Positions 1 to 42,773 of a stretch of DNA of 42,773 bases are shown one piece after another. How positions within the stretch are numbered: position 1 is the first letter of the stretch; every line of letters starts with the position of its first letter. The notes under the pieces are model-generated. The model searched no databases. It worked only from the letters and a program-made list of their open reading frames with translations, and had not been told where the DNA came from. The stretch is from Lachnospiraceae bacterium (GTDB lineage: Bacteria; Bacillota; Clostridia; Lachnospirales; Lachnospiraceae), in contig JAFLTF010000009.1 of assembly GCA_022510585.1 (NCBI GenBank), forward strand, positions 1 through 42,773. The letters are read 5' to 3'. The position numbers and the translations under genes are program-made.

Positions 1-341
1 TTCATACCTTTCCAAGCATATCAATAACAATCTGCCAAATCAAGGGCGTAAACGCTGCTAAAGCGGTAAACCTTTGATATTGATAAAGGGTAATCAATGT
101 ATGAATGAATAGGTGTGTTGGTTATACAATTTTGCTGTACTTTAGTATAAATATTTGGAATTATCTGTTATTTATTAAAAAAAGAATTGAGAACCGATAT
201 AAAAAAATATATAATAATGTCAAATGTAGTTAATATAAGGCAGTTAACATATATGAAGCCACTTTTACTAGCTGTTGAGGATAGAAAATCCACCAAAACA
301 CGTAGTCAATAAACTTCCCCGACGCAAGCAGCGGGATATAG

Positions 342-1712
342 GTGATTCAAATGAAAATATTTATTAGCCACACCGCTAAAGATAAAGATTCTTATATCGA
401 ACTTATTAATAGTTTGCGTGAACAGGGGCATACCGTTTTTAGTATTTATGATATTAAAATGGGAGAGAATTGGATTAATAAAATAAAAAATGCTTTAAAC
501 AAATCTGATATTTTAATTTTAATTATTACCGAGAATTATTTGGATTCATCATGGGCACGAACTGAGATAAGTTCTGCAATATTTGATACAAATATTAGAA
601 TACTTCCTGTTGTTGTCGGAGATTTGTTCCTACCTGACTATTTAAGAGGATTTGTATATAGAAAAGTTAAAACCAAAGAAGAAATTACTGCTACAGTGTT
701 ATGTGACATTGCGCGGTTAGATAATGTTGATGATAACAATACACTTTTTAAAAAAAGAGCGGTCACTCCCGGTGAAGAAGATAATATTGAAGAAAAAATA
801 GAAATATTAAAGGAAGCGTTAATTGACAATCAACTAACTTTAGTATGTGGTGCAGGCGTATCAAGGGATTCAGCTATACCTACCTGGAATGAACTATTAG
901 TAAATATTCTTAATGATGTCTATTTAAGCGATCAAAATTTGAACGCGGACAGTAAAGTAACAGCCGAAACTTTACTTTCACTTATGCCCCAGTCAAATTT
1001 GATTTTAGGAAAGTATTTAAAAATAATATTAAAAGACGATTTTGATAGAATCGTGCAAAAGCATCTTTATTCAAATTATAATCAAGAACGTGAATTTGAA
1101 CAATCAAATATTGTACAAGGTCATGAAGAAATAAACTACGCTTTAGAAACAAGTATGATGAAAGCTATTGTTGAGCTTTCTCGTCCTAAAAGAAGAGGAA
1201 ATCGATTAGAATCAATAATTACTTTTAATTTTGATGATTTAATAGAATGCGCTTTGTTAAAGCATCATATTGAGCATTGTTCAATATGGAAAGAAGGTCA
1301 GATATATGGAATAAATGCTTTGCCCATTTTTCATGTACATGGGTTTTTACCAAATCTAAAAGTTGTGGATACTCCTAATTTGGTATTTAGTGAGGAAGCA
1401 TATCATTCCCAATTTATTGATCCATACAGTTGGGCAAATTTGGTTCAATTAAACACATTCTCTACAAATGTATGCTTATTTGTGGGGCTTAGTTTGTCTG
1501 ACCCTAATTTAAGGAGATTGTTAGATATTTCATGGAGGAGAAATCAGCGATGTAAGCATTATATAATTATGAAAAAAATACCTCAAAAGAATAGAACGAG
1601 TGAAATCGTGACTATGCTTTTTGAGCAGGATGCAAATTCACTAGGACTAAATGTAATATGGTGCAATGATTATTCGGAAATCCCGAATGTTTTATTTAGC
1701 ATAGCCAAATAG
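342..1712 (+). CDS. TIR domain - SIR2_2-like domain fusion protein (putative NADase, candidate anti-phage defence)
   Basis: 456 aa ORF (GTG 342; ATG 351 also possible, SD-like 'ATAGG' upstream). N-term 'MKIFISHTAKDKDSYIELINSLREQGHTVF...ILIITENYLDSSWARTEISSAI' is TIR-like with W-x3-E catalytic Glu (E75, nt 564-566). C-term 'LTLVCGAGVSRDSAIPTWNELL', 'ITFNFDDL', 'FHVHG', 'CLFVGLSLSDPNLRRLL' is SIR2_2-like. Confidence 0.88.
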   Translation: MIQMKIFISHTAKDKDSYIELINSLREQGHTVFSIYDIKMGENWINKIKNALNKSDILILIITENYLDSSWARTEISSAIFDTNIRILPVVVGDLFLPDYLRGFVYRKVKTKEEITATVLCDIARLDNVDDNNTLFKKRAVTPGEEDNIEEKIEILKEALIDNQLTLVCGAGVSRDSAIPTWNELLVNILNDVYLSDQNLNADSKVTAETLLSLMPQSNLILGKYLKIILKDDFDRIVQKHLYSNYNQEREFEQSNIVQGHEEINYALETSMMKAIVELSRPKRRGNRLESIITFNFDDLIECALLKHHIEHCSIWKEGQIYGINALPIFHVHGFLPNLKVVDTPNLVFSEEAYHSQFIDPYSWANLVQLNTFSTNVCLFVGLSLSDPNLRRLLDISWRRNQRCKHYIIMKKIPQKNRTSEIVTMLFEQDANSLGLNVIWCNDYSEIPNVLFSIAK

Positions 1713-1759
1713 AGTCTGTTATATTTTATAAATAAAATTTAGAATAAGAGGGAAATAAA

Positions 1760-2359
1760 ATGTCAAACGAAGTATTTAATATATTTGCCGCTGTTGGAAT
1801 TGGACTTACTTTCTTAGCATCAATATCAGCAGTAATTGTTTCTATAATATCAATGCGATATTCAAGTAAAGTAGCAGAAAGATCAGGATATTTGAGTACA
1901 ATTACTGCGAGCCGTGATAAATGGTCAAATTTATTGAGGGAAAGTGCTTCGTTATATTTTACTCAGATTGCAAGAATATGTAGTGAGCAAGAGGATAATC
2001 TGACGGAGATTTATAATGATTTGACACATTATCATTTTGCAATAGAGCTACTGTTATTTAAGCAAGATGTTGAAATTCATAATAATATGAGCATAGTTCG
2101 GAATAAAGCTTTTGAGATTGTTGACCAGAGCAATATAATAAATCAACAATACAAGAAAATGGAAGGGTCTCTCAGTATCACTAAAGCAGATATAGAAAAC
2201 CAAGACATAGTTGTAAAAGCACGACAAAAAATGTATGACTTGAGGTGCTCAATTTTGAATGAATATCAAGGAAAAATTTTTGATGAAATAAGAATTTTAC
2301 TTGAATGTGAATGGAGAAAGCAACAATATGAGGCAACTGATATGTGGAAAGAAAAATAA
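1760..2359 (+). CDS. Small N-terminally membrane-anchored, helical protein; probable partner of the TIR-SIR2 protein
   Basis: 199 aa; one strong hydrophobic segment 'IFAAVGIGLTFLASISAVIVSIISM' then charged helical region 'RYSSKVAERSGYLSTITASRDKWSNLLRESASLYF'. SD 'AAGAGGG' before ATG; 47 nt after the TIR-SIR2 stop, same strand. Confidence 0.75.
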   Translation: MSNEVFNIFAAVGIGLTFLASISAVIVSIISMRYSSKVAERSGYLSTITASRDKWSNLLRESASLYFTQIARICSEQEDNLTEIYNDLTHYHFAIELLLFKQDVEIHNNMSIVRNKAFEIVDQSNIINQQYKKMEGSLSITKADIENQDIVVKARQKMYDLRCSILNEYQGKIFDEIRILLECEWRKQQYEATDMWKEK

Positions 2360-2531
2360 TTATTTTCAATATTTATACAGCAATTTCAATCATCTTTGCA
2401 TTCCTTATAGGCCATAGTTTTTATACATAACCAAGAAATTTAAGCTTATAAACTAAAGAGGTGATATTAACTACCTCGTTTGACATAATTTTTCATCTCT
2501 TTCTTGCATATAAAATAGACATTCACTCTGG

Positions 2532-2579
2532 AACGTCCTAACTCTTTTGAAAAAGAGGGTAGTACGCCTACGTTTTTTT
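2532..2579 (+). terminator. Candidate terminator/structured element after the TIR-SIR2 cassette
   Basis: AACGT...ACTCTTTT-GA-AAAAGAGGGT...ACGTT nested inverted repeats followed by a T-tract (GTTTTTTTG). Confidence 0.35.
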
Positions 2580-2580
2580 G

Positions 2581-3138
2581 TTAGTTACATTTACTACAAT
2601 CTTCCCGTTTTGCCTCACCGAATCTCTGGAAATGCACAATCTCTCTGGCACGCAGGAATTTGATCGGTTCGCATACTTCCTGATCATGCACCAGACGCAA
2701 GATGTTATCATAGGTGGTGCGGGCTTTCTGTTCAGCCGCCATATCCTCCGTCAAATCAGTGATAATATCGCCTGTGGACTGGAACTGAGTTGCAGTAAAC
2801 GGAACGCCGCCGGCTGCTTGTGGCCAGATGCCGACAGTGTGGTCTACATAGTAGTTGGCAAATCCTGATTTTTCGATTTCTTCCATGGACAGATCTTTTG
2901 TCAACTGGTGAACGATCGTTGCCACCATTTCCAGATGGGCGAGTTCTTCGGTTCCGATATCGGTCAAAACAGCGGCAACTTCTCTATAAGGACATGCATA
3001 TCTTTGGGACAGATAACGCATGGATGCACCCATTTCACCGTCGGGGCCGCCATACTGGCTGATGATCGCCTGTGCCAAAGCAGCATTAGGAGCGGTAATG
3101 TTTACAGGAAACTCTAATCTTTTCTCATAATTCCACAT
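2581..3138 (-). CDS. cotJC: Spore coat protein CotJC (manganese catalase-like)
   Basis: 'MWNYEKRLEFPVNITAPNAALAQAIISQYGGPDGEMGASMRYLSQRYACPY...GTEELAHLEMVATIVHQL' is characteristic CotJC; start chosen at MWNYEKRL (TAATG overlap with cotJB stop). Confidence 0.93.
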   Translation of the reverse strand: MWNYEKRLEFPVNITAPNAALAQAIISQYGGPDGEMGASMRYLSQRYACPYREVAAVLTDIGTEELAHLEMVATIVHQLTKDLSMEEIEKSGFANYYVDHTVGIWPQAAGGVPFTATQFQSTGDIITDLTEDMAAEQKARTTYDNILRLVHDQEVCEPIKFLRAREIVHFQRFGEAKREDCSKCN

Positions 3139-3413
3139 TAATAACAGCCTCCTTCCCAGGGCATAGGTGATGTTGCCCAAGTCCACTCATTACAGTCTGA
3201 TGCGTCAGCGGTGCTGACAGTAAGCGGACCATATTTAGACGCATATTCGCGCATTGCCTGATTTTTCATATGCACATAGTGCCTCAGATAATCAATGGCT
3301 TCTGTGTCATCCGGATGGGTATCCAGATAAAGATTCATCTCTACAATAACGAATCCCATTAAATCAATGTTGTGGAGCAGTTTAGCCTGCTCAGACTGAT
3401 AATTTCTGCTCAT
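3138..3413 (-). CDS. cotJB: Spore coat protein CotJB
   Basis: 'LLHNIDLMGFVIVEMNLYLDTHPDDTEAIDYLRHYVHMKNQAMREYASKYGPLT' CotJB family; between cotJA and cotJC. Confidence 0.9.
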   Translation of the reverse strand: MSRNYQSEQAKLLHNIDLMGFVIVEMNLYLDTHPDDTEAIDYLRHYVHMKNQAMREYASKYGPLTVSTADASDCNEWTWATSPMPWEGGCY

Positions 3414-3586
3414 TGACAGCATCTCCTTCCTTCAAACGGTTTATTTAATTCGGGGAAGATGGTCCCGTTTAATAGCGCTTCATCCAAGTCTTCATAAATA
3501 TGGGTCAAACGCTGCCAGGGTACATATGCCATGGCAACCGGGAATCTGTCAAAATCGTCGTTAAAGTGATAGTTTTTCATTTTCAT
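3410..3586 (-). CDS. cotJA: Spore coat associated protein CotJA (58 aa, absent from the supplied ORF list)
   Basis: Minus-strand reading gives MKMKNYHFNDDFDRFPVAMAYVPWQRLTHIYEDLDEALLNGTIFPELNKPFEGRRCCQ*; 'PxAMAYVPWQ...Y....AL..GTIFPEL.KPF' is typical CotJA. ATGA overlap with cotJB. Confidence 0.9.
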   Translation of the reverse strand: MKMKNYHFNDDFDRFPVAMAYVPWQRLTHIYEDLDEALLNGTIFPELNKPFEGRRCCQ

Positions 3587-3722
3587 AACTTTCCCTTTTT
3601 CATAATGATTTTATTAGTATAATATGATATAATTGTCTGTGCGTGTTTGAAAATTGTATAATTTTGACGAAGAATTTAAGACACATTTATTTATGAATGC
3701 AGACAGCAGTAGAAGGGAGGAA

Positions 3723-4748
3723 ATGGCTTTGATAAAAGTTGATAATTTGTTTAAAAAATACGGAAATCATGTTGCGGTGGATCATTTATCTTTCGAAGTG
3801 GAAAAAGGGCAGATTTACGGATTTTTAGGACCGAACGGTGCAGGCAAGACAACTACTATGAACATTATGACAGGATATCTGGCGGCTACAGACGGCAGCG
3901 TGAAGATCAACGGTTATGATATTCTGACACAATCTGAAAAAGCCAAAAAATGTATTGGTTATCTACCGGAACTTCCTCCATTATACCCTGATATGAAAGT
4001 TTTGGAATATCTGTGTTTTGCAGCGGAACTAAAGAAGGTACCAAAGAAAGAGCGTAAGGAACAGATTCATGAAATTATGGAAATGACGGGAATTTTAGAT
4101 GTAAAAGAACGTCTCATTCGTAATTTATCCAAAGGATATAAGCAAAGAGTGGGACTGGCGCAGGCGATCCTTGGTTATCCGGAAGTTATTATTTTAGACG
4201 AGCCCATGGTTGGGCTGGATCCGAAACAGATCATTGAAATCAGAGAACTGATCAAAAAGCTTGCAGTAAATCATACGATTATACTCAGTTCCCATATTCT
4301 GTCTGAAGTAAGCACCTTATGTGATCACATTATGATCATTTCTCATGGGAAGCTTATGGCAAGCGATTCTCCGGACGGACTCCGGAAACTTATGGAAAAG
4401 ACTACGGAAATTGAAGTGACGGCATTTGGAGATCGGGAGCAGGCCAAAGAAATCCTTGCGGAAATAGAACACATTCATTCGTTTTTCTTTGAAGATACTG
4501 TGGAAGAAAACAGTGTTAAGTTAAGGATCATAACGGAAGAAAACAGGGATATCCGTAAGGAATTGTCCGTTGCATTCACAAGCAGGGATATGCCTGTTCT
4601 TTCTATGAACAAGGTAGAAAAAAGCTTAGAAGATATTTTCTTACAACTGACAGAGACAGAAGCTTCTGATGATGAGGATGGAATGTCTGATGAAACAGTG
4701 AGTAAAGCAGAGGTAGAGGAGGAAGAAGTCGATGATAGCGATTTATAA
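3723..4748 (+). CDS. ABC transporter ATP-binding protein (GldA-like)
   Basis: Walker A 'GPNGAGKTT', signature 'LSKGYKQRVGLAQA', Walker B 'VIILDEPMVGLDP'. Start at ATGGCTTTG with 'GGGAGG' SD. Confidence 0.93.
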   Translation: MALIKVDNLFKKYGNHVAVDHLSFEVEKGQIYGFLGPNGAGKTTTMNIMTGYLAATDGSVKINGYDILTQSEKAKKCIGYLPELPPLYPDMKVLEYLCFAAELKKVPKKERKEQIHEIMEMTGILDVKERLIRNLSKGYKQRVGLAQAILGYPEVIILDEPMVGLDPKQIIEIRELIKKLAVNHTIILSSHILSEVSTLCDHIMIISHGKLMASDSPDGLRKLMEKTTEIEVTAFGDREQAKEILAEIEHIHSFFFEDTVEENSVKLRIITEENRDIRKELSVAFTSRDMPVLSMNKVEKSLEDIFLQLTETEASDDEDGMSDETVSKAEVEEEEVDDSDL

Positions 4749-6858
4749 AAGAGAAGTACGATCATTTTTTTGTTCCTTTATCGGCTGGCTTTATCTGGCG
4801 GCTTCCCTGTTCATTCTAGGGCTGTTTTTTACTGCGATCAACATGCTTTCCGGTTATCCGAATATTGCAGCTACATTGCAAAATGCTATCTTTTTATTTT
4901 TGCTCATCATACCGCTTTTGACCATGGGAAGTTTGGCGGAAGACAGAAAAATAAAGACAGATCAACTACTATTTACAGCGCCTGTATCAATCGGCAGGGT
5001 AGTCTGGGGAAAATATCTGGCACTGCTGACTTTTCTGGCCATTCCGCTTGTTGTAATCGGAATTACACCAATTATCCTGTCTTTTTACGATGCATTTCAG
5101 ATGGGAATATCCTATACCGCATTACTGGGATTTTTTCTGTATGGTGCTCTTGCATTGTCACTTGGATTGTTTGTGTCATCCCTGACAGAAAGTGTTGTCA
5201 TTGCCGCGGTTCTTGGCTTTTTGGTAATTTTTTTGGGTTATATGATGGCAGGGATCTGCAGTTTGATTTCTCAGACGGGCAATATCGTAACGAAAGTATT
5301 AAGCGCCTTGGATATGGTAGGCAGATTTGATGAAATGACCGGTGGCAGTTTTTACGTACCATCTGTGATATACTATGTAACTTTTATCCTGTTTATGTTG
5401 CTCTGTACCATTCAATCCCTTCAAAAGCGGAGATATATCGTGTCCGGAAGGGGATTGAAGATTGGTGCTTATAGCGCGGGAACAGTGATTGTCGGGGCAG
5501 TTTTGACTATTGTAGTCAATATTGTGGTAAATCAGCTTCCGACTGAGTTTTTATCCATTGATGTGACCTCCGATCGATTATATACCTTATCTGATGAAAC
5601 AAAGGAACTTCTTTTTGATCTATCAGAGGATGTTACAATTTATATCCTTGCAAATGAAGATTATAAAGACGCTGCTTTAGATAAGACTGTTAAAATGATA
5701 GAAGACCTTTCCGGGCATATTACAGTGTCTTATGTCGATCCTTCGGCAAATCCATTATTTTATTCCAATTATACCGGTACGGCGCCGGAAGAAAACAGTT
5801 TGATCGTAGTAGGCCCGAAACGGAGCCGCGTGATCAATTATAACGATATTTACGAATATGACTTGGATTATGCCTATTATCAGGAGACAGGAGAAACCAG
5901 TTACCGGGTAACAGGTTTTGACGGAGAAGGGCAGATTACCTCTGCATTGGCATATGTGACCACTGAAGATATGCCTAAGATCTATATGATAACCGGACAT
6001 GGAGAACTTGTGCCCGAAGGTCAGTATACACGGGCTATCCAGAAAGAAAATGTGGAATATGAGGAGTTATCCCTTTTATCAGTTGAGGAAATTCCGGAGG
6101 ATGCACAGGCAGTTATTTTGGATGCGCCTACTTCCGATTATTCCAAGGATGATGTGGATAAGGTAATCGCATTTCTGGAAAAAGGGAAAAACGCAATCCT
6201 GATTCCTACATGGACGAATGAACGGTTGACTAATTTTGAGAAGATTCTGGATTATTACGGTGTATCTGTTGCAGACGGGATCATCGTTGAACAGGACATG
6301 AGCATGTATTATTCCATTCCTTTTTATCTGTTTCCGAAAATAAATTATGATGAAATAACCAAAAGTGTTTTTGATGCCGCTGTTTTTGCACCCGATACGC
6401 AAGGACTGCTCTATGATGAAAAAGCGGAAGGCATTATTTATACGCCGCTTCTGGAAACAAGCGAAGAAGCCTACAGCAAAACAGATTTGGAAACGGCAAC
6501 AAATTATGAAAAATCGGAAGGCGATATCGACGGACCTTTTGTTATTGCTTTAAAAGCTGAAAAGTCCGTTGCGGAAGGTATGGTCTCGAAAGCTGTTATT
6601 GTGGCTACGGAAGGATTGTTCACGGAAAGTGCTGACGAAATAGTTCCCGGCAATAATGTAAAGCTGTTTGGCAGTGTAATAGGCGCACTGGTGGAACATG
6701 AATCGTCAATATCCATACCGATAAAGTATTATGATACCAATATGATCATATTTACAAGACTGACCTGTATGATCGTAGGTCTGATATCCATTATTCTGAT
6801 ACCGGTATGCTGCCTTATTACCGGATTTATTATTTGGTTCAAAAGAAGAAGACAATGA
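4732..6858 (+). CDS. ABC-2 type permease fused to a GldG-like substrate/auxiliary domain
   Basis: N-term six-TM ABC-2 permease 'MIAIYKREVRSFFCSFIGWLYL'; C-term 'VTSDRLYTLSDETKELLFDLSEDVTIYIL' is the GldG/IFT52-like start; C-terminal TM. Overlaps the ATPase gene by 17 nt. Confidence 0.88.
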   Translation: MIAIYKREVRSFFCSFIGWLYLAASLFILGLFFTAINMLSGYPNIAATLQNAIFLFLLIIPLLTMGSLAEDRKIKTDQLLFTAPVSIGRVVWGKYLALLTFLAIPLVVIGITPIILSFYDAFQMGISYTALLGFFLYGALALSLGLFVSSLTESVVIAAVLGFLVIFLGYMMAGICSLISQTGNIVTKVLSALDMVGRFDEMTGGSFYVPSVIYYVTFILFMLLCTIQSLQKRRYIVSGRGLKIGAYSAGTVIVGAVLTIVVNIVVNQLPTEFLSIDVTSDRLYTLSDETKELLFDLSEDVTIYILANEDYKDAALDKTVKMIEDLSGHITVSYVDPSANPLFYSNYTGTAPEENSLIVVGPKRSRVINYNDIYEYDLDYAYYQETGETSYRVTGFDGEGQITSALAYVTTEDMPKIYMITGHGELVPEGQYTRAIQKENVEYEELSLLSVEEIPEDAQAVILDAPTSDYSKDDVDKVIAFLEKGKNAILIPTWTNERLTNFEKILDYYGVSVADGIIVEQDMSMYYSIPFYLFPKINYDEITKSVFDAAVFAPDTQGLLYDEKAEGIIYTPLLETSEEAYSKTDLETATNYEKSEGDIDGPFVIALKAEKSVAEGMVSKAVIVATEGLFTESADEIVPGNNVKLFGSVIGALVEHESSISIPIKYYDTNMIIFTRLTCMIVGLISIILIPVCCLITGFIIWFKRRRQ

Positions 6859-6960
6859 ATGAAACAGCTACTTGATTTCCCCGTAAGTTTATGCAAAAAT
6901 AGTAATACAAATGTAAAAAATGTATGCATGTGACAACAGTGGGAAAGGTTGTTCTTGATT

Positions 6961-8439
6961 ATGAGAGGAATAGATACACAGGTTCGCAAAAACAGACGCC
7001 GGATTTTTAAAGAAGTTGCAAATCTGGCTTATCATTCTGAAAATTTAAAAGATGATATAGAGGCTCTGCCTTATAAAATAGTGGATTATGATGAATCGGA
7101 GTATGAGAGCATCTATAGAGAACGAGCGATTGTGCGTGAGCGGATCCGTCTGGCTATGGGTCTGTCGCTGCGGCCGGAAAATCAGCCTGTTCATCTGACG
7201 CAAGGGTTGGAAGAAAGCAATATTGCGGAGAAGTATTATGAGCCGCCTTTGATGCAGGTCATCCCTTCCGCCTGTAATGCCTGCCCGGAGAATCGCTATC
7301 AGGTGACGGATAAATGTATGGGTTGTGTGGCGCATCCCTGCAGGGAAGTATGTCCCAGAGAGGCCATTTCCATGAAAAACGGGAAATCCGTTATCGATCA
7401 GGAGAAATGTATCAGATGCGGTAAATGTAAAGCGATCTGTCCTTATGATGCAATATCCCATCAGGTGAGACCATGTGCCGGAGCATGTGGCGTGAATGCA
7501 ATCAAAAACGATCCCAAAAACAGAGCAGTGATCGACAGTGAACTTTGTGTATCCTGCGGGCAGTGCATGGTAAACTGTCCTTTTGGTGCCATAGCGGATA
7601 AATCCCAGATTTTTCAGTTGATCCGTGCTCTTCAGTCGGGACATCAGATCATAGCACAGGTTGCGCCTGCTTTTGTAGGGCAGTTCGGTCCCGATGTGAC
7701 ACCGGATATGCTCAAGACGGCGTTAAAAGAATTAGGCTTTTTTGATGTGTATGAAACAGCAATCGGAGCGGATATGGGCGCCATGGCGGAGGCGGAGCAC
7801 TATGCGAAAGAGGTCGCGACGGGAAATCTGCCGTTCAGCCTGACTTCCTGCTGTCCTTCCTGGTCTGTGCTTGCGAAGAAGTTTTTCCCGGAAACCATAG
7901 ACAAGATATCCAATGCGTTGACGCCAATGGTGGCAACAGCCAGGGTGATCAAGAAAGAACATCCGGATGCCAAGGTTGTTTTTATCGGACCCTGTGCATC
8001 GAAAAAGTTGGAAGCATCCAGACGGACGATTCGTTCGGATGTGGATTTTGTCATTACCTTTGAAGAACTTACCGGTATGTTTGAAGCCAAGGGGATCCTT
8101 TTAAATGAAATTCAGGCCATGGACGAACTGAAAGGTGCAACCGGGGCAGGGCGCGGTTATGGAGTTGCAGGCGGTGTTGCCAGCGCCATAGAAGAGTGTG
8201 TCAGGGAATATTATCCTGATGTGGAGGTCAATATTGAACATGCCGAAAGTCTTTCCGAATGTAAGAAGATGCTGATGCTTGCCAAAGCGGGCAAGAAGAA
8301 CGGCTGTCTGATTGAGGGAATGGCTTGCCCGGGCGGCTGTGTGGCAGGTGCGGGAACCAATATTGCGATACCGCAGGCGGCGAAAGCCGTAGGAAACTTT
8401 AAAGCGGCAGCTGCGCAGAAAATTCCAAATATGGAATAG
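6961..8439 (+). CDS. Monomeric [FeFe] hydrogenase, group B-like, with multiple 4Fe-4S ferredoxin motifs
   Basis: Ferredoxin motifs 'CIRCGKCKAICP', 'CVSCGQCMVNCP'; H-cluster-type motifs 'TSCCPSW', 'GPCASKKLEA', 'EGMACPGGCVAGAG'. Confidence 0.88.
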   Translation: MRGIDTQVRKNRRRIFKEVANLAYHSENLKDDIEALPYKIVDYDESEYESIYRERAIVRERIRLAMGLSLRPENQPVHLTQGLEESNIAEKYYEPPLMQVIPSACNACPENRYQVTDKCMGCVAHPCREVCPREAISMKNGKSVIDQEKCIRCGKCKAICPYDAISHQVRPCAGACGVNAIKNDPKNRAVIDSELCVSCGQCMVNCPFGAIADKSQIFQLIRALQSGHQIIAQVAPAFVGQFGPDVTPDMLKTALKELGFFDVYETAIGADMGAMAEAEHYAKEVATGNLPFSLTSCCPSWSVLAKKFFPETIDKISNALTPMVATARVIKKEHPDAKVVFIGPCASKKLEASRRTIRSDVDFVITFEELTGMFEAKGILLNEIQAMDELKGATGAGRGYGVAGGVASAIEECVREYYPDVEVNIEHAESLSECKKMLMLAKAGKKNGCLIEGMACPGGCVAGAGTNIAIPQAAKAVGNFKAAAAQKIPNME

Positions 8440-8483
8440 CAAAATCGGAAAATATACTGGAAAGGTAAGGAAACGATAGAGAT

Positions 8484-9938
8484 ATGCAGAAAATAAGAAC
8501 AAGATATGCACCAAGCCCTACAGGGCGCATGCATGTGGGAAATTTAAGGACAGCGTTATATGCGTATTTGATTACCAAGCATGAGGGCGGTGATTTTATC
8601 CTGAGAATTGAGGATACCGATCAGGAACGTTACGTGGAAGGCGCTGTGGATATTATTTATCGTACACTTGATAAAACAGGACTGATTCCCGATGAAAGTC
8701 CGGAACAGGATAAAGGTGTGGGGCCTTATGTGCAGAGCGAGAGGCAGGCACAGGGAATCTATTTGAAATATGCGAAAGAACTGATTGATAAGGGAGAAGC
8801 TTATTATTGTTTCTGCGACAAAGAAAGGCTTGCAACTTTGACAAGGGAAGTAGCGGGAAAAGAAATCAATGTTTATGACAAGCATTGTCTGCATTTGTCC
8901 GAAGATGAGATCAAAGCTAATCTGGAAACCGGAAAACCCTATGTGATCAGACAGAACAATCCGACAGAGGGCACAACGGTCTTTCATGATGATATTTACG
9001 GAGATATTTCCGTAGATAACGGGGAATTGGATGATATGATCCTGATCAAATCCGACGGATTTCCGACTTATAATTTTGCAAATGTTGTGGATGACCATTT
9101 GATGGGAATCACCCATGTAGTCAGAGGAAACGAATATCTATCTTCTTCTCCGAAATATAACCGCCTTTATGAGGCTTTCGGATGGGAAGTGCCTAAATAT
9201 ATCCATTGTCCGTTGATTACTGATGAAGATCACCAGAAACTGTCCAAACGCAGCGGTCACTCTTCTTATGAAGACTTGATCGAGCAGGGGTTCCTGTCAG
9301 AAGCGGTTGTCAATTTTGTGGCGCTTCTGGGATGGAGTCCGGAAGGTACGGAAGAAATCTTTACCTTGGAGCAGTTGGTGGAAAAATTTGACTACCATCA
9401 TATTTCCAAATCACCGGCCGTATTTGACTATACGAAGTTGAAGTGGATGAACGGGGAATATATGAAGGCAATGGATTTTGATAAGTTCTATCAAATGGCA
9501 GAGCCTTATTTAAAAGAAACTCTCACCCGAGATTTGGATTTAAAAAAGATTGCCGAAATGGTAAAGACCAGGATTGAGATTTTTCCTGATATTGCCGGTC
9601 TTGTGGATTTCTTTGAAGAACTTCCGGAATATGATACACAGATGTATGCTCATAAAAAGATGAAGACAAGCGAAGCTTCTTCTTTGGAGGTATTGACGGA
9701 ATTGCTTCCGATCTTAGAAGCACAGGAAGATTACAGCAATGATGCCCTTTATCAGACTTTAACAGACTATGTGGCAAAGAAAGACTGTAAGAACGGCTAT
9801 GTTATGTGGCCGGTCAGAACCGCGGTATCCGGCAAACAGATGACTCCTGCCGGCGCTACCGAGATCATGGAAGTGCTGGGAAAAGAAGAGTCGCTTAAAA
9901 GAATCAGAAAAGGAATCGAGAAATTACAAAATGTCTGA
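8484..9938 (+). CDS. gltX: Glutamyl-tRNA synthetase
   Basis: '[24 protein letters not shown]', '[17 protein letters not shown]', KMSKS-equivalent '[13 protein letters not shown]'. Confidence 0.96.
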
Positions 9939-11778
9939 ATTAACCATAAATCCTATACAGAAGCAGGCTATTGAATTTGCTGCCGGTACCATGCAGGTCC
10001 TTGCGGGTCCCGGCAGCGGAAAAACTTTCGTGATCACGCAGCGTATCAGGTATCTGATGGAACATTACGATGTGGATCCTTCTAAAATCCTGGTGATCAC
10101 TTTTACCAAAGCGGCGGCAAATGAGATGAAACAGCGGTTCTACAAGCTAATGGAAGGAAAAAATCCACCTGTAAGTTTCGGTACATTTCACGCAATCTTT
10201 TATCATATCTTGAGACAAACCGGTCAATATCGCAAGTTTACCCTGATTACAGAAACCGAAAAAAGAAAGCTTTTATTACAGCTTTTGCAAATGCCCGCAA
10301 CACAACTGCTTATGGAGAATGAAAAAGTAGATGCACTGATTCAGCTGATCAGTCAAATAAAAAACAACGGTGAAAAACTAGATGATTTAAAACAGGAAAT
10401 GTTTACCGAAGAAGAGCTGCGAGGAATTTATCTGCATTACAATCAGTTTTTGACAGAATTTCAAAAGATGGATTTTGATGATATGGGACTTTTATGTTTG
10501 AAATTATTTCAGGAAAATCCGAAGATCCTTTCAAGTTGGCAGGAAAAATACCGGTATATCCTGGTGGATGAATTTCAGGACATCAATCCGATACAGTATC
10601 AGATCGTCAAATATATAGCGGCATCGGAGGAGAATCTTTTTATTGTAGGTGATGACGATCAGTCAATTTACGGATTTCGGGGTGCAAGACCGGATATTAT
10701 GAAACAGTTTATGAAAGATTATCCGAATGCAAGGCAGTTGCTTCTAGATATCAATTATCGATGCCATGAAGAAATTGTGAAATCTTCTTTACAGGTGATC
10801 GATGTGAATAAGAATCGATTTTTCAAAAAGATTCAGGCGGCACATAGTTCGGGTCATGGAGTGATAGTGCAGTATTTTCCCGATAAAGAGGAAGAGTATG
10901 ACAGCTTAGTCGGCGCATTGAAGTCTGTTTATGAGGGCAGCCAACCGGAATTGCTGTCCGAAACGGCCGTGATATACCGGACTAATTATGAATGCAGCCT
11001 GCTTGCGCAGAAATTACTTTATCAGGGCATTCCCTTTATCATGAAAGAACCTTTTAGAAGTCCGTATGATCATTTTGTGATCAAAGACCTGCTGGCTTAT
11101 CTGGAATTTGCAAGCGGAAACAGAAGTCGGGAGATTTTTCACCTTTTCATGAACAGACCGCTGCGGTATTTAAGAAAAGATAGCGCAAGAGGCAGCACAG
11201 TGACCCTGGAAGAACTTCTGGCATATTATAAAGATAATGTAAATATGCAGGATACAGCGCGAAAACTGTTCGGCGATATCGAAAGGATATCAAAGATGCG
11301 CCCCTATCTTGCCCTGCATTATATCAGACAGGTGATCGGGTATGATACTTATCTGAAAGAAACTTATGATGCGGCATCTTTCGAAAAACTTCTTCAGATT
11401 GCTGAGGATTTCCAAATGACTGCCAAAGAATATAAATCCTTTTCAGAATTGAATGACTATATCGGTCAATGCAGGGAATTGGCAAAAGAAAAACAAAAGG
11501 AAGAAGCCGACGCGCAAGATCAGAAGAAAATCGGTGTTCATCTGATGACGATGCACGCTTCGAAGGGATTAGAATTTCCTACGGTTTATCTTCCGGATGT
11601 CAATGAAGGCAAGATTCCTTCCAGGCAGTCAGTGACTGCAGAAGAGATAGAAGAGGAACGCCGTATGTTTTATGTTGCAATGACACGGGCTAAAAATGAT
11701 CTGTATATACTTTTTTGCAAGAAAGAGGGTGGAAAGGACACCCCTTCAAGGTTCTTAGAGCCTATTCTGAAAACTTAA
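9931..11778 (+). CDS. UvrD/PcrA-like ATP-dependent DNA helicase
   Basis: '[17 protein letters not shown]', '[11 protein letters not shown]', '[18 protein letters not shown]', '[12 protein letters not shown]', '[18 protein letters not shown]', '[12 protein letters not shown]'. Confidence 0.94.
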
Positions 11779-11790
11779 AAGGAAGAACCG

Positions 11791-12153
11791 CTACAGCGAT
11801 TCTCCCCCTTCTAAATCCATGATCTCGTCAAATTCCGCAGAATCCAGATATTCATCAAAAGCCTCTCCGACAGCCTCATATTCATCGTCATCGTCAATGT
11901 ATTCTAAAACCGGCTCTTTATTCGGATCATTTTCATCCTCAAAATAGCGATAGAACCAGACTTCTCCGTTATCATTCTGCCCGTTTTCGTTTAACGGCAA
12001 AAGCACGATATAATCCTGATCTGCTATGGTTAAGATGGTAATAACGGCGCAAGTCACATGAGAACCGTCGTCCAAGTCCAAATCTACGGTCATTTCTTCG
12101 GATTCTGCTCCCGTCAGGTTCGTATCTTTTGTATTGCGATTGTTCTCTTTCAT
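11791..12153 (-). CDS. DUF1292 domain-containing acidic protein
   Basis: 'VTCAVITILTIADQDYIVLLPLNENGQNDNGEVWFYRYFEDENDPNKEPVLEYIDDDDEYEAVGEAFDEYLD' matches the DUF1292 pattern. Confidence 0.82.
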   Translation of the reverse strand: MKENNRNTKDTNLTGAESEEMTVDLDLDDGSHVTCAVITILTIADQDYIVLLPLNENGQNDNGEVWFYRYFEDENDPNKEPVLEYIDDDDEYEAVGEAFDEYLDSAEFDEIMDLEGGESL

Positions 12154-12321
12154 GGTAAAACTGCCCCTTTCCTAGTAATTAAGTCTATTTTACAGAATGT
12201 GTACAAGAGAATCAATGCATTTTTTTGTTTTTTTTCGGGATGGTAAAAAGATGTTATTCGTGTTATACTATACAAACAGGAGCTAATAAGATACACATCA
12301 AAGAGAACACCCGGAGGTTTT

Positions 12322-14289
12322 ATGCAGAAATCTTTTCATGTGACGGCTTCATCTATTTATCCATTGGGCGTATGTTTTGTACCGGAAGGGCTACATATCG
12401 CCGCAATCTGCGACAAAGAAACGGATTGCGGTATTCTTTTATTTGATAAAAATCATAAAGACGGTATCAAAATACCTTTTTTACAGGAAAGTAGAAAAGG
12501 AAATATTCATGCTATGCTGCTGCAGGGTTATCATGATAAAGATTGTACCTATCTTTTCTATCAGGGCGAGGAACTTTTTCAGGATAATTACGCATATGCT
12601 CTTGAAAATGAGAGGAAATACGGTGAGGATAAGGAAATACCGTCCCGTTGCAAAGTGCTGGGAGATACTTATGACTGGGAAGAAGATAAGTCTCCGACAA
12701 TTCCTTTTGAAGAAAGTATCATTTATATGCTGCATGTGCGGGGATTTACAAAACATCGTTCCTCCGGTGTTCGTGCCAAAGGAACCTATGCCGGTGTTAT
12801 GGAAAAAATCCCCTATTTGAAAGAACTTGGGATCAATGCTGTTTTACTGATGCCTACCTATGAATTTGATGAAATTTTACGAAAAGAAAAGCAGCCCCAA
12901 AGTATGGAGCAAGCAGCCCTTTTCTATAAAGAAAAAGGTGAACAGGAAGAACCCATCCGTATCAATTACTGGGGATATCAGGAAGGCTTATACTTTCTGC
13001 CCAAATATGCCTATTCCCATAAAAAAGATGCGGTAACGGAATTTAAAGACCTTGTAAAGGCGTTGCATCAAAATGGAATAGAGATCCTGATGCAGTTTTA
13101 TTTTCCGCCTACGGTGGGTTATACGAAAATGTTTCATATTCTTAAATATTGGGTATTGGAATATCATATTGACGGTTTTCAGCTTATGGGAAATGATATT
13201 CCGCTGCATACGCTTCGAAAAGAACCATTATTAGCGGAAACCAAGCTGATCGGAGAAAAAGATGATCATTCCGGTGAGACCGGTAATCCTGCAGATATAA
13301 GTGCAAATGTTTCGTTTTACCGTAATTTTGGTTATATGAACGATAACTTTCTATATGATATGAGAAGGCTGTTAAAAGGCGATGCCAATATGATTGAAAG
13401 TCTGGTCTGTCTTTGCAGGAAAAATCCGACGGATCGAGGAATTGTCAATTATATTGCCAAACAGGACGGCTTTCGTTTATATGATCTGGTTTCCTATAAC
13501 AACAAGCATAATGAACCCAATGGTGAAGATAATCAGGACGGAAATTCGGAGAACTTTAGTTGGAATTGCGGTATTGAAGGAAAAACGCGAAAGAAAGATA
13601 TCACGAACCTGCGGCTGCGGCAGATGAAAAATGCGCTTTCGTTTGTCATGCTTTCACAGGGAACGCCGCTTCTATACAGCGGAGATGAATTTGCCAACTC
13701 ACAGGAAGGGAATAACAATCCCTATTGTCAGGATAATCCAGTCTGTTGGATCAAATGGAATCATCTTAAAATCGGAGAAGAGCTTTTAGCCTATACCAAA
13801 GAACTGATTGCCTTACGAAAAAGGCATTCCATCCTGCATATGCGAACGCCGCTTAGGGGGATGGATCATCTTTCCTGTGGCTATCCGGATATTTCTTTTC
13901 ACGGAAGAGAAGCCTGGATACCAAATACATCGTCAGAAAGCAGGAGTCTTGGAATCATGTATTGCTGCCGCTATGGGAAAGATGAGGACAAGGCAAAAGA
14001 AACTTTGCTTTATCTCGGTATTAATATGCATTGGATGACGCAACAGTTCGGTCTGCCGCAAATACCGAAAGGACTGGAATGGGTACGGATATTATCCACA
14101 GATTCCCGGGAAACGGAGAGAGAAGTACTTCCCAAGGCGGACCAGGAAACGCTTCAATATATACAGATCCCGCCTCGCACCGTCATGATATACAGCGCAC
14201 AAAGAGGACGGACAGAGGAGGAATATGAGGAGAAGGAAAAAACAATTAAGAAAAAGAGAAATATTAAGAGAACGCGGGAATCATCATGA
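12322..14289 (+). CDS. GH13 isoamylase/glycogen-debranching-like protein with degenerate active site (probable pseudoenzyme)
   Basis: 'DGFRLYDLVSYNNKHNEPNGEDNQDGNSENFSWNCGIEG' and 'LSQGTPLLYSGDEFANSQEGNNNPYCQDN' are GlgX/TreX-like, but region I is 'LMQFYFPP' and the nucleophile region is 'IDGFQLMGN'. Confidence 0.85.
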   Translation: MQKSFHVTASSIYPLGVCFVPEGLHIAAICDKETDCGILLFDKNHKDGIKIPFLQESRKGNIHAMLLQGYHDKDCTYLFYQGEELFQDNYAYALENERKYGEDKEIPSRCKVLGDTYDWEEDKSPTIPFEESIIYMLHVRGFTKHRSSGVRAKGTYAGVMEKIPYLKELGINAVLLMPTYEFDEILRKEKQPQSMEQAALFYKEKGEQEEPIRINYWGYQEGLYFLPKYAYSHKKDAVTEFKDLVKALHQNGIEILMQFYFPPTVGYTKMFHILKYWVLEYHIDGFQLMGNDIPLHTLRKEPLLAETKLIGEKDDHSGETGNPADISANVSFYRNFGYMNDNFLYDMRRLLKGDANMIESLVCLCRKNPTDRGIVNYIAKQDGFRLYDLVSYNNKHNEPNGEDNQDGNSENFSWNCGIEGKTRKKDITNLRLRQMKNALSFVMLSQGTPLLYSGDEFANSQEGNNNPYCQDNPVCWIKWNHLKIGEELLAYTKELIALRKRHSILHMRTPLRGMDHLSCGYPDISFHGREAWIPNTSSESRSLGIMYCCRYGKDEDKAKETLLYLGINMHWMTQQFGLPQIPKGLEWVRILSTDSRETEREVLPKADQETLQYIQIPPRTVMIYSAQRGRTEEEYEEKEKTIKKKRNIKRTRESS

Positions 14290-14831
14290 AAGTATGGAGG
14301 CATTTTAAAACAATCACATATCATAAGTATCTGGTAATGCAGGGTTGCTTTAAGGTTGGTCTGTATAAGCAGGGACTGCTGCATGATCTGTCCAAATACA
14401 GTCCATCCGAATTTATAGTCGGCGCCAAATACTATCAGGGCAACAGAAGTCCTAATAATGCGGAGCGTGAAGACATCGGCTATTCTTCCGCCTGGCTGCA
14501 TCATAAAGGGCGGAACAAACACCATTACGAATACTGGATCGATTATAGTATGAAGGAGATTCCGGGAGGTATGGCTCCGGCTCCGATGCCGGATAAATAT
14601 ATTGTGGAAATGCTGATGGACAGGATTGCGGCATGTAAAGTATATCACGGAAAAACCTATACGGATAAAGATCCGCTTATTTATTATGAATCCGGAAAGG
14701 AACAGGCTCCTTTGCTGCTGCATGAGAAAACAAGAAAAAAACTGGAATTTTTATTGCGCATGCTGGCACAGAAAGGAGAGGACTACACCTTTTCCTATAT
14801 CAAACGGCGAATTTTATATAAAATATCCTAG
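14286..14831 (+). CDS. DUF5662 family protein
   Basis: 'MKVWRHFKTITYHKYLVMQGCFKVGLYKQGLLHDLSKYSPSEF...AWLHHKGRNKHHYEYWIDY' resembles DUF5662; ATGA overlap with upstream gene. Confidence 0.78.
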   Translation: MKVWRHFKTITYHKYLVMQGCFKVGLYKQGLLHDLSKYSPSEFIVGAKYYQGNRSPNNAEREDIGYSSAWLHHKGRNKHHYEYWIDYSMKEIPGGMAPAPMPDKYIVEMLMDRIAACKVYHGKTYTDKDPLIYYESGKEQAPLLLHEKTRKKLEFLLRMLAQKGEDYTFSYIKRRILYKIS

Positions 14832-14841
14832 TAGCAGATAA

Positions 14842-14881
14842 CTCTCTTTTGGCATAAGATATCTTATGAAAAAAAAGAGAG
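14842..14881 (+). promoter_or_regulatory. Long hairpin whose 3' arm contains the Shine-Dalgarno of the downstream Cys-rich gene
   Basis: CTCTCTTTT (14842-14850) pairs AAAAGAGAG (14873-14881); inner perfect palindrome ATAAGATATCTTAT (14854-14867); SD GAGAGG = 14877-14882. Confidence 0.5.
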
Positions 14882-14891
14882 GATGCTATCG

Positions 14892-15155
14892 ATGAACTCA
14901 TGTTGTATTTTACTATTACTCTTACTGTGTAATTCAAATTCCGACTGCGGTGGTTCCGGCCGTATAGGCTTTGGCCGCAATGGAAGAAATCGTCATAACG
15001 ATAATCGCAGCAGAAACGACGGCGGTTGTGACAATGATTATGATGATGACTGTGACTGTCAGGATAATGAATCAAGATTTTCATCGAGGTTTGATACAAG
15101 ATCGACGTTTGGCAGCAACGCGGAAACCTGTGGCTGTGAAGAAGATAACGATTAA
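14892..15155 (+). CDS. Small Cys/Asp/Gly-rich protein with N-terminal Cys-flanked polyleucine segment
   Basis: MNSCCILLLLLLCNSNSDCGGSGRIGFGRNGRNRHNDNRSRNDGGCDNDYDDDCDCQDNESRFSSRFDTRSTFGSNAETCGCEEDND; SD GAGAGG 9 nt upstream of ATG 14892. Confidence 0.65.
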   Translation: MNSCCILLLLLLCNSNSDCGGSGRIGFGRNGRNRHNDNRSRNDGGCDNDYDDDCDCQDNESRFSSRFDTRSTFGSNAETCGCEEDND

Positions 15156-15163
15156 AGCATAAA

Positions 15164-15217
15164 AGATGCTGCATAGCGATAGGAGAACAACATGTTTTCA
15201 TGTCCTGTGCAGCATCT
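15164..15217. repeat. Imperfect inverted repeat / stem-loop between the Cys-rich gene and trpS
   Basis: AGATGCTGCA (15164-15173) and TGCAGCATCT (15208-15217), inner AGGA/TCCT and CATG-TTTT-CATG. Confidence 0.6.
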
Positions 15218-15293
15218 CTTGACGAAAACAGATGCCGATGATAAACTATTTTTTGAAATTTGATTGGATTGAAATACATTTGGAGGCAGTATC

Positions 15294-16298
15294 ATGATAG
15301 ACGGAAATAAGGTATTATTCAGTGGAATGCAGGCAACGGGTTCATTGACGCTCGGTAATTATCTTGGTGCTTTGAAGAACTGGATCACACTCAGTGACGA
15401 GTATCAATGCTTCTATTCGGTTGTAGATCTTCATTCCATTACTGTCAGACAGGATCCTGCAGAGCTTAGAAAACGTGCAAGAAGTCTGCTCACTTTGTAT
15501 ATAGCGGCAGGACTTGATCCGGAGAAAAATTGTATTTATTATCAGTCTCATGTATCGGGACATGCTGAACTTGCATGGATCTTAAACTGTTTTACCTATA
15601 TGGGTGAACTGAATCGTATGACGCAATATAAAGATAAGTCTTCCAAACATGCGGATAATATCAATGCCGGATTGTTTACTTATCCCGTTTTGATGGCGGC
15701 TGACATCCTGCTTTATCAGGCGGATGTGGTTCCGGTGGGAAAAGACCAGATGCAGCACCTGGAGCTTACAAGAGACGTGGCACAGCGTTTTAATGCAATT
15801 TACGGTGATGTTTTTACGATACCGGAGCCTTATATCGGGAAAGCCGGAGCAAATATCAAGTCTTTGCAGAATCCCGAGAAAAAGATGTCGAAATCCGATG
15901 AGAATCCAAATGCAAGCATTTATCTGATGGATGATACGGATACTATCATTCGCAAGTTTAAACGTGCCGTAACCGATTCCGAAGCATGTGTCCGTTACTG
16001 CGAAGAACAGCCGGGAATCCGTAATCTGATCGATATCTATTGTTCCTGTACGGACAAGACTCCGCAGGAAGTAGAACGAGAGTTTGAAGGTAAGGGTTAC
16101 GGTGACTTTAAAATGGCGGTCGGAGAGTCTGTTGCGGATATCTTAAAACCCCTTCAGGAACGTTATGCAAAGCTTAGTCAGGATAAAGCCTATTTAGACG
16201 GCATTATTAAGGCAAATGCCGAAAAAGCCGGCTATTATGCAGGGAAAACCTTACGCAAGGTGCAGAAAAAAGTTGGTTTTCCCGAGAAGATTAGATAA
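15294..16298 (+). CDS. trpS: Tryptophanyl-tRNA synthetase
   Basis: 'VLFSGMQATGSLTLGNYLGALKNW', 'MAADILLYQADVVPVGKDQMQHLELTRDVAQRFN', 'KKMSKSDENPNASIYL'. Confidence 0.96.
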   Translation: MIDGNKVLFSGMQATGSLTLGNYLGALKNWITLSDEYQCFYSVVDLHSITVRQDPAELRKRARSLLTLYIAAGLDPEKNCIYYQSHVSGHAELAWILNCFTYMGELNRMTQYKDKSSKHADNINAGLFTYPVLMAADILLYQADVVPVGKDQMQHLELTRDVAQRFNAIYGDVFTIPEPYIGKAGANIKSLQNPEKKMSKSDENPNASIYLMDDTDTIIRKFKRAVTDSEACVRYCEEQPGIRNLIDIYCSCTDKTPQEVEREFEGKGYGDFKMAVGESVADILKPLQERYAKLSQDKAYLDGIIKANAEKAGYYAGKTLRKVQKKVGFPEKIR

Positions 16299-16307
16299 TA
16301 TCGGTAA

Positions 16308-17039
16308 TCATTCATGAAAAGTGTCCGTAAAATATCCCGCCGCAGAAACCGGCTCGCTGCCATCGTGCAGATGTCTGGTATCTCCTACGACCTGAGCCCG
16401 AAACATTGCCTTACCGGGTATTCGTTCTTCTGTGGCAAGGATCGTAACGGAAGTAGGCGCAAGATAAAAACTATGTAACAGTACGGCAGGGGATATGCCA
16501 AGCAAATGACTCATCATAACACAAGTGATTCCCAGATGACAAAAAAATAAAATGGTTGCGTCCTGTCTTTCCGGTGTTTTTTCATGATTGGTAACATAGT
16601 AGTTGTGGAATCGTTTGTATCCGTATTTTTCTAATAATGCATCCAGATTGACACAGACATCTTCATAAGCCGGCAAGAGTTCCGGATTTGACTGATAAAT
16701 CTCCGTTTTTTTCCAGTTATGTCTGTCATACATATCCTCTATTTCTGTCCAATACTCTGGCATAAAGTCCCAAGGTACGCCATGTCTTCCGGTGACCGGG
16801 TCATCGATCATATAAGCAAATTCCTTAAGCCAGGGATAAGTGATACCTTCGCGTTTCAAATTCTCCAGAGAATAAGATGCAGTCTGTTTTGCGCGTCCTA
16901 AAGGAGAGCAATAGATATCAGTGATATCTTTCCATTCCGATACTCTCTTAGCCAGCAATTTTGCTTCACGTACTCCCTTTTCTGTCAAAGAATCATTCAT
17001 ATAGTCCGGATCTCCGTGTCTGATAAATATAATTCTCAT
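16308..17039 (-). CDS. Histidine phosphatase (phosphoglycerate mutase-like) family protein
   Basis: 'MRIIFIRHGDPDYMNDSLTEKGVREAKLLA...IYCSPLGRAKQTA...TILFFCHLGITCVMMSHLLG'. Confidence 0.88.
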   Translation of the reverse strand: MRIIFIRHGDPDYMNDSLTEKGVREAKLLAKRVSEWKDITDIYCSPLGRAKQTASYSLENLKREGITYPWLKEFAYMIDDPVTGRHGVPWDFMPEYWTEIEDMYDRHNWKKTEIYQSNPELLPAYEDVCVNLDALLEKYGYKRFHNYYVTNHEKTPERQDATILFFCHLGITCVMMSHLLGISPAVLLHSFYLAPTSVTILATEERIPGKAMFRAQVVGDTRHLHDGSEPVSAAGYFTDTFHE

Positions 17040-17090
17040 AAAAACCTCCGTTTTTACTATTTTTTTATAGTGTTCTTTCCTGCTTTGTTA

Positions 17091-17096
17091 TATAAT
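17091..17096 (+). promoter_or_regulatory. Candidate -10 element upstream of hflK
   Basis: TATAAT in AT-rich intergenic region between divergent phosphatase and hflK genes; no clear -35. Confidence 0.35.
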
Positions 17097-17161
17097 AACA
17101 TAGATACGAGTTATTAGGTAAAAATTTTAAAATAGGGTATTACAGACAGAGGAGGAAAAAC

Positions 17162-18160
17162 ATGTTTGATAAAAAAACGAATGCCGGGCAAAAACCGATT
17201 GGGAATATGCTTGGTAAGACTAGCGGCTTGATAAAACTGATTATTGCGCTTGTCCTTATATTTATCATTATTGGCAATTCTTATTATACAATTCAGGAAG
17301 AGGAACAGGCAGTTGTCTGTACCTTTGGTGCGCCCAAAGCGGTTACTGCGCCGGGATTGCATTTTAGAATTCCCTTTGTACAGACTGTAACAAAGGTAAA
17401 TACGACGATTCAGGGATTTGCAATCGGATATGCATTAGAAGGCGAAAGCGGTGATGTGGTAGATGATGCCATGATGATCACATCTGATTATAATTTTATT
17501 AATGTGGATTTTTATGCGGCTTATCGTGTAACGGATCCGGTCAAGGCTCTGTATGCATCGGAAGATCCGGTAGAAATCCTAAAAAATATTGCACAAAATT
17601 GTATCAGGACAACCATTGGCTCCTATACAGTGGACAGTGTGCTGACTACGGGAAAGAATGAAATCCAGGCAAATATTACTCAGATGATCTTAGAAAAATT
17701 AGAATCCTATGATATCGGTATTCAGCTGATCAGTATTACCATCCAGGATGCGGAGCCGCCTACAGAGGAAGTCAGCAATGCTTTTAAAGAAGTGGAAACC
17801 GCAAAACAAGGTAAGGAAACCGCTTTGAACAATGCCAATAAATATCGTAATGAGCAGATCCCGAACGCGGAAGCTAAGTCCGATGAAATCTTACAGAGTG
17901 CGGAAGCGGCGAAACAGGAGCGGATCAATGAGGCAAACGGTCAGGTTGCCAGATTTAATTCCATGTATCAGGAATATGTCAAATATCCGGAAGTGACCAA
18001 AAAAAGAATGTTTTATGAGGCAATGGAAAATGTATTGCCGGATATTAAGGTGATCATTGAAAGCTCAGACGGGACAACCAGTACCGTTCTGCCGCTTGAC
18101 AGTTTTGTAACAAATGAAAGTGCAGATACAAATGACAATGATACAGACGAAAAAGACTAG
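17162..18160 (+). CDS. hflK: SPFH/band 7 membrane protein, HflK-like
   Basis: 'IIIGNSYYTIQEEEQAVVCTFGAPKAVTAPGLHFRIPFVQTVTKV', 'SITIQDAEPPTEEVSNAFKEVETAKQGKETALNNANKYRNE'. Confidence 0.85.
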   Translation: MFDKKTNAGQKPIGNMLGKTSGLIKLIIALVLIFIIIGNSYYTIQEEEQAVVCTFGAPKAVTAPGLHFRIPFVQTVTKVNTTIQGFAIGYALEGESGDVVDDAMMITSDYNFINVDFYAAYRVTDPVKALYASEDPVEILKNIAQNCIRTTIGSYTVDSVLTTGKNEIQANITQMILEKLESYDIGIQLISITIQDAEPPTEEVSNAFKEVETAKQGKETALNNANKYRNEQIPNAEAKSDEILQSAEAAKQERINEANGQVARFNSMYQEYVKYPEVTKKRMFYEAMENVLPDIKVIIESSDGTTSTVLPLDSFVTNESADTNDNDTDEKD

Positions 18161-18198
18161 CTTAGTATAGATTAAGTGAAAGGAATGGATTTATTAAT

Positions 18199-19260
18199 AT
18201 GATGAATCAAAATCAGACAAACGGAACAAATACGGAAAACGTAGAATATGAGAGATTTAATTCCGACGGAACAAAAAAGGGGACATCTAAAGAAAAAAAG
18301 ACCTCCGGAAAAATTCTGTTGTTTTTAATTGTTGCCGCCCTCATCATCGTCGGCGCCAATAGTATCGTCATTACCAAGGAAAATCAGTATAAACTGGTCA
18401 GACAATTCGGAAGGGTGGAGCGGGTCAATGCGCAGGCCGGACTCAGTTTTAAGATTCCTTTTATCGAATCCATAGATATCATCCCGAATCAGCTGTTGTT
18501 GTATGACCTTCCGGCTTCGGACGTCATCACCTCCGACAAGAAATCTATGATCGTGGACAGCTATGTTCTCTGGCAGATCAACGATCCCTTAGTTTTTGCC
18601 CAGACGCTCAGCTGTTCCGTATCCAACGCAGAAAGGCGCATCGATACCATTGTTTATAATGCGACCAAAAATACGATTTCCAATATGAAGCAGGATGAAG
18701 TTATCATGAGCCGCGACGGGAAAATGACCATTACGGTCAACGAAACGGAAAGTGATGTAATCAGCAATGATCTGGAGCTGCCTACAGAGACCAAAGAAGT
18801 CATTGACATCAAATCCTTAACGGAAGAGATCATGGAGCAGATAGGCCATATAGAGAGTCAATACGGAATTGAGATCGTAACGGTTGAAGTAAAAAAACTG
18901 GATCTGCCGGATGACAACAAACAGGCTGTTTACACCCGTATGATTTCCGAGCGGGAGAATATTGCGGCACAGTATACCGCAGAAGGAAAATCACAGGCAA
19001 AGATGATAGAAAATACAACGGATAAAGAAGTTGCAATCATGATCTCCGATGCGCAGGCTCGGGCGGAAGCAACGATTGCGGAAGGGGAAGCGGAATATAT
19101 GAGGATCCTTTCGGCTGCTTATTCCGACCCGGAGAAGACAGATTTTTACTCCTTTGTAAGGGCCATGGATGCCTTGGAGGAGAGTATGAACGGCAAGAAT
19201 AAAACCATTATTCTTTCCGATGATTCACCGATCGCACAGATCTTTAACGGAAAATATTAA
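18199..19260 (+). CDS. hflC: SPFH/band 7 membrane protein, HflC-like
   Basis: 'IVITKENQYKLVRQFGRVERVNAQAGLSFKIPFIESI', 'EIVTVEVKKLDLPDDNKQAVYTRMISERENIAAQYTAEGKSQA'. Confidence 0.87.
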   Translation: MMNQNQTNGTNTENVEYERFNSDGTKKGTSKEKKTSGKILLFLIVAALIIVGANSIVITKENQYKLVRQFGRVERVNAQAGLSFKIPFIESIDIIPNQLLLYDLPASDVITSDKKSMIVDSYVLWQINDPLVFAQTLSCSVSNAERRIDTIVYNATKNTISNMKQDEVIMSRDGKMTITVNETESDVISNDLELPTETKEVIDIKSLTEEIMEQIGHIESQYGIEIVTVEVKKLDLPDDNKQAVYTRMISERENIAAQYTAEGKSQAKMIENTTDKEVAIMISDAQARAEATIAEGEAEYMRILSAAYSDPEKTDFYSFVRAMDALEESMNGKNKTIILSDDSPIAQIFNGKY

Positions 19261-19287
19261 GAATATAATCATGTGTCGGAGGTATCC

Positions 19288-20145
19288 ATGGATATTCAGG
19301 CTTTTTTTACACAACTGGATCAATATTTTGCCGGAAACGAGATCGATAAAGCAGATTCCTTTTTATGTGCCTCTCTGGAGCAGGCAAAAGATGAGAAGGA
19401 TTATGGGGCTTATATTACCATTTGCAATGAAATGATAGGCTTTTACAGAAGTGTATCCGAATTCAGGAAAGCATTTGATGCTGCGGAGGATGTGCTGCTT
19501 TTGATGGAGGAGCTGCAGATGGACCGGTCGGAACATTTTGCCACAACTTTATTAAATACTGCAACGGCTTACCGCGCAGCGGGAAACTATAAGCAGGCAT
19601 ATGTATATTATGAGCAGGCTCTGCAGATCTATGACGGGCTGATTCCTCCGAAAGATTACCGTTATGCGGGACTGTATAATAATATGAGCATTTTGCTGGA
19701 AAAAATGGATCGTAATGCAGAGGCTGTGATTTATGCGGAGAAAGCGCTGGATATCATCGAAAATTTGGAGCATAGTGAAATGGAGACCGCAACGACTCTG
19801 ACCAATCTGGCTCTGCTTTTGTTCAAAACCTCGGAATATCCGAAGGCCCGAAAACTATTGGAGCGGGCTCTTGATTTATTCGAACAAAGCGGTGAAGCTA
19901 CGGATGCTCACTATAGCGGAGCTTTGGCGGGCATCGGTGAGGCATATTATCATATGCAGGAATATGATAAATCACTGGAAGCATATAAGAAAGCTTTGCA
20001 GGAAGTGGAAAAACATTTCGGCAGGAACCTAAGCTACGCCGTTTTGTGCGAGAATTGCGCAGCTGTCTACGGTGCATTGGGAGAGACAAAGATGCAGGAT
20101 GAATATCGGCAGGCTGCGGAAGAGATCAAAGCGAAGCTACAGTAA
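19288..20145 (+). CDS. Tetratricopeptide repeat protein
   Basis: Repeated TPR motifs: 'TALLNTATAYRAAGNYKQAYVYYEQALQIY', 'AGLYNNMSILLEKMDRNAEAVIYAEKALDI', 'SGALAGIGEAYYHMQEYDKSLEAYKKALQ'. Start ATGGATATTC after GGAGG. Confidence 0.88.
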   Translation: MDIQAFFTQLDQYFAGNEIDKADSFLCASLEQAKDEKDYGAYITICNEMIGFYRSVSEFRKAFDAAEDVLLLMEELQMDRSEHFATTLLNTATAYRAAGNYKQAYVYYEQALQIYDGLIPPKDYRYAGLYNNMSILLEKMDRNAEAVIYAEKALDIIENLEHSEMETATTLTNLALLLFKTSEYPKARKLLERALDLFEQSGEATDAHYSGALAGIGEAYYHMQEYDKSLEAYKKALQEVEKHFGRNLSYAVLCENCAAVYGALGETKMQDEYRQAAEEIKAKLQ

Positions 20146-20177
20146 AGACAGATGGAGTGAAAGGCAGGGCTGTTCAT

Positions 20178-21125
20178 ATGAAAGGACTGGAACTGTCAAG
20201 ACGATATTATGAGACCTACGGAAAGAGTATATTTTTGCAGTTTCCACAGTTAGAGGAAGAATATGCCGCCGGACTGGTGGGACGGGGATCGGAATGTTTC
20301 GGATTTGATGATGAAATCTCAAAAGACCATGATTACGGACCTTCTTTCTGTATCTGGCTGAGAAGAGACATTTATGAACGTTACGGGAAAATCCTGCAGG
20401 AAGCTTATGATGCCATGCCCCGCGAATTTATGGGATTTCCCGGACGAAAAACGATGGAGACCGGACAGAACCGGGTAGGCGTTTTGTGTATAGAGGATTT
20501 CTATTATGGCCTGCTTGGAATAGATCATGCTCCGGAAACGAACTTAGAATGGCTTGCCCTTGCAAGCAGCAATCTTGCCACTGCTACAAACGGAGAGGTC
20601 TTTGAAGACCGTCAGGGCACCTTCAGCGAAATCAGAAAGGGACTGCTTGCTTATTATCCGGAAGATGTCAGGCTTAAGAAAATAGTAGCCTGTATGGCAA
20701 GGGCGTCCAGAGCCGGGCAGTATAATTATGCCAGAGCTATGAAACGGGGAGAGCGGGTTGCTGCGGAACTTTTTCTGCATGAGTTTATAAAGGAGATCAT
20801 GTCTTTAGTCTATTTGCTGAATCGGAAATATGCGCCATTCGATAAATGGATTCACAGAGGGATGGAGCAGCTTTCTGTCTGCTTTGAGATCGGTGATATG
20901 ATCAATCTTTTTTATCGGGTAAAAGATGTGGAAACGGCATGGCAGAAGGATGGAATGGATGACAGAGTTTTGATCATCGAGGCAATCTGTAATATCATTG
21001 TACAGGAATTGAATGCACAGGGTTTATCGAATTTAGAGGACAATTTTCTGCAAAGCCATCTTCCTGTGATAACCGCGAAGATACAGGATGAAAAACTAAG
21101 GAATATGCAGTTTTTAGAAGGATGA
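20178..21125 (+). CDS. DUF4037 domain-containing putative nucleotidyltransferase
   Basis: 'GLVGRGSECFGFDDEISKDHDYGPSFCIWL' NTase-like GxGSE...D-x-D motif typical of DUF4037 proteins. Confidence 0.82.
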   Translation: MKGLELSRRYYETYGKSIFLQFPQLEEEYAAGLVGRGSECFGFDDEISKDHDYGPSFCIWLRRDIYERYGKILQEAYDAMPREFMGFPGRKTMETGQNRVGVLCIEDFYYGLLGIDHAPETNLEWLALASSNLATATNGEVFEDRQGTFSEIRKGLLAYYPEDVRLKKIVACMARASRAGQYNYARAMKRGERVAAELFLHEFIKEIMSLVYLLNRKYAPFDKWIHRGMEQLSVCFEIGDMINLFYRVKDVETAWQKDGMDDRVLIIEAICNIIVQELNAQGLSNLEDNFLQSHLPVITAKIQDEKLRNMQFLEG

Positions 21126-21646
21126 TATTGAAACATATGTTCGATTATGATATGATGGGAACAGAGAAAAAGAAGTCTATGACCAAAGCGGACATATGGT
21201 TTTTGTTCGTACTTTTGGCAATCGCTTTGATAATGCTGCTTTTCTTTCATTTGATTCGTGTACAGGGGAGTTATGCACAGATTTCTTATGACGGCAGGGT
21301 TTTATACCGTATTTCTCTTTTGCAAAGCGATGTAAGATATTATCTTCTGTCAGAGCAGTCGCCTGTGCAGGATAGAGAGGATGGGATGTCTATCCGGGAA
21401 CTGTCGGAGGAAGAGTGGGAAAAAACGGCCGGGAGTTTGGCGAATGAGGATAACGATGGCAATTATAATGTTTTAGTGTGCCGGGACGGAGAAATACAAA
21501 TGATACAAAGCAACTGTCCGGATCTGATCTGCGTACACCACGGCGCCGTCTCAAAAACCGGAGAAAACATTATCTGTCTTCCTCATAAAGTGGTTATTGA
21601 AATAGCGGGCGGACAAAAGCAGAAATTGGACGGAGTGGTATATTGA
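21122..21646 (+). CDS. NusG domain II-containing membrane-anchored protein
   Basis: Single TM 'FLFVLLAIALIMLLFFHLI' then 'NCPDLICVHHGAVSKTGENIICLPHKVVIEI', typical of NusG_II proteins. Start ambiguous (ATG 21137 or 21179 possible). Confidence 0.82.
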   Translation: MILKHMFDYDMMGTEKKKSMTKADIWFLFVLLAIALIMLLFFHLIRVQGSYAQISYDGRVLYRISLLQSDVRYYLLSEQSPVQDREDGMSIRELSEEEWEKTAGSLANEDNDGNYNVLVCRDGEIQMIQSNCPDLICVHHGAVSKTGENIICLPHKVVIEIAGGQKQKLDGVVY

Positions 21647-22149
21647 TGAAAAGAAAAACCGTTTTGCTTGGTTTTCTATTGGCATTGTCCATGATCTTAT
21701 CCTACATAGAATCGATTCTTCCATTGAGTATCGGTATTCCGGGTGTGAAGATCGGGCTGCCGAATCTTGTGGTGGTTCTTTTGCTATATTTATATGGCGG
21801 AAAAGATGCGATCCTGGTAAATTCACTGCGCATTCTGCTTACCGGATTTTTATTCGGAAATTTATCTTCGATTTTATATGCGTTTTCAGGCGCTGTTTTC
21901 AGTTTTTGTATCATGCTTTTTTTATATAAAACGAAGCGTTTTTCGGTTGTAGGAGTCAGTGTCGGCGGCGGTGTTTTTCACAATATCGGTCAGATGCTCA
22001 TAGCAGTGTTTGTAGTAGAAACCTATGCACCGGTATTCTATCTGCCATATCTGCTGATTGCCGGCGTGATAGCGGGTTTTTTGATCGGGATCGTGAGTGC
22101 ACGGGTGATGCCTTATGCAGAGAGGCATATCCGAACCGGGAAATCATAA
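21643..22149 (+). CDS. Gx transporter family protein (heptaprenyl diphosphate synthase component I-like)
   Basis: 'ALSMILSYIESILPLSIGIPGVKIGLPNLVVVLLLYLYGGKDAILVNSLRILLTGFLFGN'. Confidence 0.85.
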   Translation: MMKRKTVLLGFLLALSMILSYIESILPLSIGIPGVKIGLPNLVVVLLLYLYGGKDAILVNSLRILLTGFLFGNLSSILYAFSGAVFSFCIMLFLYKTKRFSVVGVSVGGGVFHNIGQMLIAVFVVETYAPVFYLPYLLIAGVIAGFLIGIVSARVMPYAERHIRTGKS

Positions 22150-22176
22150 CCATTTAGAAAAATATAGGAGGTAGTT

Positions 22177-22782
22177 ATGTACGCCTATTTAAAAGGAACC
22201 GTAGAGGAAATCACGGAGGACAATCTGGTCCTGGAAGTCAATCAGATCGGTTATAACATCAAAATATCTTCAAGAACTGCCGATTCCATCGGCAAGACAG
22301 GCAGTTTTTTGAAAATATACACTTATACGCTTGTCAGAGAGGATTCTTTCAGCTTATACGGGTTCTTGACCAGGGATGACCTGGAAATATTTAAAAAATT
22401 GATCACTGTCAACGGTATCGGTCCAAAGGGCGGGCTTGCCATTTTATCTGTTATGAGCGCCGACGAGCTGCGTTTTGCCATTCTTGCGGGGGATGCCAAG
22501 GCGATCTCCAAAGCACCCGGAGTAGGAGCTAAGACTGCGGAACGTGTAATTCTGGATTTAAAAGATAAGATTTCTTTAGAGGATGCTTTAGGACCAAAAG
22601 AAAGTATTTCCTTAGGCTCATTGTCCGGCGACGATGCCGTGAATGAAAAAAACGAAGCAGTGGAAGCATTGGTGGCGCTGGGATACTCGGCAGCCGAAGC
22701 ATTGAGAGCAGTCAAACAGGTAGAGATCACAGAAAACACTACGGTAGAAGAGATTCTGAAGGCATCGTTGAAATATATGTAA
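22177..22782 (+). CDS. ruvA: Holliday junction branch migration protein RuvA
   Basis: 'MYAYLKGTVEEITEDNLVLEVNQIGYNI', 'VNGIGPKGGLAILS', 'APGVGAKTAERVILDLKDK'. Confidence 0.96.
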   Translation: MYAYLKGTVEEITEDNLVLEVNQIGYNIKISSRTADSIGKTGSFLKIYTYTLVREDSFSLYGFLTRDDLEIFKKLITVNGIGPKGGLAILSVMSADELRFAILAGDAKAISKAPGVGAKTAERVILDLKDKISLEDALGPKESISLGSLSGDDAVNEKNEAVEALVALGYSAAEALRAVKQVEITENTTVEEILKASLKYM

Positions 22783-22797
22783 TATAGAGGAGCAGAT

Positions 22798-23796
22798 ATG
22801 ACGAATAGAATTATCGAAACGAATCTGATGGAAGAGGATATCAAAATCGAAGGATCTTTACGCCCTCAAACTCTTGATGACTACATTGGTCAATCAAAGA
22901 TCAAGGAAAATCTGAGAATCTATATCGAAGCGGCGAAACAGCGTCACGATTCTTTGGATCATGTATTGTTTTATGGACCTCCCGGACTTGGAAAAACCAC
23001 ATTGGCAGGCATTATTGCCAATGAGATGGGCGTCAATATGAAAGTGAGCAGCGGTCCTGCAATCGAAAAACCGGGTGAAATGGCTGCTATCTTAAATAAT
23101 TTGCAGGAAGGAGACCTTCTCTTTGTAGATGAGATACACAGATTGAACAGACAGGTGGAGGAAGTGCTGTATCCGGCAATGGAGGATTTCGTTATTGATA
23201 TCATGATCGGAAAAGGCGCTTCGGCACGTTCCATACGCCTGGATCTTCCGCATTTTACTCTGGTTGGCGCTACCACAAGAGCGGGACTTCTTAGTGCGCC
23301 GCTGCGGGATCGGTTCGGGGTGATCCATCATCTTGAATTTTATTCTGTGGAAGAACTGAAATGGATCATTCTTCATTCCGCAAAGATTTTGGGAGTTTCG
23401 ATAGAGGAAAAAGGCGCTTTGGAACTTGCCAGAAGAAGCCGGGGCACACCTCGTCTTGCCAACCGCATCTTAAAGAGGGTTCGTGATTTTGCGCAGGTAA
23501 AATACGACGGCGTGATCACAGAGGAAGTTGCAAATATTGCTTTGGATTTATTGGAAGTTGATAAATTGGGCTTAGATCATATCGATCGAAATATTTTATT
23601 GACGATGATCGATAAATTTAAGGGCGGTCCGGTAGGTTTGGATACATTAGCGGCGGCAATCGGAGAAGATGCTGGTACATTAGAAGATGTATATGAACCT
23701 TATCTACTGAAAAACGGCTTTTTAAACAGGACGCCCAGAGGGCGTATGGTAACAGATATTGCATATCATCATTTAGGACTTGAAATTCCATCGTAA
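22798..23796 (+). CDS. ruvB: Holliday junction branch migration helicase RuvB
   Basis: '[29 protein letters not shown]', '[23 protein letters not shown]', '[23 protein letters not shown]'. Confidence 0.97.
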
Positions 23797-23864
23797 GCTA
23801 TATATAATAAATATTGTATCAATTATTAAGATGAGGGCATATTTTGTATTCGGAGGATGAGCCA

Positions 23865-24272
23865 ATGTCAATGAAAACGGATACGGAGGTTATTATCGGC
23901 GGTAAAGTCTTTACTTTAAGCGGTTATGAAAGTGAAGAGTACTTACAAAAAGTCGCTTCGTATATTAATAATAAGGTAACTGAATATGGTCAGGTTGACA
24001 GTTTCAGAAGGCAGCCGTTAGATATGCAGAATGTGCTTTTGCAATTGAATATTGCGGATGATTACTTTAAGGCAAAGCAGCAGATCAGTCTTTTAGAAGA
24101 AGAATTAAAAAGCAAAGAGAAAGAAATGTATGATTTGAAGCACGATTTGATCGCTTCCCAGATGAAACTGGAAAATACGGAAAGAGATATGGAAAAACTA
24201 AAAAAAGAGGCAGATGAGAATGCAAAGAATATCATTCGGTTGGAAACGCAATTAAAGGAATTGAAAAAATAG
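23865..24272 (+). CDS. zapA: Cell division protein ZapA
   Basis: 'TEVIIGGKVFTLSGYESEEYLQKVASYINNKVTEY' N-terminal ZapA domain followed by coiled coil; start ATG 23865 after GGAGG. Confidence 0.85.
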   Translation: MSMKTDTEVIIGGKVFTLSGYESEEYLQKVASYINNKVTEYGQVDSFRRQPLDMQNVLLQLNIADDYFKAKQQISLLEEELKSKEKEMYDLKHDLIASQMKLENTERDMEKLKKEADENAKNIIRLETQLKELKK

Positions 24273-24276
24273 TGCA

Positions 24277-24302
24277 AAGCTGTCTTTTTTAGGCAGCTTT
24301 TT
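24277..24302 (+). terminator. Rho-independent terminator after zapA
   Basis: AAAGCTGTCTTTTTTAGGCAGCTTTTT: 7-bp GC-containing stem extended by CT/AG, then T-tract. Confidence 0.65.
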
Positions 24303-24322
24303 CCATAGCTATGTGAGAAAAT

Positions 24323-26506
24323 ATGAAAAAAGTTGAGTTATTGGCGCCTGCCGGAAACTATCAGGCATTTTTAGGTGCGCTTCATGCGGGAGCGGATGCC
24401 ATATATTTAGGCGGAAATCAATTTAGTGCAAGAGCATATGCGGATAATTTTACGAAAGAAGAAATCTGTAAGGCGATCCGTTATGCACATTTATATGGCA
24501 AAAAGATTTATCTTACGGTCAATACCCTGATAAAAGATAGAGAGTTTTCCTCTCTTTATGAGTTTATCAGTCCTTTTTACGAAGCCGGGCTGGATGGAGC
24601 CATCATTCAGGATATGGGAGTCTGGCAGTATTTAAAGGAACACTTTCCGGATATTTCGCTGCATGCCAGTACCCAGATGACGATCACGGGCACATTGGGC
24701 GCTTTATTTTTAAAAGAGCAGGGAGCTGCACGGATCGTGCCTGCCAGAGAATTGTCCTTAGCGGAAATCAAAGCATTAAAAGAAAATACAGATTTAGAAT
24801 TGGAATGTTTCATTCATGGCGCAATGTGTTACTGTTATTCCGGCATGTGTCTTTTTAGCAGTATTTTGGGCGGTAGAAGCGGAAACAGGGGCAGATGTGC
24901 GCAACCCTGCAGACTTCCTTACCGGATATTCGACGAGAACAAGAATACCGTATCCGCCGAATCCTTTCCTCTAAGTTTAAAAGATCTGTGTACCATAGAA
25001 TATCTTCCGAAACTGATTGAAGCGGGAATCGATTCTTTTAAAATAGAAGGCAGAATGAAAAGGCCGGAATATGCTGCGGGAGTTACGGCAATCTATCGTA
25101 AATATATTGATTTGTATTATGAGAATGGAAGCGGACAATACCATGTGGATGAGTCTGATATGGACAAGCTGCGCAGGCTTTATATCAGAAGTGAGATTCA
25201 GACCGGTTATTACGAGAGAACAAACGGCAGGGAAATGATCACCCTGCATAAACCGGGCTATCTGGGCAGCGATGAAACACTGATAAAGGATATTGCAAAG
25301 CGTTACTTACGCGAAGAAGAAAAGTATCCTGTCACTATGAAAGGAACTTTTCGCGTAAACGAACCGGCAGCGCTGCAAATAGAGGGATTTGGCATTACGC
25401 AGACGGTCTATGGGGAGATCGTACAGCCGGCGGTCAACCGTCCGATGAAAAAGGAAGATTTTTTAAAACAGCTGCGTAAGACCGGAAACTATGGAATTCA
25501 AATTGCCAAAGAGGAAATTGAGGTAGAAGAAGGGGCATTTATGCCGGTATCCCGGTTGAATGAGCTGCGCAGGAATGCGTTAGAAGTATTTGAAGACAAA
25601 ATGATCGAAGCGCGGGGATTGACAGTGCGCCGCAAACTGCCAGACAAAACGGCAGAAATGAATACACGAAAGATACGGGAAGAGTCCGATACGATACCAA
25701 AACTTCATGTTATGGTAAGGAATCATGAACAGTTACAAGCCGTATGCGACTATCCGTGTGACAGGATCTATATAGACAGCGATTTTTATATGAACGATAT
25801 TGACCAAATTAGTCAATATATTGAAAACTGCCCAAATGCCGAGATCTATCTCGCATTACCCTATGTTCTCCGGGAAAAAGACGCTTCTTATCTTCGCAGA
25901 TTATTTTCCGCACTGCATGAACGGATAAGAGGATTTCTTGTACGAAATCCGGAAGCATTTTCAGCTGTAATATCCTTAGCAAATGGATCTGCAGGATATG
26001 ATGTAGTGACAGATTATGGCCTGTATTGTTTTAATGAGGAGGCAGCAAAGTTCTGGGATGCTTACTGTAAGGAAAGCTATTTACCGATGGAATTGAACAA
26101 AAAAGAATGCCGATATATGATAGAAAACAGCAGTCATAAATTATCTATGGCCGTCTATGCAACGATCCCGATGATGATCAGTGCGAATTGTCTGAAGAAG
26201 ACCGGCGATATTTGCGACAGGAACGGTAATAACAACAGTCTTTATTTAATTGATAGATATAAAGCGAAATTTCCTGTATTATGCAATTGCGAACATTGCT
26301 ATAATGTTATTTATAATTCCGTACCGTATTCTCTGCATCAAAAGGCCGAAGAAATACAAAAACTTGGACTTTTTGCAATCAGGCTGGACTTTGTATGGGA
26401 AACGGAGCGTATCGTAAAAGAAATCCTGGACTACTACATGGGGAATAAAGATGTATTTCCGATTAATGACTATACCACAGGGCACTATAAAAGAGGGGTA
26501 GAATAG
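24323..26506 (+). CDS. U32 family peptidase (RlhA/YdcP-like)
   Basis: 'MKKVELLAPAGNYQAFLGALHAGADAIYLGGNQFSARAYADNFT', 'ELECFIHGAMCYCYSGMCLFSSILGGRSGNRGRCAQPCRLPY', 'DSFKIEGRMKRPEYAAGVTAIYRKYID'. Confidence 0.93.
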   Translation: MKKVELLAPAGNYQAFLGALHAGADAIYLGGNQFSARAYADNFTKEEICKAIRYAHLYGKKIYLTVNTLIKDREFSSLYEFISPFYEAGLDGAIIQDMGVWQYLKEHFPDISLHASTQMTITGTLGALFLKEQGAARIVPARELSLAEIKALKENTDLELECFIHGAMCYCYSGMCLFSSILGGRSGNRGRCAQPCRLPYRIFDENKNTVSAESFPLSLKDLCTIEYLPKLIEAGIDSFKIEGRMKRPEYAAGVTAIYRKYIDLYYENGSGQYHVDESDMDKLRRLYIRSEIQTGYYERTNGREMITLHKPGYLGSDETLIKDIAKRYLREEEKYPVTMKGTFRVNEPAALQIEGFGITQTVYGEIVQPAVNRPMKKEDFLKQLRKTGNYGIQIAKEEIEVEEGAFMPVSRLNELRRNALEVFEDKMIEARGLTVRRKLPDKTAEMNTRKIREESDTIPKLHVMVRNHEQLQAVCDYPCDRIYIDSDFYMNDIDQISQYIENCPNAEIYLALPYVLREKDASYLRRLFSALHERIRGFLVRNPEAFSAVISLANGSAGYDVVTDYGLYCFNEEAAKFWDAYCKESYLPMELNKKECRYMIENSSHKLSMAVYATIPMMISANCLKKTGDICDRNGNNNSLYLIDRYKAKFPVLCNCEHCYNVIYNSVPYSLHQKAEEIQKLGLFAIRLDFVWETERIVKEILDYYMGNKDVFPINDYTTGHYKRGVE

Positions 26507-26538
26507 TTTTTTTCTGAAATCGAAAAGGGCATGATCAT

Positions 26539-27936
26539 ATGGAACTATATATTACAGAAATTTCCAAGTATTTAATTACATTACTGCTTGCATTTTATAC
26601 ATTGGAATGCTTTCTTTCCTTACGTTCCTCCCATGAAAACGGAACTGGTGGAATCTATATAAGACAGGTTTTGTTGATGTTTTTCGTACATTTTTCCTGT
26701 TTTATGGTAATCTGCTTTGAAACGGGAAAGATCGAATACCTCTTGTTTTATATTTTTCAACAGATTTTACTGTTTGCGACAGTAGTACTGTTCCATATGA
26801 TCTATCCGAAAGGGAACAGATTGATCATCAATAATATGTGCATGCTGCTTTGTGTAGGCTTTGTTATTTTGACCAGGCTTTCTTATGAAAAGGCAGTGAA
26901 ACAGTTTTTTATCGTGGCAGTATCCATTGCGGTGGGAATGATTATTCCGTTCTTTATTCATAAGCTGAAATTCTTAAAGAGTCTGACCTGGATTTATGCG
27001 CTGGTAGGTATCTGTGCTTTGGGCATTGTATTGATGTTGGGTTCCGTGACGCACGGTTCCAAGATTTCCTATTCCATCGGCGGCATTACTTTTCAGCCTT
27101 CTGAGTTTGTAAAGATTATATTTGTCTTTTTTTTGGCAAGTGCATTGTATGAATCCAATGATTTACTGCGTATCATGACAACGGCCATCGTCGCGGGTAT
27201 TCATGTGTTGATCTTGGTTGCCTCTAAGGACTTGGGAAGTGCATTGATCTTTTTTATCGTATATGTTTTTATGGTATATATTGCTACCAGAAAATGGATA
27301 TATCTGCTGCTTGGCTGTGTGGGCGGCAGTGGCGCTGCTGTTTTGGCATTTCGTTTCTTTTCTCATGTACAGGTGCGGGTTCAGGCCTGGAGAGACCCAT
27401 GGAGTTGTATCGATGATGCCGGTTATCAGATTACACAGTCCTTATTTGCAATAAGCAGCGGCGGTTGGTTCGGGCTTGGCCTTTTTGAGGGAAATCCAAC
27501 GGCAATTCCTTTTGTGGAGGCTGATTTTGTTTTTTCCGCCGTGGCGGAGGAACTGGGGATCCTTTTTGCAATGAGTGTGATATTGATCAGTATCAGTTGT
27601 TTTATTATGTTTATGAATATCTCCATGAAATTGCAGGACCGGTTTTATCAACTGCTTGCATTCGGATTGGGTGTTACTTATATATTTCAGGTATTCCTAA
27701 CCATTGGCGGAGGAACAAAATTTATTCCAATGACAGGCATTACACTGCCGTTTATCAGTTATGGAGGAAGTTCCGTCCTCACTACACTGATCATGTTTTT
27801 TATCATAGAAGGATTGGATATGATCAGACTGGATGAAGGAGTCAGACGTGTCAGAAAGAAAAAAGAGAAAGCAAGAAAACGAAGAAGCGATTCAAAAGAA
27901 AAAACAGAAACAGAATATGAGGAAGAAAACGAATAA
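26539..27936 (+). CDS. FtsW/RodA/SpoVE family cell-cycle protein
   Basis: 'SIGGITFQPSEFVKIIFVFFLASALYE', 'SKDLGSALIFFIVYVFMVYIATRKW', 'GYQITQSLFAISSGGWFGLGLFEG', 'FIPMTGITLPFISYGGSSVLTTL'. Confidence 0.92.
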   Translation: MELYITEISKYLITLLLAFYTLECFLSLRSSHENGTGGIYIRQVLLMFFVHFSCFMVICFETGKIEYLLFYIFQQILLFATVVLFHMIYPKGNRLIINNMCMLLCVGFVILTRLSYEKAVKQFFIVAVSIAVGMIIPFFIHKLKFLKSLTWIYALVGICALGIVLMLGSVTHGSKISYSIGGITFQPSEFVKIIFVFFLASALYESNDLLRIMTTAIVAGIHVLILVASKDLGSALIFFIVYVFMVYIATRKWIYLLLGCVGGSGAAVLAFRFFSHVQVRVQAWRDPWSCIDDAGYQITQSLFAISSGGWFGLGLFEGNPTAIPFVEADFVFSAVAEELGILFAMSVILISISCFIMFMNISMKLQDRFYQLLAFGLGVTYIFQVFLTIGGGTKFIPMTGITLPFISYGGSSVLTTLIMFFIIEGLDMIRLDEGVRRVRKKKEKARKRRSDSKEKTETEYEEENE

Positions 27937-29335
27937 CCAGATTCATTTTGTGATCGATGTTTTCGTCCTCTTGTTCCTCGCTATGATGGGATACACCTGC
28001 TATTATGCGATGACAAACAGACAGGCTATGATCAATAACAGCTATAACAGCAGGCAGGAACTTTTTATTTCCCAGAACACAAGGGGGACAATTTACGCAA
28101 ATGACAGACAGATATTGGCGCATACTATAACCGACGAACAAAATAATGAAAAAAGGGAATATCCCTTTGCCAATATGTTTGCTCATGTAGTCGGTTATGC
28201 ATCCAATGGCAGATTCGGTATAGAAGCGCAGAGCAATTATTACCTGATACAGTCCAATGCAAAATTATCCGATAAGGTAGCAAGCGAAGTGTCCGGTGAA
28301 AAATATCCGGGTGACAATGTTGTGACTACCCTGGATGTGGATCTGCAGGAAATTGCATATCAGTCATTGGGCGTTTATAAGGGTGCAATCATCGTCACGG
28401 AACCGTCTACAGGAAAGATTCTGGCCATGGTCTCCAAACCGGATTTTGACCCAAATCAGATCGAAGACATCTGGGATGAATTGTTGGAAGAGAATGAGAG
28501 TGGTGTATTGTTGAACCGGGCGACACAGGGATTATATCCTCCCGGTTCCACTTTCAAGATCGTTACCGCCCTGGAATATATCAGGGAAAACCCTGACAGC
28601 TATCATAATTATTCCTATCAGTGCAGCGGGAAGTTTTCTTTGGGTACGGATGTGATCAACTGTTATCACGGTTCGGCCCATGGCAGCGAAGATTTTACGA
28701 AATCTTTTGCAAAATCCTGCAATGCCTCTTTTGCCAATATCAGTGTCTCTTTAGATAGGAAACATTATGAAAAAACCTTGTCCGATCTGCTGTTTAATAA
28801 GCCGCTTCCTGTAACCTTTGCTTACAATCAGAGTCGTGTTACCGTAAACGAAGATACCTCGGATTCCGAAGTGATGCAGGCATCCATTGGACAGGGAACA
28901 GACCAGATCACCCCGCTTCATATGAACATGATCACTGCAGCGATTGCAAACAAAGGTGTTTTGATGAAACCATATTTGATCGATCATGTGGAAAATTATA
29001 ACAAAAATATTATCAAACAGTTTTCTCCCGGTTCCTATGGAAGTCTGCTGTCCGAGACTGAGGCGGAAGCTTTGACCAAACTCATGACGCAGGTAGTGGA
29101 AAGCGGTACCGCAACCAGACTAAAAGGCGGCAGTTATACTGCAGCAGGAAAAACCGGGTCGGCAGAATACAACCAGGTGAAAACGGATTCTCATGCCTGG
29201 TTTACAGGTTTTGCCCCGGTAGAGGATCCACAGATCTGTGTGACCATTATCATAGAAGGGGCAGGTTCCGGCGGCGACTATGCGGTTCCGATTGCAAAAC
29301 GAATTTTTAATGCGTATTTTGAACAGGAAGGGTAA
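27848..29335 (+). CDS. Penicillin-binding protein 2-like transpeptidase
   Basis: 'RGTIYANDRQILAHT', SxxK 'GLYPPGSTFKIVTALEY', SxN 'SCNASFANIS', KTG 'AAGKTGSAEY'. Possible starts ATG 27833, GTG 27848 (AAGGAG SD), ATG 27917. Confidence 0.92.
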   Translation: MSERKKRKQENEEAIQKKKQKQNMRKKTNNQIHFVIDVFVLLFLAMMGYTCYYAMTNRQAMINNSYNSRQELFISQNTRGTIYANDRQILAHTITDEQNNEKREYPFANMFAHVVGYASNGRFGIEAQSNYYLIQSNAKLSDKVASEVSGEKYPGDNVVTTLDVDLQEIAYQSLGVYKGAIIVTEPSTGKILAMVSKPDFDPNQIEDIWDELLEENESGVLLNRATQGLYPPGSTFKIVTALEYIRENPDSYHNYSYQCSGKFSLGTDVINCYHGSAHGSEDFTKSFAKSCNASFANISVSLDRKHYEKTLSDLLFNKPLPVTFAYNQSRVTVNEDTSDSEVMQASIGQGTDQITPLHMNMITAAIANKGVLMKPYLIDHVENYNKNIIKQFSPGSYGSLLSETEAEALTKLMTQVVESGTATRLKGGSYTAAGKTGSAEYNQVKTDSHAWFTGFAPVEDPQICVTIIIEGAGSGGDYAVPIAKRIFNAYFEQEG

Positions 29336-29346
29336 GGAATATCATT

Positions 29347-29796
29347 ATGATTGAAGCGACAAGCTGCGGCGGTGTTGTTATCTTTCGCGGGAAGATACTT
29401 CTTTTGTACAAAAATTTTCATAATAAATATGAGGGATGGGTTTTGCCAAAAGGAACTGTCGAGTCCGGGGAAGACCATAAAGACACGGCTATCAGAGAAG
29501 TCCTGGAGGAATCCGGTGCCAGAGCAAGTATAATCAAGTATATCGGTACAAGCGAATATACTTTTACCGTCCCTGAAGATACCGTAGAAAAAGAAGTTCA
29601 TTGGTATCTTATGATGGCTGACAGTTATTACAGCAAGCCACAGAGGGAAGAGTATTTTATGGATTCCGGATATTATAAATACCACGAAGCCTTCCACCTG
29701 CTAAAATTTGCGAATGAACGACAGATTTTGGAAAAGGCGTACAGTGAATATGTGGACTTGAAAAAAAATAATCTTTGGGGTAACAGGAAATACTAA
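29347..29796 (+). CDS. NUDIX hydrolase
   Basis: NUDIX box 'GTVESGEDHKDTAIREVLEESGA' (GX5EX7REUXEEXGU). Confidence 0.92.
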   Translation: MIEATSCGGVVIFRGKILLLYKNFHNKYEGWVLPKGTVESGEDHKDTAIREVLEESGARASIIKYIGTSEYTFTVPEDTVEKEVHWYLMMADSYYSKPQREEYFMDSGYYKYHEAFHLLKFANERQILEKAYSEYVDLKKNNLWGNRKY

Positions 29797-29817
29797 AGTT
29801 TTTTGTTTCATTTTTTT

Positions 29818-29844
29818 CCATATCGGGTTATAATACGGATATGG
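29818..29844 (+). promoter_or_regulatory. -10 element (TATAAT, 29829-29834) flanked by inverted repeat CCATATC/GATATGG; candidate promoter/operator of asp23-fakA
   Basis: CCATATC 29818-29824, TATAAT 29829-29834, GATATGG 29838-29844. Confidence 0.45.
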
Positions 29845-29855
29845 TGTTAAAATAC

Positions 29856-29880
29856 AGATGTTTTGTTTTACAAAATATCT
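29856..29880 (+). promoter_or_regulatory. Leader hairpin upstream of asp23
   Basis: AGATGTTTTGT-TTT-ACAAAATATCT, 11-bp stem with one G-U pair as RNA. Confidence 0.45.
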
Positions 29881-29906
29881 TTCTGTCAATAATAAGGAGG
29901 TAGTAT

Positions 29907-30266
29907 ATGAAAGCTTCTTCAATGGATACGCACATGGGGAACATATCGATTGCGCATGAAGTTATCGCGCAATATGCAGGTACTGTTGCTATGGAATGTT
30001 TCGGGATAGTAGGAATGGCCGGAATGAATGTCAGAGACGGTCTTGTTAAACTTTTGAAAAAAGAGAGTATGACCCGCGGGATTCAGGTATATCTTAAAAA
30101 TAATAAATTAACGTTGGATTTTCATGTCATTGTCTCGTATGGTGTCAGTATTCTTGCGGTAGCGGATAATCTGATCGACAGTGTAAAATATAAAGTAGAA
30201 GAATTTGCCGGAGTAGAGGTTGAAAAGATTAATATCTATGTCGAAGGTGTTAAAGTAATTGACTAA
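29907..30266 (+). CDS. Asp23/Gls24 family envelope stress response protein
   Basis: 'GNISIAHEVIAQYAGTVAMECFGIVGMAG', 'DFHVIVSYGVSILAVADNLIDSVKYKVEEFAGVEVEKINIYVEGVKV'. Confidence 0.92.
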   Translation: MKASSMDTHMGNISIAHEVIAQYAGTVAMECFGIVGMAGMNVRDGLVKLLKKESMTRGIQVYLKNNKLTLDFHVIVSYGVSILAVADNLIDSVKYKVEEFAGVEVEKINIYVEGVKVID

Positions 30267-30279
30267 GGGAGGATTTGAG

Positions 30280-31986
30280 GTGGCTTCAAATAAAATAGAT
30301 GCTCCAATGATGGCTAAAATGTTTTTGGCAGGAGCAAAGAATCTTGAAAGTAAAAAAGAATGGATCAATGAATTAAATGTATTTCCTGTACCGGATGGAG
30401 ATACGGGAACAAATATGACTTTAACGATCATGTCTGCCGCAAAAGAAGTGGCAGAGCTGCATGAAGCAGGCAGCATAGATATGCCTTCCCTATGCAAAGC
30501 AGTATCCTCAGGTTCTCTGCGTGGTGCAAGAGGGAACTCGGGCGTCATATTATCTCAGCTTTTCCGCGGCTTTACGAAAGGGGTTAAAACCTGCCAGGAT
30601 ATTACGATCCCGATTTTGGCAGATGCGTTTGAAAAAGCCGTAGAAACCGCATATAAAGCTGTTATGAAACCGAAAGAAGGCACCATATTGACGGTAGCCA
30701 AGGGCGGTGCACAGAAGGCCAGAGAATTGGCAAATGCCGGTATGGAGGATATGTCTGAATTCTTGGACCAGGTTATCCAGCATATGGATGAAGTATTGAG
30801 TAAAACGCCGGAACTGCTTCCTGTTTTAAAGCAGGCAGGCGTTGTTGACTCGGGTGGTCAAGGGTTGCTTCAGGTATTAAAAGGAGCATATGACGCATAC
30901 CTTGGCAAAGATATCGATCTTACTATTTCCGCTGATGCAGCGGCTCATGTGAAAAAATCCTCTTACGGTAATCTTGATGCACAGGCAAATGCGGAGATTA
31001 CTTTTGGTTATTGTACGGAATTTATCATTATGTTAAATAAAGTCTTCAATATCAAAATGGAAATGGATTTCAAAGAATATCTGGAATCTATAGGCGATTC
31101 CATTGTGGTAGTGGCTGATGATGATTTGGTAAAGGTACATGTACATACCAATGATCCCGGGCTCGCTATCCAGAAGGCGTTAAAATACGGTGCACTTTCT
31201 AATATGAAGATAGATAATATGAGACTGGAGCACCAGGAGAAACTTTTTAAGATGTCAAAGGAACAGGACTCTGAAAGTAAGGATGTGGATCAAGCGAAGA
31301 ATACAGATGATACCAATGAACCTAAAAAGACAGCCGGTTTTATTGCTGTATCTGTAGGTAACGGCATTGATGAGATTTTTAAAACTCTCGGTGTGGACTA
31401 TTTGATTGAGGGCGGGCAAACGATGAATCCGAGTACGGAGGATATGCTCAGTGCGATTGAAAAGGTCAATGCAGATCATATTTTTATTCTGCCAAACAAC
31501 AAAAACATCATTCTTGCCGCAAATCAGGCACAGGCAATGACAAATGATAAAGATATCGTTGTAATTCCCACAAAGACCGTGCCACAGGGGATTACTGCAG
31601 TGATCAATTATGTTCCGGATATGTCTGTTGAGGAAAACACCAAAGCAATGATGGAAGAGATTGAGCATGTGCATACCGGCCAGGTCACTTATGCCGTAAG
31701 AGATACGACCATAGATGATAAAGAGATCAAACAGGGCGATTTCATGGGAATCGGTGATAAGGGCATCCTTTCCGTAGGAACCGATATGAAAGATGTCGCA
31801 TTAAAAATGGTTGATGAAATGATGTCGGAAGAAATTGAACTGATCAGTATCTATTACGGTGCAGATGTGAAAGAAGAGGATGCAGAGATACTTCGCAGTG
31901 AGATAGAAAAGAAATACGGCAGCTGTGATATTGAACTGCAATTTGGCGGCCAGCCTATTTATTATTATATAATTTCAGTTGAATAG
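30280..31986 (+). CDS. fakA: DAK2/DhaL domain protein, FakA-like fatty acid kinase catalytic subunit
   Basis: 'ELNVFPVPDGDTGTNMTLTIMSA', 'SSGSLRGARGNSGVILSQLFRGF', 'GVVDSGGQGLLQVLKGA'; GTG start 30280 after GGAGG. Confidence 0.88.
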   Translation: MASNKIDAPMMAKMFLAGAKNLESKKEWINELNVFPVPDGDTGTNMTLTIMSAAKEVAELHEAGSIDMPSLCKAVSSGSLRGARGNSGVILSQLFRGFTKGVKTCQDITIPILADAFEKAVETAYKAVMKPKEGTILTVAKGGAQKARELANAGMEDMSEFLDQVIQHMDEVLSKTPELLPVLKQAGVVDSGGQGLLQVLKGAYDAYLGKDIDLTISADAAAHVKKSSYGNLDAQANAEITFGYCTEFIIMLNKVFNIKMEMDFKEYLESIGDSIVVVADDDLVKVHVHTNDPGLAIQKALKYGALSNMKIDNMRLEHQEKLFKMSKEQDSESKDVDQAKNTDDTNEPKKTAGFIAVSVGNGIDEIFKTLGVDYLIEGGQTMNPSTEDMLSAIEKVNADHIFILPNNKNIILAANQAQAMTNDKDIVVIPTKTVPQGITAVINYVPDMSVEENTKAMMEEIEHVHTGQVTYAVRDTTIDDKEIKQGDFMGIGDKGILSVGTDMKDVALKMVDEMMSEEIELISIYYGADVKEEDAEILRSEIEKKYGSCDIELQFGGQPIYYYIISVE

Positions 31987-32084
31987 GCTGAAAAATCACA
32001 GATTTTTCAGCCGCAAGAATTGTGCTTTGCGCAATTCCCGCAAGTTGTGAAATGGTATGATTATATATTCCCCCGTATGGGGGA
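31986..32084. repeat. Array of three consecutive perfect or near-perfect hairpins between fakA and recG
   Basis: GGCTGAAAAATC-ACA-GATTTTTCAGCC (31986-32012); GAATTGTGC-TTT-GCGCAATTC (32017-32037); TCCCCC-GTAT-GGGGGA (32069-32084). Confidence 0.7.
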
Positions 32085-32105
32085 TTTTGGATTTTGAGGA
32101 ATTCT

Positions 32106-34151
32106 ATGAATATTACCGCGTTAAAAGGGATTGGGGAAAAAACAGCTAAGCTTTTTGCAAAGCTGAATATTACTGATATTGAGGATTTGCTTCGCTATTA
32201 TCCGAGAGATTATGAACGGTTTTCGCCGCCCCTTTCTATAGCAGAGATTTCTACCGGAGAGCGGAATGCTATTTGCGCTATGATCACCGGAAATATAGCG
32301 GTAAAACATGTCAGGAATCTGAGTATTTTGAATTTTACCGTGCAGGATGCTACCGGTATGATACAGATGACTTATTTTAATATGCCCTATCTCAAAAATA
32401 CGCTAAAAAAGGGGACATTTTACATTTTCTACGGATTGCCTCAAAAGAAGGGAAACCACCTTGTTATGGAGCAGGCAAGGATTTTTCAGCCGGAAGAATA
32501 TGAAAAACTTACCAGGCAGTTAGTACCCAAATACGTTTTGACAAAAGGACTAAGTAATCATACGGTCACCAAAGCAGTGAAACAGGCTTTTGAACTACAT
32601 ACTGCAAGGGAGGACTTTCTGCCGGAAGAAATCATACAAAAATATCAATATCTGCCGAGAATAAAGGCCATGTATCAGATGCATTTTCCGACAGATGAAA
32701 AAGAACTGATAGAAGCTCGTAAAAGACTTGTTTTTGATGAATTTTTCCTTTTTATTTTGATGTTACGCAGATGTCAATCGGAAAATAATGTGTTGCCAAA
32801 CCATTATAAAATGATGGAAACTGCCGATACAGTGCGATTAATAGAGGCACTTCCCTATAAACTGACGAATGCACAGGTCAAAGTCTGGACACAGATCAAA
32901 GAAGATTTAGACAGTGATGCAGTCATGAACAGGCTGATTCAGGGAGATGTAGGCTCAGGAAAGACAATTTTAGCCTTTCTGTCGCTTATAATGTGTTCGG
33001 CTAACGGCTGTCAGGGTGCGATGATGGCGCCCACAGAAGTTCTGGCAAAGCAGCATTTTGAATCTCTTTTGCAATTAAAAGAAAAATATAAACTTCACAT
33101 CAATCCCGTCCTGCTGACAGGTTCCACCACGGCAAAGGACAGAAAATATATCTATGAACAGATTGCAAACGGTGAAGCGGACATCTGTATAGGTACACAT
33201 GCCCTGATTCAGGAAAAAGTAATTTATCATAAGCTGGCCTTAGTCATTACAGATGAGCAACATCGTTTCGGCGTCAGGCAGCGGGAAACATTGGCAGAAA
33301 AAGGGGCTGTTCCGCATGTTCTTGTTATGAGTGCAACTCCGATTCCCAGGACGCTTGCCATTATTTTATATGGGGATCTCCATATTTCCGTGCTGGATGA
33401 ACTTCCCGCAAACAGATTGAAAATAAAAAATTGTGTTGTGGGAACTTCTTATCGGCATACGGCCTACCGCTTCATAGAGAAAGAAGTAAATGCCGGGAGA
33501 CAGGTTTATGTCATCTGTCCCATGGTGGATGCCGGAGAGATGGATGAATTGGAGGATGTTATCTCTTATACCGAAAAGCTCAGGGCAGAATTACCCCCCT
33601 CTATTCAAATAGCCTCTCTGCACGGCAGAATGAAATCTGCGCAAAAGAACCGGATCATGGAAGAGTTCAAGGAACATCACATTGATGTTCTGGTATCTAC
33701 CACAGTTATTGAAGTGGGTATCAATGTGCCCAATGCAACCGTTATGATGGTGGAAAATGCGGAACGATTCGGACTTGCCCAGCTACATCAGCTGCGCGGG
33801 CGTGTGGGTCGCGGTGAACATCAGTCCTATTGTATTTTTATCAGCACATCCGAAAAAGAGTCCACTATAAAAAGATTGAAAATTTTAAATGAATCGAATG
33901 ACGGTTTTTATATATCCAGTCAGGATTTAAAATTGCGTGGACCCGGAGATTTGTTCGGTATCAGGCAGAGCGGAGATTTGCAATTTGAATTGGGCGATGT
34001 TTTTCAGGATGCCTCCATATTACAACTTGCCAGTGAGGAAGTGGAGACAATACTTTCGGAGGATCCGGATCTATCGGAAAATAAATACGGACCGATCCGT
34101 ATGATTTTGAATGATATCGGCACAAATGCTGTTGACTTTAGAACCATCTAA
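32106..34151 (+). CDS. recG: ATP-dependent DNA helicase RecG
   Basis: 'LKGIGEKTAKLFAKLNITDIEDLLRYYPRDYE', 'RLIQGDVGSGKTILAFL', 'VITDEQHRFGVRQR', 'HQLRGRVGRGEHQSYC'. Confidence 0.97.
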   Translation: MNITALKGIGEKTAKLFAKLNITDIEDLLRYYPRDYERFSPPLSIAEISTGERNAICAMITGNIAVKHVRNLSILNFTVQDATGMIQMTYFNMPYLKNTLKKGTFYIFYGLPQKKGNHLVMEQARIFQPEEYEKLTRQLVPKYVLTKGLSNHTVTKAVKQAFELHTAREDFLPEEIIQKYQYLPRIKAMYQMHFPTDEKELIEARKRLVFDEFFLFILMLRRCQSENNVLPNHYKMMETADTVRLIEALPYKLTNAQVKVWTQIKEDLDSDAVMNRLIQGDVGSGKTILAFLSLIMCSANGCQGAMMAPTEVLAKQHFESLLQLKEKYKLHINPVLLTGSTTAKDRKYIYEQIANGEADICIGTHALIQEKVIYHKLALVITDEQHRFGVRQRETLAEKGAVPHVLVMSATPIPRTLAIILYGDLHISVLDELPANRLKIKNCVVGTSYRHTAYRFIEKEVNAGRQVYVICPMVDAGEMDELEDVISYTEKLRAELPPSIQIASLHGRMKSAQKNRIMEEFKEHHIDVLVSTTVIEVGINVPNATVMMVENAERFGLAQLHQLRGRVGRGEHQSYCIFISTSEKESTIKRLKILNESNDGFYISSQDLKLRGPGDLFGIRQSGDLQFELGDVFQDASILQLASEEVETILSEDPDLSENKYGPIRMILNDIGTNAVDFRTI

Positions 34152-34203
34152 ACGTAAACTGAGAATATGGCATAAATATTAGATGTATTAATGGAGGCAG
34201 AAT

Positions 34204-35064
34204 ATGTCAAAGATTGCAATCGTTACAGACAGCAATAGCGGAATTACACAATCACAGGCAAAAGAAATGGGAATTTCGGTCCTTCCTATGCCGTTTATGA
34301 TCAATGAAACGACTTATTATGAAGATATCACGTTGGGACAACCGGAATTTTATGAAAAATTAGAACAGGGAGCTGATGTCATTACAAGTCAGCCAACGCC
34401 GGAATCCATTTTGGATCTTTGGAACGAACTGCTGAAAGAGTACGATGAGATTGTGCATATTCCCATGTCCAGCGGCTTAAGCGGTTCCTGTCAAAGCGCG
34501 CTCATGCTTGCGGAAGATTATGACGGCAGGGTACAGGTTGTCAACAACCAGCGGATATCCGTTACGCAAAGGCAGTCTGTGCTGGACACGATAGCGCTTA
34601 CAGAACGCGGCATGAATGCTGCCCAGATCAAAGATTTCTTGGAAAAGGACAAGTATAATTCCAGTATTTATATCATGCTGGATACTTTATATTATCTGAA
34701 AAAAGGCGGCAGGATCACTCCGGCGGCGGCAGCGCTCGGAACACTTCTGAAATTGAAGCCCGTACTGCAGATCCAGGGGGAGAAGCTGGATGCTTTTGCC
34801 AAAGCACGTACAACCTCACAGGGGAAATCCATCATGATCAATGCCATCCGCAATGATATGAATAATCGTTTTGGCGGTGCAACCCCGGATAATATCTGGC
34901 TGTCAATAGCATATACCTATGATTTGGATGCTGCCAATCAGTTTAAAAAGGAAGCAGAAGAAGCATTTCCCGGATTCGAAATCCATATGGATCCTCTGTC
35001 TTTGAGTGTATCCTGTCATATCGGCCCCGGCTCCTTAGCGTTAGCATGTTGTAAGAAAATTTGA
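34204..35064 (+). CDS. DegV family protein (FakB-like fatty acid-binding subunit)
   Basis: 'KIAIVTDSNSGITQSQAKEMGISVLPMPFMINETTYYED', 'IHIPMSSGLSGSCQSA', 'LYYLKKGGRITPAAAALGTLLKLKPVLQI'. Confidence 0.94.
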   Translation: MSKIAIVTDSNSGITQSQAKEMGISVLPMPFMINETTYYEDITLGQPEFYEKLEQGADVITSQPTPESILDLWNELLKEYDEIVHIPMSSGLSGSCQSALMLAEDYDGRVQVVNNQRISVTQRQSVLDTIALTERGMNAAQIKDFLEKDKYNSSIYIMLDTLYYLKKGGRITPAAAALGTLLKLKPVLQIQGEKLDAFAKARTTSQGKSIMINAIRNDMNNRFGGATPDNIWLSIAYTYDLDAANQFKKEAEEAFPGFEIHMDPLSLSVSCHIGPGSLALACCKKI

Positions 35065-35083
35065 AAGGCAGAATCAAATATCG

Positions 35084-36547
35084 ATGTATGAGAAGGTAGA
35101 TTTTGATCAGATTGATATCTCAGGTGCAGTGCCGGAAGAAGAACCTGCAAAACAATATTATTACATAGCCAAATCCAGAAGATATATCAAGGAAATGAGT
35201 GAAAAACTGGGACGGCCCATGCGCTGTGCCGTTGTGACATTCGGTTGTCAGATGAATGCCAGGGATTCGGAAAAACTGGCGGGCATTCTTGGAAAGGTCG
35301 GCTATGAAATGACCGAATCGGAAGAAGAAGCGGACTTTGTTATTTATAATACCTGTACGGTCAGGGATAATGCAAATCAACGGGTCTATGGCAGACTGGG
35401 TTATGTCGGCAGCTTGAAGAAGAAAAACCCGCATTTAAAGATTGCTTTATGCGGCTGCATGATGCAGGAACAGTCTGTTATCGATAAAATCAAGAAAAGT
35501 TACCGGTTTGTGGATTTGATTTTTGGCACGCACAACATTTATAAATTTGCACAGCTCTTTCATACCATGCTTGAAAATCCGGATGAAACAATCATTGATA
35601 TCTGGAAGGAAACAGATCGCATTGTGGAGGAACTGCCCGTCAGCCGGAAATATTTTTATAAATCCGGCATCAATATCATGTTTGGCTGTAATAATTTCTG
35701 CAGTTATTGTATCGTTCCTTATGTCAGAGGCAGAGAACGCAGCAGAAAGCCGGATGAGATCATTGAAGAGATCAAACAGTTGGCAGATGACGGTGTTGTA
35801 GAGATCATGCTGCTTGGACAGAATGTCAATTCTTATGGCAGGAATCTTGAACCCTCCGTTACCTTTGCCGAGCTTTTACAGGAAATAGAAAAGATCGACG
35901 GCATTAAAAGAATCCGTTTTATGACATCTCATCCGAAAGATCTCTCCGAAGAATTGATCCATGTGATTAGAGATTCCAAGAAAATATGCCGCCATTTGCA
36001 CCTTCCCCTGCAATCCGGTTCTGATAGGATATTACGGGCAATGAACAGGAAATATACCAAAGAGCAATATCTTTCGTTAGTTGAAAAAATCAAGAGGGAA
36101 ATCCCTGATATAGCGATTACAACTGACATTATCGTAGGTTTCCCCGGAGAGAGTGCAGCCGATGTGGATGAAACCATCGATGTCGTAAAAAAAGTCGGTT
36201 ATGATAATGCTTTTACTTTTCAATATTCTAAGCGGACAGGAACAAAGGCGGCGGAAATGGAAAATCAAGTGCCGCAAGAAGTCGTGAAAGCTAATTTTGA
36301 CCGTTTATTAAAAGTGGTACAAGACACGGCGAAGGAAAGAGCGCTTTTATTACAGGGGAAAATAATGGAAGCATTGGTAGAGGATATCAATGAACAAGAT
36401 TCTTCTCTGGTGACAGGAAGACTTTCCAACAATATGCTGGTTCATTTCCCGGGCACTGCATCCTATATAGGTAAACTGATGAAGGTTTCTTTGGATGAAT
36501 GCCACGGTTTCTATTATACCGGGCATGTTACGGAAATTTTATCCTGA
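35084..36547 (+). CDS. miaB: tRNA-2-methylthio-N6-dimethylallyladenosine synthase MiaB
   Basis: 'VVTFGCQMNARDSEKLAGIL', radical SAM 'GCNNFCSYCIVPYVRGRERSR', 'LGQNVNSYG', C-term TRAM region. Confidence 0.97.
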   Translation: MYEKVDFDQIDISGAVPEEEPAKQYYYIAKSRRYIKEMSEKLGRPMRCAVVTFGCQMNARDSEKLAGILGKVGYEMTESEEEADFVIYNTCTVRDNANQRVYGRLGYVGSLKKKNPHLKIALCGCMMQEQSVIDKIKKSYRFVDLIFGTHNIYKFAQLFHTMLENPDETIIDIWKETDRIVEELPVSRKYFYKSGINIMFGCNNFCSYCIVPYVRGRERSRKPDEIIEEIKQLADDGVVEIMLLGQNVNSYGRNLEPSVTFAELLQEIEKIDGIKRIRFMTSHPKDLSEELIHVIRDSKKICRHLHLPLQSGSDRILRAMNRKYTKEQYLSLVEKIKREIPDIAITTDIIVGFPGESAADVDETIDVVKKVGYDNAFTFQYSKRTGTKAAEMENQVPQEVVKANFDRLLKVVQDTAKERALLLQGKIMEALVEDINEQDSSLVTGRLSNNMLVHFPGTASYIGKLMKVSLDECHGFYYTGHVTEILS

Positions 36548-36573
36548 TAAAAATAAGAAAGACGGTAAGAGAC

Positions 36574-39225
36574 ATGGCAGAGTTCACGCCCATGATGCAG
36601 CAATATATGGAAACCAAAAAAGAATACCCTGATTGTATTCTTTTTTATCGTCTCGGCGATTTCTATGAAATGTTCTTTGAAGATGCACAGGTGGTATCCA
36701 AAGAGTTGGAACTTACGTTGACCGGTAAAAGCTGCGGGCAGGAAGAACGTGCGCCCATGTGCGGCGTTCCCTATCATGCCGTAGACGGATATCTCAACAA
36801 ACTGGTATCGAAAGGCTATAAGGTTGCCATCTGTGAACAGGTTGAGGATCCAAAGGAAGCAAAGGGAATCGTAAAACGTGAGGTGGTTCGGATCGTGACA
36901 CCCGGTACGAACCTGAACATTCAGGCAATGGATGCCTCCAGAAATAATTATATCCTTTGCATTTCTTATTTTGCCGGAAAAACCGGCATTTCAATTGCGG
37001 ATGTAACTACCGGTGATTATTATCTGACAGAAGTGGAAGATCTTCGTAAACTACAGGATGAGATCAATAAATATACCCCTTCTGAGATCATCTGCAACGA
37101 AGCTTTTTTAGTCAGCGGATTTGATACGGAAAGTCTGAAAAGCCGCTTTGATGTTGCAATTTATTCTCTGGCAAACCATTACTTTGATGAAGAATCCTGT
37201 AAAAAATGTCTGCTGAAACACTTTCATGTCACCTCCTTAACCGGTCTGGGAATCGAAGATTTTCCGATTGGTCTGATTGCCGCAGGAGCCTTGCTGCAAT
37301 ATCTCTATGAAACGCAGATGACATCTTTGGATCATTTTACGCATCTGTATCCCTATCTGACCAGTAAATACATGCTGCTTGACAGCGCTACCACAAGAAA
37401 TCTGGAACTTTTGGAAACTTTGCGTGAGAAGCAGAAGAAAGGGTCTCTTCTGGGCGTTCTTGACAGAACAAAGACGGCCATGGGCGGAAGACTATTGAGA
37501 AAATATATCGAGCAGCCCTTAATCGATAAAATAACCATTGAAAAACGACTGGATGCGGTAGAAGAACTCTGTAATAACAGTATGCTTCGGGATGAACTGA
37601 GAGAATATTTGAATCCGATTTATGATTTGGAAAGACTGCTTGGAAAAGTCAGCTATCGTACGGCAAATCCAAGAGACTTAATTGCTTTTCGCGGTTCTTT
37701 GGAAATGCTTCCTTCCATCAAAACGATCTTGCAGGATGCAAATTCTGATTTATTACGGGAAATCCAGTGCGAACTGGATGATTTGTCGGATTTGTTTCAT
37801 TTGATAGATGATGCCATTATTGAGGAGCCGCCGCTTGCCATCAAAGAAGGCGGTATCATCAAAGATGGCTTTCATAAAACGGTGGATGAGCTTAGAATCG
37901 CCAAAACAGAGGGTAAGAATTGGTTGGCGGCTCTGGAGAATGAAGATAAGGAACGAAGCGGCATCAAAAATTTAAGGATAAAATATAATAAGGTCTTCGG
38001 ATATTATTTTGAGGTGACTAATTCCTATAAGGATCTGGTCCCGGCAGATTATATCCGCAAACAGACGCTTGCCAATGCAGAGCGGTATACAACGCCCCGG
38101 CTCAAAGAGTTGGAAGATACCATTTTGAACGCAGAGGACAAGCTGCATTCTCTGGAATACGATATTTTCTGTGAGGTAAGGGAAAAGATTGCCTCACAGA
38201 TTGAAAGGATCCAACAAACGGCACGGGCAATTGCCAGATTGGATGTCTTTGCTTCTTTTTCTTATGTGGCCGAGCGAAATCATTACATCAGACCGACGCT
38301 CAATGAAAAAGGTATCATTCATATAAAGGATGGCAGACATCCGGTCGTAGAGCAAATGATACAAAATGATATGTTTATTTCCAATGATACGTATCTGGAC
38401 AATAATAAACATTGCATAGCTGTTATTACCGGCCCCAATATGGCCGGGAAATCAACTTATATGAGACAGAGTGCTTTGATCGTTCTGTTAGCGCAGATAG
38501 GGGCATTTGTCCCTGCCAAAAAAGCGGATATCGGTATTGTGGACAGGATCTTCACAAGGGTTGGCGCCTCCGATGATCTCGCAAGCGGCCAATCCACTTT
38601 TATGGTGGAAATGAATGAGGTGGCAAACATCCTTCGAAATGCCACGTCTGACAGCCTCCTGATCTTAGATGAGATTGGAAGAGGAACCTCTACTTTTGAC
38701 GGACTCAGCATAGCCTGGGCAGTCATAGAGCATATCAGTAATCGAAAGCTTCTGGGTGCCAAAACCCTTTTTGCAACACATTATCACGAATTGACCGAGC
38801 TGGAAGGCAAAATAGGGAATGTTAATAATTACTGTATTGCCGTGAAAGAAAAGGGAGATGACATTGTATTTCTTCGCAAGATCATCAAAGGCGGGGCTGA
38901 CAAGAGTTACGGCATTCAGGTGGCCAAACTGGCCGGTGTGCCCGATATGGTAATTGACAGAGCCAAAGAAATCGTAGAACAGCTGAGTGATAATGATATT
39001 ACGGAAAAAGTGCAGCAGATAGAAATCAATATCAAAAATGAAAAAAAGAAAGTCGTCAAATATGATGAGATCGATCTGGAGCAGATATCATTATTTGATA
39101 CCGTAAAAGATGAAGATGTGTTACAAGAACTAAAGGATATCGATATCCAGAATCTGACGCCGGTGGATGCGCTTAATACATTGTATCGGCTGCAAAACAA
39201 GCTGAAAAACCGATGGCAGGTTTGA
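36574..39225 (+). CDS. mutS: DNA mismatch repair protein MutS
   Basis: 'FTPMMQQYMETKKEYPDCILFYRLGDFYEMFFEDA', 'ITGPNMAGKSTYMRQSALIVLLAQIGAFVPA', 'LLILDEIGRGTSTFDGLSIAWAV'. Confidence 0.97.
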   Translation: MAEFTPMMQQYMETKKEYPDCILFYRLGDFYEMFFEDAQVVSKELELTLTGKSCGQEERAPMCGVPYHAVDGYLNKLVSKGYKVAICEQVEDPKEAKGIVKREVVRIVTPGTNLNIQAMDASRNNYILCISYFAGKTGISIADVTTGDYYLTEVEDLRKLQDEINKYTPSEIICNEAFLVSGFDTESLKSRFDVAIYSLANHYFDEESCKKCLLKHFHVTSLTGLGIEDFPIGLIAAGALLQYLYETQMTSLDHFTHLYPYLTSKYMLLDSATTRNLELLETLREKQKKGSLLGVLDRTKTAMGGRLLRKYIEQPLIDKITIEKRLDAVEELCNNSMLRDELREYLNPIYDLERLLGKVSYRTANPRDLIAFRGSLEMLPSIKTILQDANSDLLREIQCELDDLSDLFHLIDDAIIEEPPLAIKEGGIIKDGFHKTVDELRIAKTEGKNWLAALENEDKERSGIKNLRIKYNKVFGYYFEVTNSYKDLVPADYIRKQTLANAERYTTPRLKELEDTILNAEDKLHSLEYDIFCEVREKIASQIERIQQTARAIARLDVFASFSYVAERNHYIRPTLNEKGIIHIKDGRHPVVEQMIQNDMFISNDTYLDNNKHCIAVITGPNMAGKSTYMRQSALIVLLAQIGAFVPAKKADIGIVDRIFTRVGASDDLASGQSTFMVEMNEVANILRNATSDSLLILDEIGRGTSTFDGLSIAWAVIEHISNRKLLGAKTLFATHYHELTELEGKIGNVNNYCIAVKEKGDDIVFLRKIIKGGADKSYGIQVAKLAGVPDMVIDRAKEIVEQLSDNDITEKVQQIEINIKNEKKKVVKYDEIDLEQISLFDTVKDEDVLQELKDIDIQNLTPVDALNTLYRLQNKLKNRWQV

Positions 39226-39240
39226 ATATGAGGATGGAAA

Positions 39241-41001
39241 ATGAAGATCAATATCTTAGACAATCAGACAATTGATAAGATTGCTGCCGGAGAAGTAGTA
39301 GAACGTCCCGCAAGCGTAGTAAAAGAACTGGTAGAAAACGCAATTGATTCCGGAGCGGATGCCGTTACGGTTGAAATCAAGGACGGAGGGACTACACTGA
39401 TCCGTGTGACCGATAATGGATGCGGCATTGAAAAATCCCAAATAAGGAATGCCTTTTTACGCCATGCTACCAGTAAAATTACTTCAGCCGAAGATTTGAC
39501 TGACTTGGTCAGTCTAGGATTTCGAGGAGAAGCCCTTGCCAGTATTGCCGCTGTTTCTATGGTAGAAGTTATTTCCAAAGTAAAAGAAGATCTGACCGGC
39601 ATCCGCTATGTAATAGAAGGCGGCATCGAAAAGGATTTGGAAGAGATCGGTGCGCCGGAGGGAACAACGATCCTTGTCAGAAATCTTTTTTACAATACGC
39701 CGCCCCGCAGGAAATTTCTGAAACAGCCTCAAACGGAAGGTTCCTATGTAGCGGATCTGATGGAACATCTGGCTTTGTCCCATCCTCAGATTTCATTTCA
39801 TTTCATTGCAAATAATCAAAATAAATTCCATACCCCCGGTAATGGGGATCTGAAAGAAATTATTTATCGTATTTACGGGAAAGATATTGTGAGGGAACTT
39901 CAGGAAATCCATGTACAGAGAGACGGTTTTTCTATAGACGGTTTTCTTGGCAAGCCGATCATTAACCGTTCCAATCGGAATTACGAGCTTTTTTATATTA
40001 ACGGCAGATATATCAAAAACAATTTGATCAGCAAAGCGGTGGAAGACGGATACAGGGAATATTTGATGCAGCATAAATTCCCTTTCTGTATTCTACATTT
40101 TAATATTGATACAAAACTGATCGATGTCAATGTACACCCTACCAAAATGGAAGTAAGAATTGCCGACGGCCAGAAGTTTTATGAAATGATACAGGAGATC
40201 ATCTATGAATCTCTGCATCAGCGGGAAATGATACCGGAAGTAACTTTTGCACCAGAAAAAACGTCACCGGTCTCCAAAATGCCTGCCGCGCCGGAACCGT
40301 TTGAAACAAGGAGAATTGCTGCTGCTTTGCCCGTTGAGACTGTAAAGGAGCCTGTGCATTATCAGTCCAAACCTGAGCAGCTTGATCTATTTGACAATGT
40401 GCTGCTTTCCCCAAAAGCAAGGGAACATTTTGAGATCATCGGGCAGTTATTTGAGACTTACTGGCTGATATCCTATCAGGATAAACTGCTGATCATTGAT
40501 CAGCATGCTGCTCATGAAAAGGTAAAATATGAACGGTTTATCAAACATTTTCAAACACACGATATTGTGTCACAAAACCTGAATCCTCCTGTGATCATTA
40601 CGTTAAATGGACGGGAAAAGGAATGCTTATTACAAAATAAGGATCATTTTGAATCTCTTGGGTTTGTATTGGAAGAATTTGGCGGCAGTGATTATGCCTT
40701 ATCCGGTGTGCCGTTAGATTTATACGGTTATCGGGAAACGGAATTTTTTTATGATATATTGGATGAATTGATTCAGGAGACAGTTTCCGGAACACCGGAA
40801 AACATCCGTATGAAAATAGCTTCCCTCGCCTGTAAGGCCGCCGTAAAAGGGAACAGCCGCATGTCCGTGCAAGAGGCGGAAGTATTGATCGATGAACTGC
40901 TTACTTTGGATAATCCTTACAATTGTCCGCACGGAAGACCGACTATTATTTCTATGAGTAAAACAGAACTGGAAAAAAAATTTAAAAGGATCGTTACATG
41001 A
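39241..41001 (+). CDS. mutL: DNA mismatch repair protein MutL
   Basis: 'IAAGEVVERPASVVKELVENAIDSGA', 'DNGCGI', 'LGFRGEALASIAAV', 'PHGRPTIISM' C-term; 'DQHAAHEKVKYER' endonuclease-type region. Confidence 0.97.
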   Translation: MKINILDNQTIDKIAAGEVVERPASVVKELVENAIDSGADAVTVEIKDGGTTLIRVTDNGCGIEKSQIRNAFLRHATSKITSAEDLTDLVSLGFRGEALASIAAVSMVEVISKVKEDLTGIRYVIEGGIEKDLEEIGAPEGTTILVRNLFYNTPPRRKFLKQPQTEGSYVADLMEHLALSHPQISFHFIANNQNKFHTPGNGDLKEIIYRIYGKDIVRELQEIHVQRDGFSIDGFLGKPIINRSNRNYELFYINGRYIKNNLISKAVEDGYREYLMQHKFPFCILHFNIDTKLIDVNVHPTKMEVRIADGQKFYEMIQEIIYESLHQREMIPEVTFAPEKTSPVSKMPAAPEPFETRRIAAALPVETVKEPVHYQSKPEQLDLFDNVLLSPKAREHFEIIGQLFETYWLISYQDKLLIIDQHAAHEKVKYERFIKHFQTHDIVSQNLNPPVIITLNGREKECLLQNKDHFESLGFVLEEFGGSDYALSGVPLDLYGYRETEFFYDILDELIQETVSGTPENIRMKIASLACKAAVKGNSRMSVQEAEVLIDELLTLDNPYNCPHGRPTIISMSKTELEKKFKRIVT

Positions 41002-42020
41002 TGTGCATAAAAAAACCTTTGGTCATCTTAACGGGACCGACTGCTGTAGGAAAAACCGCACTGTCCGTTTTACTGGCGAACGCCATTGGCGGAGAGATCA
41101 TTTCTGCAGATTCCATGCAGGTGTACCGACATATGGATATCGGTTCTGCCAAGGTCACTTCCGCGGAAATGGCAGGAATACCGCATTATATGATTGATAT
41201 TTTGGAACCTACGGAAGAATTTCATGTGGTAAGTTTTCAGACAATGGCGAAAGATGCCTTACGCCGGATCTATGAAGCTGAAAAAATTCCCATTTTGGTT
41301 GGCGGAACCGGATTTTATATTCAGTCGGTTCTTTATGACATAGATTTTACGGAAACCACGGAAGATGAAGCCCTCAGGGAACGTTTGGAAGAGATTGCAG
41401 AAAAACAGGGCCGGGAAGTTTTATTTGAAATGCTGCGTTTAGTCGATCCGAAGTCCTGTGAGATCATACATGCCAATAACGTGAAACGCGTCATTCGGGC
41501 AATTGAATTTTATGAGAAAACGGGAAAGCCGATTTCGGAACATAATGAACAACAGCATCAAAAAGAATCACCCTATCAATTTGTCTATTTTGTATTAACC
41601 GATGAAAGAAGCCGGTTATATGAACGAATTAATAAAAGAGTGGACAATATGATGCAAAACGGTCTTCTTGAAGAAGTTCAGCATTTGAAGAATATGGGGT
41701 GTACCAAAGACATGGTATCGATGCAGGGCCTTGGATACAAAGAACTGCTGGAATATCTGGATCAGAATTGCACATTGGAGGATGCCGTCTACCGTATCAA
41801 ACGGGATACCAGACATTTTGCCAAGAGGCAGCTGACATGGTTTCGCAAAGAAGAGGATGTCACATGGATCTCCAGACAGGACTTCAGGCATCCTGCTTCC
41901 GAGATGGCACAGTCTTTGACTGTCGCAGAAGAAGACAAACAAATTTTAGCACATATGCTGCAAATTTTAACAGAAAAAGGAATCATATCCAATGGAACAA
42001 CAAGCAAACCTAATGAGTAA
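40998..42020 (+). CDS. miaA: tRNA dimethylallyltransferase MiaA
   Basis: 'LVILTGPTAVGKTALSVLLA', 'ISADSMQVYRHMDIGSAKVT', 'VGGTGFYIQSVLYDIDF'. Confidence 0.96.
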   Translation: MMCIKKPLVILTGPTAVGKTALSVLLANAIGGEIISADSMQVYRHMDIGSAKVTSAEMAGIPHYMIDILEPTEEFHVVSFQTMAKDALRRIYEAEKIPILVGGTGFYIQSVLYDIDFTETTEDEALRERLEEIAEKQGREVLFEMLRLVDPKSCEIIHANNVKRVIRAIEFYEKTGKPISEHNEQQHQKESPYQFVYFVLTDERSRLYERINKRVDNMMQNGLLEEVQHLKNMGCTKDMVSMQGLGYKELLEYLDQNCTLEDAVYRIKRDTRHFAKRQLTWFRKEEDVTWISRQDFRHPASEMAQSLTVAEEDKQILAHMLQILTEKGIISNGTTSKPNE

Positions 42021-42773
42021 TAACCTCAAAGAACAATATGAACTCTTTGGCATATCCAAACGGGTCCTTGACTTTGGCAATGAAATCCTTACATCATTAG
42101 AAGACCGATTCCGTCTCATAGACGAGACGGCGGAGTATAACCAGTTAAAAGTCATCCGTGCCATGCAGGAATGCAGAGTCAGCGAGGCATGTCTTTTGGG
42201 TACCACCGGCTATGGCTATAATGACTTGGGGCGGGATACGCTGGAAGAGGTCTATGCAAAAGTATTCCATGCACAGGATGCACTGGTCCGCCCGCAGATC
42301 ACTTGCGGTACGCATGCTCTTTCACTTGCGCTGATGAGCAATCTGCGCCCCGGGGACGAACTTTTTTCACCTGTGGGAAAACCTTATGATACCTTGGAAG
42401 AGGTCATAGGCATCCGACCGTCCAAAGGATCTCTGAAAGAATATGGCATTTCCTACAGACAAGTGGACTTAAAGCCGGATGGCAGCTTTGACTATGATGC
42501 GATCCGCAGCGCCATTCACGAAAAGACCAAAGTTGCAACCATTCAGCGATCCAAAGGTTATCAGACAAGACCTACTTTGTCGGTAGCCGGAATCGGAGAA
42601 CTGATCCGTTTTATCAAAAGCATAAAACCGGATGTCATCTGTATGGTAGACAACTGTTACGGAGAATTTGTGGAAACGATAGAACCCGGCGATGTGGGAG
42701 CGGATATGGTTGTAGGATCCCTGATCAAGAATCCGGGGGGCGGACTTGCACCGATTGGTGGCTATATTGCAGG
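41992..42773 (+). CDS. Methionine gamma-lyase family / aluminium-resistance-like protein, truncated by window end
   Basis: Open frame from ATG 41992 (or 42013) to the window end: 'MEQQANLMSNNLKEQYELFGISKRVLDFGNEILTSLEDRFRLIDETAEYNQLKVIRAMQECRVSEACLLGTTGYGYNDLGRDTLEEVYAKVFHAQDALVRPQITCGTHALSLALMSNLRPGDEL'. Confidence 0.85.
   Translation, partial: MEQQANLMSNNLKEQYELFGISKRVLDFGNEILTSLEDRFRLIDETAEYNQLKVIRAMQECRVSEACLLGTTGYGYNDLGRDTLEEVYAKVFHAQDALVRPQITCGTHALSLALMSNLRPGDELFSPVGKPYDTLEEVIGIRPSKGSLKEYGISYRQVDLKPDGSFDYDAIRSAIHEKTKVATIQRSKGYQTRPTLSVAGIGELIRFIKSIKPDVICMVDNCYGEFVETIEPGDVGADMVVGSLIKNPGGGLAPIGGYIA

Follow-up and report, generated by a model that had tools for sequence, protein, structure and literature searches.

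Of the NAD-directed immune domains, TIR and SIR2 are the best known, and the locus considered here raises the question of what a protein carrying both of them, followed by a small membrane protein, might do in its host. The window (by which we refer to the whole stretch of DNA analyzed, 42,773 nt from a Lachnospiraceae bacterium) is an entire contig of an 80%-complete, 2.5-Mb genome; the fusion gene lies approximately 350 nt from the contig end, and its left neighborhood is off the contig. The features of interest are the following.

101..2400, + strand: low-GC cassette with both genes (left edge at approximately 101, right edge at approximately 2360–2400)
351..1712, + strand: TIR-SIR2 fusion gene, 453 aa (GTG at 342 is an alternative start)
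357..674, + strand: TIR domain, residues 3–108 (Pfam TIR_2, 1.5e-20; PDB profile matches)
792..1709, + strand: ThsA-type SIR2 domain, approximately residues 148–453 (Pfam SIR2_2, 6.8e-15; PADLOC ThsA; PDB)
1760..2359, + strand: accessory protein, 199 aa, N-terminal transmembrane (TM) helix and helical bundle, no family match

Architecture of the fusion, its partner, and the cassette

An open reading frame is present in the window at 342–1712 (+). Within it, we prefer the ATG at 351 to the GTG at 342 as the start codon, because a Shine–Dalgarno sequence (AGGTGA) lies directly 5′ of the ATG and overlaps the GTG, and because relatives start with an equivalent MKIF, as the window protein does when read from the ATG. 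That this chain joins a TIR to a SIR2 domain, as the original prediction held, is confirmed by the TIR_2 and SIR2_2 matches, both of which exceed the Pfam cut-offs and are thus not due to chance (the latter spans residues 288–416), and by the retention of the SIR2 Asn and His. A DUF4062 match (0.00019) fell under the Pfam cut-off and was set aside.

Counting from the ATG, the Trp of the TIR half is W68 and its catalytic-type Glu is E72 (W71 and E75 from the GTG, a shift of 3). Profile searches of the PDB match this half to BtTir (7uxr), TcpB, AbTIR, Cat1, and SpbK, and E72 aligns with the Glu of BtTir and TcpB. The SIR2 half contains GAGxS at residues 167–171, the Asn of FNFDD (N293), and the second His of HVHG (H330), the last two of which align with N112 and H152 of ThsA when a profile of the SIR2 subfamily is compared with 6lhx. 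Run against the PDB, the subfamily profile matches ThsA (7uxt, 8wc0, and 6lhx; 6e-17), KomC, DSR2, and human FAM118B; the best PADLOC match of the SIR2 half is likewise ThsA (4.9e-17, covering only residues 105–275 of 478). The chain ends where the SIR2 domain ends, at the point where the SLOG domain of ThsA begins. Searches with Pfam, PADLOC, and NCBIfam found no SLOG, macro, STAND, APAZ/pAgo, or HerA signature in the fusion or its partner, in agreement with the earlier reading of the locus as free of SLOG, STAND, APAZ, and HerA components. AF2 modeled the fusion poorly (pLDDT 49, with 7 close sequences), so that no quaternary arrangement can be argued from the result, and Foldseek searches with this model gave weak matches to TIR alone (E 0.003 or worse).

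The small TM protein expected 47 nt past the fusion stop codon is also in place. It has one strong hydrophobic helix at approximately residues 8–30 (hydropathy peak 4–36) followed by a soluble helical bundle, and its AF2 model consists of helices with a mean pLDDT of 73. It has no match in Pfam, PADLOC, or NCBIfam, a sequence search of the PDB came back empty, and Foldseek returned no significant match to its fold (best E 0.2).

Together, the two genes make up an AT-rich cassette that is foreign to its gut Lachnospiraceae-type host. GC content in the window is 0.30–0.32 until approximately position 2400 (30% for the gene pair) and 0.36–0.50 thereafter, with 0.43 at the jump. Homology to one relative, L002, whose chromosomal setting differs, begins at position 101, and homology to another, L040, stops at 2363, 4 nt beyond the partner stop codon. 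The genes to the right of the cassette are housekeeping or spore-coat-like, and the visible window is no defense island. Directly to the right (2581–3586, − strand) are a Mn-catalase-family protein and two small genes, an arrangement like that of the cotJ spore-coat operon.

Recurrence in mobile elements, prophages, and a wider SIR2 subfamily

The TIR-SIR2 fusion is a real recurrent family, with ten distinct loci besides the window, mobile elements and prophages among them. Seven loci were recovered from 85,462 genomes scanned (best-segment identity 61%–95%), six of which are distinct, L004 and L005 being identical across the 6 kb compared; to these are added a diverged member from a family sample (L029, with 27% identity in the TIR and 49% in the SIR2 half) and three prophage members (L080–L082) found with a wider SIR2 profile, A3. 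A further family-sample match (G348) is the same as the L008 match and was counted once. The TIR parts of the prophage fusions match that of the window with E values of 2e-10 to 1e-9; Pfam TIR scores 4e-5 in L080 (under the curated cut-off), a weak 0.13 in L082, and gives no match in L081. Run against viral contigs, close-family alignments A1 and A2 gave no matches, and only A3 reached the prophage members; phage and plasmid searches yielded no phage record with the fusion and no plasmid covering 80% of it. A pair of adjacent TIR and SIR2 genes on an Agrobacterium plasmid, considered as a split fusion, looks by size and layout (a SIR2 protein of approximately 480 aa with flanking TIR genes) like ordinary Thoeris.

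Fusions are located in Clostridia chromosomes, in cargo slots of integrative elements, and in the three prophages. In L004, L005, and L008, the fusion occupies one cargo slot of an element of the integrative conjugative type, flanked by DUF6664 on one side and DUF3991/Toprim genes on the other; the idea that this slot is a defense hotspot was not upheld, as other elements carry mixed, unrelated cargo there. The prophage fusions lie close behind a P2-type CI repressor, and a defense hotspot between cI and int has been described in P2-related phages (Rousset et al., PMC9122126). The L003 contig, which was binned to a Methanobrevibacter MAG, has both fusion and partner, together with fragments resembling those of the Clostridia element slot; it probably comes from a Clostridia element and was mis-binned. 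In the L007 fusion (L007:1057–2763), a long low-complexity insert of EEGNLEEGN repeats separates TIR from SIR2, and Ile takes the place of the TIR Trp.

On sequence comparison, the SIR2 half falls in a wider subfamily that combines a constant C-terminal SIR2 domain with swappable N termini (TIR, Mrr_N, nuclease-like, or coil). An Mrr_N domain (8.7e-16) precedes the SIR2 domain in L030; nuclease-like N termini, recognized by eye from D..E-x-K patterns and with no Pfam match, occur in L035, L083, L089, L092, and L095; and short, unassigned N termini are found in the SIR2 proteins of P2-like prophages (L084–L091, except L089, and L094). The SIR2 genes with N termini of approximately 100 aa in the P2-like prophages (L084–L091 and E. 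coli NZ_AP027532.1, L100) lie directly upstream of the gene for baseplate protein V in most of the cases read. The L035 protein is also present in three E. coli chromosomes, and in the one inspected, it shares an island with genes for HsdR and CbtA/YeeU and with an antirestriction gene. Annotated merely as “SIR2 family protein,” this nuclease-like–SIR2 protein (WP_032434307.1; L035:5434–6948 and E. coli NZ_CP148746.1, L101) looks like a candidate undescribed single-gene system in an enterobacterial defense island. Among the readable proteins of a Clostridia-class SIR2_2 sample, all but that of the window have the SIR2 nucleotide motif near the N terminus, at position 7–51; in the window protein, it is at 169, behind the TIR.

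Comparison with known defense systems

Type I Thoeris, which consists of a SIR2-SLOG protein (ThsA) and a TIR protein (ThsB), shares with the fusion a TIR domain and a SIR2 domain of the ThsA type, the fusion having equivalents of N112 and H152, whereas here there is one chain, with the TIR first and no SLOG. We looked both for a separate ThsB-like TIR gene, finding none among the window ORFs read beside the fusion (the left side of the locus being off the contig), and for a ThsA effector with SLOG (or TM-macro), which is likewise absent. The fusion is not Thoeris, although its mode of action may in part be similar. PDB profile matches show the SIR2_2-type domain to be common to the fusion, DSR1/DSR2, KomC (Kongming), and FAM118B; DSR1 and DSR2, however, have an N-terminal SIR2 domain and a long C-terminal sensor region, whereas the fusion has 453 aa and a C-terminal SIR2 domain. 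The TIR NADase defense proteins SpbK, Cat1, and AbTIR have the same TIR fold and catalytic-type Glu but lack SIR2, whereas in the fusion a second putative NADase is attached to the TIR. The defining components of the SIR2 or TIR systems with APAZ-pAgo, of SIR2-HerA, and of STAND/AVAST were not found in the fusion or its partner. TIR-NLR-type STAND proteins (PMC9122126) do have interchangeable TIR, SIR2, or nuclease modules, an idea common to the fusion subfamily. In STAND systems, however, the effectors swap N-terminally and the sensor is constant; in the subfamily, it is SIR2 that is constant and the TIR or nuclease-like part that is swapped, with no STAND NTPase.

No PADLOC defense type matches the fusion over its full length, the best matches covering single domains, so that the description of the locus as a candidate uncatalogued module has held up. 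Neither “TIR-SIR2” nor “SIR2-TIR” was found as a term in the literature searched, a coverage that excludes many subscription papers, and in one review (PMC10952713) the two domains are listed as parts of different proteins. Provisionally, neither the fusion nor the C-terminal SIR2 subfamily appears to have been described in the papers searched, in PADLOC 2023, or in NCBIfam 2026.

Unequal evolution of the two halves and competing readings

The two halves differ in how they evolve. In the closest pair, the window and L002, dN is 0.057 and dS 0.051 for the TIR half (dN/dS approximately 1.1), as against 0.008 and 0.124 for the SIR2 half (approximately 0.06), a contrast with a Fisher p of 1.1e-4 that is built on few substitutions. 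TIR is also faster than SIR2 between the window and L003 and between the window and L008; the very close pair L006/L008 has no such contrast. All nine aligned fusions have the SIR2 Asn and His without variation, and the catalytic Glu of the TIR is kept in eight, with Lys instead in the prophage member L081. The related elements of L004/L005 and L008 have unrelated downstream genes and fusion proteins that are 94% identical in SIR2 and 57% in TIR; synonymous divergence is approximately twofold higher in the TIR half, which makes an exchange of that half possible.

The fast-evolving TIR, together with the loss of its Glu in L081, points to the TIR as a sensor or assembly part and to SIR2 as a constant executioner. 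We give about an even chance to the locus being a mobile abortive-infection cassette, in which the TIR would sense or assemble, SIR2 would execute by NAD loss, and the TM partner would be accessory; the defense role, trigger, assembly, NAD loss, and partner role are what we infer. This reading draws on the nearest solved SIR2 relatives, which include the NADases and antiphage sirtuins ThsA, KomC, and DSR2 besides human FAM118B; on the recurrence of the fusion, its element slots, its CI-adjacent prophage position, and the subfamily member in an E. coli island; and on the invariant SIR2 site. Counting against it, the neighbors in the window form no defense island, and the Glu kept in most aligned fusions suggests that TIR chemistry may matter; the TIR half perhaps has its own chemistry in most members.

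That same Glu, along with ThsA being the nearest PADLOC match of the SIR2 half, would suit a self-contained Thoeris-like protein, whose TIR would make a cADPR-type nucleotide from NAD+ on infection and whose SIR2 would respond in the same chain. We regard this as unlikely: ThsA senses its cADPR signal through SLOG (PMC11204291), which is not detected here, the fusion ending where SLOG would start; the non-TIR N termini of sister SIR2 proteins indicate that the subfamily does not require a TIR signal; and L081 lacks the Glu. The signal-plus-effector option of the original prediction is weakened by the lack of a signal reader. In a variant that we consider somewhat less likely still, the SIR2 half, on the same chain or on a neighbor in an assembly, would itself read the TIR product made on infection; if true, this would be a one-protein equivalent of Thoeris in which a sirtuin is activated by a novel route.

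The other option first proposed, a doubly NAD-consuming executioner in which TIR and SIR2 both hydrolyze NAD+ as redundancy against phage inhibitors, survives insofar as the window protein has both sets of active-site residues, E72 included. The fast evolution of the TIR beside a strongly conserved SIR2 and the Lys of L081 weaken it, and it would have no separate sensor unless this were the partner, which most fusion loci lack; it, too, is improbable.

The distribution of the partner bears on whether the TM protein might instead keep the fusion inactive, in the manner of a toxin–antitoxin pair. It recurs in three places besides the window: It follows the fusion in L003 and L004/L005, at the spacing of 45–47 nt also seen in the window, and in L040 an intact partner ORF adjoins a truncated, frame-broken C-terminal SIR2 remnant (L040:1500–2460), the two together being a decayed cassette. 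Its orthologs are 70%–79% identical and under purifying selection (dN/dS approximately 0.09–0.16). It is missing from at least six fusion loci, namely L006, L007, L008, L029, L080, and L081: A different gene, weakly matching HEPN_Swt1, holds its position in L006 (truncated) and L008, another gene does so in L029, and nothing resembling it follows the fusion in L007, L080, and L081; L002 and L082 are cut off too soon for a judgment. Being recurrent yet absent or replaced so often, the partner is best seen as accessory, and the pairing recurs at constant spacing without being obligatory. The constant spacing and the partner still under purifying selection beside the L040 remnant favor an effector and its restrainer, but the partnerless loci exclude an obligatory antitoxin of this type for the family, and we hold such a pair to be unlikely. 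Least probable of all is a housekeeping or element-maintenance role in which SIR2 would ADP-ribosylate or deacylate a cell target with the TIR as scaffold, since, although ADP-ribosyltransferases and deacylases are known among sirtuins (PMC9503650) and the element slot also carries non-defense genes, the nearest solved relatives include ThsA, KomC, and DSR2, the distribution is patchy, mobile, and low-GC, and a CI-adjacent prophage position and a sister in a defense island complete the picture.

Under the abortive-infection reading, the fusion protein would be inactive in a healthy cell. A phage component, or a change caused by the phage, would act on the fast-evolving TIR half and lead to self-assembly; assembly would turn on the SIR2 site (N293/H330), and the resulting NAD+ hydrolysis would stop the cell ahead of phage release. 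The membrane-anchored partner, where present, may tune or restrain triggering at the membrane.

The described systems that we found keep TIR and SIR2 apart in different proteins, and the fusion unites them. In its arrangement, the C-terminal SIR2 subfamily mirrors the STAND systems. Occurring across Clostridia elements and enterobacterial-type prophages, the fusion offers a direct way of asking which of its halves is the sensor and which the killer, and whether a sirtuin can be switched by a TIR when no SLOG reader is present.
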